Source: Mesoflavibacter sp.
GTDB lineage: Bacteria > Pseudomonadota > Alphaproteobacteria > UBA8366 > Aestuariispiraceae
Reading direction: 5' to 3'
Length of the DNA stretch: 64,000 bases
NCBI GenBank assembly: GCA_017792345.1
Contig: CP051228.1
Coordinates: forward strand, 3,006,148 to 3,070,147
Under the pieces are notes generated by a model. That model made no database searches, was not told the origin of the DNA, and saw nothing but the letters and a program-made list of their open reading frames with translations. Numbering within the stretch: the stretch's first letter is position 1; the number at the start of each line of letters is the position of its first letter. A program made the position numbers and the translations under genes. Positions 1 to 64,000 of the stretch are shown here, piece after piece.

Positions 1-717
1 GCGGGGCGGTCGATCCTGCCCTATCTGGCAGAGGGGTTCGACAATCTGGCCAAGGTCGGACAGATCGGTCCGGGCGATCGTTCTCCCGGACGCATTGTGG
101 TCAGCGCGGCCGCATCGGTTGCGCTGAAATGGCTGCCCGGCGCGATTGATGCCATCCGGCGCGACAGGCCCGGTCTTCGGGTGGAACTGCGAATGGAAGA
201 AGATCCGGTCGATTTCGGGGAGGGCGGTCCGGATATCCGGATCGGGTATGGCGAACTGCCTTATACCGGCCTGGTGCGCCGCATGCTGGTTAGGGATTGC
301 TTGATCCCGGTCGCCCGACCGGGGGAGTCCCCAAACTGGGATGAGGACCGCCTGATCCACACCGATTGGGGCGGGTCTTATGCCAGCCTGCCGGTTTGGC
401 GGGATTGGGCGGCGGCCGCGGGGTTCGATGCGCCCGACCCGCGCCGGGGGCAGCGGGCATGGGCGTCGGCCCTGGCGCAAGAGATGGCGGCCGAGGGGGG
501 CGGCGTCGCCTTGGCGAACGCCATGTTCGCGGCCCGCGATCTTGCCGCCGGGCGGATCGATTGTCCGTTCGGTCCCGCCCTGCCGATGCGCGACGGCTAT
601 ACGATCTGTCACAAAGATCGGGCGCCGATTTCCCGCGACCTCGCCGACCGCTTGATCCTTCAGGCCCAGATGGATCTGGACTTCGCCCTGTCGCGGGTTA
701 CGCCACCGTTAGGATGA
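1..717 (+). CDS. LysR-family transcriptional regulator, C-terminal part (5' end outside window)
   Basis: The frame is open from the first base, so the gene starts upstream of the window and only the last 238 residues are visible. The N-terminal helix-turn-helix is not present. What remains reads as the co-inducer-binding domain of a GcvA-like LysR regulator: an LKWLPGAI stretch, the DIRIGYGELPYTGL motif typical of the GcvA/AmpR branch, and a GGGVALAN segment near the C-terminus. The last 20 bases overlap the end of the convergent quinone oxidoreductase gene. The target cannot be read from this fragment; LysR regulators usually control a divergent neighbour, which here would lie left of the window. 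Confidence 0.88.
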   Translation, partial: AGRSILPYLAEGFDNLAKVGQIGPGDRSPGRIVVSAAASVALKWLPGAIDAIRRDRPGLRVELRMEEDPVDFGEGGPDIRIGYGELPYTGLVRRMLVRDCLIPVARPGESPNWDEDRLIHTDWGGSYASLPVWRDWAAAAGFDAPDPRRGQRAWASALAQEMAAEGGGVALANAMFAARDLAAGRIDCPFGPALPMRDGYTICHKDRAPISRDLADRLILQAQMDLDFALSRVTPPLG

Positions 718-1708
718 TCTTGCCGATATGGTCCGAGCTTTCCATCAGCCGATGCGCGTCCGCCGCGTCGGCCAGGGGGAAGGTCTTATGGATCACCGGC
801 GCGATCTTGCCGGAATCCAGCAGCGGCCATACGTCCCGGCGCAGATTGTCGGCGATGGCCGCTTTCTCGGCGACGGTCTGCGGGCGCAAAGTCGACCCCA
901 GGATGGTCAACCGGTTGATCAGGACGCGGGTGAAGTCGACCTCCGCCTTCGGACCTTTCAGGAAGGCGATGAAGGCATAGCGGCCGTCGCGGCGCAGCAG
1001 CCGCAGCCCCGGATCGATATAGGGACCGGCGACCATATCCAGAATGACGTCCAATCCGGGACCGCCCGCCATATCCTTGGTCCAGGCCTTGGCCTGTTCG
1101 ACCCAGTCGCCGTCGCGGTAATTGATCGCCAGATCCGCGCCCAGCTCCAGGCAGGTCCGGCATTTGTCATTGGTGCCGGCCGTCACCGCGACCTGCGCGC
1201 CGAACGCCTTGGCCAATTGGATCGCCGTGGTCCCGATACCACTGGATCCGCCATGGACCAGAAACCGCTCCCCGGCCGTCAATTTCGCGCGCATGAAGAC
1301 ATTGTAATAGACGGTAAAGAAGGTCTCCGGCAGGGCGGCCGCACGCACCATGTCATAGCCTTCAGGCAGGCGCAGACAGTGATCCGCCGGGGTCACGCAA
1401 TATTCGGCGTAGCCGCCGCCCGGCGTCAGGGCGCAGACCTTGTCGCCGATCTGAAGCGATTTCACGCCATCGCCAAGAGCGGCGACCTCGCCCGCGATTT
1501 CCAGGCCGGGCAGGGGGGAGGCACCCGGCGGCGGCGGATAGGAGCCCGCACGCTGCGACACGTCCGGGCGGTTCACCCCGGCGGCGTGAACCCGGACCAG
1601 CACCTCACCCGGTCCCGGCGAGGGGGTGGCCATCCGACCGGCGACCAGAACCTCCGGTCCACCTGGTTCGGTGATTTCGACGGCAGTCATCTGGGCGGGC
1701 GCGGACAT
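698..1708 (-). CDS. NAD(P)H:quinone oxidoreductase, PIG3 family (zinc-independent MDR)
   Basis: A 336-residue medium-chain dehydrogenase/reductase lacking the structural-zinc cysteine cluster. The start (MSAPAQ) is set by an AGGAG box eight bases upstream; the open frame extends further, but the upstream part covers the divergent DUF1192 gene and is noncoding. The N-terminus has the GroES-like HAAGVNRPDVSQRAG motif of quinone reductases. The nucleotide-binding motif HGGSSGIGTTAIQLAK sits near residue 150, and the NYRDGDW segment is typical of the PIG3 subfamily. Expected role: NADPH-dependent reduction of quinones or other reactive carbonyls in the cytoplasm. It overlaps the LysR gene tail by 20 bases. 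A divergent promoter with the DUF1192 gene must lie in 1709-1801. Confidence 0.9.
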   Translation of the reverse strand: MSAPAQMTAVEITEPGGPEVLVAGRMATPSPGPGEVLVRVHAAGVNRPDVSQRAGSYPPPPGASPLPGLEIAGEVAALGDGVKSLQIGDKVCALTPGGGYAEYCVTPADHCLRLPEGYDMVRAAALPETFFTVYYNVFMRAKLTAGERFLVHGGSSGIGTTAIQLAKAFGAQVAVTAGTNDKCRTCLELGADLAINYRDGDWVEQAKAWTKDMAGGPGLDVILDMVAGPYIDPGLRLLRRDGRYAFIAFLKGPKAEVDFTRVLINRLTILGSTLRPQTVAEKAAIADNLRRDVWPLLDSGKIAPVIHKTFPLADAADAHRLMESSDHIGKIILTVA

Positions 1709-1801
1709 GGCGAAACTCCTTTGCTGATCCCGGTCTTGCGGAGCGGCGGGCGGGCGCGATACTGACAGTCCACCGTCACCGCCGCAAGGGAGGCACAGAT
1801 C

Positions 1802-1984
1802 ATGTTCGACGAGGAAGAACGCCCGAAGCCGAAGGGCATCCAGCCGATGGATCTCGACACGATGAGCATCGAGGCGCTGGGCGAATACATCGAAGAACTG
1901 GAAGCCGAGATCGCCCGCGTCCGGGACAAGATCGCCGCAAAGAAAGACGCGCGCGGCGCCGCCGAGAGCTTCTTCAAATCCTAA
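1802..1984 (+). CDS. DUF1192 family small protein
   Basis: Sixty residues starting MFDEEERPKPKG, with a GGGAGG box well placed before the ATG. The N-terminal acidic/basic stretch, the central LDTMSIEALGEYIEELEAEI segment and the coiled-coil tail ending in a SFFK motif match the DUF1192 family, which is conserved in Alphaproteobacteria and has no firm function. The protein should be a short cytoplasmic coiled coil. It ends 19 bases before the next oxidoreductase gene and is probably co-transcribed with it; it is often found beside quinone or zinc-type oxidoreductases. Confidence 0.85.
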   Translation: MFDEEERPKPKGIQPMDLDTMSIEALGEYIEELEAEIARVRDKIAAKKDARGAAESFFKS

Positions 1985-2003
1985 AGCCCCACGGGAGCCT
2001 GCG

Positions 2004-3014
2004 ATGACAGACACGAACAAAACCTGGGTTCTGGCCGAACACCCAACGGGGATGCCGGATGCCGGCACCTTTCGCCTGGAAGAGCGTGCCATCCCCGATG
2101 TCGCGGATGGCCAGGTGCTGGGCCGGTCCCGCTGGCTGTCGGTCGATCCCTATATGCGCGGCCGCATTTCGAAACAGGCGAACTATGCCGGCGGCGTTTC
2201 GATTGGCGAGGCGATGCACGGCGCGGCCGTGGCCGAAGTGGTCGAAAGCCGGCATCCCGATTGGAAGCCGGGCGATCTGTTCGAAACGATCGGCTTCGGC
2301 TGGCGCGACTATGCCGCCGTGCCGGGCGACGGGCTGACGCGGGTCGACACCTCCATCGACGCGCCGGAGCACGCCTGGTTGAGCTATCTCGGCATGCCGG
2401 GCCTGACGGCGCTGATCGCCATGGACACGATCGGCAAGGTGAAAAAGGGGCAGACGGTTCTGGTATCCGCGGCGTCCGGCGCCGTGGGGCAGGTCGTTGG
2501 ACAGATCGCGAAGATTCGCGGCGCCCGGGCCGTTGCCGTTGCCAGCAGCGCCGAAAAGCTGGACTGGTGCCGTCAGATTGGCTTCGACGAAGGCATCAAC
2601 TACCGCACCGCGCCGAATCTCGGTCGCGCGGTGGCGGAAGCTTGTCCGGGCGGCGTGGATGTCTTCTTCGACAACACCGCCGGTCCGATCCATGACGCGG
2701 CGATGAACAATCTGGCTTTGGGCGCGCGGGTCATCATCTGCGGGACGATCAGCCTCGCCGGACAGTTCGAGGCCCCGGATATGGGGGAGCGTTTCCTGCG
2801 CAAGATTCTGGTCGCGCGGGCCCGGATGGAAGGCTTCCTGATCTTCGATCATGTCGCCAAGTATCCCGCCGCCCGTCGGCAGCTCGCACAATGGGCGTCG
2901 GAAGGCAAACTGACCTTCAAGACCGATATCCTGGACGGGATCGAACAGATGCCGACCGCCTTCCTGAACCTGCTGACATCGCAGAATTTCGGAAAGCAGG
3001 TCGTCCGGGTGTGA
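2004..3014 (+). CDS. NADP-dependent oxidoreductase, leukotriene B4 dehydrogenase/CurA-like
   Basis: A 336-residue MDR-family enzyme with a GGGAG box upstream of the ATG. It shows the family's SVDPYMRGR motif (about residues 46-54), a VSAASGAVGQVVGQ nucleotide-binding loop (154-167), an INYRT segment, and the VDVFFDNTAGPIHDAAMN region that follows the Rossmann core. The subfamily (prostaglandin/LTB4 reductase, curcumin reductase CurA) reduces alpha,beta-unsaturated ketones with NADPH. No zinc ligands are seen. It lies in the same direction as the DUF1192 gene with a 19-base gap. The exact substrate cannot be told; detoxification of reactive enones is the usual inference. Confidence 0.9.
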   Translation: MTDTNKTWVLAEHPTGMPDAGTFRLEERAIPDVADGQVLGRSRWLSVDPYMRGRISKQANYAGGVSIGEAMHGAAVAEVVESRHPDWKPGDLFETIGFGWRDYAAVPGDGLTRVDTSIDAPEHAWLSYLGMPGLTALIAMDTIGKVKKGQTVLVSAASGAVGQVVGQIAKIRGARAVAVASSAEKLDWCRQIGFDEGINYRTAPNLGRAVAEACPGGVDVFFDNTAGPIHDAAMNNLALGARVIICGTISLAGQFEAPDMGERFLRKILVARARMEGFLIFDHVAKYPAARRQLAQWASEGKLTFKTDILDGIEQMPTAFLNLLTSQNFGKQVVRV

Positions 3015-3044
3015 CCGGCGATCTTGTTTTTGCGGTGCAGCAAG

Positions 3045-3310
3045 CTAGAGGGGCAGGCGTTTAAATGGAAGCGCCTGAGATCGGTATGGCGGGTTGTGGG
3101 TTAGGAGAGTCGGCGCAGGCGATGCGGGGCATCGTCCAGCCGTCGCGACGAATCCGACGGCCCGCCATACCGACCTTCGGCGCCGTTTTCGGTCCCCTGG
3201 ACCGCGTCGCGGCACGCTCCCGATGCCCCGCATCGCTTCGCGCGCCGCTCCTAGCCAGGAAACCGAAAACAGCGTCTCAGGTGCTTCCATTTAGATGCCT
3301 ACCCCTCTAG
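3045..3310. repeat. 266-bp nested inverted repeat (candidate MITE/REPIN-like or structured RNA element)
   Basis: The two ends are matching arms: CTAGAGGGG followed by AGGC and TAAATGGAAGC is read inward on both strands with only a few G/A or C/T differences. The two-fold alignment about the midpoint (3177/3178) needs no gaps. Blocks conserved in both halves include TAGGAG, GCGATGCGGGGCATCG and CGCGAC. Each half also folds on itself with a different stem: TCGGTATGGCGGG pairs with CCCGCCATACCGA on the left, and CGCCGTTTTCGGTCCCCTGG pairs with CCAGGAAACCGAAAACAGCG on the right. Both strands carry matching 81-codon frames, a by-product of the symmetry. No target-site duplication is obvious. It fills the whole gap between the two flanking genes. 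Confidence 0.75.
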
Positions 3311-3365
3311 GGTCTGCCCAAATCGAACTGCGTCCTGCGGGCGCCCAGATTAGGAGAATGCCGGA

Positions 3366-4163
3366 ATGTCACAGACAGCATTATTGAAGGGGCGCGCAGC
3401 CCTGGTGACCGGATCGACCAGCGGGATCGGCCTCGCCATGGCGCGGGCGCTGGCGCTGGCCGGCGCAAATGTCATGCTGAACGGTCTCGGCGATCAGGGT
3501 GAAATCGACAAGACCCGCGCCGCCCTGGCGGCGGAAACTGGGCAGGATATCCGGTATCATGGCGCGAATATGCTGAAGGCGGAAGAGATCGCCGACGCCG
3601 TGCAGAAGACCGATGAGGCCTTCGGGTCGGTCGACATCCTGGTCAACAATGCGGGTATCCAGCATGTCAGCCCGCTGGAATCCTTCCCGGAAGACAAGTG
3701 GGATGCGATCATCGCGATCAACCTGACGTCCGCTTTTCATGCCACCAAGGCGGCGCTGCCGAAAATGCGGCGCGGCGGTTGGGGCCGAATCATCAATACC
3801 GCCTCCGCCCACGGATTGGTGGCCAGCGTCAACAAGGGCGCCTATGTCGCCGCCAAGCACGGCATTGTCGGCCTGACCAAGGTCACGGCGCTGGAAACGG
3901 CGGAAGAGCCGATCACCTGCAACGCGATCAATCCGGGCTGGGTCCGAACCGAACTGGTTGAACGCCAGATCGAAGCGAAAGCCGGCGATTTGGGGTGTTC
4001 GGTCGAAGACGCGGCCAAAGAGATCCTGTCCGAGAAGCAGCCATCGATGGAGTTCGTCACGCCCGACCAATTGGGCGGGTGCCTCGTCTTCCTGTGTTCC
4101 CCGGCGGCGGATCAGATTACCGGCATTTCCCTGCCGGTGGATGGCGGTTGGACCGCGCGATAA
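3366..4163 (+). CDS. 3-hydroxybutyrate dehydrogenase
   Basis: A 265-residue short-chain dehydrogenase with a TAGGAGA ribosome site. It has the cofactor motif TGSTSGIG (residues 15-22), NNAG (94-97) and the tetrad N119, S147, Y160 and K164. The 3-hydroxybutyrate-specific residues are also present: Q after NNAGI, H149 in SAHG, K in NKGAY, and W and Q in GWVRTELVERQIE. Expected reaction: reversible NAD-linked oxidation of (R)-3-hydroxybutyrate to acetoacetate in the cytoplasm, feeding on ketone bodies or stored polyhydroxybutyrate. It is monocistronic as far as can be seen; a terminator lies about 140 bases downstream. The gene is often called bdhA or hbdH. Confidence 0.92.
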   Translation: MSQTALLKGRAALVTGSTSGIGLAMARALALAGANVMLNGLGDQGEIDKTRAALAAETGQDIRYHGANMLKAEEIADAVQKTDEAFGSVDILVNNAGIQHVSPLESFPEDKWDAIIAINLTSAFHATKAALPKMRRGGWGRIINTASAHGLVASVNKGAYVAAKHGIVGLTKVTALETAEEPITCNAINPGWVRTELVERQIEAKAGDLGCSVEDAAKEILSEKQPSMEFVTPDQLGGCLVFLCSPAADQITGISLPVDGGWTAR

Positions 4164-4196
4164 CGAAACTGTGTTCCAGACACATATTCGCTTTTG

Positions 4197-4331
4197 GTTA
4201 ACCCTTTGTTAGGGTTCAGGTCCTATTCTAAGGATGTCTACCCCTCGGCCCCACCCCCCCTCCAAGTTTGGGGCCGCAAGACACTCTTAGACCCCCTGTT
4301 CTACTTGGCCGCCTCTGGCGGCCAATTTTTT
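4197..4331 (+). ncRNA. Candidate small RNA with anti-Shine-Dalgarno loop and intrinsic terminator
   Basis: Downstream of the 3-hydroxybutyrate dehydrogenase gene lie three consecutive hairpins. AACCC..GGGTT is at about 4200-4215. CGGCCCCA (4246-4253) pairs with TGGGGCCG (4269-4276) and presents a C-rich loop containing CCCCCCCTCC. Last is the terminator at 4305-4331. A CCUCC-type loop above a GC stem followed by a Rho-independent terminator is the layout of alphaproteobacterial sRNAs that base-pair with Shine-Dalgarno sequences. No promoter is certain; the RNA could instead be processed from the 3' UTR of the dehydrogenase mRNA. The 5' end given is approximate. Confidence 0.45.
4305..4331 (+). 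terminator. Rho-independent terminator
   Basis: TTGGCCGCC (4305-4313) and GGCGGCCAA (4317-4325) form a perfect nine-pair stem with a TCT loop, followed at once by six Ts. It ends either the 3-hydroxybutyrate dehydrogenase transcript or the candidate small RNA. Confidence 0.9.
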
Positions 4332-4352
4332 GCGAGAAAGCTGTCATAAATT

Positions 4353-4366
4353 GTTCGTAAACGAAC
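4353..4366. promoter_or_regulatory. Palindrome GTTCGT-AA-ACGAAC, possible operator
   Basis: A perfect 6+6 inverted repeat with a two-base centre, just downstream of the terminator and upstream of the candidate metY leader. Its position suits an operator near the promoter of the downstream RNA or metY. The bound regulator is unknown. Confidence 0.35.
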
Positions 4367-4401
4367 GATTGTTACCGCGCGTTCACAAAAACTCAGCCCA
4401 G

Positions 4402-4554
4402 CCCCCTAGAAAGGCCATAAGACTGTTGACCGAGCGGAATAGGCTCGTTACCGTCTCGACCGTGAGGCAAGTTGAACAGGGGGTGCAGGGAGATCGGGAA
4501 AACCCGACGCCAGTACCGTGGGATACGAAAAGACCGCCAATTCGGCGGTCTTTT
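4402..4554 (+). ncRNA. Structured leader or small RNA upstream of metY, ending in a terminator
   Basis: The segment can fold into a closed domain. CCCCC (4402-4406) and CTGTT (4423-4427) together can pair with AACAGGGGG (4475-4483). Inside lies a CGAGC/GCTCG hairpin (4431-4447). A TCGGG-AAAA-CCCGA hairpin (4494-4507) follows, then a strong terminator. That arrangement, 116 bases before a methionine/cysteine gene, looks like a terminator-controlled riboswitch, or an independent small RNA. I compared it from memory with SAM-I, SAM-II, SAM-IV, SAH, cobalamin and TPP aptamers and found no convincing match, so no class is assigned. Confidence 0.4.
4528..4554 (+). terminator. Rho-independent terminator upstream of metY
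   Basis: GACCGCC (4532-4538) pairs with GGCGGTC (4544-4550) around an AATTC loop. The stem is flanked by AAAA and TTTT, which extend it. The U-run is short but the stem is perfect. It stands between the structured leader and the metY ribosome site. Confidence 0.85.
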
Positions 4555-4670
4555 CATGTCTTATGGTCTTGGCAGGGCCCGGTCCGGCCGGGTTAAACTG
4601 CGGCGATCCGACCAGCCGCCCCGACCTCTCCAATGGTGGAACGGCCGCTTCCGATAAGGAGATCACGCCG

Positions 4671-5978
4671 ATGAAGCCCGACTTCCTGAAATTCGACACG
4701 TTGAGCCTTCACGCCGGACAGCAGCCGGATCCGACGACCGGCGCGCGTGCCGTCCCGATCTATCAGACGACATCCTATGTCTTCGACGATACGGATCATG
4801 CCGCCGCGCTGTTCAACCTGGAACGGCCGGGTCATATCTATTCGCGAATCTCCAATCCGACCGTGGCGGTCCTGGAAGAACGAGTCGCAGCGCTGGAAGG
4901 CGGGGTCGGTGCGGTGGCAACGGCCAGTGGACACGCATCACTGTTCCTGGCGATATCGACCTTGATGGGGCAGGGCGCGCATATCGTGGCGTCCAAGTCG
5001 CTCTATGGCGGCTCCATCAACATGTTCCTGCACACGCTGCCCCGGTTCGGAATCACCGCAACCCTGGTGGATCCCCGCAAGCCGGAGGAGTTCGAGGCGG
5101 CGATTCGGCCCGAGACCCGCCTGGTCTTCGCCGAGATTCTCGGTAACCCGAATCTGGAAGTGCTGGATATCGAGGCAGTGGCCGATGTCGCGCACCGCCA
5201 CGGGCTGCCGCTGATGATCGACGGAACCTTCAATACGCCCTATCTGTGCAAGGCGTTCGATCATGGCGCCGATATCATCATGCATTCGGCGACAAAATGG
5301 CTGGGTGGGCATGGCGTAGCCATGGGCGGGGTCCTGGTCGATTCGGGCCGGTTCGACTGGTTTGCCCAAGCGGACAAGTTTCCGACCCTGACGGAACCCT
5401 ATGCGGCCTATCACGGCATCGTCTTTGCGGAAGAATACGGTCCGGCCGGATTCATCGTCCGGGCGCGGGCGGAAGGGCTGCGCGATTTCGGGGCGGTCCT
5501 GTCCCCGGCGAACGCGTTCCATCTGCTGCAGGGGATCGAAACCCTGCCGCTGCGAATGGACCGCCATGTCGCCAATGCCCGCAAGGTCGCGGACTTCCTG
5601 GCCGCCCATGAAGCGGTCGAATGGGTCAATTATCCCGGTCTGGACAGTCACCCGGATATCGATCTGGCACGCAAATACCTTCCCAAGGGACCGGGGTCGA
5701 TGCTTGCCTTCGGCGTCAAGGGCGGCCGCGCGGCCGGTGCCAAGTTCATCGAATCGGTCGAATTGTTCAGTCACTTGGCGAATGTCGGCGACGCCAAGTC
5801 CCTGGTACTGCATCCGGCGTCGACAACCCATCAGCAGATGACGGCGGAGCAATTGGCCGCCGCCGGGATCGGCGATGACTTGATCCGCGTGTCGGTTGGG
5901 CTGGAGGATCCGGATGATCTGATCGCCGATCTCAATCAGGCCCTGCGCCGCGCGTTCAAACTGGCCGCCGCCGAGTAA
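4671..5978 (+). CDS. metY: O-acetylhomoserine aminocarboxypropyltransferase/sulfhydrylase
   Basis: A 435-residue Cys/Met-metabolism PLP enzyme. The chosen ATG follows an AAGGAGAT box; the frame stays open upstream but that stretch crosses the terminator and leader. Typical features are TLSLHAGQ at the N-terminus, YSRISNPT (57-64), the PLP lysine in MHSATKW (K209) and the GGV..SGHAS cofactor region. The reaction makes homocysteine (or methionine) from O-acetylhomoserine and sulfide (or methanethiol) in the cytoplasm. It is followed after 17 bases by a hydrolase gene and then a thioesterase gene, forming a likely operon. The structured, terminator-bearing leader suggests regulation by attenuation. 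The length is normal for MetY and longer than MetB/MetC. Confidence 0.92.
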   Translation: MKPDFLKFDTLSLHAGQQPDPTTGARAVPIYQTTSYVFDDTDHAAALFNLERPGHIYSRISNPTVAVLEERVAALEGGVGAVATASGHASLFLAISTLMGQGAHIVASKSLYGGSINMFLHTLPRFGITATLVDPRKPEEFEAAIRPETRLVFAEILGNPNLEVLDIEAVADVAHRHGLPLMIDGTFNTPYLCKAFDHGADIIMHSATKWLGGHGVAMGGVLVDSGRFDWFAQADKFPTLTEPYAAYHGIVFAEEYGPAGFIVRARAEGLRDFGAVLSPANAFHLLQGIETLPLRMDRHVANARKVADFLAAHEAVEWVNYPGLDSHPDIDLARKYLPKGPGSMLAFGVKGGRAAGAKFIESVELFSHLANVGDAKSLVLHPASTTHQQMTAEQLAAAGIGDDLIRVSVGLEDPDDLIADLNQALRRAFKLAAAE

Positions 5979-5995
5979 TAGGGAAGCAATTTTCC

Positions 5996-6799
5996 ATGTT
6001 TATCGAGATGCAGAACGGGCCGGTCTTCGCGAATACCGGTGGCGCCGAGTTCGACCCCAAGAAGCCGGTTGCGATCCTAATCCACGGGGCCGGGTGCGAT
6101 CACTCCATTTGGGGCGGTCAGAACCGCTATATCGCCCATCACGGCGCGTCGGTACTGGCACTGGACCTGCCGGGCCATGGTCGGACGCCCGGTCCGGCAA
6201 TCGACAGTATCGGCGGGTTGGCTGACTTCGTGATCGGCGTGGTCGATGCGCTGAAAATCGACCGTCCGATCCTGATTGGCCATTCGATGGGCGGATTGAC
6301 TGCGCTGGAGGCGGCGGCACGTCTGGGCGATCGCTGCGCCGGGTTGGGACTGTGCGGTGTCGCCGCGAAGATGCCGGTTCATCCGGCGCTGCTGGACGCG
6401 GCCAAGAACGACAAGGTGACGGCGGCGGAATTGATCGCCGGTTGGGGACATGGCAGCCGCGCCCATCGCGGCGGCAATCCGGCCCATGGCATTTGGATGC
6501 TGCGTCAGGCAGTGATTCTGATCGACCGGATGGCACCGGGCGTGCTGCATGACGATCTGGCCGCCTGCAATGCCTATGGCGATGCCCTGGCGGCGGCCGC
6601 GCGTGTGTCGTGCCCGGCGCATCTGCTGCTGGGCAAGGGCGATAAGATGACCCCGGTCAAGGTCGCGCAGCCGCTGATCGAGGCCATCCAGGGTGCGGAC
6701 GTGACGGTCCTGGAATCGGCCGGCCATATGATGACGGTCGAAGCGCCTCGGGAAAGCTGCATGGCGCTGATGGGGCTGATCCGGAAGGTCGCGGGATGA
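5996..6799 (+). CDS. Alpha/beta hydrolase
   Basis: A 267-residue alpha/beta-hydrolase. The oxyanion region LIHGAGCDHSIW is at about residues 28-39. The nucleophile elbow GHSMGG (95-100) places serine 97. The catalytic histidine is in ESAGHMMTVEAP close to the C-terminus. The substrate is not identifiable; family members include esterases, haloperoxidase-like enzymes and enol-lactone hydrolases. It sits 17 bases after metY and overlaps the next gene by four bases (ATGA), so the three genes probably share a transcript. The link with methionine metabolism, perhaps hydrolysing acyl or thioester by-products, is only inferred from position. Confidence 0.88.
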   Translation: MFIEMQNGPVFANTGGAEFDPKKPVAILIHGAGCDHSIWGGQNRYIAHHGASVLALDLPGHGRTPGPAIDSIGGLADFVIGVVDALKIDRPILIGHSMGGLTALEAAARLGDRCAGLGLCGVAAKMPVHPALLDAAKNDKVTAAELIAGWGHGSRAHRGGNPAHGIWMLRQAVILIDRMAPGVLHDDLAACNAYGDALAAAARVSCPAHLLLGKGDKMTPVKVAQPLIEAIQGADVTVLESAGHMMTVEAPRESCMALMGLIRKVAG

Positions 6800-7233
6800 C
6801 CGTCGATGCGCCCGTCCGGTCTTCGTTTGCCCGCCTGCTGGCGATCCCGACCCGATGGATGGATCAGGACCCGTACGGACATGTGAACAATGTCGAGTAC
6901 TATTCCTTTTTCGACACGGTGGTGAACGAGCATTTGATCCGTGAGGCCGGGCTGGACGTGGTTCACTCCCCTGAAATCGGCCTGGTGGTCGAGACGAAAT
7001 GCAGTTTCCTGAAGGAGATATCCTTTCCCCAGACCGTCCATGCCGGAATGCGGGTGCCGCGTATCGGCAATTCGTCGGTCACCTATGAGATCGCCCTGTT
7101 CCGTGACGCGGAAACGGATTGCGCGGCTTTCGGGCATTTCGTGCATGTCTATATCGACCGAAAATCGCGCCAGACCGTTCGGGTGCCGGACAGAATCCGG
7201 ACCGCATTGAAACCCGTTATGGTCGAAAACTAG
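6796..7233 (+). CDS. Acyl-CoA thioesterase, YbgC/4HBT hotdog fold
   Basis: A 145-residue single hotdog-domain protein. The catalytic signature WMDQDPYGHVNNVEYYSFFD (residues 21-40) carries the aspartate and the DxxGHxNN motif of the 4-hydroxybenzoyl-CoA thioesterase family. It would hydrolyse short- to medium-chain or aromatic acyl-CoA esters in the cytoplasm. The start overlaps the hydrolase stop codon as ATGA, a sign of translational coupling. It is the last gene of the metY cluster; about 130 bases separate it from the response regulator. Confidence 0.87.
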   Translation: MTVDAPVRSSFARLLAIPTRWMDQDPYGHVNNVEYYSFFDTVVNEHLIREAGLDVVHSPEIGLVVETKCSFLKEISFPQTVHAGMRVPRIGNSSVTYEIALFRDAETDCAAFGHFVHVYIDRKSRQTVRVPDRIRTALKPVMVEN

Positions 7234-7366
7234 CGAATCTGTAGATTAAAAATACTGGAGATTGCACGGCCTGGTCGGAAACCGGTGCCGGTTGCACGAA
7301 GTGCTTGAAATCTCTGTCCAGGCGAGTATTTGTAGTTTCGGGTGACTTAGTGAAAGGTCGCCAGAG

Positions 7367-7768
7367 ATGCATTATCCGCCTGTCCTTGTCGTCGATGACA
7401 ATGCCGCGACACGCGAAGTCCTGAAGGCGCGATTCCAGAACAAATCCATTCCCTGCGTCGAAGCCGCTGACGGCTTCAGCGCGATGCGGCTTCTCAAGCA
7501 GCAGAGCTTCAGCCTTGTGTTGCTGGACATTGTCATGCCGGGGATGGACGGCCTTGAACTTCTTCGCTGGATGACCATCAACGGCATTAAGACCCCGGTT
7601 GTCGCCATGAGCGGCAGTCTGATGTGTTCCGGCATCAACTATGCGCAGATGGCACAGGAATTGGGGGCGTTCTGGGGCATTTCGAAACCCGTTTCCGACG
7701 ACGATATCGCGGAGATGGAGTCGCTGCGCGTGCCGGCCATGCAGTCCGCCCTGCGCGTGGCTCATTAA
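7367..7768 (+). CDS. Single-domain response regulator (CheY-like receiver)
   Basis: The 133-residue protein is a receiver domain alone. Visible residues are the acidic pair D10-D11, the phosphoacceptor D54 in LLDIVMPGMDG, S82 in the AMSGS switch strand, and K107 in the SKPV motif. There is no output domain. Such proteins act as phosphorelay carriers or bind a partner such as a flagellar motor or kinase. No histidine kinase is next to it, so the partner is unknown. A GAAAGG box lies 11 bases upstream of the start. It is monocistronic by spacing. Confidence 0.9.
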   Translation: MHYPPVLVVDDNAATREVLKARFQNKSIPCVEAADGFSAMRLLKQQSFSLVLLDIVMPGMDGLELLRWMTINGIKTPVVAMSGSLMCSGINYAQMAQELGAFWGISKPVSDDDIAEMESLRVPAMQSALRVAH

Positions 7769-7872
7769 TCTAATAAATCGAAAAACTCGATCTCAGGCTG
7801 CAGAAAGTTTCGTTTGCTGAATGTAACGCCGGTGCTCACTCTCGATCCATAGGCTTACCTCAGGAGGGCGAG

Positions 7873-8676
7873 ATGCCGGACGGGACGATCGGGTCATTGG
7901 GCGAGCGGTTTTTCAGGGACGGACTCGTGGCCGGTGTGCCGGTGCTGACGCCGGAAGAGGCGACGGTCTTTCGCACGGAACTTGAGGCGGCGGAAGCCCG
8001 TTTCGGCGGGTCGATGCATTACATCCTGTTCCCCAATCTGATCTTCCGCAGCGCCGACCGGCTGCTGCACCATCCACGCCTTCTGGATGCCGTCGAAGCC
8101 GTGCTGGGGCCGGATATCCTAGCCTATGAATGCACCTATATCATCAAGGAACCGGGGAATACCAAACGGGTCTCCTGGCATCAGGATCTGACCTATTGGG
8201 GATTGGACACGGATGACATCGTCTCCGCCTGGCTGGCTCTGTCGCCGGCGACCGCGGAGAGCGGCTGCATGCGCATGATCCCCGGATCTCACAGGGTCGG
8301 GCGGCAGATGCATGTCGATCTGCGCGAGTCAGACAACATCCTGTCGCGCGGGCAGACCATTCAGAATGTCGATGAAGCGACCGCCGTTTCGGCGGCCCTG
8401 GCGCCGGGAGAGCTGTCGCTGCATCACGGTTGGACGATGCATGCCTCGCACCCGAACCGGTCGGCGGACCGGCGGATCGGCTTCAACATCGTCTTCATGA
8501 AACCCAGCGTTCGGCAGAAGGTACAGGAACGCGAATGCGCGATCCTGATGCGTGGGCAGGACGGTTTCCATCACTACGACCCGTTGCCTCAGGCCCAGGC
8601 GGATTTCGATCCCGAAATGATGGCCCTGCGCGAAGAGATCGACCGCCGCCGCAACGCGACCTGGCAGACCGGCTAA
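7873..8676 (+). CDS. Phytanoyl-CoA dioxygenase (PhyH) family oxygenase
   Basis: A 267-residue Fe(II)/2-oxoglutarate-dependent oxygenase with an AGGAGG box. The iron triad is visible: H103 and D105 in SWHQDLTYWG, and the distal histidine H190 in HHGWTMHASHPN. The 2-oxoglutarate-binding arginine is near R201. The central SGCMRMIPGSH strand is a family hallmark. Bacterial PhyH proteins hydroxylate many small molecules (acyl-CoAs, ectoine, phosphonates, secondary metabolites); nothing nearby fixes the substrate. It is convergent with greB, six bases apart. Confidence 0.9.
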   Translation: MPDGTIGSLGERFFRDGLVAGVPVLTPEEATVFRTELEAAEARFGGSMHYILFPNLIFRSADRLLHHPRLLDAVEAVLGPDILAYECTYIIKEPGNTKRVSWHQDLTYWGLDTDDIVSAWLALSPATAESGCMRMIPGSHRVGRQMHVDLRESDNILSRGQTIQNVDEATAVSAALAPGELSLHHGWTMHASHPNRSADRRIGFNIVFMKPSVRQKVQERECAILMRGQDGFHHYDPLPQAQADFDPEMMALREEIDRRRNATWQTG

Positions 8677-8682
8677 GCCCGG

Positions 8683-9246
8683 TCAGTCCTCGTCGTCCCG
8701 ATAGGCGATCTCGATCACTTCGATTTCCTCAGGGCCGGTCGGCGTCTGGACCTTGACCACATCGCCTTCCTCGGCTTTCAGCAGGGCCCGGGCGATCGGC
8801 GAGACCCAGCTCACCTCACCGCGTTCGATCCGTGCCTCGTCGATGCCGACGATCCGGATCGTCTTCTCCTCGCCGCGATGGTTCTCGAAGGTGACCGTCG
8901 CGCCGAAGAAGATCTGGTCGCGGTTGGTCTGACGTTCCAGATAGACGATCTCGGCGATCTCCAGCCGTTTGGTCAGGAAGCGGATCCGCCGGTCGATTTC
9001 GCGCAGCCGCTTCTTACCGTAGATGTAGTCGCCATTCTCGGACCGGTCGCCATTGCCGGCCGCCCATGACACGATATCGACCACTTTCGGTCGCTCGACC
9101 CGCAACAGGTTCTGCAATTCCCCCTGCAGGCGCTTGTATCCTGCAGGCGTCATGTAGTTCTTGGCCCCGCGCGGCAGCGGTGCCGCGCCTTCGGGCAGAT
9201 CCTCTTCCGCGTCGGAATCGGATTCCTTGGTAAACGCTTTACTCAT
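8683..9246 (-). CDS. greB: Transcription elongation factor GreB
   Basis: A 187-residue protein with the GreA/GreB architecture. An N-terminal coiled coil (about residues 33-105) has the acidic tip sequence GDRSENGDYIYGKKR that inserts into the RNA polymerase secondary channel, and a C-terminal FKBP-like domain follows. The YGKKR form at the tip and the basic patch fit GreB rather than GreA. It has about 30 extra acidic N-terminal residues before the usual start of homology. It rescues backtracked polymerase by stimulating transcript cleavage. It starts nine bases after the polyamine transporter ATPase gene on the same strand and may be its distal gene, although the functions look unrelated. 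Confidence 0.9.
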   Translation of the reverse strand: MSKAFTKESDSDAEEDLPEGAAPLPRGAKNYMTPAGYKRLQGELQNLLRVERPKVVDIVSWAAGNGDRSENGDYIYGKKRLREIDRRIRFLTKRLEIAEIVYLERQTNRDQIFFGATVTFENHRGEEKTIRIVGIDEARIERGEVSWVSPIARALLKAEEGDVVKVQTPTGPEEIEVIEIAYRDDED

Positions 9247-9255
9247 GAAATCACT

Positions 9256-10353
9256 CTACTCGGCCAGGACCAGGGTGTCCTTGCGGCGCCAGCTGACCCA
9301 ACGCCGGTCGCCCGGATTGGTCGCGGCCACGACGGACCGCTCGTTATTCTGGGTCGTGACCGAGAAGTCCAGACCGGATGCGGTCTTCACGAAGACATGG
9401 CTTTCATTGCCGTAATAGGCGACCTGGGTCACCTGACCTTCCAGCGACAGACAATCCTCATCCGATGGCTTGTCGGCGGTCACCATGGCCTTCTCCGGCC
9501 GGATCGCGATGCCGATCTTGCCCTGGGCCGACCCGTCGAAGGGCAGGCGGACATCGCCGATCCCGTCGATCCCGACCGAAATCTCGCTGCCGGCAGAAGA
9601 CTTCACGACGCCTTCGAACAGGTTCATCTTGCCGATGAAGTCGGCGACGAAGCGGCAGTTCGGGAATTCGTAGAGGTCGCGCGGCGCGGCCAATTGACGG
9701 ACGCGGCCGGATTCCATGACCGCAACCCGGTCGGCCATGCTCAGGGCCTCGTCCTGATCGTGGGTCACCATGACGAAGGTGATGCCGACCTTGGCTTGAA
9801 GATTGCGCAGTTCCAACTGCATTGCTTCCCGCAGCTTGGCGTCCAGGGCGGACAGCGGCTCGTCCAGCAACAGGACCTTGGGGCGCTTCACCAAGGCCCG
9901 GGCCAACGCGACCCGCTGGCGCTGACCGCCGGACAGTTGATCCGGCATGCGCTCGCCATAGCCCGGCAATTGGACGAGGCCCAGCGCTTCCTCAACCCGT
10001 CCCTTGGCCTCGGAAGACGAAACGCCGTCCATCTTCAGGCCATAGGCGACATTGTCGGCCACGGTCATATGCGGGAAGACCGCATAGGATTGGAAGACCA
10101 TGTTGACGGGCCGCTTGTTCGGCGGAACGTCATCCACCACTTGGCCGTCGATCTCCACCGATCCGTCACTCGGCACCTCAAAGCCCGCGATCATGCGCAG
10201 CAAGGTCGTCTTGCCGCAGCCGCTGGGGCCCAGCAGGGCAAAGAACTCACCCGACTTGATGTCGAGCGACACGTCGTCGACGGCCAGGACATTGCCGTTG
10301 AAGCGTTTGGTTACGGAACGGATGCCGATGATTGTCTTGGCGCCGTCGGTCAT
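9256..10353 (-). CDS. potA: Spermidine/putrescine ABC transporter, ATP-binding subunit (PotA/PotG-like)
   Basis: The 365-residue ATPase starts MTDGAKTI; its start overlaps the stop of the permease gene (ATGA). It has the Walker A motif GPSGCGKTT (42-50), Q-loop Q88, signature LSGGQ (140-144), Walker B LLLDEP (161-166) and a C-terminal TOBE-type regulatory domain ending near residue 360. The subunit powers import of putrescine or spermidine with the two permeases encoded upstream. PotA and PotG cannot be told apart by sequence alone; the putrescine aminotransferase in the same unit favours putrescine. Cytoplasmic, membrane-associated. Confidence 0.9.
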   Translation of the reverse strand: MTDGAKTIIGIRSVTKRFNGNVLAVDDVSLDIKSGEFFALLGPSGCGKTTLLRMIAGFEVPSDGSVEIDGQVVDDVPPNKRPVNMVFQSYAVFPHMTVADNVAYGLKMDGVSSSEAKGRVEEALGLVQLPGYGERMPDQLSGGQRQRVALARALVKRPKVLLLDEPLSALDAKLREAMQLELRNLQAKVGITFVMVTHDQDEALSMADRVAVMESGRVRQLAAPRDLYEFPNCRFVADFIGKMNLFEGVVKSSAGSEISVGIDGIGDVRLPFDGSAQGKIGIAIRPEKAMVTADKPSDEDCLSLEGQVTQVAYYGNESHVFVKTASGLDFSVTTQNNERSVVAATNPGDRRWVSWRRKDTLVLAE

Positions 10354-11198
10354 TTCTTTTCGGCCCCTTTGTTTTGCAGCCACATGGCGATGGCGGTCAG
10401 GAAGACGGTGATGACGATCAGGACTGTGGAGGCCGCGTTGACCTCCGGCGTCACGGAGAAACGGACCATGGAATAGACCTTCACGGGGAAGGTCACGGTT
10501 TCCGGCCCGGACGTGAAGAAGGTGATGACGAAATCGTCCAGCGACAGGGTGAAGGCCAGCAATCCGCCCGCGACCAGACCCGGCTTCATATGCGGGATGA
10601 TGACGTCGCGATAGACTTCCCAATCGCCGGCGCCCAGATCTCGGCAGGCCTCTTCCTGTTCGCGGTTGAACCCGGCCAGCCGCGCCCGGACGATCACCGC
10701 CACGAAGGGGAAGGTGAAGCTGATATGGGCGATGGTGATGTTGGCGAGGCTGATCGGCCAGACGAGGTCGTTGGGCCAGCCGATGCGCGCGAAGAAGGCC
10801 AGCATGGCCACGCCCATGCAGATTTCGGGAATGACGATGGGCAGCGCCATCGTGCCTTCATAGAAGGGCTTCATCGGGAACCGGAAGCGCCACAGCAGGA
10901 TCGCCACCATCGCGCCCAGGATCAGTGAGAAAAACGTTGAGAACAGCGCGATGGTCAGCGAGTTCCCGAAGGCGATCATCAGGTCGGTATTGTTGAACAG
11001 CTTCCCGTAATACTCGGTCGTGAAGCCGCGCCAGACGATGTTGCGGCGGCTGTCGTTGAAACTGAACGCCATCAGCGTCAGCAACGGCACGTACAGGAAC
11101 ACGAAGGTTGCGATCATGACCGTCAGCAGCGGCCATTTCCGCAAATAGTCCAGCGGCCCTGCGGGATCGCGGCCGAACAGGCCCTTTCGCTTCGCCAT
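10350..11198 (-). CDS. potI: Putrescine/spermidine ABC transporter permease (PotI/PotC-like)
   Basis: A 282-residue membrane protein starting MAKRKGLFGRD after a GGGAGGG ribosome site. About six membrane spans are visible, the first near residues 22-42 (VMIATFVFLYVPLLTLMAF). The EAA loop that contacts the ATPase is present as EEACRDLGAGDWEVYRDVIIP. The FNDSRRNIVWRGFTTEYY stretch after the first span is typical of the PotC/PotI branch. It begins five bases after the other permease gene and overlaps the ATPase gene, so the three are translationally coupled. Confidence 0.9.
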   Translation of the reverse strand: MAKRKGLFGRDPAGPLDYLRKWPLLTVMIATFVFLYVPLLTLMAFSFNDSRRNIVWRGFTTEYYGKLFNNTDLMIAFGNSLTIALFSTFFSLILGAMVAILLWRFRFPMKPFYEGTMALPIVIPEICMGVAMLAFFARIGWPNDLVWPISLANITIAHISFTFPFVAVIVRARLAGFNREQEEACRDLGAGDWEVYRDVIIPHMKPGLVAGGLLAFTLSLDDFVITFFTSGPETVTFPVKVYSMVRFSVTPEVNAASTVLIVITVFLTAIAMWLQNKGAEKK

Positions 11199-11203
11199 GG
11201 CCG

Positions 11204-12133
11204 TTACCCTCCCATCCCGTCGCCACCGCGGCGCCGGGCCATGAGTGCCCGGATCGCCAGGGCGCCGAAGGTGATATACATCAGCAGGAAGGACAGCGCG
11301 GAGCCGAAGGGCCAATCGTTCGCCGACTTGAACTGCCGTTCGATGATGGTCGCGATCATCGCGCTGTCAGGCCCGCCCAACAGGTCCGGTGTCAGGAAAC
11401 TGCCCAGGGCCGGGATGAAGGTGATGATCAGACCGGAAATGATACCGGGCAGCGCCAGCGGCACGACGACGTTCCACAAGGTGCGCAGATGGCCCGCGCC
11501 GAGATCCAGGCTGGCCTCCAGGTACGAACGGTCGAGCCGTTCCAGCGCGGCATAGAGCGGCAGCACCATGAAGGGCAGGTGGACATAGACAAGGCCCAGA
11601 ATGACGGCATTGTCGTTGTAGAGAAGCTCCAACGCCTGAAATCGCTCGCCCAGGATCGCCAGGGCGATGCCGCCCATGCCGAACAGTTCCAGGAACCAGC
11701 GCGCCGCGCCGTCCAGCCATTCGAGCGTGAAATTGACGTATCCGCGCGTTCGAAGCACTGCGATCAGCGCATAGGTCCGAATCAGTAGATTGGTCCAGAA
11801 GGGCAGCATGATGCCCAGCAGCAGCAGCCCCTTCCATTTGTTCGGCGCATAGACGATGCCGAGCGCGACAGGCAGTCCGATGACGAGGCAGATAAAGGTC
11901 GCGACGGCGGCAAGCCAGAGCGATTTCGCGAAAATCGTCAGTATGTCCGGGTTGAAGGACCGGACATAGTTGTCCAGGGTCCAGGTGATGTCGATGCCGA
12001 CCACCCCGACCTTTTCCCCGAAACTGAAAATCCAGATCAGCCCCAGCGGCACCAGGAAGAAGGCGATCAGCCAAATGGTCGGCGGAATCCCGACGGAATA
12101 GAAAATACGCCTGAATTTATGCCAGGGATCCAT
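11204..12133 (-). CDS. potH: Putrescine/spermidine ABC transporter permease (PotH/PotB-like)
   Basis: A 309-residue permease with about six membrane spans. Its first span is IWLIAFFLVPLGLIWIFSF near residue 20. The conserved FWTNLLIRTYALIAVLRTRG segment is characteristic of PotB/PotH. The EAA loop EASLDLGAGHLRTLWNVVVP lies about two thirds along. It pairs with PotI to form the membrane channel. A GC-rich hairpin lies between this gene and the binding-protein gene upstream, which may lower permease expression relative to the binding protein. Confidence 0.9.
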   Translation of the reverse strand: MDPWHKFRRIFYSVGIPPTIWLIAFFLVPLGLIWIFSFGEKVGVVGIDITWTLDNYVRSFNPDILTIFAKSLWLAAVATFICLVIGLPVALGIVYAPNKWKGLLLLGIMLPFWTNLLIRTYALIAVLRTRGYVNFTLEWLDGAARWFLELFGMGGIALAILGERFQALELLYNDNAVILGLVYVHLPFMVLPLYAALERLDRSYLEASLDLGAGHLRTLWNVVVPLALPGIISGLIITFIPALGSFLTPDLLGGPDSAMIATIIERQFKSANDWPFGSALSFLLMYITFGALAIRALMARRRGGDGMGG

Positions 12134-12155
12134 GCCTGAAGTTCCCTAGAAACGG

Positions 12156-12199
12156 CCCGCCCGCCGGCCGCTCCCCCAATGGGCTGCCGGCGGGGCGGG
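12156..12199 (-). promoter_or_regulatory. Intercistronic GC hairpin between potF and potH
   Basis: CCCGCCCGCCGGC (12156-12168) pairs with GCCGGCGGGGCGGG (12186-12199), with one bulge. It lies in the short gap after the binding-protein gene and has no T-run on the minus strand. Such hairpins stabilise the upstream part of ABC mRNAs or cause partial termination. Confidence 0.55.
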
Positions 12200-12215
12200 G
12201 GTTCGAAACGGTGTT

Positions 12216-13307
12216 CTAGGCGGCCAAGAACCGGGTCCAGGCTTCGTCCTTCAGACGGGACACATCCTCGCCCGAATAGATCTGCCATTCGCATTTGGCC
12301 AGGACTTCTTCCGGCGGGAAGATGGACGGGTTCTTGTTGTAGCTGTCGTTCAGCAGCGCCCGGGCGGCCTGGTTCGGCGTGGCGTACTGAATGTAATCCG
12401 CGATCAGCGCGCCGGCCTGGGCGTCCAGGATATAGTTGATGAACTTATGGGCGTTCATCGGGTGCGGCGCACCCTTCGGAATGGCGAGGTTATCCGCCCA
12501 GATCAGCGACCCTTCCTGCGGGATGACGTAATCGATGTCGTCGTCTTCCAGCATGACCTGGCCGATATCGCCGGACCATTCGATGGTGATGTCGACTTCG
12601 CCCGACGCCAGCAGATCCTGGCCATTGTCTTCGGCGATGGTCTTGAACGCCGGCTTTTGCTTGATCAGCAGATCGACAGCGGCATCGATATCGGCCTTGG
12701 AAGTCGGGTTCATGCCGGTGCCGAGATACATCGACGCCATGCCAATCATCGCGGTGCTTTCCGACAGGATCGCGATACGGCCGGCATATTTGTCGCTCTC
12801 GAAGACGTCTTTCCAGCTGGTGACGCCGTCGGTCGCGCTCTTACGGATGCCGAGGCCCATCGTGCCCCACATATAGGTCACCGAGAATTTGCGGCCCGGA
12901 TCATAGGCGGCGTCGGTGAACAGTGGGTTGATGTTCTTGGCGTTCGGCAGCATGCCGTAATCCAGCGGCTCCAGCATGTCGGCGGCCATCATGCGCGCAA
13001 CATAAGTGTCGGACGGCACGATGACGTCGAAGCCCGGATTGCCTTCGCGCAGCTTGGCGAACAGCTCGTCATTATCGGCGAACAGAGACATGTTCGCTTC
13101 GATCTCGGTCTGCTTCTCGAAATCGGAGAGGGTCGTCTCGCCGATATACGTGTCCCAGTTGTAGAAATTGACTTTCGGTTCTTCGCCATGCGCGGCGGCA
13201 TGGGCTTTCGGACCGAAGGTGATCCCGGCCCACGCGGCCCCCGCGCCGGCGATGGTCGCCTGCAGCATGCTGCGGCGCGTCATTCCATTTCGAAACTTAC
13301 CTGTCAT
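12216..13307 (-). CDS. potF: Putrescine/spermidine-binding periplasmic protein (PotF/PotD-like)
   Basis: The 363-residue solute-binding protein starts MTGKFRNGM after an AGGAG box. It has a twin-arginine signal (TRRSMLQATIAGAGAAWAG) with a likely cut near residue 33, in the AHAAAHG region. The mature protein opens with VNFYNWDTYIGETTLSDFEK, the hallmark polyamine-binding start, followed by a VPSDTYVARM region and a WSGDIGQ segment. It captures putrescine or spermidine in the periplasm for the PotHI-PotA importer. It is the first transporter gene after the aminotransferase, with a 195-base gap. Confidence 0.92.
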   Translation of the reverse strand: MTGKFRNGMTRRSMLQATIAGAGAAWAGITFGPKAHAAAHGEEPKVNFYNWDTYIGETTLSDFEKQTEIEANMSLFADNDELFAKLREGNPGFDVIVPSDTYVARMMAADMLEPLDYGMLPNAKNINPLFTDAAYDPGRKFSVTYMWGTMGLGIRKSATDGVTSWKDVFESDKYAGRIAILSESTAMIGMASMYLGTGMNPTSKADIDAAVDLLIKQKPAFKTIAEDNGQDLLASGEVDITIEWSGDIGQVMLEDDDIDYVIPQEGSLIWADNLAIPKGAPHPMNAHKFINYILDAQAGALIADYIQYATPNQAARALLNDSYNKNPSIFPPEEVLAKCEWQIYSGEDVSRLKDEAWTRFLAA

Positions 13308-13470
13308 TCCCTGTTCTCCTCTACTGGTTTCCGGTGCCGGATCGCGGTCGTTGCCGCGCCGGTAGTCCGGCTGAACCCCTGACTCGTGTCGGGTAGGCTC
13401 GTTCGGGCCGACCATTCCGACGAATCAGGGCACTTTCTGGGGTCCCCTGTCAATGTGTTCCGGCGTACTG

Positions 13471-13493
13471 CGCCACCGTGACTATCGGTGGCG
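13471..13493 (-). promoter_or_regulatory. Hairpin between the aminotransferase gene and potF
   Basis: CGCCACCG (13471-13478) and CGGTGGCG (13486-13493) form a perfect eight-pair stem with a seven-base loop just past the aminotransferase stop codon. No T-run follows, so it is not a classical terminator; it may be an mRNA stabiliser or weak terminator. Confidence 0.5.
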
Positions 13494-13502
13494 CGGTCCG
13501 GC

Positions 13503-14885
13503 TCACATGATCCCCAGGTCGCGCGCGGTTGCGTCCAGGCATTCCCGTGCCACGGACATCAGCGCGTCGATCTCTTCGGTTTCGATCACCAGCGGCGGGG
13601 ACAGGACCATGGCGTCGCCGCAGGCCCGCATGATCGCGTTCCGTTTGAAGAAGTGGTCGCGGCACATCGTGCCGACTTTTCCGGCCGGCTCGAAGCGCTC
13701 GCGGGTTTCCTTGTTTTTCGTCAGTTCGATGGCGCCGATCAGGCCGATGCAGCGGGTTTCGCCGACCAGCGGGTGGTCGTTGAACTCCGCCAGGCGCTTG
13801 GCCAGATGGGGCCCGATTTCCGTCGCGACTTTTTCGATCAGGCCTTCCGATTCGATGATCTCGATATTCTTCAAAGCGACAGCGCAGGCTACCGGGTGCC
13901 CGGAATAGGTATAGCCGTGGAAGAATTCGCCGCCATTCGCGGTGATCATGTCGGCGACGCGATCCGATACGCCGGTCGCGGCGATCGGCATGTAGCCGGA
14001 CGACAGGCCCTTGGCCATGGTGATCAGATCCGGCTCGATGCCGAAGGTGTCCAGCCCGAACCATTTGCCGGTCCGCCCGAAGCCGCAGATCACTTCGTCG
14101 GCGATCAGCAGGATGTCGTATTGTTTGCAGATGCGGTTGATTTCCGGCCAGTAGGTTTCCGGCGGGATGATGACGCCGCCGGCCCCCTGGATCGGCTCGC
14201 CGATGAAGGCCGCGACATTTTCCGGACCCAGTTCCAGGATCCGGTCTTCCAGAGACTTCGCGGCATGCAGCCCGAATTCCGCAGGCGTCATCTCGCCGCC
14301 CAGCTTGTACCAATAGGGCTGCATGACGTGGTGGATGGTCGGGATCAGCTTGCCGCCCTGCTTGTGCATCGGGGACATGCCGCCCAGCGCCGCACCGGCG
14401 ACGGTCGATCCGTGATAGGCATTCTCGCGGCCGATGATGAAGCGCTTTTCCGGCTTGCCCGCACATTGCCAGTAATGGTGCACCATACGAACATTGGTGT
14501 CGTTCGCCTCAGACCCGGAATTGGCAAAGAAGACGCGGTTGAAATTGGCCGGCAGCTTTTCCGCGACCTTCGCAGCCAGTTCGATCGATGGCGCATGGGC
14601 GGTTTTGAAAAAGGTGTTGTAGTAGGGCAGTTCCTTCATCTGGCGGTACGCGACCTCCGCCAGTTCTTCACGGCCATAGCCGACATTGACGCACCAGAGG
14701 CCGGCCATTCCGTCCAGGATGCGATTGTTATGGCCGTCATATAGATAGACGCCTTCCGCCCGGGTGATGATGCGCGAGCCGCCCTCCGCCGCCAGAGACT
14801 TGTAATCCGTGAACGGATGCATGTGGTGGGCGGTGTCCAGGCGAACCAGTTCCTCGACATCGAGATTGCGGCGAAGTTCGGTCAT
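13503..14885 (-). CDS. Class III PLP aminotransferase, putrescine-pyruvate type (SpuC-like)
   Basis: The 460-residue enzyme starts MTELRRNL. It has NSGSEAND (122-129), the aspartate that holds the pyridine ring in IADEV (D263), the PLP lysine in MAKGLSSGYMP (K292) and the AYHGST motif (156-161). The DTAHHMHPFTDYK N-terminus is characteristic of the omega-aminotransferase/putrescine-pyruvate branch. It would transaminate putrescine or a related diamine to an aminoaldehyde in the cytoplasm. The adjoining polyamine importer supports that substrate; taurine- or beta-alanine-type aminotransferases are relatives. Two identical palindromes upstream suggest a dedicated repressor. Confidence 0.9.
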   Translation of the reverse strand: MTELRRNLDVEELVRLDTAHHMHPFTDYKSLAAEGGSRIITRAEGVYLYDGHNNRILDGMAGLWCVNVGYGREELAEVAYRQMKELPYYNTFFKTAHAPSIELAAKVAEKLPANFNRVFFANSGSEANDTNVRMVHHYWQCAGKPEKRFIIGRENAYHGSTVAGAALGGMSPMHKQGGKLIPTIHHVMQPYWYKLGGEMTPAEFGLHAAKSLEDRILELGPENVAAFIGEPIQGAGGVIIPPETYWPEINRICKQYDILLIADEVICGFGRTGKWFGLDTFGIEPDLITMAKGLSSGYMPIAATGVSDRVADMITANGGEFFHGYTYSGHPVACAVALKNIEIIESEGLIEKVATEIGPHLAKRLAEFNDHPLVGETRCIGLIGAIELTKNKETRERFEPAGKVGTMCRDHFFKRNAIMRACGDAMVLSPPLVIETEEIDALMSVARECLDATARDLGIM

Positions 14886-14948
14886 CTCGGCGTTCCTTCT
14901 AAACGGGATATGGGGGCCGGTGCGTCCGGCGACGCAGGACGCTATCAA

Positions 14949-14982
14949 ATGTGATCACATTGGGAAAGGGATGTGATCACAT
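14949..14982. promoter_or_regulatory. Tandem operators: two perfect ATGTGATCACAT palindromes
   Basis: Two identical 12-bp palindromes at 14949-14960 and 14971-14982 have centres 22 bases apart, two helical turns. They lie 64-97 bases upstream of the aminotransferase start, where a promoter for the polyamine unit is expected. The symmetry and spacing suggest cooperative binding of two dimers, for example a GntR- or Lrp-type regulator. No adjacent regulator gene is seen. Confidence 0.7.
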
Positions 14983-15002
14983 TTTTGGGTTTCACGCAAA
15001 AG

Positions 15003-15035
15003 CAAACGGCCGCCCGAGATCCGGGCGGCCGTTTG
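15003..15035 (-). terminator. Strong hairpin terminator after the chemoreceptor gene
   Basis: CAAACGGCCGCCCG (15003-15016) pairs perfectly with CGGGCGGCCGTTTG (15022-15035), a 14-pair stem. On the minus strand it is followed by GCTTTTGCG. It is well placed to end the chemoreceptor transcript. Confidence 0.75.
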
Positions 15036-15058
15036 GAGGTTGCAGTGGAATGGAACGG

Positions 15059-17476
15059 TCAGGCGGCGCGGAGTTTGCCGAGGAAGCCGTTCACCGCCTG
15101 GGACAGTTTGCCTGCGCCGGTGTCGAGGCCTTCGACTTCCTGCATCAATTGCTTGGCAAGGGCGCCCGTGGAGCTGGCCTGTTCGCGCACCGAATCGATA
15201 TTGCCGACGACCTGCGACGTCCCGTCCGCCGCACCTTCGGCGTTCCGCGCGATTTCGGATGTCGCCGCGCCCTGCTGTTCCATCGCCGCGGCGACAGAGG
15301 AGATGACGTCATTCACCTTTGCCGCGGTTTCGGCGATCCGCTTGATACGGCCGACGGCGTCGTCCGTGCTGCCCTGGATCTCCCGGACCAGATTCGAGAT
15401 TTCGTCCGTCGCCTTGCCGGTCTGGGCTGCCAGGGCCTTGACCTCGTTGGCGACGACCGCGAAGCCTTTGCCTGCCTCGCCTGCGCGAGCGGCCTCGATC
15501 GTCGCGTTGAGCGCCAGGAGGTTGGTCTGCTCTGCGACTTCCGAGATCAGGCGGACCGCCTCGCCGATCCGTTCGGCGGAACTGGCAAGATCCTGGATCG
15601 CCGTATCGGTTTCCTGGGCGGAAGTCTGGGCTTCGGTCGCAATCTGAACGCAGGTGGAAATCTGGCGGGTCACTTCCGACACGGTCGCGGCCAACTCCTC
15701 GGCCGCGGCCGCCACGGCCTGAACATTGCTGCTGGCCTGTGCCGAGGCATGGGCGGCGCTGTCTGTCGACGTCGAGGTTTCGGATGCGCTCGCCAGCATG
15801 GAAGAGACCGCTTCGCGCATTTCCTTGGTGGCGCTGCCGACCTGATTCAGGACGCCCATGACCGATTGCTCGAATGTGGTCGCAAGTTCCTCGGTCGCGC
15901 GGCGCTTTTCCTCTTCGGCCTTGGCTTCCAGGCGTTTCTGGTCTTCCTGTAGGCGTTCTTTTTCCAGTCCGTTCTCCTTGAACACCTCGACCGTCTTCGC
16001 CATCGCGCCGATTTCGTCGCCGCGGTCTGTGCCCGGTACATCGACGGAATTGTCGCCTTCCGCCAATGTCTCCATGCAATCCGAAAGACGGGTGATCGGC
16101 CGTACGACGCTGAACTGGGTCATGACACCCATCGCCCCGGCCAGCAGAACGGCTGCCGCGACGCCGATGCCGATCATGGCAAGGCTGCCCTCGCGGACGC
16201 TGTCCAGGACCTCGGACCCGGCTGCAATCAACTGTTCGCTGGAACTCGTAAGCTCCTGGGCCGCAGTCCGCATGGTTTCTTCGGCGGACAAGCCGTCATT
16301 GGCGCGTTCGACCATCTCGCGATACTTGGACATATAGCCGTCCATGGAGTCGATCATCGATTGGGACGTCTTCCTCAGGACATCGTCGGTCGTTACTTCC
16401 GCGAGGCGTCCGGCCGCCTTCTTCATGGAATCGATCAGGGCTTCAGTGCTGGCGAGGTTGGCGGCGAATCCGTCCCGGGTCGTCAACTGACCGATCGACG
16501 CCTTCAATGTGGCCAATTGCCGGGCGATGAGGGTCAGGCGCGTCGCTTCGCGCTCAATGCTCTGACGCATGGTCAGTTCAGCGGCGGTGCTCTTGACCTT
16601 GGCCGATGCCGAATCGAACACTTCGCGCTGCTTATCCGCGATTTTCGAGACGGCGGTCACGAAATCCGCCAGAAGGGCATCCGCCGTAACCCCTGCTGTC
16701 AGGCTGTTTGGATTCTTCACCGCCTTGGCAAAGGCCTTGCGGTAATCCTGGGCCAGTTTCGAGATGGTGTTGGCGTCCTCTTCCAACACCGTCCCTTCCA
16801 GATTGTTTTTCAGCGTGACGGAATTGACGAAGATTTCCTTTACCAATTCATTCACGGCATCCGCCGCGCCCTGACGGCCGGTATAGCGGAAGATCGCGGC
16901 CTCGACGCCGGCCCGGCGCGCAAGGTCCTTCAACGCGGTCGTGACATCCACGATCGCGAAAGCGGCTTCCTGTTCCTTGGCCGCAAGCTCCGCCGCGGAC
17001 TTGGCCCAGGTCAGTTGCATCTCCTGACCGCTGGCGACCGTCGTCGCGGCCTTCAGAACGACATCCAACGTTTTATCCAATTCGTCGACCGTTTGGACCT
17101 GTGTCAGGCGCAGATCGGTGTAGAAGTTCAGGTTGGCCTCGAACCGGCCGACGGCATCCAGCGCCGCCAGGCGGGTCGATTCGTCCTCGGCGTTTAGGCG
17201 GCCCTCCAAGCGTCCGATTTGCGATCGGGTGCTTTCAATATCGCTCAACGCGGCGTCCGCGTCCGTCTGGTCGACGGTGCGGCCGAAACGCTCTGTGTTG
17301 ATCTGTGCTCGAGCCAGGGCGGCAGCGACCGAACTACTGGTTTCAACGACCTGAGTGCCGTCGTTCATCGCGCTCAATCCGCGATAGCCGACAAAACCAA
17401 CGACAAGGATCAGGATCGCCATAAAAGCGAACCCTGAGCCAAGTTTCCACGAAATACGAATATCGTTTATGTTCAT
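15059..17476 (-). CDS. Methyl-accepting chemotaxis protein
   Basis: An 805-residue chemoreceptor; the start chosen is [11 protein letters not shown], with another ATG seven codons upstream. A first membrane span at about residues 12-34 is followed by a long helical periplasmic domain of roughly 390 residues, close to the size of a helical-bimodular (HBM) sensor. A second span is near 428-448, then a HAMP domain ([16 protein letters not shown]) and the cytoplasmic signalling rod. The hairpin tip [23 protein letters not shown] is at about 655-680. There is no C-terminal CheR-binding pentapeptide. It passes ligand binding to CheA/CheW, not encoded here. It is divergent from a secreted PDC-sensor protein gene. 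Confidence 0.92.
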
Positions 17477-17582
17477 CGCGTTTCCGTCCCATAGCATACC
17501 TAACAGAGGCCAATTTTTCGCCCGTCGGCGGACAGCCCTTCTTGTCGCGTAACACTAAGTTCAACTTCATAATTAATTGTTA

Positions 17583-17602
17583 ACACATGTCTAGGTATGT
17601 GT
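17583..17602. promoter_or_regulatory. Inverted repeat in the chemoreceptor/PDC divergent promoter region
   Basis: ACACAT (17583-17588) and ATGTGT (17597-17602) flank an eight-base spacer, in an AT-rich stretch between the two divergent genes. The position fits a shared operator or promoter element. The binding protein is unknown. Confidence 0.35.
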
Positions 17603-17712
17603 AGACAACATCCCGTGATTAGACGGGTAAATGAAATAATGCATGAATATGAATGCAAAAACCAACAGATGAGGTCCGCGCCACATTTGCGCAGGGCCCG
17701 GGAGGAGTGAGC

Positions 17713-18288
17713 ATGCGTATTCGTTACCTTATGGCTTCCCTCGCCTTGATTCTTGTGGCGTCCGTCACGCCGGCGACGGCCAATGATTTCGAGCCTCAAC
17801 TGAAGGCTTATCTGGAAGAAGCGACCTGGATTCAGGATCCTGCAGTCGTCGCGGCCATCGAGGCACAGAACGCCAAACATGCCGGTCTGGCAGATGCGGA
17901 TATCGACGCACTGGACAAGAAATGGCGGGCCGAGAAGGATTCCGGCAGCGGTCCGATGATTGCCGAGGTTCTGGGCAACGACCTGTCGAAATGGCTGATG
18001 CAAATCAAGGAAGACAGCAATGGCCTGATCGCCGAAGTCTTCGTCATGGACAACAAGGGTTTGAATGTCGGTCAAAGCGACCCGACCAGCGACTACTGGC
18101 AAGGCGATGAGGCCAAGTTCCAGCAAAGCTTCGGCGCGGGGCCGGATGGGGTTCTGATCGACGAGGTCGAATTCGACGATTCGTCAGAAAGCTTCATCAG
18201 TCAGGTGAGCCGCACGATCAACGACGCCTCAGGCAACCCTATCGGGGCGGTAACGATCGGCATTAATGTCGAGAATCTTGGAAACTAG
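17713..18288 (+). CDS. Secreted PDC (Cache-like) sensor domain protein
   Basis: A 191-residue protein starting MRIRYLMASLALILV after a GGAGGAG box. It has a Sec signal peptide with likely cleavage after ATA (about residue 23). The rest is one periplasmic PDC/Cache-type domain: a helix with ATWIQDPAVVAAIEAQN, the central IAEVFVMDNKGLNVGQSDPTSDYWQGDE core, and a final SGNPIGAVTIGINVE strand. No membrane span or signalling domain follows, so it is a free ligand-binding domain. Such stand-alone PDC proteins are known in Alphaproteobacteria. Its divergence from the chemoreceptor suggests it may bind a ligand and dock onto that receptor. Confidence 0.85.
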   Translation: MRIRYLMASLALILVASVTPATANDFEPQLKAYLEEATWIQDPAVVAAIEAQNAKHAGLADADIDALDKKWRAEKDSGSGPMIAEVLGNDLSKWLMQIKEDSNGLIAEVFVMDNKGLNVGQSDPTSDYWQGDEAKFQQSFGAGPDGVLIDEVEFDDSSESFISQVSRTINDASGNPIGAVTIGINVENLGN

Positions 18289-18320
18289 ATATACGCGGCA
18301 CTTTCCTGGTGTCCAGCGAG

Positions 18321-18349
18321 CGCCGGTCCATTACTGGGCCGGCGTTTTT
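18321..18349 (+). terminator. Rho-independent terminator after the PDC-sensor gene
   Basis: CGCCGGTCC and GGGCCGGCG form a GC-rich stem (one G-T pair) around ATTACT, followed by TTTTT at 18345-18349. It lies about 35 bases past the stop codon. Confidence 0.85.
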
Positions 18350-18457
18350 GCTGCCGGGTCCCGAAAACTGTGCCAATTCGCCCCTTGTTCGTTATTCTTG
18401 TTTGCGGAAAATCGTTGAAAACAGAACATGATCCCGGTCCTCAGGGGGAAACGTATA

Positions 18458-20356
18458 ATGGGAAAACTGGACGACATCTACCGGCGCAGCATCGACGACC
18501 GCGAAGGGTTCTGGGCGGACGCCGCAGGCGAACTGGAATGGCACAAGCGCTGGGACAAGGTGCTGGACGACAGCCGTGCCCCCCATTTTTATCGCTGGTT
18601 CGACGGCGCGGAATGCAACACCTGCTACAATGCCCTCGACCGCCATGCCGACGGCGGGCGCGGCGATCAGGCGGCGATCATCTATGACAGTCCGATCACC
18701 GGCCGGCAAAAGCGGATCACCTATTCCGAGCTACGGGATAAGGTCGCGCGGTGTGCCGGGGTCCTGACCGAACTCGGTATCGAAAAGGGCGACCGGGTCA
18801 TCATCTACATGCCGATGATTCCGCAGGCCGCCGTCGCCATGCTGGCCTGCGCGCGGATCGGCGCGGTCCATTCGGTCGTCTTCGGCGGCTTCGCCTCCAA
18901 CGAATTGGCGACGCGCATCAAGGACGCCCGTCCCCGCGCGATCCTGACCGCGTCCTGTGGGATCGAACCGGGCCGCGTCATCCCCTATCAGCCATTGGTC
19001 GAAGGCGCATTGGACCTCGCGCCCGGTATTGTCGAATCCATCGTCGTGACCCAAAGGGATGAGGCCGCCTGGACCCTGCGGGACGGCCGGGACCATGACT
19101 GGAAGGCAGCTCTGGATGCGGCTGCTCCGGCGGCCTGCGTGCCGGTCAAGGCGACCGATCCGCTGTATGTGCTCTACACGTCCGGCACGACAGGACAGCC
19201 GAAGGGCGTCGTGCGCGACAATGGGGGCCATATGGTGGCGCTGAAATGGTCGATGAAGAACGTTTACGACGTCGATCCGGGCGAAATCTTCTGGGCGGCG
19301 TCGGATGTCGGCTGGGTGGTCGGGCATTCCTATATCGTCTATGCGCCGCTGCTGCATGGCTGCACGACCGTTCTGTTCGAAGGTAAGCCGGTCGGCACGC
19401 CCGATGCCGGGACCTTCTGGCGCGTGATCGCCGATCATGGCGTCACGACCTTGTTCACCGCGCCCACGGCCTTCCGCGCGATCAAGAAGGAAGATCCGCA
19501 GGGCAAGCTGATCGGCCAGTACGATCTGTCGAAATTCCGCGCATTGTTCCTGGCCGGTGAGCGCTGCGACCCGGACACGCTGGCCTGGGCGCAAGACAAG
19601 CTGAAGGTGCCGGTCATCGATCATTGGTGGCAGACGGAAACCGGCTGGCCCATGGCGTCGAACTGCATGGGGATCGAACCGCTGCCGGTCAAGCCGGGTT
19701 CGCCGACCCGTGCCGTTCCGGGATATGACGTCCAGATCATCGACGAGAAAATGAACGAGGTGCCGCGCGGCCAGATGGGCGCGATCTGCGTCAAACTGCC
19801 GATGCCGCCGAGTTGCCTGCCGACGCTGTGGAATGCGGATCAGCGCTTCATCGACAGCTACCTGGCCGATTATCCCGGTTTCTATAAGACCGGCGATGCC
19901 GGATACATGGACGAAGACGGCTATATCTATGTCATGTCGCGCATCGACGATGTGATCAATGTCGCCGGACACCGCCTGTCCACCGGCGCGATAGAGGAAG
20001 TGTTGGCATCCCATCCCGATGTCGCGGAATGCGCGGTCATCGGGGCTGAGGACGCCCTGAAAGGTCAGTTGCCGGTCGGGTTCCTGGTTCTCAAGGCAGG
20101 GGTCGATCGCGACGATGCGGAAATCGTGACGGAAGTGGTCAAGCTGGTCCGGGATCAGATCGGCCCTGTCGCGGCCTTCAAGAACGCCACCGTCGTGAAG
20201 CGCCTGCCCAAGACCCGGTCCGGCAAGATCCTGCGCGGCACCATGGCCTCGATCGCAGACGGCAAGGACTTTAAAACGCCCGCGACGATCGACGATCCGG
20301 CGATTCTGGATGAGATCGCCGAAAACCTGAAGGGGATCGGCTATCCAAAAGGATAG
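18458..20356 (+). CDS. prpE: Propionyl-CoA synthetase
   Basis: The 632-residue AMP-forming acyl-CoA synthetase starts MGKLDDIYRRSIDDREGFW after a GGGGGAAA box. An earlier in-frame ATG ten codons upstream lacks a good ribosome site. The AMP-binding motif YTSGTTGQPKG lies at about 237-247. The catalytic lysine is in SGKILRGT near residue 590. The VFGGFASNEL segment and the WWQTETGWP motif match the acetyl/propionyl group. PrpE differs from Acs by its shorter length and the N-terminal YRRSI..R..FW block, both seen here. It activates propionate (and some acetate) in the cytoplasm. No methylcitrate or methylmalonyl pathway genes are adjacent. Confidence 0.9.
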   Translation: MGKLDDIYRRSIDDREGFWADAAGELEWHKRWDKVLDDSRAPHFYRWFDGAECNTCYNALDRHADGGRGDQAAIIYDSPITGRQKRITYSELRDKVARCAGVLTELGIEKGDRVIIYMPMIPQAAVAMLACARIGAVHSVVFGGFASNELATRIKDARPRAILTASCGIEPGRVIPYQPLVEGALDLAPGIVESIVVTQRDEAAWTLRDGRDHDWKAALDAAAPAACVPVKATDPLYVLYTSGTTGQPKGVVRDNGGHMVALKWSMKNVYDVDPGEIFWAASDVGWVVGHSYIVYAPLLHGCTTVLFEGKPVGTPDAGTFWRVIADHGVTTLFTAPTAFRAIKKEDPQGKLIGQYDLSKFRALFLAGERCDPDTLAWAQDKLKVPVIDHWWQTETGWPMASNCMGIEPLPVKPGSPTRAVPGYDVQIIDEKMNEVPRGQMGAICVKLPMPPSCLPTLWNADQRFIDSYLADYPGFYKTGDAGYMDEDGYIYVMSRIDDVINVAGHRLSTGAIEEVLASHPDVAECAVIGAEDALKGQLPVGFLVLKAGVDRDDAEIVTEVVKLVRDQIGPVAAFKNATVVKRLPKTRSGKILRGTMASIADGKDFKTPATIDDPAILDEIAENLKGIGYPKG

Positions 20357-20365
20357 CGCCGGAGG

Positions 20366-21334
20366 TTAGTACCCCCTGGCCGGGTCGACCAGGCTCGCCA
20401 GGGGATCTCCGGCAATCCAGCGCGCGAGATTGTCCCCGAAAGCGCGGGTCAGGTTGACCTCCCAGCCGCTGATGCTGTCGGCCATGTGGGGCGTGACGAT
20501 GACATTCTCGTAGTCCCAAAGCGGGTTGTCCCGGGGCAGGGGCTCCGTGCGGAAAACGTCGAGGATAGCGGTGCCGATCTTGCCGCTGTCCAAGGCGCGG
20601 CACAGGGCATCCTCGTCGACGACGGCGCCGCGCGCGGCGTTCAGGAAGATCACCCCGTCCGCCATGGCGTCGAAGGCGGCATCGTCGATCATGCCGGCCG
20701 TCTCCGGCGTCGAAGCGCAATGGACGGACACGAATTCCGTGCCGTCCAACGCCTTTAGCAGGTCCTTCGACGCGAAGACCTCGTCGACATGGTCGGTCGG
20801 GCGGGCGGTGGAACGGGTGCCGACGGTCCGCATGCCGAAGTATTTCGCGTGTTGCGCCACCAGCCGCCCGATGCTGCCCAGGCCGACGACACAGAATTTG
20901 CGGTCGGTCAGCGGCGGCCATTCGTGCCGTTCCCACTGCCGCGCCTGCTGCTGACGGGCATAGCGCGGCATACCGATATTGGCCGACATATGTGCGGCGA
21001 TGGTGAACTGCGCCAGGAAAGGCGCGTTGACGCCGGCCGCGTTCGTCACGGTCTTTTCCGCCGGATCCCAGGTTCCGATATGTTCGACCCCGGCGCCGCC
21101 ATTGGACAACCATCGTACCGACGGATAGGCCAGTAAGTCCGGAAACCGATTCTTCGGATAGGGTTCGCCACCGATGGCGAAGACAACGCTTGGCCGGAAC
21201 TCGTCCAGAACCGTCGCGACCTTGTCGGCGTCGTCTTCGACCCGGATCGGCAGATCGGGAAAGCGATTGGTCAGGATCGGACCGATCTGGTCCGGCACGC
21301 TCGTGATCACGAGCACGCGATGGTCCGAAGTCAT
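20366..21334 (-). CDS. D-2-hydroxyacid dehydrogenase (NAD-dependent)
   Basis: A 322-residue member of the D-isomer-specific 2-hydroxyacid dehydrogenase family. The dinucleotide motif is GLGSIG (151-156). The catalytic trio is R235 in NAARG, E264 in RTEPLP and H283 in TPHMAD. It would reduce glyoxylate, hydroxypyruvate or another 2-oxoacid. The N-terminal half is variable, as is normal. It is convergent with prpE (nine bases between stops) and 24 bases downstream of the TetR gene on the same strand, so the two may be co-transcribed. Confidence 0.9.
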   Translation of the reverse strand: MTSDHRVLVITSVPDQIGPILTNRFPDLPIRVEDDADKVATVLDEFRPSVVFAIGGEPYPKNRFPDLLAYPSVRWLSNGGAGVEHIGTWDPAEKTVTNAAGVNAPFLAQFTIAAHMSANIGMPRYARQQQARQWERHEWPPLTDRKFCVVGLGSIGRLVAQHAKYFGMRTVGTRSTARPTDHVDEVFASKDLLKALDGTEFVSVHCASTPETAGMIDDAAFDAMADGVIFLNAARGAVVDEDALCRALDSGKIGTAILDVFRTEPLPRDNPLWDYENVIVTPHMADSISGWEVNLTRAFGDNLARWIAGDPLASLVDPARGY

Positions 21335-21358
21335 GGGCGGCCTCGATCGGGTTAGGGA

Positions 21359-22039
21359 TTAATCCGGCGCGTAAGCTTTCAGGAAAAAGCCGAGGGTATC
21401 GTCGACGTGGTTGGCGATTTCCTCGTCGGACGGCACATCGCCGATGCCGAGGCTCAGCCGCATATGCCAGGGTTCCTTGATCATCGCGATCAGGCGCCAA
21501 GCCGCGCGTTCGGTATCGGGAATATCCAGAATGCCGTTTTCACACTGTTCCTGGAGATAGGTCCGCAACCGCCGGATCAGCGGCTTCGGGCCGTCTTCGT
21601 GGAAACTGCGCGCCAGTTCCGGAAACCGCTCCGCCTCGGACAGAACCACCCGGAACAACCGGACGCCGTCCTTGGACATCAGGATGCGCAGGAAACGGTT
21701 GCAGAAGGCGGTCAGGACCGGCCGGGGGGACCGGTCTTCCATACCCGCGGCGATATCGTCGTTCAGTTCGACCCGTCCGTCGTCGCAATCGTCCAGAACG
21801 CGCTGGCCGCCGATTATCGCGCAATGTCGGTTCATCACGGCGATGAACAGCGACGACTTGTCGGAAAAATGACCGTAGACGGTCCGCTTCGACACATTCG
21901 CGTCGGCGGCGATGGCGTCCATGCTGACACAGCCATAGCCGTACTTCATGAACAGGTGTGAGGCCGCGTCGACGATCTGGGCCCGTTTTTCCTCGGACCG
22001 GGTCATCGGCTTTTCATCAGTCAGGGCATGGCCTTCCAC
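21359..22039 (-). CDS. TetR-family transcriptional regulator
   Basis: The 226-residue regulator uses a GTG start, preceded by GGAGAG at proper spacing; an internal ATG eleven codons on lacks a good site. The helix-turn-helix MDAIAADANVSKRTVYGHFSDKSSLF lies at about residues 46-71. The C-terminal ligand domain is AcrR-like. It is divergent from the RND exporter operon. Two sets of short inverted repeats in the intergenic region suggest it represses both itself and the exporter. The ligand is unknown. Confidence 0.9.
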   Translation of the reverse strand: MEGHALTDEKPMTRSEEKRAQIVDAASHLFMKYGYGCVSMDAIAADANVSKRTVYGHFSDKSSLFIAVMNRHCAIIGGQRVLDDCDDGRVELNDDIAAGMEDRSPRPVLTAFCNRFLRILMSKDGVRLFRVVLSEAERFPELARSFHEDGPKPLIRRLRTYLQEQCENGILDIPDTERAAWRLIAMIKEPWHMRLSLGIGDVPSDEEIANHVDDTLGFFLKAYAPD

Positions 22040-22060
22040 AGGCGTTTCTCTCCATCTGTC

Positions 22061-22088
22061 TTACTGCGCTCCTACTGAAGACAGTAAG
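22061..22088. promoter_or_regulatory. Candidate TetR operator near the regulator start
   Basis: TACTG-AAGA-CAGTA (22073-22086) is a perfect 5+5 inverted repeat, with an extra TTACTG half-site at 22061-22066. It lies about 20-50 bases upstream of the TetR start, a good place for autoregulation. Confidence 0.5.
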
Positions 22089-22193
22089 TGTTTTATCCAG
22101 AATCTCAACGCGGCCCGCTGCGCGAGGTTGCCCCCAGACCCCGCCGGGCGGTCGAAACATTCACTCCAGAGTATAGAAAAATTCTTATTGAAA

Positions 22194-22240
22194 AGTAAAC
22201 TCGTCCGTGTAGTTTAACTAAACGAAACCGTGCAGTTTAC
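22194..22240. promoter_or_regulatory. Repeated AGTTTA half-sites upstream of the RND exporter
   Basis: AGTAAACT (22194-22201), AGTTTAACT (22211-22219) and AGTTTAC (22234-22240) form an inverted and a direct repeat of the same core. The stretch is AT-rich, about 50-90 bases before the exporter start. It probably holds the promoter and a second regulator site. Confidence 0.45.
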
Positions 22241-22286
22241 ATTCTAGGCGCCCCGGCGCCGCGACTTGGAAGGTAAGGAAAAGAAC

Positions 22287-24629
22287 ATGCTTGCGCGCTT
22301 CTCGAATTTCGTTCTGCGCTGGCGCTGGGCGATCGTGCTGCTGTCCTTCGTGGCAGCGTTCGGCGCCGCGTATGGCGGCAAGAACCTTGAGTTTTCCACC
22401 AATTACCGCGTCTTCTTCAGCGAGGAGAACCCGCAGCTTCAAGCCTTTGAATCGCTGCAGCGAACCTATGTCCGCGAAGACGTGATCATGTTTGTCATCC
22501 AGCCGGATTCAGGGACGGTCTTCACGCCGGAACTGCTCGCCGGCATGCGGGACCTGACGGACAAGTCCTGGCAGATTCCGTTTTCGACCCGGGTCGACAG
22601 CCTGACGAATTTTCAAAACAGCTATGCCTCCGGGCAGGATGATTTGATCGTCGAAGATCTGGTTCCGGAGGGCTCTCCGCTCGATCAGGCCGATCTGGCG
22701 CGAATCGAACGTACCGCATTGGACGAACCGTTGCTGCTGGATCGCTTAGTGTCGCCGGATTCCCGGACGGCCGGCATTTCGGTGACGGTCAATCTGCCCC
22801 TGCAAAGCGAATTGGAAGTGCCGGAGGCGATGGCCTATGCCCGCATGCTGGCGGAGGAATTTCGCGCCAACCATCCGGAGGCCCGCCTGGCCATCACCGG
22901 GTCTGTCGCTTTGAACAACGCTTTCACGGAGGCCAGCATGGCGGACATGTCCCTGCTGGTGCCGTTGATGTATGGCGCATTGCTGCTGGTCATGGCGATT
23001 CTGCTGCGCTCGGTTACCGGGACGATCTCGACGCTGCTGGTGATCGGTCTGTCGGCGATGACCGCCATGGGGCTGGCCGGCTGGCTGGGGATCGGCCTTA
23101 CGCCCCCGTCGGTCAGTGCGCCGACGATTATTCTGACCATCGCGATCGCGGATTCGATCCACATCCTGATCACCATGATCGGACGGATGCGGGCCGGCGA
23201 CAGCAAATACGACGCCATTCGCGAGAGCCTGCGTATCAATTTCCAGCCGGTCTTCCTGACCAGCCTGACCACAATTATCGGCTTTGTGTCGCTGAACTTC
23301 TCCGATGCGCCGCCGTTCCGTGACCTCGGCAATATTACCGCGATGGGCGTGGCGGCGGCCTGGATCTATTCGATCCTGTTCCTGCCCGCGATCATGGCCA
23401 TTATGCCGATCCGCGTGAAAGTGGCGGCCGAAGGCCACCGCAGCAGCATGGACCGGTTCGCCGAATGGGTGATCGCCTACCGGACACGCCTGCTGGTCGG
23501 TACCGTGGCCTCGGTCGTCGTGCTGGGCGTGATGATCCCCCGGATCGAATTGAACGACCAGTTCGTGAACTATTTCGACGAGTCCCTGGAATTCCGTCAG
23601 GACACGGATTTCGCCATGGACAACCTGTCGGGCATCTATCAGGCGCAATGGTCCCTGCCGGCCGGCGATTCCGGCGCGGTCAGCGATCCGGGCTTCCTGA
23701 CGGCGACCGACGGTTTCGCCGACTGGCTGCGTGCCCGGCCGGAGGTCGTCCATGTTCAGACGATCACCGACATCTTCAAGCGCCTGAACAAGAACATGCA
23801 TGCCGACAATGCGGCCTTCTACCGCTTGCCGGACGAACGGAACCTGGCGGCCCAATATCTGTTGCTGTTCGAAATGTCGCTGCCCTACGGCCTCGACCTG
23901 AACAACCAGATCAATGTCGACAAGTCGTCGACGCGGATCGTCGCGACCCTGGAGAACATCACGACGAACGAACTGCAGGCGCTGGACCGCGAAGCCAAGG
24001 CCTATCTGGCGGCGAATCTGCCGACCGGAGAGGCGACCGAGGCGTCGGGTCCCTTCGTCATGTTCGCCTATATCGCCGAACGGAACATCGAAGGGATGCT
24101 GACCGGCACCTTCCTGGCGTTCCTGCTGATCTCCGCCACGCTGACCTTCGCCTTGCGCAGCATGCGCCTGGGGCTGATCAGCCTTGTCCCCAACCTGATC
24201 CCGCCGGTTATGGCCTTCGGTGTCTGGGCGGTTCTGGTCGGCGAGATCGGCATGGCTTCGTCGATCGTCACGGCGACCAGCCTGGGGATCATCGTCGATG
24301 CGACGGTGCATTTCCTGTCGAAATACCGGCGGGCCCGGATCGAGAAGGGGGCCAGCGCGGAAGACGCCGTGCGCTACGCCTTCTCCACGGTCGGCACGGC
24401 GCTTTGGGTAACCAGCGCCATCCTGATCGCCGGGTTCGGCGTCCTGTCCTTCAGCGCGTTCCAGATCAACTCGTCGCTGGGCATGTTGACCGCATTGACC
24501 TTGGCCATGGCCTTGATCGCGGACTTCCTGCTGCTGCCGGCAGTTCTGCTTACCGTGGACCGCGGCCGGAACCGGTCGCGCGACGCGGCGATGAATACTT
24601 CCCAACCCACCACGCAAGCTGCGGAGTAA
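22287..24629 (+). CDS. RND-superfamily (MMPL-type) exporter
   Basis: The 780-residue protein starts MLARFSNFVLRWRW after an AAGGAAAA site. It has two-fold RND topology: a first span near residues 12-30, a roughly 200-residue periplasmic domain, a block of about five spans (LLVPLMYGALLLVMAILLRSV onward), then a repeat of the same pattern, with spans at about 600-760. It belongs to the single-chain MMPL/HpnN-like group rather than the tripartite AcrB group, and no membrane-fusion protein is encoded nearby. Such proteins move lipids or hydrophobic compounds across the periplasm. The operon continues with a LolA-like protein and an outer-membrane protein, consistent with lipid export to the outer membrane. 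Confidence 0.88.
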   Translation: MLARFSNFVLRWRWAIVLLSFVAAFGAAYGGKNLEFSTNYRVFFSEENPQLQAFESLQRTYVREDVIMFVIQPDSGTVFTPELLAGMRDLTDKSWQIPFSTRVDSLTNFQNSYASGQDDLIVEDLVPEGSPLDQADLARIERTALDEPLLLDRLVSPDSRTAGISVTVNLPLQSELEVPEAMAYARMLAEEFRANHPEARLAITGSVALNNAFTEASMADMSLLVPLMYGALLLVMAILLRSVTGTISTLLVIGLSAMTAMGLAGWLGIGLTPPSVSAPTIILTIAIADSIHILITMIGRMRAGDSKYDAIRESLRINFQPVFLTSLTTIIGFVSLNFSDAPPFRDLGNITAMGVAAAWIYSILFLPAIMAIMPIRVKVAAEGHRSSMDRFAEWVIAYRTRLLVGTVASVVVLGVMIPRIELNDQFVNYFDESLEFRQDTDFAMDNLSGIYQAQWSLPAGDSGAVSDPGFLTATDGFADWLRARPEVVHVQTITDIFKRLNKNMHADNAAFYRLPDERNLAAQYLLLFEMSLPYGLDLNNQINVDKSSTRIVATLENITTNELQALDREAKAYLAANLPTGEATEASGPFVMFAYIAERNIEGMLTGTFLAFLLISATLTFALRSMRLGLISLVPNLIPPVMAFGVWAVLVGEIGMASSIVTATSLGIIVDATVHFLSKYRRARIEKGASAEDAVRYAFSTVGTALWVTSAILIAGFGVLSFSAFQINSSLGMLTALTLAMALIADFLLLPAVLLTVDRGRNRSRDAAMNTSQPTTQAAE

Positions 24630-24633
24630 ATTG

Positions 24634-25437
24634 ATGATCAGACAATCCCTGTTGTCCGCCACGGTCGCGGCCTTCCTGACCCCGACGGCGGCCGGGATCG
24701 CCTTTGCGGCGACGCCGGAAGAACGCGGTCATGAGATTGCGGTCGAAGTCGACGCGCGGGATCTCGGCTTCCAGGACAGCCGCGTCGCGATGCAGATGCT
24801 GCTGAAGAACGCCGAAGGCGAAACCTCGACCCGCGAATTGTGGGTCGAGACCCTGGAAGTTCCGGATCCGGAAGAAGGCGACAAGAGCCTGACCTATTTC
24901 CTGAATCCGGGCGATATCGAAGGGACGGCCTTCCTGAGCTTCACGAAGATCCTGGAGCCGGACGATCAATGGCTTTATCTGCCCGCCCTGAAACGGGTGA
25001 AGCGGATCAGTTCGTCGAACAAGTCCGGCCCCTTCGTCGGCAGCGAATTCGCCTATGAGGATCTGACCAGCTTCGAAGTCGGCAAGTACGACTACAAATA
25101 TCTCGGCGATGCCAATTGCGGCGGGATGACCTGTTTCATGGTCGAACGCTATCCGCTGTACGAGGATTCCGGCTACACCCGGCAGGTCGCCTATATCGAT
25201 CAGCAGGAATACCGGATCGTGAAGGTCGAATTCTACGACCGGAAGGATTCGCTGTTGAAAACCCTCGATGCGACCGATTGGAAGGAATATCTCGGCCAGT
25301 ACTGGCGGGCCCATAAGCTGGAGATGGTCAACCACCAGACTGGCAAGGAAACCGTCCTGGTCTTCCACGACTATGAGTTCCGGACCGGCGTTTCCGAGAG
25401 CAACTTCAACAAGGCGCGCCTGGACAACATCCGTTGA
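24634..25437 (+). CDS. LolA-like outer-membrane lipoprotein-sorting protein
   Basis: A 267-residue secreted protein. The signal peptide MMIRQSLLSATVAAFLTPTAAGIAFA is cut near residue 25. The mature part has the features of the lipoprotein-sorting protein family encoded beside MMPL/RND exporters: DDQWLYLPALKRVKRISSSNKSGPFVGSEFAYEDL, then CFMVERYP and YIDQQEYRIVKVEFYD strands. Such proteins have a half-open LolA/LolB-like barrel that can carry a lipid. The start is the ATG four bases after the exporter's stop codon, indicating coupling. It may ferry the exporter's lipid substrate across the periplasm. Confidence 0.85.
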   Translation: MIRQSLLSATVAAFLTPTAAGIAFAATPEERGHEIAVEVDARDLGFQDSRVAMQMLLKNAEGETSTRELWVETLEVPDPEEGDKSLTYFLNPGDIEGTAFLSFTKILEPDDQWLYLPALKRVKRISSSNKSGPFVGSEFAYEDLTSFEVGKYDYKYLGDANCGGMTCFMVERYPLYEDSGYTRQVAYIDQQEYRIVKVEFYDRKDSLLKTLDATDWKEYLGQYWRAHKLEMVNHQTGKETVLVFHDYEFRTGVSESNFNKARLDNIR

Positions 25438-25454
25438 TGCGACTGGGGTCTAGT

Positions 25455-26669
25455 ATGAAACGGACGATTTTGTGTCTCGGGACGCTGTGTGCTCTCGCGG
25501 CACCAATCGGTTGGGCAGGTGCGGAGGAGGCGGAGCTTTCGGGCTCCGTCTCCGCCGAACTTCGCTTCTTTCCGAAGGATCCGAAATTCGCGGATCAGGA
25601 TGACCGGCATTTCGCGCCATCCATCGCCGCGGAGCCGGAATTCCGTTGGGATGCGCGGGACGATCTCCGCCTGACCGTCATTCCTTTCCTGCGCTACGAC
25701 GCGGCGGATACCGAAGAACGCACGCATTGGGATCTGCGGGAAGCGAACCTCTATTATGAGGGGGAGAGCTGGGACGGGACCGCCGGTCTGGGCAAGGTGT
25801 TCTGGGGCGTCGCGGAATCGCGGCACCTGGTCGATATCGTCAACCAGTCGGACATGGTTGAAGACATCGACGGCGAGGACAAGCTGGGCCAGCCGATGGT
25901 GAACGTCAATTTTCTGCAGGATTGGGGCACGGTCGGACTGTTCGTTCTGCCGGGCTTCCGGGAGCGTACCTTCCCGGGCGATTCGGCGCGATTGCGTGGC
26001 GGGTTGCCGGTCGACGAAGATCAGACGCAGTATGAGAGCGGTCAAGGCAAGCGGCATGTCGATTTCGCCGCCCGCTATGCCCATTACTTCGGCAATTGGG
26101 ATGTCGGTGTCAGCCATTTTCACGGCACCAGCCGGGAGCCCCGTTTCGTCACGGTCTCGACGCCGGATGGCGCGGCCCTTGCCCCCGTCTATGACCTGAT
26201 CGACCAGACCGGGGTGGACCTGCAATACACGTCCGATGCCTGGCTTTGGAAATTCGAGGGCATCCGGCACAGCGGGTTCCGCACCAGCGATTCCTTCTAC
26301 GCCATGGTCGGCGGCTTCGAATACACACTCTATGGCATCGCCGACAGCGACGCGGATTTGGGCCTTCTGGCCGAGTATCTTTGGGATGGCCGGGATTCCG
26401 GCGCACCCACGACGCTTTTCGACCGCGATGTCTTTACCGGCATGCGTCTCGCCCTGAACGACGTGCAGTCGACGGAGGCCCTGCTGGGCCTCGTCACCGA
26501 CACGCGTAATGGCGAAATGCTGCTCTTCGCCGAGGCCGAAAGGCGGATCGGCGATTCCCTCAAGGCCGAGATCGAAGGCCGTTTCTTCCTGAACGCCGAT
26601 TCAAATTCCCCCTCGGCGTCCCTGGAAGATGACGGGCAGGTTACCCTGCGCCTGAACTGGTACTTCTGA
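25455..26669 (+). CDS. Predicted outer-membrane beta-barrel protein of the RND operon
   Basis: The 404-residue protein starts MKRTILCLGTLCALAAPIGWAGA, a clear Sec signal. An in-frame ATG six codons upstream overlaps the previous stop and could also be used. The mature protein has alternating hydrophobic/polar beta strands rich in aromatic residues and ends VTLRLNWYF with a terminal phenylalanine, the typical outer-membrane barrel signal. It resembles DUF1302-like porins but has no family I can name surely. It is the last gene of the exporter/LolA-like operon and could be the outer-membrane acceptor. A strong terminator follows. Confidence 0.8.
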   Translation: MKRTILCLGTLCALAAPIGWAGAEEAELSGSVSAELRFFPKDPKFADQDDRHFAPSIAAEPEFRWDARDDLRLTVIPFLRYDAADTEERTHWDLREANLYYEGESWDGTAGLGKVFWGVAESRHLVDIVNQSDMVEDIDGEDKLGQPMVNVNFLQDWGTVGLFVLPGFRERTFPGDSARLRGGLPVDEDQTQYESGQGKRHVDFAARYAHYFGNWDVGVSHFHGTSREPRFVTVSTPDGAALAPVYDLIDQTGVDLQYTSDAWLWKFEGIRHSGFRTSDSFYAMVGGFEYTLYGIADSDADLGLLAEYLWDGRDSGAPTTLFDRDVFTGMRLALNDVQSTEALLGLVTDTRNGEMLLFAEAERRIGDSLKAEIEGRFFLNADSNSPSASLEDDGQVTLRLNWYF

Positions 26670-26686
26670 TCCACCGGCCTTGATCC

Positions 26687-26723
26687 GCGGCCGGGGGCAC
26701 CGACACCCCCGGCCGCCTCTTTT
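26687..26723 (+). terminator. Rho-independent terminator of the RND operon
   Basis: GCGGCCGGGGG (26687-26697) pairs perfectly with CCCCCGGCCGC (26706-26716), followed by CTCTTTT. It ends the exporter operon. Confidence 0.9.
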
Positions 26724-27117
26724 CAGCCCCGGAACCCCACCCCTGAATCGGTCTGGCGTTGTTGCCGGGCGCGCCTTGGCCGTGTCCCGAAAATCGGGGC
26801 GAAAGGTCGATTTTTCGGTTTTCCGATACGGCGACTCGGCCCAGTTTCAGCCTATCGGCGGCAACAAAACTTTCTTCGAAAAAGTCTTTGCGCCCAAGAA
26901 TCCCCTATGGCAGTCTAGACCTAGTGCGGTGATACGGACCGAACTACCAGATTTCGCGGTTACCACGATATCTGGATGGGCTTGGAGAGAGGCCCGACCC
27001 GGTGATCGTCACGGCGCCGACGGCGGAAGATCCGCCGGGTCCCGACTCCATGCGGCCGGCACGGAATTATCGGGGCGGCGGGTCAGCCCTTCCGCACCAT
27101 CGAAGGGGAGAAGACCC
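26724..27117. other. Noncoding gap before the YbjN gene
   Basis: About 390 bases without a convincing gene. An AT-richer part around 26810-26910 probably holds the promoter of the downstream gene. The open frame running through from 26680 has atypical codon use and no ribosome site at its start, so it is not called. No repeat or hairpin of note was seen. Confidence 0.5.
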
Positions 27118-27621
27118 ATGACCAGTTTGCAGGTCGACCATACCGGACAGCTCGCGAACCCGCTCGATATCCTCGAAGCCATGTTCCAGGCGAACGAATG
27201 GCCTTTCGAGCGTTCGGACGACGAGGAATTGATCGTCGAGACCACGGGGGGCTGGTGCGATTACCGCCTGCTGTTCGTCTGGCGGGAAGACATGCATGCG
27301 TTCTATTACACCTGCACTTTCGATCTGAAGATCCCCAGTGACCGGCGCCGCGGCGTCGCGGAACTGCTGGTGCTGATCAATGAGAAAATGTGGATGGGCC
27401 ATTTCGATCTGTGTTCCGAAAGCGGCTCTCCGACCTACCGCCATACGATCCCGACGCGCGGCATGGCCGGGTTCTCCGTCGAACAGTTGGAGGATCTGAT
27501 GGATATCGCCCTGGCCGAATGCGAGCGCTTCTATCCTGCATTCCAGTTCCTGCTCTGGGGCGGTTATCAGCCGGAAGAAGCGGTGCAGGCGGCATTGCTG
27601 GATTGTCAGGGCGAAGCCTGA
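27118..27621 (+). CDS. YbjN domain-containing protein
   Basis: A 167-residue protein starting MTSLQVDHTGQLANPLD after a GGGGAG site. The fold matches YbjN/type III secretion chaperone-like proteins: an EANEWPFERSDDEELIV opening, the DYRLLFVWREDMHAFYYTC strands, the INEKMWMGHFDL helix-strand and a C-terminal FQFLLWGG motif. It is conserved in Alphaproteobacteria as a cytoplasmic protein of unclear function; YbjN in enterics affects motility and stress responses. It lies upstream of the TerB-like and proC genes, though a terminator separates it from them. Confidence 0.85.
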   Translation: MTSLQVDHTGQLANPLDILEAMFQANEWPFERSDDEELIVETTGGWCDYRLLFVWREDMHAFYYTCTFDLKIPSDRRRGVAELLVLINEKMWMGHFDLCSESGSPTYRHTIPTRGMAGFSVEQLEDLMDIALAECERFYPAFQFLLWGGYQPEEAVQAALLDCQGEA

Positions 27622-27658
27622 TCGCCGACCGTCCCGGTCCGGCGTTCTGAACGACGCG

Positions 27659-27691
27659 AATCCCCCGCGCTTCCGGGCGTGGGGGATTTTT
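27659..27691 (+). terminator. Rho-independent terminator after the YbjN gene
   Basis: ATCCCCCGCGC and GCGTGGGGGAT form a stem with one mismatch around TTCCGG, followed by TTTTT. It ends the YbjN transcript. Confidence 0.85.
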
Positions 27692-27776
27692 GATTTCTCT
27701 TAGTCCCGTTCCAAATTGACATCCCACGCGACCTATGGCGAAAGAACAGCCTCACATCTGAACGGGGAGTGGGCGG

Positions 27777-28178
27777 ATGTTCTTTGAGAAACTGAGCCTC
27801 AGACAGAAGATCGGGCTGCTGTCCCTGGCGAAGCGCATGATGATCGCGGACGCAAAGGTTCGGGTCGAAGAAGACGCGCTGTTCCAGATTCTGCGGATGG
27901 AGCTGGGGCCGGGGATCGACGCGCCGACCCAGGAAGTGTTCGGGCCGATCGACGTATCCGAATTCGACGATCCGCATTCCAGGCTTGTCCTGCTGATGAC
28001 TCTGGCGATCATGGCCTTCATCGATGACAACTTTCACCCCAGCGAATCCGGGGTCCTGGCCCAGGTCACCGATCAGATCGGCTTTCCCCGGGACTTGATC
28101 GCGCAGGCGATGGACATCGCGGAACGCCAAGGCGCCATTGTCGTCGAGATCGAAAACCTGTTTGCAAAGGCCGGCTGA
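27777..28178 (+). CDS. TerB-like alpha-helical protein
   Basis: A 133-residue all-helical protein with a GGGGAGTGGGCGG ribosome region. A first helical half has MMIADAKVRVEEDALFQILRM and a second has LVLLMTLAIMAFIDDNFHPSESGVL. These resemble the paired helices of the TerB/DjlA-N fold, in which acidic residues between helices bind metal. It is probably cytoplasmic. The function is unknown; tellurite resistance is only a family label and no other ter genes are present. It ends about 35 bases before proC and is likely co-transcribed with it. Confidence 0.6.
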   Translation: MFFEKLSLRQKIGLLSLAKRMMIADAKVRVEEDALFQILRMELGPGIDAPTQEVFGPIDVSEFDDPHSRLVLLMTLAIMAFIDDNFHPSESGVLAQVTDQIGFPRDLIAQAMDIAERQGAIVVEIENLFAKAG

Positions 28179-28213
28179 CGGCTTTCACCAAGCCTTTTCC
28201 ATAGGAGAGTTCC

Positions 28214-29038
28214 ATGACCGAGACCCTGACGCGCCCCCTTATCCTCATCGGCTGCGGCAAGATGGGCGGGGCGATGCTGAACGGTTGGCTGGAATCCGGC
28301 ATCGCGGCGGGCGGCGTCTATGTCGTGGACCCGATGGGTGGGGGCCCGTTCAAAGGACGTGCGGGGGTGACCGTCGTTGCGGGGGCCAATGAGGTTCCGG
28401 ACGATCTGAATCCCGAAGTCATCGTACTGGCGGTCAAGCCGCAGCAGATGGATGCCCTCCTGGCCGATTACCGCCGCTTCACGGGGCCGTCCTGCCTGTT
28501 CGTGTCCATCGCGGCCGGGAAGACCATCGGCTATTTCGAAAAGCATCTGGGGTCGGATGCGGCCATCGTCCGGGCGATGCCGAACACCCCCGCCGCCATC
28601 GGCCAGGGAATCACGGTCGCCTGTCCGAACGTTAATGCGGACGAAGGTCAGGTGGCGCTGGCGGAACGCCTGCTGCGGGCCGTCGGAGAGGCTGCCAGCG
28701 TTACGGACGAAGAATTTATCGACGCCGTCACGGCGCTGAGCGGCGGGGGCCCGGCCTATACCTTCCTGTTGATGGAGTGCATGGCGAAGGCCGGGGCGGC
28801 AGCCGGTCTGCCGGAGGACCTGGCGGCGCGCCTGGCCCTGGTCACGGTCGCGGGTGCCGGGCAACTGGCCCTCGCCAGCGACGAGCCGCCGGCAAAGCTG
28901 CGCGAGAACGTGACCAGCCCGGGCGGCACCACCTTGGAAGCGCTTAAAGTTCTGATGCGCGACGGGGATGGCCTGCCCGATTTGATGGTGGAAGCCATCG
29001 CCGCTGCCACACGGCGGTCCAAGGAATTGGGCGGTTAA
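28214..29038 (+). CDS. proC: Pyrroline-5-carboxylate reductase
   Basis: A 274-residue enzyme with an AGGAGAG site. The Rossmann motif LIGCGKMGGAML is at residues 9-20. The RAMPNTPAAIGQG motif is near 118-130. The C-terminal signature has ALSGGGPAYTFLLMECM and LRENVTSPGGTTLEAL. It reduces 1-pyrroline-5-carboxylate to proline with NAD(P)H in the cytoplasm. The neighbours are a TerB-like gene upstream and an enolase-superfamily enzyme 93 bases downstream; the latter raises a weak possibility that it acts on pyrroline-2-carboxylate in hydroxyproline breakdown. Confidence 0.92.
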   Translation: MTETLTRPLILIGCGKMGGAMLNGWLESGIAAGGVYVVDPMGGGPFKGRAGVTVVAGANEVPDDLNPEVIVLAVKPQQMDALLADYRRFTGPSCLFVSIAAGKTIGYFEKHLGSDAAIVRAMPNTPAAIGQGITVACPNVNADEGQVALAERLLRAVGEAASVTDEEFIDAVTALSGGGPAYTFLLMECMAKAGAAAGLPEDLAARLALVTVAGAGQLALASDEPPAKLRENVTSPGGTTLEALKVLMRDGDGLPDLMVEAIAAATRRSKELGG

Positions 29039-29131
29039 CCGGCCCTTATCGGGCAACGCGCGTCGAAGTTAGAGCGATGCGCGTCGCGGCGGCGCGATAT
29101 CGGCCGCCGCCGATCCGCCTAGAATTCCCCC

Positions 29132-30226
29132 ATGCGGATCGTCGGGGCCAAGCTCTATCCATTGGATTATCCCTTCGTCGGCGGTGGTTATGCCACCAGC
29201 TACGGCGCACGCACGCATCTGAACAATGTGCTGGTCGCGCTGGAAGGCGAGGATGGGACCGTGGGCTATGGCGAAATCAGCCGCGTTACCGGCGCGTCAC
29301 CCCGGCCCACCGATCAGGATCAAGTGGCCCGGGCGGAAAGGGCGATCCGGGCCCTCCTCAATGTGCCGCTGGCCGCACCGCGTGACGGCGCATCTTTGCT
29401 CAGCGGTGGAGACAACCGGAACCTGACTTGCGGTCTGGAGACGGCACTGCTCGACCTTCAGGCAAAGACGGCCGGCGTGCCGCTGTCGGTTCTGTTCGGC
29501 GGTATGCGGCGCGATTCCGTGCCCTGCTATTACTCCATCGGACAGGCTGCGCCGGACGAGGTCGCAGCGCGACTGACCGAGGCAGGAGAGGAAGGGTATC
29601 GCATCCTGCAGGTCAAGATCGGCGGCGATCCGGCGACGGATACGGCGCGGGTGGCTGCCGCTCTCGATGCTACCCCTGACGATGCGATCGTCCTGCCGGA
29701 CGCCAATGGCGGGCTTTCGCCCTCCGATGCGGCGGCCCTGATCGCCCGGTTCGACGATCCGCGCCTGTATTGGGAGGAGCCGTGCAAGACCTATGAGGAG
29801 AACCGGCATCTCGGCGAACGGACCGGCGCACGGCTTCTGCTGGATCAGTGCATGGCCGGGCTGGACCGATATCTGGACGTCTGCCGCGAGGGATTTGCTG
29901 CCGCGGTCGGCTTGAAGGCGACGATCCTGGGATCGCCTGTCCGGGCGCGGATCGCGCGGGATCTCTGCGTCGAACACGGCATCCGGCTCAAGGTCGACGA
30001 TTCCTGGGGCGCGGATATCGGGACGGCACTGGCGCTGCACCTGGCATTGGGCGTCCCGGACCCTCTGTTGCTCAGCGGGGTCGATATGCGGTTATACTTC
30101 GAACGCCGCTGCGACCCGGCCGGCCCGTCCTTTGCGGCGGCCGAATTGCAGGCGAGTCAGGGGTTGGGGCTGGGCATCTCGCCCGACCCCGATGCGCTGG
30201 GTCCGCCCATCGTGGAAATCCGTTAG
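29132..30226 (+). CDS. Enolase-superfamily enzyme (mandelate racemase/muconate lactonizing group)
   Basis: The 364-residue protein has the capping domain followed by a TIM barrel. Visible catalytic parts are the lysine in YRILQVKIGGD (with Q in the first K position of the usual KxK), the metal ligands D in PDANGG, E in YWEEP and D in LLDQCMAG, and the second lysine in VGLKATILGS. These point to the MLE/dipeptide-epimerase/cis-3-hydroxyproline dehydratase subgroup. The substrate is uncertain. No ribosome site precedes the ATG, and a TAGAAT hexamer ends seven bases upstream, so the transcript could be leaderless. A class II aldolase gene follows after 26 bases. Confidence 0.85.
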   Translation: MRIVGAKLYPLDYPFVGGGYATSYGARTHLNNVLVALEGEDGTVGYGEISRVTGASPRPTDQDQVARAERAIRALLNVPLAAPRDGASLLSGGDNRNLTCGLETALLDLQAKTAGVPLSVLFGGMRRDSVPCYYSIGQAAPDEVAARLTEAGEEGYRILQVKIGGDPATDTARVAAALDATPDDAIVLPDANGGLSPSDAAALIARFDDPRLYWEEPCKTYEENRHLGERTGARLLLDQCMAGLDRYLDVCREGFAAAVGLKATILGSPVRARIARDLCVEHGIRLKVDDSWGADIGTALALHLALGVPDPLLLSGVDMRLYFERRCDPAGPSFAAAELQASQGLGLGISPDPDALGPPIVEIR

Positions 30227-30252
30227 ACCGAGGCTTGGGAAGGGGATCGATC

Positions 30253-31020
30253 GTGACCGAAATGCGCACAAACCCATTGAGTGCCGATATCTCGCCCGAG
30301 GAATGGCAGGTCCGGACGGGTCTGGCCGCGCTTCACCGGCTCTATGTTCATTTCGGTCTGACGGATCTGATCTACACCCATATCACCGCCCGGGTGCCCG
30401 GCGAACCCGACCATTATCTGATCAAGGCGGATGAACTGCTGATGGAGGAAGTTACGGCCTCCAACCTGCTAAAGGTGGCGCTGGACGGGACCTTGGTGTC
30501 CGGTGGATATCCCCCCAATCTCGCGGGACATCTGATCCATTCGACCGTGCTGCGCGCGCGCCCGGATCTGCATGTCCTCGCCCATACCCATTCGCGGTGC
30601 GGCGCGGCGGTCGCGGCGATGAAGGACGGGCTGCTGCCGCTGTCCCAGTTCGCCAATATGGTCATTCCGGCGGTGTCCTATCACCCCTATCAGGACGTCA
30701 CGACGGCCGAGGCGGAATGCGCCGCCCTGGCCCGGGACTTCCCGGACGGCAAGTATGTCATGGTGATGCAGAACCACGGCCTGCTCGCCGCCGGCCGGTC
30801 GGTGGCGGAGTGTTTCTATTATCTCTATTTCACCGAAATGGCCTGCAAGATTCAGGTCGATGTCCTGGCATCGGGGCAGGATCCGATCCTGTGTTCGGAT
30901 TCCATCGTCCAGGGGCTCTATACATACAAGGGCGCGCCCGAAGTGCCGCCCACCGGGGTGCGGGTCTGGCCCGCGATGCTGCGGCTGCTGGATCGGAAAA
31001 TGCCGGACTATAAGGACTGA
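30253..31020 (+). CDS. Class II aldolase/adducin family protein
   Basis: A 255-residue protein. The GTG start has an AAGGGGAT box; an ATG three codons later is an alternative. The zinc-binding histidines are seen in LAHTHSRCG and, later, in MQNHGLLA. The FGLTDLIYTHITARVPG start is the adducin-type form found in catabolic operons rather than fuculose-phosphate aldolase proper. It may cleave or decarboxylate a sugar-acid or hydroxy-acid phosphate. Its close spacing to the enolase-superfamily gene suggests a two-step breakdown route. Confidence 0.87.
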   Translation: MTEMRTNPLSADISPEEWQVRTGLAALHRLYVHFGLTDLIYTHITARVPGEPDHYLIKADELLMEEVTASNLLKVALDGTLVSGGYPPNLAGHLIHSTVLRARPDLHVLAHTHSRCGAAVAAMKDGLLPLSQFANMVIPAVSYHPYQDVTTAEAECAALARDFPDGKYVMVMQNHGLLAAGRSVAECFYYLYFTEMACKIQVDVLASGQDPILCSDSIVQGLYTYKGAPEVPPTGVRVWPAMLRLLDRKMPDYKD

Positions 31021-31064
31021 ACGACGGGGGTCAGGCGACGACGGGGGGCAGGCGACGGCGGGTG

Positions 31065-32276
31065 TTAGGCGATGGCGGGGCGCAGCCAACCGTCTTCGAA
31101 CCGGATGCCCGATAGATTTCCGAATTTGCGCTGCCGATCCAGTTCGGATTCAAGCTTCTTCATCCGGCCCTTGCCGAAGGACAGGCCCGGTTCGGGCCAC
31201 AGAGCGGTGACTTGAAGCACGTCCGCAGCGCGATCGGCCTTCATGTCGATGCGCCCGACCATCCGGTCGCCCTCCAGGATCGGGAAGACGTAATAGCCAT
31301 AGGTCCGCTTTTCGGCCGGCACGAACACCTCGATCCGATAGTCGAACCCGAACAGGCCTTTCAGCCGTTTCCGGTCGCGCATGACCGGGTCGAACGGATT
31401 CAGGATGCGCAGTCCCGGCGGCGCTACGGATGCCTGTTGTGCGGCCTCAACCAGATCGGGGCGGCCGAACAAGGTGCGCTTGCCGCCGTCGATCTGTTCG
31501 ACGCAGACCGGCACCACCTCGGTGCCCAGATTTCGCTCGCACCAGGCCTTGGCCTCGTCCGTCGAGATCAGGTTCCAGTATCCGGCGATCTCCCCGGCGG
31601 TACCGAAGCCCAAGCGTTTCAACGCCTCCCGGCAGGACCAGTCCACCAGCGCGTCATGGTCGACGGGGGCCTCCCTGTGCGGGGGCGGGATGACGCGGTG
31701 GGTCAGGTCATAGACCTTCTGAAACCCTTCCCGGCGGCAGATCGCCAGTTCGCCGACCCGCCACAGATATTCCAGCGCCGTTTTCGACGGATGCCAGTTC
31801 CACCACGCGCCGGGGCCTTTCCGCTCCTCCGGCGAGAGATCGCGGGACAGGACGGCGCCATTGGTTTCAATATGGTTCAGGACCTGCTCCGTCTCCTTCA
31901 GAAAGTCGGGGCCGTGCCATCGCGCATAGCGGTCGGACAGCGTGCGCCTGCGGTTCTCGAACCGGCGCATCCAGTAAGGATAGAAATCCGACGGAATGAC
32001 CGATGCGTCATGCGTCCAGTTCTCGAAAAGATGGCGCTTCTTCTCTAAGAGCCGCTTGAGCTGGACTGGACGATAGCCCGTGGCGCGGCTGGACAGGATC
32101 ATGTGATGTGCGCGTTCCAGCATGTTGATGCTGTCGACCTGGACAAAGCCCAGGCGGCGGATCAGGTCCATCAGCGCGGCGTCGTCCATTTTCCGCCGGT
32201 GCGACTCGCCCAAGCCCTGCAGATCGAGGATCAGGCGGCGGCCTTCCTCTGCCGTAATGGTGGGAAGGGCGGTCAT
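31065..32276 (-). CDS. YcaQ-family DNA glycosylase (winged-helix, HTH_42)
   Basis: The 403-residue protein starts MTALPTITAEEGRRL. It carries the family's FVQVDSINMLERAHHMILSSR block, the FENWTHDASVIP motif around residue 90, WWNWHPSKTALEYLW, and NPFDPVMRDRKRLKGLFGFDYRIEVFVP in the C-terminal half. Family members (E. coli YcaQ, Streptomyces AlkZ) unhook interstrand crosslinks and excise bulky alkylated bases. The family's catalytic Gln-x-Gln/Asp pair corresponds to the FVQVDS block. The start overlaps the acetyltransferase stop (ATGA), so it forms a three-gene unit with GNAT and DUF1289. Confidence 0.87.
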   Translation of the reverse strand: MTALPTITAEEGRRLILDLQGLGESHRRKMDDAALMDLIRRLGFVQVDSINMLERAHHMILSSRATGYRPVQLKRLLEKKRHLFENWTHDASVIPSDFYPYWMRRFENRRRTLSDRYARWHGPDFLKETEQVLNHIETNGAVLSRDLSPEERKGPGAWWNWHPSKTALEYLWRVGELAICRREGFQKVYDLTHRVIPPPHREAPVDHDALVDWSCREALKRLGFGTAGEIAGYWNLISTDEAKAWCERNLGTEVVPVCVEQIDGGKRTLFGRPDLVEAAQQASVAPPGLRILNPFDPVMRDRKRLKGLFGFDYRIEVFVPAEKRTYGYYVFPILEGDRMVGRIDMKADRAADVLQVTALWPEPGLSFGKGRMKKLESELDRQRKFGNLSGIRFEDGWLRPAIA

Positions 32277-32770
32277 GCGGATTTCTCCATGAAGACGACG
32301 GGAAGATCGGCACCGGGCGCCGACATGACGCCGCGCGATACCGGGTGATAGCCAAGGGCGGCGTAGAAGCCCTCGGCATTGGCGTTGGACCGGACCGTCA
32401 ATTGCCGACGGCCGGCGGCCCGTGCCGCGGCCTCCACATGGGATACCAGGCGCCGGCCCAATCCCGACCCGGCGGTTGCGGGGTCGATGAAGACCTTTCG
32501 GATGCGGGCGGCGTCGGGGGCGTCCGGTACGTCGCACCACCCGGCGCTGCCCAGCAGTCTGCCGTCCTTATGCCAGGCGAGCGTCAGGTTGTTGGATGCC
32601 AATGCCTCGGCATAACCGGGATCGCGGATCAGCAGGATATGGGCCTGGACTTGTTCCGGCGTATGAAACGGACCGGCGAGGTCCCGCCATGCCTGCTCAT
32701 GCAGGGCGCGGACTGCGGCGGCATCCTGAACCCTGTACCCGGCGAAACGTATGTCGTTCGGCGCGGTCAC
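32273..32770 (-). CDS. GNAT-family N-acetyltransferase
   Basis: A 165-residue protein with a single GNAT fold. The acetyl-CoA loop is in VFIDPATAGSGLGRRLVSHVE (about residues 92-112). The C-terminal FYAALGYHPVSRGVM motif is typical. The substrate is unknown. It overlaps both its neighbours by four bases (DUF1289 gene upstream, YcaQ gene downstream), so translation is coupled. Confidence 0.9.
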   Translation of the reverse strand: MTAPNDIRFAGYRVQDAAAVRALHEQAWRDLAGPFHTPEQVQAHILLIRDPGYAEALASNNLTLAWHKDGRLLGSAGWCDVPDAPDAARIRKVFIDPATAGSGLGRRLVSHVEAAARAAGRRQLTVRSNANAEGFYAALGYHPVSRGVMSAPGADLPVVFMEKSA

Positions 32771-33012
32771 GTTCCCGAAGCCGTGCCGCCACGACGGCGC
32801 CGTCGGGGACGCAGGTCGCTGTCGGAAACCCGGCCCGCCGCGATGCGCCTTTCGCGCAGCAACTTGACGATCTCATAGCGCCGTTCGTTGGATGCGCCGC
32901 CCCATTCGGCGATTTCGCCGGTCGTCCGCATGCAGCCGCTGCACCGGCCGGTCGCCGAGTCCAGCGCGCAAATGCCGATACAAGGTGAAGGAATGTTGGG
33001 GAGCTGGGCCAC
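32767..33012 (-). CDS. DUF1289 family small cysteine-rich protein
   Basis: An 81-residue protein with four cysteines (C11, C15, C24, C27) in the DUF1289 pattern PCIGIC...GRCSGCMRTTGEIAEW. The pattern probably binds a metal. The C-terminus is very basic (RPRRRRRG). It is a common alphaproteobacterial family of unknown function. It is the first gene of the DUF1289-GNAT-YcaQ unit and is divergent from the ArsR gene. Confidence 0.88.
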   Translation of the reverse strand: MAQLPNIPSPCIGICALDSATGRCSGCMRTTGEIAEWGGASNERRYEIVKLLRERRIAAGRVSDSDLRPRRRRRGGTASGT

Positions 33013-33100
33013 GCATTCGTTCCAGTTTTGTTTGACCCTGACCAGCTAATCGGGGTCTCGCGGGAATTCAAGTCAAATCCGGTCTTATAAGTGGGAACGG

Positions 33101-33130
33101 ACGGTATTTCGAATATTCTAGAAATACCGT
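33101..33130. promoter_or_regulatory. ArsR operator: perfect 10+10 inverted repeat
   Basis: ACGGTATTTC (33101-33110) and GAAATACCGT (33121-33130) are exact inverted copies around a ten-base AT-rich spacer. They sit 35 bases upstream of the ArsR start, between it and the divergent DUF1289 gene. This is the expected place and form for ArsR-family binding and autoregulation. Confidence 0.75.
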
Positions 33131-33164
33131 TGACGGCGATTGCGCTCAGGCGTATGGTGATGTC

Positions 33165-33500
33165 ATGAGCGAATTGGAACAAACTGCCGCTTGTCTAGAG
33201 GCCCTTGGGAACCCGACCCGGCTGGCGATGTACCGCCTGCTGGTCCGTGCGGGCGAAGAGGGCAAAAGCGTCGGTCAAATCCAGGCCGCCCTGTCCATTC
33301 CCGCGTCGACCCTGTCCCACCACTTGAAGCATCTGGAGCTGGTCGAACTGGTTCAGAGACGGCGGGAAGGGACGACCCATACCTGCGTCGCCAACTACAG
33401 GACGATGAACGCGGTTCTGGGGTACCTGACCGAGGAATGCTGCGCCGACAGTCATGTCGCGCCGTCGCAGCCGCACCAAGCCCATAAGATAAGCGCCTGA
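33165..33500 (+). CDS. arsR: ArsR-family repressor, vicinal-cysteine type
   Basis: A 111-residue winged-helix protein. The DNA-recognition helix is SIPASTLSHHLKHLELVELV (residues 44-63) and the NPTRLAMYRLL start is typical of ArsR. Cysteines are at 10, 74 and the vicinal pair C92-C93 in ECCADSH. Paired C-terminal cysteines with one more 18 residues before them fit the type that senses trivalent methylarsenical, described for ArsR proteins controlling arsP. The immediate downstream permease gene supports this. The classical CxC in the recognition helix is missing. Confidence 0.85.
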   Translation: MSELEQTAACLEALGNPTRLAMYRLLVRAGEEGKSVGQIQAALSIPASTLSHHLKHLELVELVQRRREGTTHTCVANYRTMNAVLGYLTEECCADSHVAPSQPHQAHKISA

Positions 33501-33517
33501 CGCTTAGGAGTCTGTCG

Positions 33518-34615
33518 ATGACCGATCACGCCCATGGTTCTTCGTCTCACTATTTCGATATTTCTGGAAACATCGTTTCCTGGCTCCGCTCCCTGCCCAG
33601 GGATCGGGTGGTCTGGGCCTTCACTGCCCTGGTTGCCGCGTCTTTCGTCCTGGTAACGGACGAGGCGCTGGCACTGCTCGGGGCGACCGGAAACAGCCTG
33701 ATCGACACCGGGCCCTTTATCGCGGTGAGCATCCTGATCGCGGCCTATGTGAAGGCGACCGGCGCCGACGCCTTGATTGCAAAGGCACTGTCCGGGCGTC
33801 AGGAAAGTGCGGTTCTGACGGCGGCCGTTTTCGGGGCGCTGTCGCCCTTCTGCTCCTGCGGGGTGGTGCCGTTGATCGCGGCGCTGCTGGCTGCAGGTGT
33901 GCCGCTGGCGCCGGTGATGGCGTTCTGGCTGGCATCGCCGGTGATCGATCCGGAAATGCTGGTTCTGACCTGGGGTGTGCTGGGGCCGGAAATGGCGATC
34001 GCCAAGACCTTGTCCGCTATCGGATTGGGCTTGCTGGGCGGGCTTGCGGTCATGGTGCTGCAGCGGGCCGGAAAGCTCAGCGACGTGTTGCGCGACGGGG
34101 TCGCCCGCAAGTCCAGTTGCGCCAGCAGGCCCGCAGCGGCATCCCAGGGATGCGGCCCGACCAAGGACGACACGCCGCGCTGGGCCTTCTGGCGGGAAGG
34201 GAACCGACGTGTTCAGTTCGTTGAGGAAACCGGCACGATGGGCTGGTTCCTGGTCAAATGGCTCAGCCTGGCCTTCCTGATCGAGGCGATGATGATTGCC
34301 TGGGTCCCGATGGATCAGATCGCCGGCGGGCTGTCCGATCTCGGCCCCTTTGCCGTGCCCGCCGCCGCGGCGGTCGGCGTTCCGGCCTATCTGAACGGCT
34401 ATGCGGCGATCCCGCTGGTGCGCGGGCTTATGGAAGTCGGCTTGCAGCCGGGCGCGGCACTGGCATTCATGGTGGCGGGCGGCGTTACCTGCATCCCGGC
34501 AGCCGTCGCCGTAAAGGCCTTGGTCAAAATGCCGGTCTTCCTGATGTACCTGGTCATCGCCGCGGTCGGTTCAGTCGCCGCGGGCCTGCTCTACAGTCTG
34601 TACTGGACATTCTAA
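33518..34615 (+). CDS. arsP: ArsP-type permease (organoarsenical efflux candidate)
   Basis: A 365-residue permease of the ArsP_1/DUF318 family with about eight membrane spans in two halves. The hallmark SPFCSCGVVPL motif (C112, C114) follows the third span. A cytoplasmic loop contains KSSCASRPAAASQGCG, whose cysteines may bind trivalent arsenicals. The gene begins 17 bases after arsR. ArsP exports methylarsenite and aromatic arsenicals; some relatives carry divalent cations, so the substrate remains an inference from the regulator. Its stop overlaps the convergent CoxL-like gene by four bases. Confidence 0.85.
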   Translation: MTDHAHGSSSHYFDISGNIVSWLRSLPRDRVVWAFTALVAASFVLVTDEALALLGATGNSLIDTGPFIAVSILIAAYVKATGADALIAKALSGRQESAVLTAAVFGALSPFCSCGVVPLIAALLAAGVPLAPVMAFWLASPVIDPEMLVLTWGVLGPEMAIAKTLSAIGLGLLGGLAVMVLQRAGKLSDVLRDGVARKSSCASRPAAASQGCGPTKDDTPRWAFWREGNRRVQFVEETGTMGWFLVKWLSLAFLIEAMMIAWVPMDQIAGGLSDLGPFAVPAAAAVGVPAYLNGYAAIPLVRGLMEVGLQPGAALAFMVAGGVTCIPAAVAVKALVKMPVFLMYLVIAAVGSVAAGLLYSLYWTF

Positions 34616-36852
34616 CCGTTCAGATAGGTCCAGACCCGTTCGGGCGTCAGCGGCATGTCGATGTCCTGGCGCCCGATCGCGTCGGCCACCGCGTTCACCA
34701 CTGCGGCCGGTCCGCCGATGCTTGCGATCTCACCGGCGCCCTTCATCCCCAGAATGTTGATGTCGGTCGGCGTGTCGGCCGAATGCAGCGCGAAATTGGG
34801 CAGATCCCCGGCGCGGGGCAGTTGATAATCCATGAAGGACCCGCTCAACAATTGCCCCGTTTCCGGATCGAAGACCGTCCGTTCGTATAGGGCCTGACCG
34901 ATGGCCTGGGCCAGACCGCCATGGATCTGACCCTCGGCGATCATCGGGTTCACCCGGCGGCCCAGATCGTCCACTGCCGTGAAACGGTCGAGCCGCACGA
35001 AACCTGTCTCCGGGTCGATTTCGACCTCCACGACATAGGCGCCATGCGGGACGGTCTGGATTTCATGATCGCTCTCTGCCGTGCCGCCACACAGGTTCTC
35101 CCGTTCTTCCGGCAGGTCGGCTGCAATCTCCGCCAATGTCACCCGGCGGTCGGTGCCGACCACGGTGAAGCCGCCCGTGCCATATTCCAGATCGACTTCC
35201 GCCGTTTCCAGACGTTCGGCGGCAAGCGCCCTGGCATTGTCCAGCATCACGTCGGCGGCCTTCAGGATCGTCACACCCGCGATGGGCAGGGAGGATGACC
35301 CCCCGGTGCCGCCGCCGGTCTTGATCTGGGCAGTATCGCCCTCGACCACGCGAATCCGGTCCATCGGAATTTCCAGCTTGTCGGCCAGCAATTGCGCGAA
35401 GGCGGTCTCATGGCCCTGGCCGGATGCCTGCACGCCGGTCAGGACGAGGATGCTGCCATCGGGCTGCAGCAGAACCTCGCTGCGTTCCGACGCGCTGCCG
35501 CCGGTCAGATGCAGGTAGAGCCCGATGCCGATGCCCCGTTTCAGGCCCCGGTCGGCGCTGGCGGACTTTCGGGCGTCGAAGCCTTGCCAGTCGGCGGCTT
35601 CGGCGCCGGCGTCCATCACAGCCTCGAACCGTGCCGAATCGTAAATGAAGCCGTTGGCGGCGCGATAGGGCATTTTCGCTTCCGGCACCAGGTTCCGGCG
35701 GCGGAACTCCAGAGGGCCCGATCCGGTTTCGCGGCCCGCCTTTTCGATGAGCCGTTCCACCAGATACTGGGCTTCCGGCTTGCCCGCGCCGCGATAGGCG
35801 TCGGTCGGCGCAGCATTCGTGTAGACGGCGGAGACCGTTACATGCAGCGCCGGGATGTCATAGACATGGCCCAGCGTCTTGGTGAAGCCCTTGGTCAGGA
35901 CGCCGACCCCCAGGGCGGACGCATAGGCGCCCATATCGCCGGTCGACGTTACTTTCAGCGCGGTGATCCGGCCGTCCGCATCCAACGCGACGGCGGCCGT
36001 GCTGGCCTGGCCACGGCCATAGGCATCGGACAGAAAGGATTCCGACCGACTGGAGACCCAACGCACCGGCCGTCCATAGGTTTTGGACGCGGCCAGGACC
36101 AGGCTTTGTTCCGGATAGTTCATCAGCTTGATACCGAAACTGCCGCCGACATCGCCGGTCACAACCCGGACAGAGGCCGGGTCGGCCCCCAGGGTCGCGG
36201 CGACCATGTCGCGCATGAAATGGACACCCTGCGTCTGGGTGAACAGCGTGTAGCCGCCATCCTGGTATTGGCCCAGCGCCGACCGCGTTTCGATCGGCGC
36301 GACGGAGACCCGGTCGCTGCGCTGCCGAATTTCGACCGTGCGCGCGGCGGCGGCGAAGGCGGCGTCAACCGTATCCGCATCGCCTTCTTCCCAGACGACC
36401 GCGGTATCCGTGGACTGTGTCGGGTCGGTCACCGCCGGCAATTCGTCGAAATCGGCCATAATCGCGTCCAGGGCGTCCCGGGCGGCGTCCTCGGTCTCGG
36501 CGACGATAAAGGCGATGGGATCGCCGACGAAACGCACCGTGTCCCGCGCCAAAAGATCGCGCACCGGGGATTGGAAGGGGGTACCGTCGCTGCCGGGATG
36601 GGCCGACTTGCAGGGCATCGGCTTGCAGCCCAGCCGGTCGAGATCCGCCGCCGTCAGGATGCCGACGACACCGGGAACCTCGGCCGCGTCCGTCACGTCC
36701 AGTTCGGTGATCCGGCCATGGGCGACGGGGGACCGAAAGACGGCCGCATGCAGCATGTCCGGCAGGCGTAGATCTTCCACGAACCGGCCCTTACCGGTCA
36801 GCAGTCTGGTATCCTCAAGGCGCGGAATCGGTTTGCCGGACCATTCGCTCAT
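34612..36852 (-). CDS. Molybdenum hydroxylase large subunit (CoxL/xanthine dehydrogenase family)
   Basis: A 746-residue molybdopterin-binding subunit starting MSEWSGKPIPRLEDTRLLTGKG after an AGGAG box. Family landmarks are GDVGGSFGIK, the active-site loop AYRGAGK near residue 350, QASGQGHETAFAQLLADKL, and the catalytic glutamate in GMKGAGEIASIGG close to the C-terminus. The AYRGAG loop is the form II type rather than the AYxCSFR form of true CO dehydrogenase. It normally works with an FAD subunit and an iron-sulfur subunit, but neither is adjacent. It would hydroxylate an aldehyde, purine or aromatic heterocycle. Confidence 0.9.
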   Translation of the reverse strand: MSEWSGKPIPRLEDTRLLTGKGRFVEDLRLPDMLHAAVFRSPVAHGRITELDVTDAAEVPGVVGILTAADLDRLGCKPMPCKSAHPGSDGTPFQSPVRDLLARDTVRFVGDPIAFIVAETEDAARDALDAIMADFDELPAVTDPTQSTDTAVVWEEGDADTVDAAFAAAARTVEIRQRSDRVSVAPIETRSALGQYQDGGYTLFTQTQGVHFMRDMVAATLGADPASVRVVTGDVGGSFGIKLMNYPEQSLVLAASKTYGRPVRWVSSRSESFLSDAYGRGQASTAAVALDADGRITALKVTSTGDMGAYASALGVGVLTKGFTKTLGHVYDIPALHVTVSAVYTNAAPTDAYRGAGKPEAQYLVERLIEKAGRETGSGPLEFRRRNLVPEAKMPYRAANGFIYDSARFEAVMDAGAEAADWQGFDARKSASADRGLKRGIGIGLYLHLTGGSASERSEVLLQPDGSILVLTGVQASGQGHETAFAQLLADKLEIPMDRIRVVEGDTAQIKTGGGTGGSSSLPIAGVTILKAADVMLDNARALAAERLETAEVDLEYGTGGFTVVGTDRRVTLAEIAADLPEERENLCGGTAESDHEIQTVPHGAYVVEVEIDPETGFVRLDRFTAVDDLGRRVNPMIAEGQIHGGLAQAIGQALYERTVFDPETGQLLSGSFMDYQLPRAGDLPNFALHSADTPTDINILGMKGAGEIASIGGPAAVVNAVADAIGRQDIDMPLTPERVWTYLNG

Positions 36853-36962
36853 GTCACACTCCTGTTTGGCGTCGATCCGGTTTAGCAATGTGCGCCCGGG
36901 GCGACAAACCGGAATAGCGTCCAAGATGGACGGGGCGCGACTGGCAAGAAAATTGAATGTCC

Positions 36963-36990
36963 GTTCCAGAACCCCATATCCATAAATGGA
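36963..36990. promoter_or_regulatory. Short palindromes upstream of the TetR gene
   Basis: GTTC-CA-GAAC (36963-36972) and TCCAT-AA-ATGGA (36979-36990) lie just before the ribosome site of the regulator. GTTCCA is shared with the palindrome upstream of the AhpD-like gene, suggesting that the same TetR protein binds here. Confidence 0.4.
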
Positions 36991-37005
36991 CAAGGAGCTG
37001 AGAAA

Positions 37006-37587
37006 ATGGGCCGCCTGAAAGCATTCGATCCGGACGACGCGCTGGACCGCGCGATGCGGACCTTCTGGCAGCACGGATACGACGCGACATCGGTCGACGA
37101 CATTGTCGTCAGCACCGGCGTCAACCGCGCCAGCCTCTATGGTACCTTCGGTGACAAGAAGCAGATCTTTCTGCGGGCCTTCGAACGCTATGTCGGGGCC
37201 AGTACCGTCGCCAATCTGGACGCCGCGACGGAACCCGGCAGCGCGCGTGAGGCGCTGGTGGCGCTTTTCGAACGCTTGGTTTCGCGCTCCTGCGACGGCC
37301 GAAATGCCGGCTGCATGATCACCAATACCGTTGCCGAGTTCGGCAGCCGCGACCCGGAAGTTCTGGCCCATGCGCGCCAGGCTCTGGCCCGGATCGAAAA
37401 CGCGCTGGACCGTCTGCTGCGCCGCGCGCAGGCCTTTGGGGAACTGCCGGCGGATGCCGACGCCCGGGCGCGGGCCCGTCATTTGATGGCGACGATGCAA
37501 GGGGTGCAGGTGATTTCGAAGATCAACTCGGACCCCCGCCTGCTGAAGCAGATCTGCGATCAGGCGATCACCGCCGCCTTTGCCTGA
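37006..37587 (+). CDS. TetR-family regulator (ComR/AcrR group)
   Basis: A 193-residue regulator with an AAGGAG box. The helix-turn-helix is in TSVDDIVVSTGVNRASLYGTFGDKKQIF (about residues 27-54). The opening, LKAFDPDDALDRAMRTFWQHGYDATSVDDIV, and a NAGCMITNT segment (about 100-108) are typical of the group that responds to electrophiles, including NemR- and ComR-like proteins. It is divergent from the molybdenum hydroxylase gene and directly upstream of an AhpD-like gene that has a perfect palindrome at its promoter. It probably represses one or both neighbours. Confidence 0.9.
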   Translation: MGRLKAFDPDDALDRAMRTFWQHGYDATSVDDIVVSTGVNRASLYGTFGDKKQIFLRAFERYVGASTVANLDAATEPGSAREALVALFERLVSRSCDGRNAGCMITNTVAEFGSRDPEVLAHARQALARIENALDRLLRRAQAFGELPADADARARARHLMATMQGVQVISKINSDPRLLKQICDQAITAAFA

Positions 37588-37625
37588 CCCTCACGTGACT
37601 GTGACTGTGGGATTAGTCGAATTTA

Positions 37626-37643
37626 ATGGAACAATCGTTCCAT
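37626..37643. promoter_or_regulatory. Perfect operator ATGGAAC-AATC-GTTCCAT before the AhpD-like gene
   Basis: A perfect 7+7 inverted repeat with a four-base centre, about 85 bases upstream of the AhpD-like start and 38 bases past the TetR stop. It has the size and form of a TetR-family operator. Confidence 0.65.
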
Positions 37644-37727
37644 AATAACCACCTCCCGAATCGTAACACCGCTTGATGGCCGGCTGTTCGGTCAGACAGG
37701 CGTTCTATTCGGTTAGGAGGCAGGAAC

Positions 37728-38297
37728 ATGAGCAAGAGCACCATCCATTCCATCGACACAGCGCCGGAGGCGGCCAAGCCGTTCCTGGAAAAGGCGCAAG
37801 GGAAATTTGGGTTCGTCCCCAACATCCTTGGCGCCATGGCGGAGGCCCCGGCGACACTGGAAGGCTATCTGACACTGACCGGCATCTTCGAGAAATCGTC
37901 GCTGTCGCCCATCGAACGGCAATTGGTTCTGCTGGCGGTCAGCCGCGAGAACGAATGCCATTTCTGCGTTGCGGCCCATAGTGGCGGCGCGATCAAGGCT
38001 GGGCTGGATGACGGCGAGGTCGAACATCTGCGCGAAGGCGAGGCGCTGAACGATCCCAAGCTTGAGGCGCTGCATGCCTTCGCCACGGCCTTGACCGTAT
38101 CGCGCGGCCATGTCGGTGACAAAGCGTTGGAGGAGTTCCTGAACGCCGGTTACACCCGCCAACAGGCCTATGAGGTCATATTGGGGGTGGCAGTGAAGGT
38201 CATGACAAACTATGTCGATGCCCTGGCGGACGTTCCGCTGAACGATCAGTTGGCACCGATGAAGTGGGTCCCGCCGTCGCGGCGTGCCGCGGAATAG
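37728..38297 (+). CDS. Carboxymuconolactone decarboxylase/AhpD-like protein
   Basis: A 189-residue helical protein with a TAGGAGG box. The redox motif ECHFCVAAH (C77, C80, H84) is the AhpD-type CxxC..H centre. The KFGFVPNILGAMAEAP start is that of the peroxidase-related branch. It would reduce peroxides or act as a thiol reductant partner. Immediate regulation by the upstream electrophile-type TetR protein is likely, given the perfect palindrome in its promoter. Confidence 0.9.
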   Translation: MSKSTIHSIDTAPEAAKPFLEKAQGKFGFVPNILGAMAEAPATLEGYLTLTGIFEKSSLSPIERQLVLLAVSRENECHFCVAAHSGGAIKAGLDDGEVEHLREGEALNDPKLEALHAFATALTVSRGHVGDKALEEFLNAGYTRQQAYEVILGVAVKVMTNYVDALADVPLNDQLAPMKWVPPSRRAAE

Positions 38298-38429
38298 GCG
38301 GCTTCCCAATCGGTCAAAAGGCTTGTGAACGGATCGGCATTTTGCCGGTCCGTTTCGGCTTTTCTTCGGGTTTGCCTCTGATACAGTCCGCGTCCGAGAT
38401 TCCCCACCCAGTCCTAAGGGAGACAGAAG

Positions 38430-39875
38430 ATGCCCGCATTGACCGAGTTCTATATCGACGGCGCGTGGACGGCCCCGTCGGCCCCCAAAACGCTCGACGT
38501 CATCAACCCGGCGACGGAAGAACCCTGTGCGACCATTTCGATGGGCGCGAAGGCGGATGTCGACCGCGCGGTTGCGGCCGCGAAGAAGGCCTTCGAAACC
38601 TGGGGCCGGACGACCCCGGCGGAACGGCGCGCGTATCTGGTGAAACTGGTCGAGGTCTATGAGAGCCGGGCCGAAGAAATGGCCCAGGCGATTTCCAAGG
38701 AAATGGGCGCGCCGATCGCCATGGCGCGCAATGCCCAGGCGTCATCCGGCTCGTCCCATCTGCGCGCCTTTATCCGGGTGATGGACGATTTCACCTGGGA
38801 ACATCCGCTGCGCGACGACGCCCAGGGCGAATACATCGTGCATGAGCCGATCGGCGTCGCCGGCCTGATCACGCCGTGGAACTGGCCGATGAACCAGGTC
38901 GCGCTGAAGGTCGGCGCCGCGCTGGCCGCCGGCTGCACCATGGTCCTGAAACCGTCGGAGATTGCGCCGCTGTCGTCGATGCTGTTCGCGGAGTTCGTCG
39001 ATCAGGCGGGGATCCCGAAAGGCGTCTTCAACCTGGTCAATGGCGACGGCCCGAATGTCGGCGAGGCGATGAGCACGCATCCCGATATCGACATCATGTC
39101 GCTGACCGGGTCGACCCGCGCCGGGATCGCGGTCACCAAGGCCGCCGCCGACACCGTCAAGCGCGTGTCGCTGGAACTGGGCGGCAAGGGCCCGAATATC
39201 GTCTTCGCCGATGCTGATATCCGCAAGGCGGTGAAGGGCGGCGCCATCGGCGTGTTCTACAATTCCGGCCAGTCCTGCAACGCCCCGACCCGCATGCTGG
39301 TCGAACGGTCGGTCTATGACGACGCCGTCGAGATCGCGCGCGAAACCGCCGAGGCGACCAAGGTCGGCGAACCGACCGAGGAAGGCCGCCATATTGGTCC
39401 GGTGGTCAGCGCGGCGCAGTTCGACAAGATCCAGGGCCTGATCCAGGCCGGGATCGACGAAGGCGCCCGCCTGGTCGCCGGCGGCGTCGGCCGTCCGGAA
39501 GGCGTCAACCGGGGCTATTTCGTACGCCCGACGGTCTTCGCCGATGTGACGAACGACATGACCATCGCCCGGGAAGAGATTTTCGGCCCGGTCCTGTCGA
39601 TGCTGCCCTTCGATGACGAGGAAGAAGCGATCCGGATCGCCAATGACACGGTCTACGGTCTGACCTCCTATGTTCAGTCCGGCAGCCAGGCCCGCGCCCA
39701 GAAGGTCGCCCGCCAGCTGCGCGCCGGCATGGTGATCATGAACGGATCGTCCCGTCCGTCGGGCAGCCCGTTCGGTGGCTACAAGCAGTCCGGCAACGGC
39801 CGCGAGGGCGGTTCCTGGGGCATGCTGGAATTCCTGGAAGTGAAGGCGATTTCTGGCTGGGACCTGAACGCCTGA
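38430..39875 (+). CDS. NAD(P)-dependent aldehyde dehydrogenase
   Basis: The 481-residue enzyme has a GGGAGAC ribosome site. Catalytic and cofactor parts are N151 in PWNWP, K174 in KPSE, the general base E249 in LELGGKGPN and the nucleophile C283 in GQSCNAPTR. The C-terminal FGGYKQSGNGREGG is standard. It oxidises an unidentified aldehyde to the acid. It stands alone between the AhpD-like gene (132-base gap) and an MFS transporter, and ends with a strong terminator. Confidence 0.92.
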   Translation: MPALTEFYIDGAWTAPSAPKTLDVINPATEEPCATISMGAKADVDRAVAAAKKAFETWGRTTPAERRAYLVKLVEVYESRAEEMAQAISKEMGAPIAMARNAQASSGSSHLRAFIRVMDDFTWEHPLRDDAQGEYIVHEPIGVAGLITPWNWPMNQVALKVGAALAAGCTMVLKPSEIAPLSSMLFAEFVDQAGIPKGVFNLVNGDGPNVGEAMSTHPDIDIMSLTGSTRAGIAVTKAAADTVKRVSLELGGKGPNIVFADADIRKAVKGGAIGVFYNSGQSCNAPTRMLVERSVYDDAVEIARETAEATKVGEPTEEGRHIGPVVSAAQFDKIQGLIQAGIDEGARLVAGGVGRPEGVNRGYFVRPTVFADVTNDMTIAREEIFGPVLSMLPFDDEEEAIRIANDTVYGLTSYVQSGSQARAQKVARQLRAGMVIMNGSSRPSGSPFGGYKQSGNGREGGSWGMLEFLEVKAISGWDLNA

Positions 39876-39897
39876 TCCTGGATACATGGAATGGCGA

Positions 39898-39926
39898 AAG
39901 CGCGGGGCCGCGGTCCCGCGCTTTTT
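39898..39926 (+). terminator. Rho-independent terminator after the aldehyde dehydrogenase gene
   Basis: AAGCGCGGG (39898-39906) pairs with CCCGCGCTT (39915-39923) around an eight-base loop, followed by a T-run to 39926. Confidence 0.9.
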
Positions 39927-39971
39927 CTTTGTGCGCAACGCCCTAAACTACTTGCCGCACAAGGAGGAATG

Positions 39972-41291
39972 ATGGCCGATAGGACCCTGACCGACAGTCT
40001 GTACGAATTGGCAACCGGCGCCGACGAGGCCCGGGTCTGCAAGGATATCCCGGAAAGCCAATGCAACGATCAGCCGGTCAATTTTGTGCTGCAGGTCGTC
40101 TCCCAGGCCTTCAGCAAGACCGGCGACGCCTTGGCTGATGCGAAAGTCGTGCTGCCCTGGCTGATCGGGGCGGTCGGGGCGCCGGTCTTCCTGATTGGGT
40201 TTCTGGTTCCGGTCCGGGAATCCCTGGCCTTGTTGCCCCAAATCCTGGTCGGCGGCGTGCTACGGCGGTTTGCGGTCCGGAAGTATTTCTGGGCAATCGC
40301 CAGTATCGTGGAAGGGCTGTGTATATTGGGCATGGCCCTGGTCGGCCTATCCGGGATGGAGGGCGCGGCGGCCGGCTGGACAATCTTCGCGCTTTTGGTG
40401 GCGTTCAGCCTGGCGCGCGGCGTCGCGTCCATCGCCGCGAAAGACACATTGGGCAAGACGGTTTCCAAGACCCGACGCGGCCGGGTCAGCGGTTATGCCG
40501 CGACGGCATCGGGCATCGTGGCCGTCGGCGTTGGTCTGTACCTCGCCGCCGCCCCGGAAGCCGCACGGCCGGACTGGGTGCTCTACGCGTTGCTGGTCGC
40601 GGCCGCGGGCGCATGGCTGGCGGGCGCGTTCACCTATAGCCAGTTGAAGGAACAGCCCGGCGCAACACAGGGCGGTCAGACGTTTCGCGATGTTGTCGCC
40701 GATCAGGTCCGCACCTTGCTGTCGGATCGGGAATTGCAAATCTTTCTGGCTGCCCGCACCTTCATGATCGCGACCGCGTTGATGGGCCCGCTTTTCGTCG
40801 CCATGGCGCAACGTGAAACGGGACAGGATCTGACCGGACTGGGGTGGTTGATCCTGGCGTCGGGTCTGGCCGCCGCGGTCAGTTCCAGCTTCTGGGGCTG
40901 GCTGTCGGATATCTCAAGCCGAAATACGATGGCGCTCGCGGCCGGTTTCGCGGGCCTGCTAGGACTGGCCAGTTTGGCGATAATCGCGCTGATGCCGCAG
41001 TTGAAGGGCGAGGTCTGGGTCTATGCAGGCCTGGTTTTTCTGCTGGGGGTCGCACATTCCGGCGTCCGCATCGGCAGAAAGACGCATATCGTCGACCTGG
41101 CCGGTAAGGACAAAAAGGCGGAATATGTCGCGCTCAGCAACAGCATCATCGGCGTATTGCTGCTGATCCTGGGGGCCTTCTCCGGCGCGACCATGGCCTT
41201 CGGCGTGGAAATCGGGATCGCCGCCCTGGCGGTCCTGGCGCTGGTTGGGGCAGGGACGGCCCTGTCCCTGCGCGATGTGCAGAAGGATTAG
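39972..41291 (+). CDS. MFS transporter, atypical
   Basis: A 439-residue membrane protein with about eleven or twelve spans. A perfect AAGGAGG lies just upstream; of two adjacent ATGs the second has the better spacing. The first 45 residues are hydrophilic (CKDIPESQCNDQP), then spans begin at VVLPWLIGAVGAPVFLIGFLV. A WGWLSDISSRNTM segment between spans resembles the MFS A-motif. A KTHIVDLAGKDKKAEYVALSNS loop lies near the end. The substrate is unknown. It is convergent with the DUF1244 gene, overlapping by four bases. Confidence 0.85.
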   Translation: MADRTLTDSLYELATGADEARVCKDIPESQCNDQPVNFVLQVVSQAFSKTGDALADAKVVLPWLIGAVGAPVFLIGFLVPVRESLALLPQILVGGVLRRFAVRKYFWAIASIVEGLCILGMALVGLSGMEGAAAGWTIFALLVAFSLARGVASIAAKDTLGKTVSKTRRGRVSGYAATASGIVAVGVGLYLAAAPEAARPDWVLYALLVAAAGAWLAGAFTYSQLKEQPGATQGGQTFRDVVADQVRTLLSDRELQIFLAARTFMIATALMGPLFVAMAQRETGQDLTGLGWLILASGLAAAVSSSFWGWLSDISSRNTMALAAGFAGLLGLASLAIIALMPQLKGEVWVYAGLVFLLGVAHSGVRIGRKTHIVDLAGKDKKAEYVALSNSIIGVLLLILGAFSGATMAFGVEIGIAALAVLALVGAGTALSLRDVQKD

Positions 41292-41596
41292 TGGTCTTTG
41301 TGGGATTCGGCGAAGGCCGCTTTCTGTTCGGCCGATGCTTCGGTCTGGTACTTGGCCTTCCATTCGTTGAAAGGCATGCCATAGACGATCTCGCGCGCAG
41401 CGTCCTTGCCCAGATCGATTCCGCGTTCGGCGGCGGCCTCGTCATACCAGCGGCTCAGGCAATTGCGGCAGAAACCGCTGAGATTCATCAGATCGATATT
41501 CTGCACATCCGTGCGTTCGCGCAGATGGTCGCGCAGCCGGCGGAACGCCGCCGCTTCCAGTTCCAATTGGGTTTGTTCGTCCATCTGGTCCGCCAT
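41288..41596 (-). CDS. DUF1244 family protein
   Basis: A 102-residue protein matching DUF1244: a VQNIDLMNLSGFCRNCLSRWYDEAA core with C43 and C46, and a C-terminal DAAREIVYGMPFNEWKAKYQ. The family is widespread in Proteobacteria; the structure is helical and the role is unknown. The ATG chosen has GGAG 12 bases upstream; an ATG five codons earlier is possible. Confidence 0.88.
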   Translation of the reverse strand: MADQMDEQTQLELEAAAFRRLRDHLRERTDVQNIDLMNLSGFCRNCLSRWYDEAAAERGIDLGKDAAREIVYGMPFNEWKAKYQTEASAEQKAAFAESHKDH

Positions 41597-41670
41597 GACA
41601 TTCCACTCCATTCGATAGGGTTCTTCTGGTTGGGAGATAATCGGTCCGCCGTCGCCCGCAACCCCCTCGG

Positions 41671-42261
41671 TTAACGAAGGTCGATGATTTCGCCGACATT
41701 CTCCAACCGGAACACGAACCGTTCGCCGGTGGCTTCGTCGAATTCCGATCGTTCCTGCTGGTGTTCGAAACGGCAGCCGTAAAGATGCAGGTTGAGGATC
41801 GGTTCATCGCCTTCGACCGCGATGGCGTGGATGCCGTCCGGCATCATGGAAACGGCGTGTCCCGGATGCACCATCAAGGTCGCGCGCTGGTCGATCGGAG
41901 CGGCCGCGTCGCCGGTTTCGGTGAACATGCGATGGCTTTCGCGGCCCTGAACGCCGCCAATGATGGCCCAGGACCCGCCATGATTATGCGGCCGGTAGGA
42001 CATGCCGGGCTTGGCGCAATTGACATAGAGCGCGTGGGTGCCGTCCGGGTCGCAATGAATGAAATAGGTGCTTTCGATGCTGCCATCCGACGGCAGCGGA
42101 TAGATGTCGAAATTGAACAGGTCCGTGCGCCCGCATAGATGCGCAAAGGCGCCTTTGGCACGGTCCAGACGGTCGACGGTCGTGCCGTCCGACAGGATAG
42201 TCCGGATTTCCGTCAGCGTTTCCGAAATGGCGGCGTTTCTGTCCCGGTCGTCCCGTTTCAT
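41671..42261 (-). CDS. Cysteine dioxygenase-like cupin (COG5553 type)
   Basis: A 196-residue double-stranded beta-helix protein. The iron ligands are H92 and H94 in PHNHGG and H144 in PDGIHA, the cysteine dioxygenase-type triad. Another histidine (H159) is in LNLHLYG. The protein is shorter than animal-type cysteine dioxygenase and matches the predicted metal-dependent thiol dioxygenase group. The start is two bases after the GCS2-like ligase stop, so the two are one operon. A substrate made by the ligase, such as a gamma-glutamyl or thiol compound, is plausible but unproven. Confidence 0.8.
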   Translation of the reverse strand: MKRDDRDRNAAISETLTEIRTILSDGTTVDRLDRAKGAFAHLCGRTDLFNFDIYPLPSDGSIESTYFIHCDPDGTHALYVNCAKPGMSYRPHNHGGSWAIIGGVQGRESHRMFTETGDAAAPIDQRATLMVHPGHAVSMMPDGIHAIAVEGDEPILNLHLYGCRFEHQQERSEFDEATGERFVFRLENVGEIIDLR

Positions 42262-42263
42262 CG

Positions 42264-43418
42264 TCAAAGGTCCTTTACCGTCGCTTCGATCAGCCAATCC
42301 GTTACCGCCTTCAGCGCAGCGTCCTCGCCATGGCCCGCCTTGATGGCGTCCTTATAGGTTCTGACCTGGTTATGGGCGCTGGTACCGCGCTTCAGGATGG
42401 TGCGGGTATGCGCAACCTCGTCGACGCAGCGCAGGCGGTCGGCGTCCTCCGCCGTTAATTCGATGATTTCCTCCAGAAGATCGGGATAGGACACGCGTTG
42501 GGTCAGCCCGAAATCGATCAAACCTTCGTCGAACCCATACCGTTGGGCGCGCCAGCGGTTCTCGCGGATCAGCATGTTGGAGTACTTCCGCCAGCGCTGA
42601 TTCTTGCGGCGCAGGCGCTGCAGCATGGAAATCAGGCAGGAATAGATCGACGCGACGGCGATCCCGTCATCCAGCCGGGTGCAGATATCGGCGATGCGCA
42701 TTTCCAGGGTCGGGAACTTGAAATGCGGGCGGATGTCCCACCACAGCTTGGACCCGTCCTGCAACGCGCCGGATTTGACCAGCGCTTCGACATGTTTTTC
42801 GTAATGCGACCAGGAATCGAAATGCTCCGGCAGGCCGGTGCGCGGCAACTCGTCGAAGACCGAAAGCCGATAGCTTTTCAGGCCGGTATCACGACCCTGC
42901 CAGAAGGGGGACGACGTCGTCAGAACCAGCAGATGCGGCAGGAAATAGGCGATCTGGCCCAGAAGGTCGATGCGGTGCTCATTGTCCTCGACGCCGACAT
43001 GCACATGCATGCCGCAGATGACCAGACGGCGCGCGACCTCCTGCAGGTCGTTGGCCAGCATCGCATAGCGTTCCTTGTCGGTATGCTGAAGGCGCAGCCA
43101 TTTCGCGGTCGGGTGGGTCGACGCGGCGATCGGCGCTAGGCCGCGTTTGCCGGCTGCTTCCGCGACCTCCGTGCGCAGGGTACGCAGCCGGTCGCGCGCT
43201 TCCTGCAGCGAATGGCATACCGCCGTGCCGACTTCGACCTGGGCCTTCAGGAATTCCGGCGTCGCCATGCCGATCTCGTCGGTGATGGCGGCACGAACAT
43301 CCTCGATGATTGCTTCTTGAACGTCCTGATCGCTGACCAGTTCGCCGGTCGCCGGATCGACCAGCAGATATTCTTCCTCAATGCCGACGGTGAAGGGCGG
43401 CTGATCGCTTTGGGTCAT
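42264..43418 (-). CDS. Carboxylate-amine ligase, GCS2 (YbdK) family
   Basis: A 384-residue ATP-dependent ligase of the glutamate-cysteine ligase type 2 family. The N-terminus TVGIEEEYLLVDPATGELV has the metal-binding glutamates, and the GMHVHVGVEDNEHRIDLL and WWDIRPHFKFPTLEMRIADI motifs are diagnostic. YbdK has weak glutamate-cysteine ligase activity in vitro, and many homologs form other gamma-glutamyl or amide products. The neighbouring genes (thiol-dioxygenase-like cupin, N-formylglutamate amidohydrolase) suggest a small pathway for a glutamyl or modified amino-acid compound. Confidence 0.88.
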   Translation of the reverse strand: MTQSDQPPFTVGIEEEYLLVDPATGELVSDQDVQEAIIEDVRAAITDEIGMATPEFLKAQVEVGTAVCHSLQEARDRLRTLRTEVAEAAGKRGLAPIAASTHPTAKWLRLQHTDKERYAMLANDLQEVARRLVICGMHVHVGVEDNEHRIDLLGQIAYFLPHLLVLTTSSPFWQGRDTGLKSYRLSVFDELPRTGLPEHFDSWSHYEKHVEALVKSGALQDGSKLWWDIRPHFKFPTLEMRIADICTRLDDGIAVASIYSCLISMLQRLRRKNQRWRKYSNMLIRENRWRAQRYGFDEGLIDFGLTQRVSYPDLLEEIIELTAEDADRLRCVDEVAHTRTILKRGTSAHNQVRTYKDAIKAGHGEDAALKAVTDWLIEATVKDL

Positions 43419-43477
43419 CTAAGCTGATATTCCCGGTGGTGAGACTGGCCCATGCTGTCGGGCAGCAGGGGCGCGCG

Positions 43478-44296
43478 TCAACCCTGAAACCGGGTGAACA
43501 GGCTGGGGTCGCCAAGGACTTCCTTCAGGACTGTCCCCAGTAATTCGCCGAATTCGCGCTGGCCCGCAGCGTCACCGATCAGGTCCTGGCGGACCTCGAA
43601 CAGGACATTGGGACGGCCCTGGGGCAGGGCGTGCCGTTCGACCGTATGGCCATAGGGATCCATGCCCGAATAGGGCTTGTTGTCGCCGATGGTCAGGTCC
43701 GGGCGATGGGCGGCGAGGCGCTGCAGTACCCGTTCCGCCATGCGCCGGTCGCGGTTGGACAGGACGCCGATATGCCATGGGCGGCGCACGTCGCGGTAAA
43801 GATCGGTACAGCTATGCATCGATATCACCGCCGGGAACGGCAACTGAGCGCATTTGCCGTCCAGCGCCTCGGTCACCGCCTGGTGATAAGGATGCAGCAA
43901 TTCCTCGATCCGTGCGGCGCGATCGGCAGGGGACAGGCGGCGGTTTCCGGGAATGATCGCGCCGTCATAGATTTCGCGGATACAGGTGAAATCGTCCTCG
44001 GGCCGGTTCAGATCGACTACCAGGCGCGAATACCCGCCGATGATGGCCGGCATGTCCAGCATGTCCGAAACCACCTCGGCCACACCCTGGGCGCCGATAT
44101 CGAAGGCGATATGCTTGCGCAGCGATTCTTCCGGCAGGCCAAGTGTGCCCAAGCGCGATGGCACGCGGTTCGAGGCATGGTCACAAACGATGACGCCAGG
44201 CCCTTTGCCGCCGCCATTGCGCACGGTCACCGGGACCGGATCGTCGGCGGTCAAGAGCTTTTGAGAAGTGGGTGTCGCGTTCGGGGCGCACTGCAT
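43478..44296 (-). CDS. N-formylglutamate amidohydrolase family protein
   Basis: A 272-residue protein of the FGase family. Zinc-site regions are CDHASNRVPS (about residues 38-47) and MHSCTD in the middle, with LSNRDRRMAE and FEVRQDLI at the C-terminal half. The start MQCAPNATPTSQ is the first ATG of the conserved region but has no strong ribosome site, so it may be a few codons off. It would hydrolyse an N-acyl or N-formyl amino acid. It lies 59 bases upstream of the GCS2-like ligase gene on the same strand and completes a three-gene unit with it and the cupin. Confidence 0.85.
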   Translation of the reverse strand: MQCAPNATPTSQKLLTADDPVPVTVRNGGGKGPGVIVCDHASNRVPSRLGTLGLPEESLRKHIAFDIGAQGVAEVVSDMLDMPAIIGGYSRLVVDLNRPEDDFTCIREIYDGAIIPGNRRLSPADRAARIEELLHPYHQAVTEALDGKCAQLPFPAVISMHSCTDLYRDVRRPWHIGVLSNRDRRMAERVLQRLAAHRPDLTIGDNKPYSGMDPYGHTVERHALPQGRPNVLFEVRQDLIGDAAGQREFGELLGTVLKEVLGDPSLFTRFQG

Positions 44297-44404
44297 GGCG
44301 CGCGCATCATACTGGCGGAGCCGGAATTGAAAAGCTCGGTGGCGAGGGCCCGAATCCCGCGCTAGTTTAAGGGCTCTCGATAAGACGGACCCAAAGGCCG
44401 GGAT

Positions 44405-44938
44405 ATGCCCGCTCAGGCATTCGACGACAAAGAGCGTGAACGTTTCCGCAAGATTGTCGGCGTCATGGAAGGCGCCACGATCGAAGGGGAACGTGCGGCT
44501 GCGCGCGAGGCGGCAGAACGGCTCGCCGCAATCCATGGCATGTCCGTCGAGGAAGCGATCGAGGAAACCCATCCCGAACGGGATGACGGCCGGATCAGCG
44601 AGGCGGAGCGACGCGCCCGCCGGTCGGACTTCGAAGAATGGGCGGCGGCGCGGATGCGCATGTCCGAAGCCTTCGAGCGCGCCGAACGCTATCGCTACGA
44701 AATGGCGAAGCGCGAAGCCGAGGCACGCGGGTTGGACAAGGAACGCCCCAGCCGTGGCCCGGCCCGGCCGCGCACCACCTCGACCTATCGACCCAGCCGC
44801 TATCGCGCGACGGACGATGATCGGTTCCGCCTGATCGCCGGCCTGCTGCGTGACGGCGCCAGCCTGCGCCGCGTCGCTGATCTGGCGGATGTCTCGACCA
44901 ATGAGGTGGCGCGCATCTGGCTTCTGATTCGCGGTTGA
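44405..44938 (+). CDS. Hypothetical protein with DUF2786-like N-terminus and C-terminal HTH
   Basis: A 177-residue charged protein. Residues 8-55 (RERFRKIVGVMEGATIEGER and the following AA-rich helix) resemble the DUF2786 helical pair. The middle is a long basic/acidic helix and a proline/arginine-rich linker (RPSRGPARPRTTSTYRP). The end (DDDRFRLIAGLLRDGASLRRVADLADVSTNEVARIW) looks like a helix-turn-helix, so DNA binding is possible. No family with known function is recognised. It is divergent from the amidohydrolase gene and upstream of a FadR-type regulator gene. Confidence 0.65.
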   Translation: MPAQAFDDKERERFRKIVGVMEGATIEGERAAAREAAERLAAIHGMSVEEAIEETHPERDDGRISEAERRARRSDFEEWAAARMRMSEAFERAERYRYEMAKREAEARGLDKERPSRGPARPRTTSTYRPSRYRATDDDRFRLIAGLLRDGASLRRVADLADVSTNEVARIWLLIRG

Positions 44939-45054
44939 GCGGTGCCGATGTGAGCGTTTGGTACAAATCTTGACGCAAAATGGGCCTGCAAAAACCCTTG
45001 TGCGGTGGTAATGTCCCCGGTCTTGGGAGAGGTGAAGCCTTGGGGGATAAAACC

Positions 45055-45765
45055 GTGCCGGATACATCGCGCATGCTGGATAGGCGTGAGCGCGTAGCCG
45101 ATCGAGTGGCGACCGAGATCCTGAAACTGATCGCGAGCGGCGATATCGAGCCGGGCCAGAATCTGCCCGCCGAACGCAAGCTGGCCGCCATGCTGGAAGT
45201 CAGCCGCGTTTCCGTTCGTGCCGCGCTTCAGACGCTCAAAGCGCAAGGTTTCCTGGACGCCGTGCAGGGCGGCGGGACTCGTGTCGTGTCGCAGGCCGCG
45301 ATTTCGGATCCCGCCCTGGCGGAGCTCGTGCGGCTGGACAAGAGCAATATGCTCGACCTGATGGAGCTGCGCTGTGAAATCGAGGTTTGGGCCGCTCGCC
45401 GCGCCGCGCAACATGCGACGCCCGACAGCGTCGCGACGCTGCGCGCGACCTTGGATGCCATGACCCGCGATTGTTCGGACAAGGCCGCGGCCGATGTCGC
45501 CTTTCATATGGAAATCGCGCGGGCATCGGAAAGCGTGGTCTACCGCCATTTGCTGGGGGTCGTGCGCGGAACCTTGGCGGAAATGCTGAAGTACCACCGT
45601 ACCGAGCTATTCGCGACGAAGGAGGATGACGCAACCGTCATTGCGCATCATGCCGACATCGTCGACGCGATCGAAGCACAAGATCCGGAGAAGGCCGCGT
45701 CAGCGATGCGCCGCCATGTCGAATGGGCGCGGGACCACTACACCCGGCGCCGAAACGGGTCCTAA
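45055..45765 (+). CDS. GntR-family (FadR/FCD) transcriptional regulator
   Basis: The 236-residue regulator uses a likely GTG start after GGGGGAT; a TTG five codons upstream with GGGAGAGG is an alternative. The winged-helix domain spans about residues 12-78, with NLPAERKLAAMLEVSRVSVRAALQTL the recognition region. The C-terminal FCD domain has the metal-binding residues typical of the group: a D/H pair in DVAFHMEIARAS and later HHADIVDAI and RRHVEWARDHY. It likely senses a carboxylic acid. The MFS transporter gene 57 bases downstream is a probable target or partner. Confidence 0.87.
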   Translation: MPDTSRMLDRRERVADRVATEILKLIASGDIEPGQNLPAERKLAAMLEVSRVSVRAALQTLKAQGFLDAVQGGGTRVVSQAAISDPALAELVRLDKSNMLDLMELRCEIEVWAARRAAQHATPDSVATLRATLDAMTRDCSDKAAADVAFHMEIARASESVVYRHLLGVVRGTLAEMLKYHRTELFATKEDDATVIAHHADIVDAIEAQDPEKAASAMRRHVEWARDHYTRRRNGS

Positions 45766-45822
45766 CCGGAAAATCCGATACGCGTAATACGATTGTTCTT
45801 GCCAGGTTGGTGAAATCTGGGC

Positions 45823-47010
45823 ATGCAGCCCGGCATGTTTGGATTCCTGCATTCACGGCAGTTCGAGATGGTGGCGGTGATCGGAACGATCTGCGCCTTC
45901 TCGTTCAGTGTCGGCTTCGTCTATCCGGTGATCGCACTGTCGCTGGAAGCTGACGGATTCGACGAGGCGGCGATTGGCATCAACGCGACGGCGTCCGGTC
46001 TCGGCGTCTTCGTCGCGGGGTTCCTGGTGCCGCGGATGGTGCGCCTCTACGGTACGTTCGGTCTGCTGGCGGGCAGTGTGATCCTGGCAATCGCGACGCT
46101 GCTGCTTTTTCCCTTCCTGGTGGATTATACGATTTGGCTGGTTCTCCGTTTCGTCCTCGGGATGGCGGTGACGGCCCTGTTCGCGGCCGGCGAGGCATGG
46201 ATCAACGCCATCGCGACGGAAGAAAGCCGCGGCCGTACCATGGCGATCTATGTCGCGGCCATGGCGTCCAGCTTCGCAATCGGATCCCTGGCGGTGACCT
46301 GGACCGGGTATCAGGGCTATGTGCCCTTCCTGACGGCAGGCCTATTGATCGCATTGTGCTTCACGCCGGTTCTGGCGTTCCGCAAGAAGGATCCGCTGGC
46401 CGACGCGGAGGATCTGGCGGAACATGGCGACCTGATCATGCAGGTGCTGCGCCAGGCCATGGTGCTTTTGATCGTCGTTGCCCTGTTCGGCATTCTGGAT
46501 GGGGTGATCCTGGGATTGCTGCCGTCCTATTCCCTGTCCGCCGGGGTTCCCGATGCGGAGGCGTCGCTGCCCCTGGCGGCAATGGCGCTGGGCGTGGTCC
46601 TGTTTCAACTGCCGCTCGGCTATCTCAGCGACAAGATGGCCCGGACGCGCCTGCTGACGATTATTCTGTTTCTCGTGGTCGGGGCGGCGGTCGTGGTGCC
46701 GCATGTCGACCTGACCCATTGGACCGGGCTGGCCTATATGGTTGTGTTCGGCGGCCTGTCCTTTGCCCCTTACACACTGGCCCTGGCAATCCTGGGTGAG
46801 CGCTTTACCGGCCGCCGCTTGGCGACGGGCAGTGCCTTGTTCGCGATTATGTGGGGCATTGGAACAACGGCCGGACCGTTGAGTTTCGGTCCGGCCATGG
46901 AATATCTGGGGCCCGCGGCATTGCCTTACGGATTGGCCCTGTTGTTCCTGATCACGGGGGCGGTTTCCTTGCTGGACCGGCGTCCGTCGCCGGTCCGCGC
47001 CAAGGCCTGA
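45823..47010 (+). CDS. MFS transporter
   Basis: A 395-residue protein with about twelve membrane spans. The loop between spans 2 and 3 has RMVRLYGTFG, the A-like position. The VLGMAVTALFAAGEAWINAIATEESRG segment (around spans 4-5) matches the group related to YcaD/MFS_1 drug-efflux proteins. A GYLSDKMARTRL motif marks the second half. The substrate is not known. It follows the FadR-type regulator and is convergent with the PilZ gene, seven bases apart. Confidence 0.87.
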   Translation: MQPGMFGFLHSRQFEMVAVIGTICAFSFSVGFVYPVIALSLEADGFDEAAIGINATASGLGVFVAGFLVPRMVRLYGTFGLLAGSVILAIATLLLFPFLVDYTIWLVLRFVLGMAVTALFAAGEAWINAIATEESRGRTMAIYVAAMASSFAIGSLAVTWTGYQGYVPFLTAGLLIALCFTPVLAFRKKDPLADAEDLAEHGDLIMQVLRQAMVLLIVVALFGILDGVILGLLPSYSLSAGVPDAEASLPLAAMALGVVLFQLPLGYLSDKMARTRLLTIILFLVVGAAVVVPHVDLTHWTGLAYMVVFGGLSFAPYTLALAILGERFTGRRLATGSALFAIMWGIGTTAGPLSFGPAMEYLGPAALPYGLALLFLITGAVSLLDRRPSPVRAKA

Positions 47011-47017
47011 CCCTCAT

Positions 47018-47374
47018 TCAATGCATCATCGGTGCGCTGGCGCGTAACAGTTTTGCCAGCGATTGCGGCCATTCTTCGATAGGCGGCGGATAGACCACGA
47101 TCGTGCCGGTATCTCCCCGGCGCAAGACGCGGCCCTGTACCGGGATCTGAACATCCCGCCAAAGGGTCGAGAAGATCAGCCGCAACGACAAGCCCTGACC
47201 GGGGACAACCCATCCCGGGGCGCCTGCAATGCGAACGCCGCTTTCAGAGATATCGATGACTTGCGCATTTGCCCGGTCGATTTGGGCGCGGGTGCGCTGG
47301 ACGCGGTGACGCCGGTGACGGCGCCGATTCTTTTGCCCTTCGGGCTTAGGCTCGCGGACATATTTCCAGATCAT
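47018..47374 (-). CDS. PilZ domain protein (c-di-GMP binding)
   Basis: A 118-residue protein with an AGGAGGGG box. The two c-di-GMP-binding motifs are present: the RRRHRRHR stretch (R-x3-R type, about residues 17-24) and DISESG (41-46). A VVPGQGLSLRLIF strand and a VQGRVLRRGD strand complete the barrel. Being a PilZ domain alone, it probably acts by binding a partner when c-di-GMP rises, for example in motility or adhesion control. The surface-adhesin locus in the same window makes that attractive but unproven. Confidence 0.9.
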   Translation of the reverse strand: MIWKYVREPKPEGQKNRRRHRRHRVQRTRAQIDRANAQVIDISESGVRIAGAPGWVVPGQGLSLRLIFSTLWRDVQIPVQGRVLRRGDTGTIVVYPPPIEEWPQSLAKLLRASAPMMH

Positions 47375-47639
47375 CGCAATGCCCCTCCTAGGCCGATGGT
47401 CCAACGCCGCCTTCTGGCGACGGACGAAGGCTAGAATCGCGCGAATCCGGATACGAGACATTTTAGATAAATTCCGGAAAATGCCGACGTTAACTGATAT
47501 TAATGTCACAAAATCAAGGACTTCCGGGGTTTTCGGCACAAGTGGTGGTGTCCTGTCGGGACTCACGCCCCAGATATCAGGGGCCTGTCCAGGGATAGAG
47601 TCCCGGACTCCGGCGCACACCAGTATCGGTATTGGGATG

Positions 47640-48401
47640 CTATTCCGCCGGTTCGGGCGTGCTGCGCGGGCGCAAATGTGCGTGCCAGTGATGTTCCCAC
47701 AGCTTGAAACCGCGCGAGATCATGTAGACCAGGATCATGTAGAGCATCGCCGCAGTCAGGAAGCCTTCCAGGTAGATGTAATATTTGCCGTTCACGAAGC
47801 GCCCGGCGCCCAGAATGTCGATCACCGTGACCGTGGAGGCGACGACAGACCCGTGCAGCATGAAGATCACTTCATTGGAATAGGCGGGCAGGGCGCGGCG
47901 GAAGGCGCTGGGCAGTATGATCCGGCGCAGCATGGTCAGACGCGACATGCCGGCCGCCTTAGCCGCCTCGATTTCGCCATAGGGCGTCGCCTCGATGGCG
48001 CCGCGGAAGATCTCCGTCGTATAGGCGGCGGAGTTCAAGGAGAAGGCGATTAGCGCGCACCACCAGGCCTCACGCAGGATCGGCCAGGCGAAACTGTCGC
48101 GCACGACTTCGAACTGGCCGAGACCGTAATAAATCAGGAAGGTCTGAATCAGCAGCGGCGTACCGCGCAGGAAATAGGTGTAGCACCAGATCATCGGACT
48201 GAAGATCGGGTGCCGCTCCGCCCTCAGCACCGCCAGGGGGACGGAAATCAGCCCACCGATCAGCAAGGACAGCGCGACCAGCGTGACAGTGTTCCAGACC
48301 CCGGTCACGAAGGCCATGTAATTGTCGACCACCACCGTATAGTCGAATACGGCGTTGATGATGAATTCCTGGAGCGGGGAGATGTCAGCGTCTTCGGCCA
48401 T
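47640..48401 (-). CDS. hisM: Basic amino-acid ABC transporter permease (HisM/ArtM-like)
   Basis: A 253-residue permease with an AAGGGGG site. About five membrane spans are visible. The EAA loop IEAAKAAGMSRLTMLRRIILPSAFRRALPAY is complete. The YTYFLRGTPLLIQTFLIYYGLGQ segment is the polar amino-acid (HisMQ) signature. It works with HisQ and HisP. It is the last gene of the four-gene unit; the HisQ gene ends nine bases upstream. Confidence 0.9.
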   Translation of the reverse strand: MAEDADISPLQEFIINAVFDYTVVVDNYMAFVTGVWNTVTLVALSLLIGGLISVPLAVLRAERHPIFSPMIWCYTYFLRGTPLLIQTFLIYYGLGQFEVVRDSFAWPILREAWWCALIAFSLNSAAYTTEIFRGAIEATPYGEIEAAKAAGMSRLTMLRRIILPSAFRRALPAYSNEVIFMLHGSVVASTVTVIDILGAGRFVNGKYYIYLEGFLTAAMLYMILVYMISRGFKLWEHHWHAHLRPRSTPEPAE

Positions 48402-48410
48402 GATGCCCCC

Positions 48411-49103
48411 TTATGCCCGCCGGACGCCGGCCGAATACCGGCGCTCGAGATAGCGCAGTACGATTTCGGAAACCGCGGTCAGCACCAGGAAGAACAGAAG
48501 TGCCGCGAACAGGAAGGTGAAAGGTTCGCGCAGCTTCCGACCGATGGCGTTGGCGTTATAGACGATATCCTGCAGCCCGATGATGCTGACCAGCGCCGTG
48601 GTCTTCATCTGCACCAGCCAATTGTTGGTAAAGCTGGGCAGCGCATAGCGCACCAATTGCGGCCAGATAATGCGGCGGAAGATCAGCGGCTTGCTCATGC
48701 CGCAGGCAATGCCGGCCTCGATCTGTCCGGACGGGATCGACAGATACGCGCCCCGGAAGGTCTCGGTATAATAGGCGCCCATGATGAAGCCGATCGTGCC
48801 GATCCCGGCGGTCATCGGGTCAATCTCGACATAGTCCCACATCCCGGTCCATTCGCCGAACCGGTTCAGGATGATCTGTCCTTGAAAGAAGACCAACAAC
48901 ATCAGGACAAGATCGGGAATGCCGCGGATGACGGTGGTATAGGTTTCCGCGGTGCCGCGTGCGACCGGGTTCTTCGACAGTTTCGCCCAGGCGCCCAGCA
49001 GTCCGAAAAGCGTCGCCAGAACCAGCGAAAGCAGGGCGACCTGAATGGTCAGCGCGCCGCCCTTATAGAAAATCAGTTCCCGATATTGCCAAACATCTTC
49101 CAT
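48411..49103 (-). CDS. hisQ: Basic amino-acid ABC transporter permease (HisQ/ArtQ-like)
   Basis: A 230-residue permease with about five spans. The EAA loop is IEAGIACGMSKPLIFRRIIWPQLVRYALPSF. TVIRGIPDLVLMLLVFFQGQ is the family's conserved loop. It forms the channel with HisM. No strong ribosome site is seen; a GC hairpin lies in the gap after the binding-protein gene. Confidence 0.9.
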   Translation of the reverse strand: MEDVWQYRELIFYKGGALTIQVALLSLVLATLFGLLGAWAKLSKNPVARGTAETYTTVIRGIPDLVLMLLVFFQGQIILNRFGEWTGMWDYVEIDPMTAGIGTIGFIMGAYYTETFRGAYLSIPSGQIEAGIACGMSKPLIFRRIIWPQLVRYALPSFTNNWLVQMKTTALVSIIGLQDIVYNANAIGRKLREPFTFLFAALLFFLVLTAVSEIVLRYLERRYSAGVRRA

Positions 49104-49170
49104 GGGGCTGAACGGGCGCTTTCAAAATTGAAAAGTGTGAAAGGGACCAACAAATTGGGCCGGAACCGAG

Positions 49171-49198
49171 CGGGGCGCGTGCGGTAACACGCGCCCCG
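49171..49198 (-). promoter_or_regulatory. Intercistronic hairpin between binding-protein and permease genes
   Basis: CGGGGCGCGTG (49171-49181) pairs perfectly with CACGCGCCCCG (49188-49198), an 11-pair stem with a six-base loop. It has no T-run. It probably stabilises the binding-protein mRNA and lowers permease levels. Confidence 0.65.
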
Positions 49199-49211
49199 AC
49201 CGGATAAGCGA

Positions 49212-49988
49212 TTATCCGCCGTAGATGTCGAAGTCGAAATACTTCTTGCGGATTTCGTCATAGGTGCCGTTGGACCGGATCGTCGCGATCGCGTCGTTCA
49301 GCTTGCCGCGCAGGTCGTCTTCGCCCTTGCGAACGGCGATCCCGGCGCCTTCACCGAAATATTCCGGATCGTTGTGGTCGGCGCCGAAGAACGAATAACC
49401 CTTGCCGGCATCGGTCTTCAGGAACCCTTCGTCGATCGCCAGCGAATCCGCCAGGATCGCGTCCAGACGGCCGGCCGTCAGGTCCAGATAGACCTCGTCC
49501 TGCGTGCCGTAGCGCACGATTTCGGAATCCTTGTAGACCGTCGTCAGATAGTCGTCATGGATCGTGCCGCGCTGCACGCCGATCCGCTTGCCGGCCAGCA
49601 CATCGGCGCCGTCAGCGTCGAACATGCCGTCCTTGGCCGCGAACTTCGCCGGGGTGTTGTAGTATTTGTTGGTGAAGTCGACGACCTTCTTACGGTCTTC
49701 GGTGATCGACATGGACGCGACGATGGCGTCGTACTTCTTCGCCTGCAGGGCCGGGATGATGCCGTCCCAATCCTGTTCGACCAGGGTGCATTCGACCTTC
49801 ATTTCGGCGCAGAGCGCATTGGCGATGTCGATGTCGAAGCCGATCAGTTCGCCGCTTTCCGTCTTTTCGGAGAACGGAGGATAGGCCCCTTCGACGCCAA
49901 TACGCAGCGAGTCTTGCGCTTGGGCGGAACCGAGACCCAGCGCGAAGGCGCCGGCCAGAACCGCGGAAGCCAGTGTGTTGAAACGCAT
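49212..49988 (-). CDS. Lysine/arginine/ornithine-type periplasmic binding protein
   Basis: A 258-residue binding protein with a GGGAG site. The Sec signal MRFNTLASAVLAGAFALGLGSAQA is followed by DSLRIGVEGAYPPFSEKTESGEL, the classic SBP_bac_3 start. The GFDIDIANALCAEMKVEC and DGIIPALQAKKYDAIVASMSIT motifs follow. It captures a basic or polar amino acid (lysine, arginine, ornithine or histidine) for HisQMP. Confidence 0.9.
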   Translation of the reverse strand: MRFNTLASAVLAGAFALGLGSAQAQDSLRIGVEGAYPPFSEKTESGELIGFDIDIANALCAEMKVECTLVEQDWDGIIPALQAKKYDAIVASMSITEDRKKVVDFTNKYYNTPAKFAAKDGMFDADGADVLAGKRIGVQRGTIHDDYLTTVYKDSEIVRYGTQDEVYLDLTAGRLDAILADSLAIDEGFLKTDAGKGYSFFGADHNDPEYFGEGAGIAVRKGEDDLRGKLNDAIATIRSNGTYDEIRKKYFDFDIYGG

Positions 49989-50122
49989 TTCCGTGTACTC
50001 CCTTGTTTAAGTGCCCGAAACCCGTATCCGGGGCGGCCCGGTTCGGGAATTCGTTTGGTTTTGGACGCGTCCGGGCGGGACAACCGTCCCTGTGCGTCCG
50101 TATCTTCCGCAGCGACCCGCCT

Positions 50123-50899
50123 TTACTCGCGCGTTTTCGCCAGGAATCCCTTGAAGCGCTCCGATTTGGGAGCGTCGAACATATCCTGCGGCGCACCTTC
50201 TTCTTCGATGCGGCCCTGGTGCAGGAAGATAACCTTATTCGAGACGTCGCGGGCGAAGGACATCTCGTGGGTCACGACCAGCATGGTCCGGCCCTCGTCC
50301 GCGAGGTCGCGCATCACTCTCAGTACTTCACCGACCAATTCCGGATCCAGGGCGGAGGTCGGCTCGTCGAACAGCATGACGTCGGGATTCATCGCCAGCG
50401 CCCGCGCGATCGCCGCGCGCTGCTGCTGGCCGCCCGACAGATGGGCCGGATAGTAATCCTTGCGCTCGTAAATGCCGACTTTCTCGAGAAGCTTCGCCGC
50501 GCGGTCCAGCGCCTCCGCGCGCGGCACGCCCAGGACGTGGATCGGCGCTTCGATCACATTCTCCAGAACCGTCATGTGGGACCAGAGATTGAAGCCTTGG
50601 AAGACCATGGCCAGTTTCGTGCGCAGTCTTTCGACCTGCTTGCGGTCGCTCGGCACGGGATCTCCGCTGGGGCGCGACCGCATCTCGATCGTCTCGCCAT
50701 TGACGGTGACCCGCCCGGAGTTCGGCGTTTCCAAGAGGTTGATGCAGCGCAGGAAGGTGCTTTTCCCAGACCCGGACGACCCGAGGATGGAAATGACGTC
50801 GCCCTTATGCGCCGTCAGCGAAACCCCCTTCAAGACCTCTACGGAACCGAAGCTTTTGTGGATGTCTTCCACAACCAGCGTGGCGTTCGCTTGCGACAT
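50123..50899 (-). CDS. hisP: Basic amino-acid ABC transporter ATPase (HisP/ArtP-like)
   Basis: The 258-residue ATPase starts MSQANATLV. It has Walker A GSSGSGKS (40-47), signature LSGGQQQR, Walker B VMLFDEP and the switch histidine in VVTHEM. The insertion with [19 protein letters not shown] after NGETIEM is the HisP-type insertion. It is the first gene of the four-gene unit on this strand. The promoter must lie in the 523-base gap shared with the tolC-like gene. Confidence 0.92.
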
Positions 50900-51422
50900 A
50901 CCGACCTTTGTGTCCCTGAGATGCCCCGATCCACTCCCGCAACGGCCCCCCGACCGCAACGCTTTCCTGCGGCCCGTCCCTTCGACTTAACGCGACGAAT
51001 TACAACGGCAGACCGCAATTGATGCGGAGTATGAAAGGTTTTTGACGGCGTCACAACACGCAATTCCGATCCGGCGAAACGCAGACCGGGTCCCGTGACG
51101 CCTCTGATTTTGACCAGTGATTCGCAATTGTGGGGAACAAACAGGGTAAATTTACCATATACGTTCGGCCCAGAATGAAATTAGGACGACCTTGCGGCAC
51201 GACTTCGCGCCTATTGCGTGCGGCCGGTGTCTATTCTTCCGAATATTTTGGCAATCCGACCGAAATCCGATTCGATTTAAAGGGGGCGTCATTGCGATGA
51301 GAAGCCCGCGCATCTAGTATATGATGTGCTTGATACTAAGTGTTGATGGCACCAGCGCTGTCATTCCCCAGGGAGAGTGGTTTGGCGGCAAGACGAAAAG
51401 TCGGCCGAAGGCGAGGGGAGCG
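50900..51422. other. 523-base divergent intergenic region between hisP and the TolC-like gene
   Basis: No gene fits here. It contains the perfect palindrome GGTAAATTTACC at 51145-51156, AT-richer stretches around 51115-51175 and 51230-51285 that suit promoters in both directions, and no tRNA or terminator that I can see. The open frame from 51321 upstream of the TolC-like start lacks a signal peptide and is not translated as part of it. Confidence 0.55.
51145..51156. promoter_or_regulatory. Perfect palindrome GGTAAATTTACC
   Basis: A 12-bp palindrome about 245 bases upstream of hisP and 270 upstream of the TolC-like gene, in an AT-rich stretch. Possible operator; regulator unknown. Confidence 0.4.
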
Positions 51423-53363
51423 ATGCAGGTGAACGAAGGCGGTATTCGGAAAGCGGGGCGGCAATTGTCGCTGCGCGCCGTGCTGACAACGGCAGCGATG
51501 ACGCTGGCCGTTACCTCGCCGGCGCATGCTATTTCGCTGGCCGAGGCTGTTCGATCGGCATTGCAGACAAACCCTGACATCGGGATCGTCGCGGAAAACA
51601 AGCGGGCGGTCGAATACGAGTTGGATCAGGCGCGCGGCCAGTATTATCCCGTCGTCGACTATACCGGGTCGGCGGGCTACGAGGCGACGCGCGACGGCAC
51701 GTCCTTTGCGCGCGGCGAGGCCGAAGGCAGTTTCGGCATGCCGACCTATTCGTCCAGTCTGACCCTGACGCAGATGATTTTCGACGGTCGCGCTACCGAC
51801 GCCGATGTTGCGCGCCAGGAAAGCCGCGTGGTGTCCGCGACGCGGCGCGTGCGGGAGACGTCCGAATTCATCGGCTTGGACGCGATCGAGGCCTATATGG
51901 AATCGCTGCGCCAGCGAGAATTGGCGGCGATCGCGGAGGATAACGTCCGTCAGCATGAACTGACACTGGAACTGGTTGAGACCAAGGCCGCCGGTGGCGC
52001 CGCGACGACGGCGGATGTGCAGCAGTCGGAATCCCGATTGGCCGCTGCCCAGGCGACCCTGACGGAGGCCGAGGCCCGCCTGCGCGATGCCGACGCGACC
52101 TATGTCCGCGTTATCGGGGAATCGCCGAAAGAGCTGGTCCGGCCGGTTCCGCCGATCTGGGCCCTGCCGCAGACTCTGGAAGATGCGGTCGCTATCTCGC
52201 TGCGCAACAATCCGACCGTCGCGGTGACCCGGGCGGACCTGGAAACGGTCCGTCAGGAATTTCGCGCCGGTAAGTCGGCCTTCTGGCCGACCGTCAATCT
52301 GGAGCTGAACGGCAATGCGGCGCGAAACGAAGATGGATCGCGCGGCGCCGATCTTAGCGCCTCCGCCCTGATCCGGGTAAACTACAACCTCTATCGTGGC
52401 GGTCGCGATTCCAACCGGGTGCAGGAGTTGATCCACCGTATCGGTGAGGCCCGGCAGCGCCACAATCGGGCGCTCCGCCTCACGGAAGAAGAAATGCGCC
52501 TGGCCTGGAACGCGCTGACAAGCTCGCGCGACCGGTTGGCGGCGCAGCGGCGCGAGGTTGAGGCGAACGACCGGGTGCGTGAAACCTATCGTCAGCAGTT
52601 CAACGTCGGCGGCCGGAACCTGCTGGAACTCCTGGATGCAGAGAACGAGCTGTTCATTGCAAAGGGCAATCTGGTCACGACCGAGTTTTTGGAGCTGTTC
52701 AGCATTTATCGGATTTTGGCGACCGGCGGCGTTCTGATGGCCGCCCTGGACGTGCCGCAGATCGGTGAGGGCCGTTCGGAGCTCGATCCGCGGCCGCCGG
52801 AAGGGGTGAATCTGGAGCGGTCCTTCGGGGCGACCTCCGGTGGACGGCCTGGCGGCGGCGACGTTCTCGATCCCGATCTCGATCCTTTGGGGCCGCTCGA
52901 TTCGACGCAAGGGCTGGACCCGCTCGCGCCGCTTGACCCCAATGCACCGCTCGATCCCTTGGCTCCGCTGGATCCCAATGCGTCCGGTGGATCGGGTGGG
53001 GCGTTGGACCCCAACGCGCCTTTGGATCCTCTGGCGCCTCTGGATCCCTTGGCGCCGCTCGACCCCAACGCCCCGTTGGATCCGCTGGCGCCGCTGGACC
53101 CGAATGCCTCCCTGGATGGCATCCCGGTAGAGCCGGTGGTGCGGACCGAAGCCTTGCCGCCGCCGACACCGACGGCGCAGCTCGATGGGCCTGTCGTGGA
53201 CGCCAATTCCTACAAGTCGACCCTGCAGGGACCGCCAAGCTTCACGTCGGATGACGGCCGATCGGCTGGAATGCGCTCCTACCAGGCGGAACCGATAGGG
53301 CCGCCGGTTTCCATTCCCACCCGGGCGGTCGGCGAAACCCCATACTCCCTGTTCGACGAGTAA
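51423..53363 (+). CDS. TolC-family outer-membrane efflux protein with Asp/Pro-rich C-terminal repeat tail
   Basis: A 646-residue protein; the start (MQVNEGGIRK) follows GAGGGGAG and gives a Sec signal cut near AHA (about residue 35). Residues 35-450 carry two TolC repeats: ISLAEAVRSALQTNPDI and LEDAVAISLRNNPTVAV starts, long helical hairpins, and a VNYNLYRGG strand region. This is the TolC/LapE-like type I secretion family (TIGR01844). About 200 residues follow that are absent from ordinary TolC. They include 66 residues of hexapeptides (LDPLAP/LDPNAP, ten copies interrupted by GGSGGA) at 52914-53111. It precedes the giant adhesin gene and is its likely outer-membrane exit; no ABC or fusion protein gene is adjacent. 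Confidence 0.88.
   Translation: MQVNEGGIRKAGRQLSLRAVLTTAAMTLAVTSPAHAISLAEAVRSALQTNPDIGIVAENKRAVEYELDQARGQYYPVVDYTGSAGYEATRDGTSFARGEAEGSFGMPTYSSSLTLTQMIFDGRATDADVARQESRVVSATRRVRETSEFIGLDAIEAYMESLRQRELAAIAEDNVRQHELTLELVETKAAGGAATTADVQQSESRLAAAQATLTEAEARLRDADATYVRVIGESPKELVRPVPPIWALPQTLEDAVAISLRNNPTVAVTRADLETVRQEFRAGKSAFWPTVNLELNGNAARNEDGSRGADLSASALIRVNYNLYRGGRDSNRVQELIHRIGEARQRHNRALRLTEEEMRLAWNALTSSRDRLAAQRREVEANDRVRETYRQQFNVGGRNLLELLDAENELFIAKGNLVTTEFLELFSIYRILATGGVLMAALDVPQIGEGRSELDPRPPEGVNLERSFGATSGGRPGGGDVLDPDLDPLGPLDSTQGLDPLAPLDPNAPLDPLAPLDPNASGGSGGALDPNAPLDPLAPLDPLAPLDPNAPLDPLAPLDPNASLDGIPVEPVVRTEALPPPTPTAQLDGPVVDANSYKSTLQGPPSFTSDDGRSAGMRSYQAEPIGPPVSIPTRAVGETPYSLFDE
52914..53111 (+). repeat. 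18-bp/6-residue tandem repeat coding LDP(L/N)A(P/S)
   Basis: Eleven units of 18 bases within the TolC-like gene: four hexapeptides, one GGSGGA unit, then six more. The codons vary between units (CTG/CTC/TTG, CCG/CCC/CCT), so the peptide rather than the DNA is conserved. The tail should be in the periplasm. Confidence 0.9.
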
Positions 53364-53954
53364 ACTCATCGGGCGGACTCTTCGGGGTCAGTCCGGCGAT
53401 AGGTGCCCGCTCGAATCGGTTTCTGCGGTCTGTTCATGGGGTGGCGACCGCTCTCACCGGATTGCCTCTCGCAAGCAACTTCCGACGACCGGTCTGCCGG
53501 CCGGAATGGTCCGGGAATCCGCCTGATCCGTCGCTGAGCAGCGTCTGACAAGGCCCTGCAGCCACGCGTTCGCCTGGGCGCCATGCGCCGGTCCTGGGAC
53601 GGCCTTCAAGTGGGGCCGGCCAAGGTTTGGCGGCAGAATCCGGTATCGGGATACCGGCTGAGGCCATTATGGGTGGGCTTGAAAATCGGTCATATTCCAG
53701 AGTGCGTATCACAAAATATCTTGCATAATCAACATAATAACAATTTTAGTAAAATACTTATAAAAGTTTATTATGTTTTTGTGGAAATCGGAATGCCCCT
53801 GTGAGCAATCTATTAGCGGAGAGATGTGCGCGGGCCGGGATTCCGTCCGCAGGTCGCCGCTTTCCCCGAAAGGCCCTTCCGGTGCGACGTCAGTCTGACC
53901 GATCCGGGGTCCGGGGAAAAGCCGGCGGCGAAATCGAGAGAAGGGCTGAAAGAC
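53364..53954. other. 591-base intergenic region with AT-rich island and long adhesin leader
   Basis: No gene is seen. The stretch 53701-53791 is about 24 percent GC by my count, sharply below the neighbours, and contains likely promoter hexamers such as TTGCAT and TATAAA-like runs. About 160 bases of GC-rich leader follow. In it, CTTTCCCCG (53860-53868) can pair with CGGGGAAAAG (53912-53921). The layout suits a silenced or strongly regulated adhesin promoter. Confidence 0.6.
53701..53791. promoter_or_regulatory. AT-rich promoter island upstream of the giant adhesin
   Basis: A 91-base stretch with about 22 G/C bases in a chromosome otherwise above 60 percent GC. AT-rich islands of this kind are binding sites for xenogeneic-silencer or MucR-like proteins and usually contain the promoter. 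Confidence 0.55.
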
Positions 53955-56900
53955 ATGGCTGTCGATGGTCAAATACCGAAACTAGGCTTCGAAAATGGGG
54001 CGGACGATCAGTTCGACTTCATCAGCGAACAGAACCCTGCCGCGGCGGATGCGATCACCATCCCACAACCCGCGCCGGGGCAATCGGTCTCCATCACCGT
54101 TCCGCCGGGCCAAGCGCTGCGCGTCGAATTCGACGTCGAAAGCACCCAGGTCAACGGCGACGGCTCGCAGATCACGCTTCAGCTCACGGATGGCAGCACG
54201 GTCGTCCTGCAGTCGCCGGAGCCCGGCGCCTTCACGGCCGACCCGCCGCTGTTGCTGACGCCAGAAGGCGCCTTCGATCAGGCTCTCGCTCTTTACGGTT
54301 ATGACGGGTTCGGCAGCCAGACCCCGACGACCGATGCGGATTCCGACCCGAACAGCGTCTTCCAGTTCGGTTCCGACAGCGACGCCCAGCTCACCGGCAA
54401 TGCCATCACGATTGAAAAGCCGGGTCCCGGCGACAGCCTGGTGTACGAAATCGGCCCGGGCCAGCCGTTGCAGCTGACTTTCGACCTCGACGACGTCGAA
54501 GACATTCTGCAGACCGACGACGACATTATTCTGGCCTTTGCCGATGGTGCTCAGATCACATTCTCGGCGATGGTCGATGCGGCCTTCTCCGATGCGCCGC
54601 CGATTCTGCTGATGCCGGATGGCGGGCTGATGTCCGCCGAGGAATTGCTGGATCTCGGCTCCGACATCAACGCCTTGGCCGACGCCCTTCAAGGCATCGA
54701 TTCTGCCGCGGGTAACGCGAATATCGGTCCGGTCACGAGCTACGGCTCCGGCAGTGGGGAGAACTATTCGGGCCTGTCTCTGGGGCAGATTCTCAACCCC
54801 ACCCTGACGACGTCGCCGCCGCCCCCGCCGCCTCCCCCGCCGCCGCCCCCGCCGCCGCCCCCGCCGCCGCCGCCGCCTCCCCCGCCGCCGCCGCCGACTC
54901 CGCCGACCCCGGTCGATCCGGATACGGTGCCGCTGACGACCCCGGCCGATTTGTTCCTGGACGAGGACGATCTTCCGGCGGGTACGGACCTGACCAAGGA
55001 ACCGACGGCGACGACGCTGAATTTCAATGTGAATTTCGGCGCCGATGGTCCTGCCGCGAGCAACCCCTTGGTGTTCAATGCCGCCACGACCTCGGAACTC
55101 GCCGGGCTTGGTCTGAAATCCGACGGTCAGGCGCTGAGCTACAGCATTTCCTCGGACGGTCTGACCTTGACGGCATCTGCCGGCGGCGACACCGTCTTCA
55201 CGGTCTCGCTGACTCAGGTGTCTTACAACGCGGGAACCAATATCGCCCAGTATAAGGCGCAGTTTGAGCTGTCCGGCCCGGTCGATCACCCCACCGCGAA
55301 CGCCCAGGACGTCATCGTCACCCGCACGGGGAATCTGGAACATCTGATCGTCACCGTCACCGACGGCGATGGCTCGACGGCAAATGCCCGGTTCTCTGTG
55401 TCGATCACCGACGACGTGCCGTCCATCACCTCGACCGCCTTGGTGTCGGGCACTGGCGATTCCGGTACCGTCGACGAAGACGATCTTTCGCCCGAAGGAT
55501 CGGATCAGTCCCATTCCCTGTCGACGACCGGCAGCCTGAACTTTGGCGACGGCACGCTGTACACGATCGATTACGGTGCGGACGGACCGGCCAGCGCGAA
55601 TTCTCCGGCTTCCTTGACCGTATCGCATCTGAATTTCAGCTTCGACACGTCGACGCTGCCGACGGGCCTCACCTCGCAGGGCGATGCGGTTACCTATTCC
55701 CAGGCGAACGGCGTTCTGACGGCCACGGCCGGCGGGCGGACCGTTTTCGAAGTGGCGATCGATTCCGTCAGCGGCGAATACACGCTGACACTGCACGATT
55801 CCATCGATCATGCCGCCGGCAATGGTCAGAACGACACCGTTCTGACCTTCAAGGTCCAGGGCAAGATCAAGGCCGCTGTGGCCGCGGATGCGGTCGACGG
55901 GGACGGCGATTCCGCGCTGACCGCCGACGCGGTCGCAATGGTGCGCGACTTCAATGTCAAGTTTGTCGACGACGTTCCTGTAGCGGCGGATGACGATGGC
56001 GGCAGCACGAAGGTGGGCGGCGCGGATCTGACGGGGAACGTTCTGACGAACGATCTGTCCGGCGCGGATACCGACGGTACGCTGACGGTGACGGGCTTCA
56101 CCTATACGCCGGCTGGCGGCGGTGCGCCGGTTGCCGGGACCTTCGGCACGCCGGTCGACACGCAATACGGCAAGCTGACGCTGAACCAGGACGGCAGCTA
56201 TACGTTCGAACCGAACGATGTGGTGAATTTCAACGGGGCCAATTCGGTCACGGAAGGGATCACCTACACGATCACCGACACGGATGGCGACACCGATACG
56301 GCGGTTCTGGACCTGACGGTGACCAAGGGTCCGTCGATCACGGTCTACCCGCCGGATCCGGGCGATCCGAATCTGGGCGCGAACGGGGCCTTCGTCGACG
56401 AGGACGATCTGACCCTGGCGCAGGGCGACAGCGATGTCGGGACTGACGGGACGGGTGCGTCCGAAGTGTCGGGTCCGATCACGCTGGATGTCGGCATTGC
56501 GGGCTTCGGGTCGCTGACGATCGATGCGGCGCCGTCGCTGACGGCGATGGGGCTGACCTCGAACGGTCACGCGATCAGCTATGCGACGAACGGCACGACG
56601 GTCACCGCGACGGCAAACGGCGAGACGGTATTCACCGCGACGCTGACCGGCGACGAGACGAACGGCTTCGGCTGGACCTTCGATCTGGTGGGCAATCTCG
56701 ATCACCCGGCGGGTTCGGGCGAGAACGTCATCAACGATCTGGAATTCACGGTCACGCTGACCGATGGCGACGGCGAAACCGCGACGGGTTCGTTCACGGT
56801 CGATGTCGTGGACGATGTCCCGGCAGTGACGAACAACCAGGCGGTCGTGGGCACGGCTGTCACCGGATCGGTCGATGAAGACGATCTGGCGGACGGCACG

Positions 56901-59900
56901 GACGACACGAAGGAAAGCCTGTCGACGGGCGGCGATCTGGGTCTGGCCGGTGGCCGCGACCTGGTGACCATCGACTACGGCGCGGATGGTCCTGCGGCCG
57001 GGGCTCCGGCCTCGCTGGGTTACGCGGATATGGACTGGACGGTAACGGGCCCTGCGGGTCTGACCAGCCAGGGCGATGCGGTGACCTACAGCTACGATGC
57101 GGGCACGGACACGCTGACGGCGGAAGCCGGCGGTCGCGAAGTGTTCACGGTCGAGCTGAACGCCGACGGGTCTTACACCTTCACGCTGAAGGACAGCATC
57201 GATCACACCGATGCGAATGGTCAGAACGTCGAAGGTCTTGCCTTCGCGGTCGAAGGCGTGCCGAGCCAGGCTGCCATCGATGCGGTCAAAGACTTCGATC
57301 AGGACGCTGCCGACGCGCTGTCGGGTCAGACGATCACGCAGAGCTTCGGCGTCGACGTGACGGACGATGTGCCGGAAGCGATGGCGAACCAGTCTGCGGT
57401 TGGTACGGCTGTCACCGGGTCGGTCGACGAAGACGATCTGGCGGACGGTACGGACGATACGAAGGAAAGCCTGTCGACGGGTGGCGATCTGGGTCTGGCC
57501 GGTGGCCGGGACCTGGTGACCATCGACTACGGCGCGGATGGTCCTGCGGCTGGGGCTCCGGCCTCGCTGGGTTACGCGGACATGGACTGGACGGTGACGG
57601 GCCCTGCGGGTCTGACCAGCCAGGGCGACGCGGTGACCTACAGCTATGATGCGGGCACGGACACGCTGACGGCGGAAGCCGGTGGGCGTGAGGTGTTCAC
57701 GGTCGAGCTGAATGCGGATGGGTCCTACACCTTCACCCTGAAGGACTCGATCGATCACACCGATGCGAACGGTCAGAACATCGAAGGCCTGGCCTTCGCG
57801 GTCGAGGGCGTGCCGAGCCAGGCTGCCATCGACGCGGTCAAAGACTTCGATCAGGACGCGGCCGACGCGCTGTCGGGTCAGACGATCACGCAGAGCTTCG
57901 GCGTCGACGTGACGGACGACGTTCCGGAAGCGATGGCGAACCAGGGTGCGGTCGGGACGGCCGTGACGGGTTCTGTCGACGAAGACGATCTGGCGGACGG
58001 TACGGACGACACGAAGGAAAGCCTGTCGACGGGTGGCGATCTGGGTCTGGCCGGTGGCCGCGATCTGGTGACCATCGACTATGGCGCGGATGGTCCTGCG
58101 GCCGGGGCTCCGGCCTCGCTGGGTTACGCGGATATGGACTGGACGGTGACGGGCCCTGCGGGTCTGACCAGCCAGGGCGATGCTGTGACCTACAGCTACG
58201 ATGCGGGCACCGACACGCTGACGGCGGAAGCCGGTGGGCGCGAAGTGTTCACGGTCGAACTGAACGCCGACGGGTCTTACACCTTCACGCTCAAAGACTC
58301 GATCGATCACACCGATGCGAATGGTCAGAACGTCGAAGGCCTGGCCTTCGCGGTCGAAGGCGTGCCGAGCCAGGCTGCCATCGATGCGGTGAAAGACTTC
58401 GATCAGGACGCCGCCGACGCACTGGCCAATCAGACGATCACGCAGAGCTTCGGCGTCGACGTGACGGACGACGTTCCGGAGGCCGTCGTGGACGTTTCGG
58501 GCGTTCAAGGGGCGGAGTCTGTCCTGCTGGACGAGGACGACTTGGCCGACGGTTCCGATTCCACCAAAGAAGGCCTTTCGGCGACGGGCAATCTGGGCTT
58601 CGGCACGGGCGATCTGATCAGCATCGATTACGGCGCGGACGGGCCGGCGAATGCCAATGCGCCGACCAGCCTGACGGCGGCGGATTTGGAATTCAGCTTC
58701 GACGCCAGCACGCTGCCGACCGGTCTGACCAGCAATGGCGATGCGATCACCTTCTCGCAGGCCAACGGCGTGCTGACGGCGACGGCGGATGCGGGCGGCA
58801 CGAATGCGCGTCCGGTCTTCACCGTGTCGATCAACGCGGCGACGGGCGAATACACCTTCACCCTGCAGGACAATATCGATCACCAGACCGCCAACGGTCA
58901 GAATATCGAAGCCCTGACTTTCGACATCGTGGGCGTGCCCAGCGCGGCGGCCCTGGCCGGAAAGGATTTCGATCAGGATGCGATCGACGGATTGGCCGGC
59001 GCGAAACTGACGCAGAGCTTCGGTGTCTCGATCGTCGACGACGTTCCTGTTGCGGCGGATGACGATGGCGGCAGCACGAAGGCGGGCGGTGCGGATCTGA
59101 CGGGGAACGTTCTGACGAACGATCTGTCCGGCGCGGATACCGACGGTACGCTGACGGTGACGGGCTTCACCTATACGCCGGCTGGCGGCGGTGCGCCGGT
59201 TGCCGGGACCTTCGGCACGCCGGTCGACACGCAATACGGCAAGCTGACGCTGAACCAGGACGGCAGCTATACGTTCGAACCGAACGATGTGGTGAATTTC
59301 AACGGGGCCAATTCGGTCACGGAAGGGATCACCTACACGATCACCGACACGGATGGCGACACCGATACGGCGGTTCTGGACCTGACGGTGACCAAGGGTC
59401 CGTCGATCACGGTCTACCCGCCGGATCCGGGCGATCCGAATCTGGGCGCGAACGGGGCCTTCGTCGACGAGGACGATCTGACCCTGGCGCAGGGCGACAG
59501 CGATGTCGGGACTGACGGGACGGGTGCGTCCGAAGTGTCGGGTCCGATCACGCTGGATGTCGGCAATGCGGGCTTCGGGTCGCTGACGATCGATGCGGCG
59601 CCGTCGCTGACGGCGATGGGTCTGACCTCGAACGGTCACGCGATCAGCTATGCGACGAACGGCACGACGGTCACCGCGACGGCAAACGGCGAGACGGTAT
59701 TCACCGCGACGCTGACCGGCGACGCGACGAACGGCTTCGGCTGGACCTTCGATCTGGTGGGCAATCTCGATCACCCGGCGGGTTCGGGCGAGAACGTCAT
59801 CAACGATCTGGAATTTACGGTCACGCTGACCGATGGCGACGGCGAAACCGCGACGGGGTCGTTCACGGTCGATGTCGTGGACGATGTTCCGGCGGTGACG

Positions 59901-62900
59901 AACAACCAGGCGGTCGTGGGCACGGCTGTCACCGGATCGGTCGACGAAGACGATCTGGCGGACGGCACGGACGATACGAAGGAAAGCCTGTCGACGGGCG
60001 GCGATCTGGGTCTGGCCGGTGGCCGGGATCTGGTGACCATCGATTATGGCGCGGACGGTCCTGCTGCGGGGGCTCCGGCTGCTCTGGGCTATGGCGACAT
60101 GGACTGGACGGTGACGGGCCCGGCGGGTCTGACCAGCCAGGGCGATGCTGTGACCTACAGCTACGATGCGGGCACCGACACGCTGACGGCGGAAGCCGGT
60201 GGTCGGGAAGTGTTCACGGTCGAGCTGAATGCCGACGGCAGCTACACCTTCACCCTGAAGGACTCGATCGATCACACCGATGCGAACGGTCAGAATGTCG
60301 AAGGTCTGGCCTTCGCGGTTGAAGGCGTGCCGAGCCAGGCTGCCATCGACGCGGTCAAAGACTTCGATCAGGACGCCGCCGACGCGCTGTCGGGTCAGAC
60401 GATCACGCAGAGCTTCGGCGTCGACGTGACGGATGACGTGCCGGAAGCGATGGCGAACCAGTCTGCGGTCGGTACGGCTGTCACCGGATCGGTCGACGAA
60501 GACGATCTGGCGGACGGTACGGACGATACGAAGGAAAGCCTGTCGACGGGTGGCGATCTGGGTCTGGCCGGCGGCCGGGATCTGGTGACCATCGACTATG
60601 GCGCGGACGGCGCGGCGGCTGGGGCTCCGGCCTCGCTGGGTTACGCGGACATGGACTGGACGGTGACGGGCCCTGCGGGTCTGACCAGCCAGGGCGATGC
60701 GGTGACCTACAGCTACGATGCGGGCACGGACACGCTGACGGCGGAAGCCGGTGGGCGCGAAGTGTTCACGGTCGAGCTGAATGCCGACGGCAGCTACACC
60801 TTCACGCTGAAGGACAGCATCGATCACACCGATGCGAACGGTCAGAACGTCGAAGGCCTGGCCTTCGCGGTCGAAGGCGTGCCGAGCCAGGCCGCCATCG
60901 ACGCGGTGAAGGACTTCGATCAGGACGCGGCCGACGCGCTGGCCAACCAGACGATCACGCAGAGCTTCGGCGTCGACGTGACGGACGATGTGCCGGAAGC
61001 GATGGCGAGCCAGTCTGCGGTCGGTACGGCTGTCACCGGATCGGTCGACGAAGACGATCTGGCGGACGGGACGGACGACACGAAGGAAAGCCTGTCGACG
61101 GGCGGCGATCTGGGTCTGGCCGGCGGCCGGGATCTGGTGACCATCGACTACGGCGCGGATGGTCCTGCGGCGGGGGCTCCTGCGGCTCTGGGCTATGGCG
61201 ACATGGACTGGACGGTGACGGGCCCGGCGGGTCTGACCAGCCAGGGCGATGCGGTGACCTACAGCTATGATGCGGGCACCGACACGCTGACGGCGGAAGC
61301 CGGTGGGCGTGAGGTGTTCACGGTCGAACTTAACGCCGACGGCAGCTATACCTTCACGCTCAAAGACTCGATCGATCATACCGATGCGAACGGTCAGAAC
61401 GTCGAAGGTCTGGCCTTCGCGGTCGAGGGCGTGCCGAGCCAGGCTGCCATCGACGCGGTGAAGGATTTCGATCAGGACGCCGCCGACGCGCTTTCGGGTC
61501 AGACGATCACGCAGAGCTTCGGCGTCAATGTCGTTGACGACGTTCCGGAAGCGATGGCGAACCAGTCTGCGGTCGGTACGGCCGTGACGGGTTCCGTCGA
61601 CGAAGACGATCTGGCCGATGGCACGGACGATACGAAGGAAAGCCTGTCGACGGGTGGCGATCTGGGTCTGGCCGGTGGCCGCGACCTGGTGACCATCGAC
61701 TATGGTGCGGATGGTCCTGCGGCCGGGGCTCCGGCCTCGCTGGGTTATGCGGACATGGACTGGACGGTGACGGGCCCTGCGGGCCTGACCAGCCAGGGCG
61801 ATGCTGTGACCTACAGCTATGATGCGGGCACGGATACGCTGACGGCGGAGGCCGGCGGTCGCGAAGTGTTCACGGTCGAGCTGAACGCGGACGGCAGCTA
61901 CACCTTCACCCTGAAGGACAGCATCGATCATACCGATGCGAACGGTCAGAACGTCGAAGGTCTGGCCTTCGCGGTCGAGGGCGTGCCGAGCCAGGCGGCC
62001 ATCGACGCGGTCAAAGACTTCGATCAGGACGCCGCCGACGCGCTGTCGGGTCAGACGATCACGCAGAGCTTCGGCGTCGACGTGACGGATGACGTCCCGG
62101 AAGCGATGGCGAACCAGTCTGCGGTCGGGACGGCCGTGACGGGTTCTGTCGACGAAGACGATCTGGCGGACGGGACGGACGATACGAAGGAAAGCCTGTC
62201 GACGGGCGGCGATCTGGGTCTGGCCGGCGGCCGCGATCTGGTGACCATTGACTACGGCGCGGATGGTCCTGCGGCGGGTGCGCCTGCGGCTCTGGGCTAT
62301 GGCGACATGGACTGGACGGTTTCGGGCCCGGCGGGCCTGACCAGCCAGGGCGACGCCGTGACCTACAGCTACGATGCGGGCACGGACACGCTGACGGCGG
62401 AAGCCGGTGGGCGTGAGGTGTTCACGGTCGAGCTGAACGCGGACGGTTCCTATACCTTCACCCTGAAAGACTCGATCGATCACACCGATGCGAATGGTCA
62501 GAACGTCGAAGGTCTTGCCTTCGCGGTCGAAGGCGTGCCGAGCCAGGCTGCCATCGACGCGGTCAAAGACTTCGATCAGGACGCGGCCGACGCGCTGGCC
62601 AATCAGACGATCACGCAGAGCTTCGGCGTCGACGTGACGGATGACGTGCCGGAGGCGATGGCGAACCAGTCTGCGGTCGGGACGGCTGTCACCGGATCCG
62701 TCGACGAAGACGATCTGGCGGACGGCACGGACGATACGAAGGAAAGCCTGTCGACGGGTGGCGATCTGGGTCTGGCCGGTGGCCGCGACCTGGTGACCAT
62801 CGACTACGGCGCGGATGGCGCGGCTGCGGGTGCGCCTGCGGCTCTGGGCTATGGCGACATGGACTGGACGGTGACGGGCCCGGCGGGTCTGACCAGCCAG

Positions 62901-64000
62901 GGCGACGCGGTGACCTACAGCTATGATGCGGGCACGGACACGCTGACGGCGGAAGCCGGCGGTCGCGAAGTGTTCACGGTCGAGCTGAACGCGGACGGTT
63001 CCTATACCTTCACCCTGAAAGACTCGATCGATCACACCGATGCGAATGGTCAGAACGTCGAAGGTCTTGCCTTCGCGGTCGAAGGCGTGCCGAGCCAGGC
63101 TGCCATCGACGCGGTCAAAGACTTCGATCAGGACGCGGCCGACGCGCTGGCCAATCAGACGATCACGCAGAGCTTCGGCGTCGACGTGACGGATGACGTG
63201 CCGGAGGCGATGGCGAACCAGTCTGCGGTCGGGACGGCTGTCACCGGATCCGTCGACGAAGACGATCTGGCGGACGGCACGGACGATACGAAGGAAAGCC
63301 TGTCGACGGGTGGCGATCTGGGTCTGGCCGGTGGCCGCGACCTGGTGACCATCGATTACGGCGCGGATGGCGCGGCAGCTGGGGCTCCGGCCTCGCTGGG
63401 TTACGCGGATATGGACTGGACGGTGACGGGCCCTGCGGGTCTGACCAGCCAGGGCGATGCGGTGACCTACAGCTATGATGCGGGCACGGACACGCTGACG
63501 GCGGAAGCCGGCGGTCGGGAAGTGTTCACGGTCGAGCTGAATGCCGACGGCAGCTACACCTTCACGCTGAAGGACAGCATCGATCATACCGATGCGAACG
63601 GTCAGAACGTCGAAGGTCTGGCCTTCGCGGTCGAGGGCGTGCCGAGCCAGGCTGCCATCGATGCGGTGAAGGACTTCGATCAGGACGCGGCTGACGCGCT
63701 GGCCAATCAGACGATCACGCAGAGCTTCGGCGTCGACGTGACGGATGATGTTCCGGTGGCGACCTTCCTGCAGAATGCTGTCGGTACGGCCGATACCGCG
63801 GCGGTGGATGAAGACGATCTGAGCGGCGGAAACGACCTCATTGCCGGCAAGGACAGCCTGACGGTCGACGTCGCGGATGGCGACGGCAACGATCTGGTGA
63901 GCTCCGGCGATTTGGGTCTGGCCGGACGCGATCTGGTTTCCATCGATTATGGTGCGGACGGGCCCGCCAATGGCGCGCCGACCGCCCTGCAATACGATGA
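53955..64000 (+). CDS. Giant type I secretion adhesin with T1SS-143-like repeats (3' end outside window)
   Basis: The frame starts MAVDGQIPKLGFENGADDQF, preceded by a GAAGGG site, and reads without a stop for at least 3,348 codons past the window edge. There is no Sec signal, as expected for type I secretion. Residues 30-130 and 145-235 form a duplicated module (AITIPQPAPGQSV and AITIEKPGPGDSL). SAAGNANIG follows at about 250, then a run of 27 prolines (288-314). The rest is extracellular repeats: two diverged T1SS-143-like units, a VCBS/cadherin-like unit, then arrays of 184-residue units each carrying VDEDDLADGTDDTKESL and ending DDVP. The acidic DEDD motifs suggest calcium binding. The C-terminal RTX and secretion signal must lie beyond the window. 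Confidence 0.9.
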   Translation, partial: MAVDGQIPKLGFENGADDQFDFISEQNPAAADAITIPQPAPGQSVSITVPPGQALRVEFDVESTQVNGDGSQITLQLTDGSTVVLQSPEPGAFTADPPLLLTPEGAFDQALALYGYDGFGSQTPTTDADSDPNSVFQFGSDSDAQLTGNAITIEKPGPGDSLVYEIGPGQPLQLTFDLDDVEDILQTDDDIILAFADGAQITFSAMVDAAFSDAPPILLMPDGGLMSAEELLDLGSDINALADALQGIDSAAGNANIGPVTSYGSGSGENYSGLSLGQILNPTLTTSPPPPPPPPPPPPPPPPPPPPPPPPPPPTPPTPVDPDTVPLTTPADLFLDEDDLPAGTDLTKEPTATTLNFNVNFGADGPAASNPLVFNAATTSELAGLGLKSDGQALSYSISSDGLTLTASAGGDTVFTVSLTQVSYNAGTNIAQYKAQFELSGPVDHPTANAQDVIVTRTGNLEHLIVTVTDGDGSTANARFSVSITDDVPSITSTALVSGTGDSGTVDEDDLSPEGSDQSHSLSTTGSLNFGDGTLYTIDYGADGPASANSPASLTVSHLNFSFDTSTLPTGLTSQGDAVTYSQANGVLTATAGGRTVFEVAIDSVSGEYTLTLHDSIDHAAGNGQNDTVLTFKVQGKIKAAVAADAVDGDGDSALTADAVAMVRDFNVKFVDDVPVAADDDGGSTKVGGADLTGNVLTNDLSGADTDGTLTVTGFTYTPAGGGAPVAGTFGTPVDTQYGKLTLNQDGSYTFEPNDVVNFNGANSVTEGITYTITDTDGDTDTAVLDLTVTKGPSITVYPPDPGDPNLGANGAFVDEDDLTLAQGDSDVGTDGTGASEVSGPITLDVGIAGFGSLTIDAAPSLTAMGLTSNGHAISYATNGTTVTATANGETVFTATLTGDETNGFGWTFDLVGNLDHPAGSGENVINDLEFTVTLTDGDGETATGSFTVDVVDDVPAVTNNQAVVGTAVTGSVDEDDLADGTDDTKESLSTGGDLGLAGGRDLVTIDYGADGPAAGAPASLGYADMDWTVTGPAGLTSQGDAVTYSYDAGTDTLTAEAGGREVFTVELNADGSYTFTLKDSIDHTDANGQNVEGLAFAVEGVPSQAAIDAVKDFDQDAADALSGQTITQSFGVDVTDDVPEAMANQSAVGTAVTGSVDEDDLADGTDDTKESLSTGGDLGLAGGRDLVTIDYGADGPAAGAPASLGYADMDWTVTGPAGLTSQGDAVTYSYDAGTDTLTAEAGGREVFTVELNADGSYTFTLKDSIDHTDANGQNIEGLAFAVEGVPSQAAIDAVKDFDQDAADALSGQTITQSFGVDVTDDVPEAMANQGAVGTAVTGSVDEDDLADGTDDTKESLSTGGDLGLAGGRDLVTIDYGADGPAAGAPASLGYADMDWTVTGPAGLTSQGDAVTYSYDAGTDTLTAEAGGREVFTVELNADGSYTFTLKDSIDHTDANGQNVEGLAFAVEGVPSQAAIDAVKDFDQDAADALANQTITQSFGVDVTDDVPEAVVDVSGVQGAESVLLDEDDLADGSDSTKEGLSATGNLGFGTGDLISIDYGADGPANANAPTSLTAADLEFSFDASTLPTGLTSNGDAITFSQANGVLTATADAGGTNARPVFTVSINAATGEYTFTLQDNIDHQTANGQNIEALTFDIVGVPSAAALAGKDFDQDAIDGLAGAKLTQSFGVSIVDDVPVAADDDGGSTKAGGADLTGNVLTNDLSGADTDGTLTVTGFTYTPAGGGAPVAGTFGTPVDTQYGKLTLNQDGSYTFEPNDVVNFNGANSVTEGITYTITDTDGDTDTAVLDLTVTKGPSITVYPPDPGDPNLGANGAFVDEDDLTLAQGDSDVGTDGTGASEVSGPITLDVGNAGFGSLTIDAAPSLTAMGLTSNGHAISYATNGTTVTATANGETVFTATLTGDATNGFGWTFDLVGNLDHPAGSGENVINDLEFTVTLTDGDGETATGSFTVDVVDDVPAVTNNQAVVGTAVTGSVDEDDLADGTDDTKESLSTGGDLGLAGGRDLVTIDYGADGPAAGAPAALGYGDMDWTVTGPAGLTSQGDAVTYSYDAGTDTLTAEAGGREVFTVELNADGSYTFTLKDSIDHTDANGQNVEGLAFAVEGVPSQAAIDAVKDFDQDAADALSGQTITQSFGVDVTDDVPEAMANQSAVGTAVTGSVDEDDLADGTDDTKESLSTGGDLGLAGGRDLVTIDYGADGAAAGAPASLGYADMDWTVTGPAGLTSQGDAVTYSYDAGTDTLTAEAGGREVFTVELNADGSYTFTLKDSIDHTDANGQNVEGLAFAVEGVPSQAAIDAVKDFDQDAADALANQTITQSFGVDVTDDVPEAMASQSAVGTAVTGSVDEDDLADGTDDTKESLSTGGDLGLAGGRDLVTIDYGADGPAAGAPAALGYGDMDWTVTGPAGLTSQGDAVTYSYDAGTDTLTAEAGGREVFTVELNADGSYTFTLKDSIDHTDANGQNVEGLAFAVEGVPSQAAIDAVKDFDQDAADALSGQTITQSFGVNVVDDVPEAMANQSAVGTAVTGSVDEDDLADGTDDTKESLSTGGDLGLAGGRDLVTIDYGADGPAAGAPASLGYADMDWTVTGPAGLTSQGDAVTYSYDAGTDTLTAEAGGREVFTVELNADGSYTFTLKDSIDHTDANGQNVEGLAFAVEGVPSQAAIDAVKDFDQDAADALSGQTITQSFGVDVTDDVPEAMANQSAVGTAVTGSVDEDDLADGTDDTKESLSTGGDLGLAGGRDLVTIDYGADGPAAGAPAALGYGDMDWTVSGPAGLTSQGDAVTYSYDAGTDTLTAEAGGREVFTVELNADGSYTFTLKDSIDHTDANGQNVEGLAFAVEGVPSQAAIDAVKDFDQDAADALANQTITQSFGVDVTDDVPEAMANQSAVGTAVTGSVDEDDLADGTDDTKESLSTGGDLGLAGGRDLVTIDYGADGAAAGAPAALGYGDMDWTVTGPAGLTSQGDAVTYSYDAGTDTLTAEAGGREVFTVELNADGSYTFTLKDSIDHTDANGQNVEGLAFAVEGVPSQAAIDAVKDFDQDAADALANQTITQSFGVDVTDDVPEAMANQSAVGTAVTGSVDEDDLADGTDDTKESLSTGGDLGLAGGRDLVTIDYGADGAAAGAPASLGYADMDWTVTGPAGLTSQGDAVTYSYDAGTDTLTAEAGGREVFTVELNADGSYTFTLKDSIDHTDANGQNVEGLAFAVEGVPSQAAIDAVKDFDQDAADALANQTITQSFGVDVTDDVPVATFLQNAVGTADTAAVDEDDLSGGNDLIAGKDSLTVDVADGDGNDLVSSGDLGLAGRDLVSIDYGADGPANGAPTALQYD
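54816..54896 (+). repeat. 27-codon proline run (CCN microsatellite)
   Basis: Twenty-seven consecutive proline codons (mainly CCG with CCC and CCT) separate the N-terminal module from the repeat region. The DNA is a trinucleotide tract prone to slippage; the peptide would be an extended polyproline II rod of about 8 nm. Confidence 0.97.
55965..60585 (+). repeat. 3,069-bp super-repeat in the adhesin gene (two copies)
   Basis: The 852-base segment 55965-56816 (VCBS-like unit plus a variant repeat) recurs almost exactly at 59034-59885, and the following 184-residue units match as well; the offset is exactly 3,069 bases, or 1,023 codons. The first copy carries three 552-base units plus a diverged unit; the second carries seven. 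Confidence 0.88.
56817..58472 (+). repeat. Tandem 552-bp repeats, three copies
   Basis: Units at 56817-57368, 57369-57920 and 57921-58472. Each codes for 184 residues running from VDEDDLADG to FGVDVTDDVP. They differ at few positions and keep the same length. A diverged unit follows (58473-59033). Confidence 0.93.
59886..63749 (+). repeat. Tandem 552-bp repeats, seven copies
   Basis: Units start at 59886, 60438, 60990, 61542, 62094, 62646 and 63198, each exactly 552 bases. Units six and seven are nearly identical over long stretches, showing a very recent duplication. A different unit begins at 63750. Confidence 0.93.

Follow-up and report, generated by a model that had tools for sequence, protein, structure and literature searches.

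A mobile twin-hairpin element that duplicates TA and recurs across Alphaproteobacteria

RUP (with IS630-Spn1), Correia/NEMIS and ERIC are non-coding, TA-targeting miniature inverted-repeat transposable elements (MITEs) that have terminal inverted repeats and form stable folds in transcripts, and mobilisation in trans has been proposed for RUP (PMC2229807). The CIR repeats of the alphaproteobacteria Caulobacter and Brucella consist of two stem-loop arms and a linker (PMC2229807), and REP sequences tagged with CGTC or GTAG are palindromes of 20–40 bp with an unpaired tag (PMC3733652). Here we analyse an element in a 64,000-nucleotide stretch of an alphaproteobacterial genome (the window) whose behaviour as a mobile unit resembles that of RUP or ERIC. 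It is probably a non-autonomous MITE that inserts at and duplicates TA, with swapped ends around a conserved core of two self-folding hairpins that face each other.

The element lies between a gene for a zinc-type oxidoreductase (2004–3014, plus strand; Pfam ADH_N_2 and ADH_zinc_N), whose stop precedes it by 31 bp, and a short-chain dehydrogenase gene (3366–4163, plus strand; Pfam adh_short_C2). The original prediction had marked 3045–3310; the element proper occupies 3048–3307, 260 bp bounded by the TA target duplication at 3046–3047 and 3308–3309. Its left outer arm, GAGGGGCAGGCG...CTGAGA (3048–3080, plus strand), is a terminal inverted repeat that pairs with the right outer arm (3275–3307, minus strand), and the arms are indeed inverted copies, 89% complementary across 36 nt when taken as 3045–3080/3275–3310. 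Within this outer stem, R1, a covariance model of one hairpin unit, recognises a left unit at 3079–3175 on the plus strand (86.5 bits, E = 4.5e-19) and a right unit at 3179–3276 on the minus strand (97.3 bits, E = 8.2e-22). The left hairpin has the stem TCGGTATGGCGGG/CCCGCCATACCGA (3081–3093/3161–3173) and the loop motifs TAGGAG (3102–3107) and GCGATGCGGGGCATCG (3119–3134); its counterpart has the stem CGCCGTTTTCGG/CCGAAAACAGCG (3181–3192/3263–3274) and the loop motifs CTCCTA (3248–3253) and CGATGCCCCGCATCGC (3221–3236). Both are joined at the centre of symmetry, CC-TTC-GG (3174–3180), which takes the form of a CC-NNN-GG or CCC-NNN-GGG linker in most copies. All sequence blocks quoted in the original prediction are present where it placed them. 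A weak match to the hairpin model at 28429–28528, inside a coding ORF, was taken as chance. Small ORFs of 81 aa on both strands were rejected as coding because one-base insertions and deletions in the terminal loop differ among copies, which argues against a kept reading frame.

The element is mobile and non-autonomous, of the MITE type: mobility follows from clean empty sites with a single TA at five loci. We joined the flanks of five insertions without the element and searched genomes of the same genus, and each insertion, including that in the window, had a single TA at the empty site and TA on both sides of the element at the filled site. The window's site is empty in G003 (...GCAAGT-TA-GGGTCTG...), three of the five loci have a second empty relative, and four of the five sites are polymorphic between G004 and G005. 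One insertion lies at the TA of a TAG stop, and the C terminus of the protein reads ...AAEKVKSA with or without the element. The 4.9-Mb genome of the window contains five near-full copies that are 88–89% identical, the window copy included, together with fragments. The copy at 722978 lacks most of the right half, shorter remnants lie at 3421303, 3910847 and 1080659, a 165-bp single-unit copy (G000:C1:74119–74283; L026) is a chimera of both halves joined at the shared 16-bp GCGATGCGGGGCATCG block, and mini-palindromes consist of the outer arms alone. Other copies also have terminal inverted repeats, and the multicopy state, the TA duplication, a length below 300 bp and the lack of coding capacity agree with the predicted dispersed, MITE-like element. 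Nesting also occurs, with one subfamily inserted into another where the TAGGAG loop motif supplies the TA (L195, 1–640; L164, 2536–2853). Many copies in G004, G005 and G040 lie at contig ends, indicating that these repeats break assemblies of metagenome-assembled genomes (MAGs). Near-perfect 28-bp palindromes, TAGAGCCTGATGATATCATCAGGCTCTA, at G007:C2:75879–75906 and C9:106329–106356 are apparently two fused element ends without a core.

Relatives of the element are widespread: of 385 alphaproteobacterial genomes sampled, R1 finds them in 44, from about 30 families, so the element is not unique. The matches are mostly facing pairs 102–107 bp apart, and element length is nearly always 260–274 bp and is 261–274 bp in distant families; the 266-bp sequence used directly as a query matches 20 of 59 relatives. 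A pattern scan returned Marivibrio halodurans, Thalassospira and numerous MAGs of Rhodospirillales and other alphaproteobacteria, along with some matches elsewhere that are due to chance. The ends vary among distant families and include TAGAGC, TAGTGTGG, TAGTGTCC, TAGTACC, TAGTGG, TAGGGTCC, TAGGAGCC, TAGCCCGC and ATACC. Plasmid and phage collections held no match to the core of the window element, and one partial match, in Terrarubrum, belongs to a different subfamily. The openly accessible literature searched gave no account of this family, which is apparently undescribed in these sources and may have been described elsewhere; what comes nearest are accounts of TA-ended MITEs in general, of the two-armed CIR repeats (PMC2229807) and of the tagged REP families (PMC3733652).

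All copies follow a common plan in which an outer stem of about 33 bp encloses two independent, facing hairpins of about 97 nt. Each half of the window element folds on its own with a stem that differs from that of the other half, as anticipated, and the whole folds with z-scores of −12.5 (DNA) and −13.6 (RNA) against dinucleotide shuffles, none of 200 shuffles being as low. RNAalifold on 26 divergent copies recovered the outer stem and both hairpins as 92 pairs with 90% of cells Watson–Crick, compared with 22–29% for slid partners and 55% for shuffles. At least two Watson–Crick types occur at 81 of these pairs and at least three at 57, extending to the whole class the earlier proposal that stem sequences change while pairing is retained; homologous copies keep the inner pairings. 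A conserved unit reads GA...TAGGAG...GCGATG-YGGNN-CATCG...AAGC...CGACG...CC. The original prediction also suggested two inverted copies of one 133-bp unit, and this stands for the inner core and loops, which are 77% alike within one element, but not for the two hairpin stems, which in the elements examined are 27% identical, the level of chance. Because the stems are unrelated within an element, two hairpins are favoured over one long palindrome; the two-hairpin fold has 88% Watson–Crick cells against 62% for a single long hairpin, although minimum-energy folding of the window copy gives one long hairpin. The two-fold plan is an architecture that is old and shared, not the outcome of a recent duplication. 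L109 (MAG EAC21; element at about 2062–2325, minus strand) carries its right hairpin in inverted orientation inside the stem, with TTAGGAG on the other strand, which suggests inversions across the hairpin stem.

Mismatches in the hairpins are strongly asymmetric between strands. If a sequence evolves as a double strand, every G.T on one strand is an A.C on the other, and both are expected at equal frequency. Read in the TAGGAG orientation, the hairpins of 49 units contain 114 G.T and 14 A.C cells (44:6 and 70:8 by half), and an ungapped recount, made on 69 deduplicated units that represent more families, gave 45 and 12; these counts are cells from related sequences and not independent events, so sign-test values overstate the certainty. 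The outer arms have 28 G.T and 20 A.C, with no such asymmetry. The hairpins, unlike the arms, therefore appear to have been under selection as single strands. This pattern also bears on whether the pairing has any function, as template switching in quasi-palindromes could keep hairpins near-perfect in copies that are passive fragments of an old MITE. Template switching is an established process that would yield compensatory changes and may partly account for the perfection of the hairpins, and the chimeric copy L026 and the inverted hairpin of L109 show that such events occur. It leaves unexplained the loops conserved in both halves across about 30 families, the constant total length and the excess of G.T over A.C, and we consider functionless pairing improbable.

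Selection on a single strand could act on RNA or on DNA. Transcripts that enter from either side would meet a hairpin in the TAGGAG orientation first, so the element might serve as a 3′-untranslated cassette that stabilises, processes or terminates mRNA. Tolerance of G.T (G.U in RNA) in the hairpins only would fit such a role, as would the position of neighbouring genes, about half of whose 3′ ends (28 of 53) have the stop codon at −4 to +1 of the element edge; this figure comes from a home-made gene caller that would also count C-terminally truncated genes, and it is a lead. The same caller places many copies upstream of gene starts, which speaks against the cassette, as does the lack of an Rfam family: a search of the elements and the window with Rfam covariance models gave no match within the element. 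Where single-hairpin copies lie beside co-oriented or single-tail genes, the retained unit is sense in two and antisense in five, too few to decide. An RNA role is plausible but not favoured by the solitary hairpins, and on balance we regard it as somewhat unlikely. Just as likely, and held with the same reserve, is that the hairpins are single-stranded DNA or cruciform sites bound by a factor of replication, repair or transposition that aids spread. DNA too tolerates G.T mispairs better than A.C, each strand carries one unit in the correct orientation, and the structure is retained although the ends are replaced. Against this, DDE cut-and-paste transposition needs no single-stranded DNA, and no candidate protein was found.

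The ends of the element resemble those of TA-targeting insertion sequences (IS), which we sought as de novo inverted repeats around transposases. In the same genus, an IS630-family IS of 1070 bp with HTH_Tnp_IS630 and DDE_3 domains lies at about 17851–18920 of G005:C7 (L276, 1399–2468), its transposase split across several frames; its ends, TAGAGCATGATGATAT.../TAGAGCATGATGATATTAGACG, match those of Marivibrio elements at 15 of 18 positions, a level reached by 0 of 5000 shuffles. This IS630-type match concerns TAGAGC-type ends in another genus of the family. In G374, an IS5-type IS has ends TAGGGTCCGTACTCA that resemble those of the TAGGGTCC subfamily in G335; the shuffle counts were 13 of 5000 at one end and 76 of 5000 at the other. 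The covariance model detects no hairpin unit at the IS630 and IS5 loci, so the core does not come from the IS analysed here. The ends of the element seem to have been taken over from TA-targeting IS, and the core looks to be of other origin. No IS with the exact ends of the window element was found, and the window genome has no detectable IS630 (DDE_3) transposase and no DUF4096/IS5-type transposase. A paired-end spacing search of G022 and other loci gave no IS-sized element with a transposase and the same ends: in G022, 28 paired ends span 262–265 bp and 7 span 138–195 bp. A 1.3-kb end pair in L199, considered as an IS, encloses a full element and a cyclase-like gene and was judged to be chance.

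These results weigh against the mobilisation by a REP-type transposase put forward in the original prediction. Such a reading would make the element REPIN-like, its single-stranded DNA hairpins serving as substrate for a REP-associated tyrosine (Y1/HUH) transposase. In its favour are the inverted pair of hairpins, whose loop motif is conserved, and the excess of G.T over A.C, which fits single-strand recognition. Yet Y1_Tnp (PF01797), and with it any RAYT, had 0 matches in the window genome, the ends match IS630- and IS5-type inverted repeats, and the size is unlike that of REP or REPIN sequences. TA duplication at five sites largely refutes the reading; it is typical of DDE transposases, leaving mobilisation of the REP type unsupported and, in our estimate, very improbable.

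In the reading that we prefer, a TA-inserting MITE with swapped ends, the outer arms are terminal inverted repeats, most likely used in trans by TA-targeting DDE transposases, with an IS630-type transposase presumably serving the TAGAG and TAGAGC end types. The facing-hairpin middle, with its conserved internal loops, persists throughout the class despite replacement of the ends. Each hairpin would be under selection for folding within its own strand, as RNA or single-stranded DNA, in the TAGGAG orientation, and its loops may bind a factor. A bolder version, which we offer tentatively, is that the core is the heritable unit, a class-wide structured module that has acquired its ends from various TA-targeting transposons, of IS630 type and possibly of IS5 type and others. 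It would thus have ridden on successive transposase families and been retained through the binding of its single-stranded hairpins to a conserved factor of the host or the element. If the core is functional, a widespread nucleic-acid structure is missing from Rfam, and it can be tested whether MITEs swap transposases and how a palindromic element avoids forming a long unstable palindrome.

Compared with known systems, the element shares its non-coding nature, terminal inverted repeats and TA duplication with RUP, Correia/NEMIS and ERIC, but is about twice as long and carries two independent conserved hairpins within the outer stem. The CIR repeats, as described, share the two-armed plan but differ in their length of about 110 bp, their GANTC motifs and the lack of a known mechanism of mobility. 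REPIN/REP–RAYT elements are likewise dispersed and contain an inverted hairpin pair, but the element has no Y1 transposase, duplicates TA and is much larger; with a unit of about 97 nt inside a 260-bp element, it also falls outside the definition of CGTC- or GTAG-tagged REPs. Sinorhizobium palindromes (L242 and L244), which we take to be RIME-like and perhaps RIME elements, have TAGAGC...GCTCTA ends and the TCAGGTGGAATCACCTGA arm palindrome in common with the window family, but are about 105 bp long and lack the twin-hairpin unit. Known MITEs depend on conserved ends around a middle that is filler. In this element the ends vary freely, and it is the middle that is conserved, in about 30 alphaproteobacterial families, with covariation of unusual strength and a wobble signal specific to one strand.
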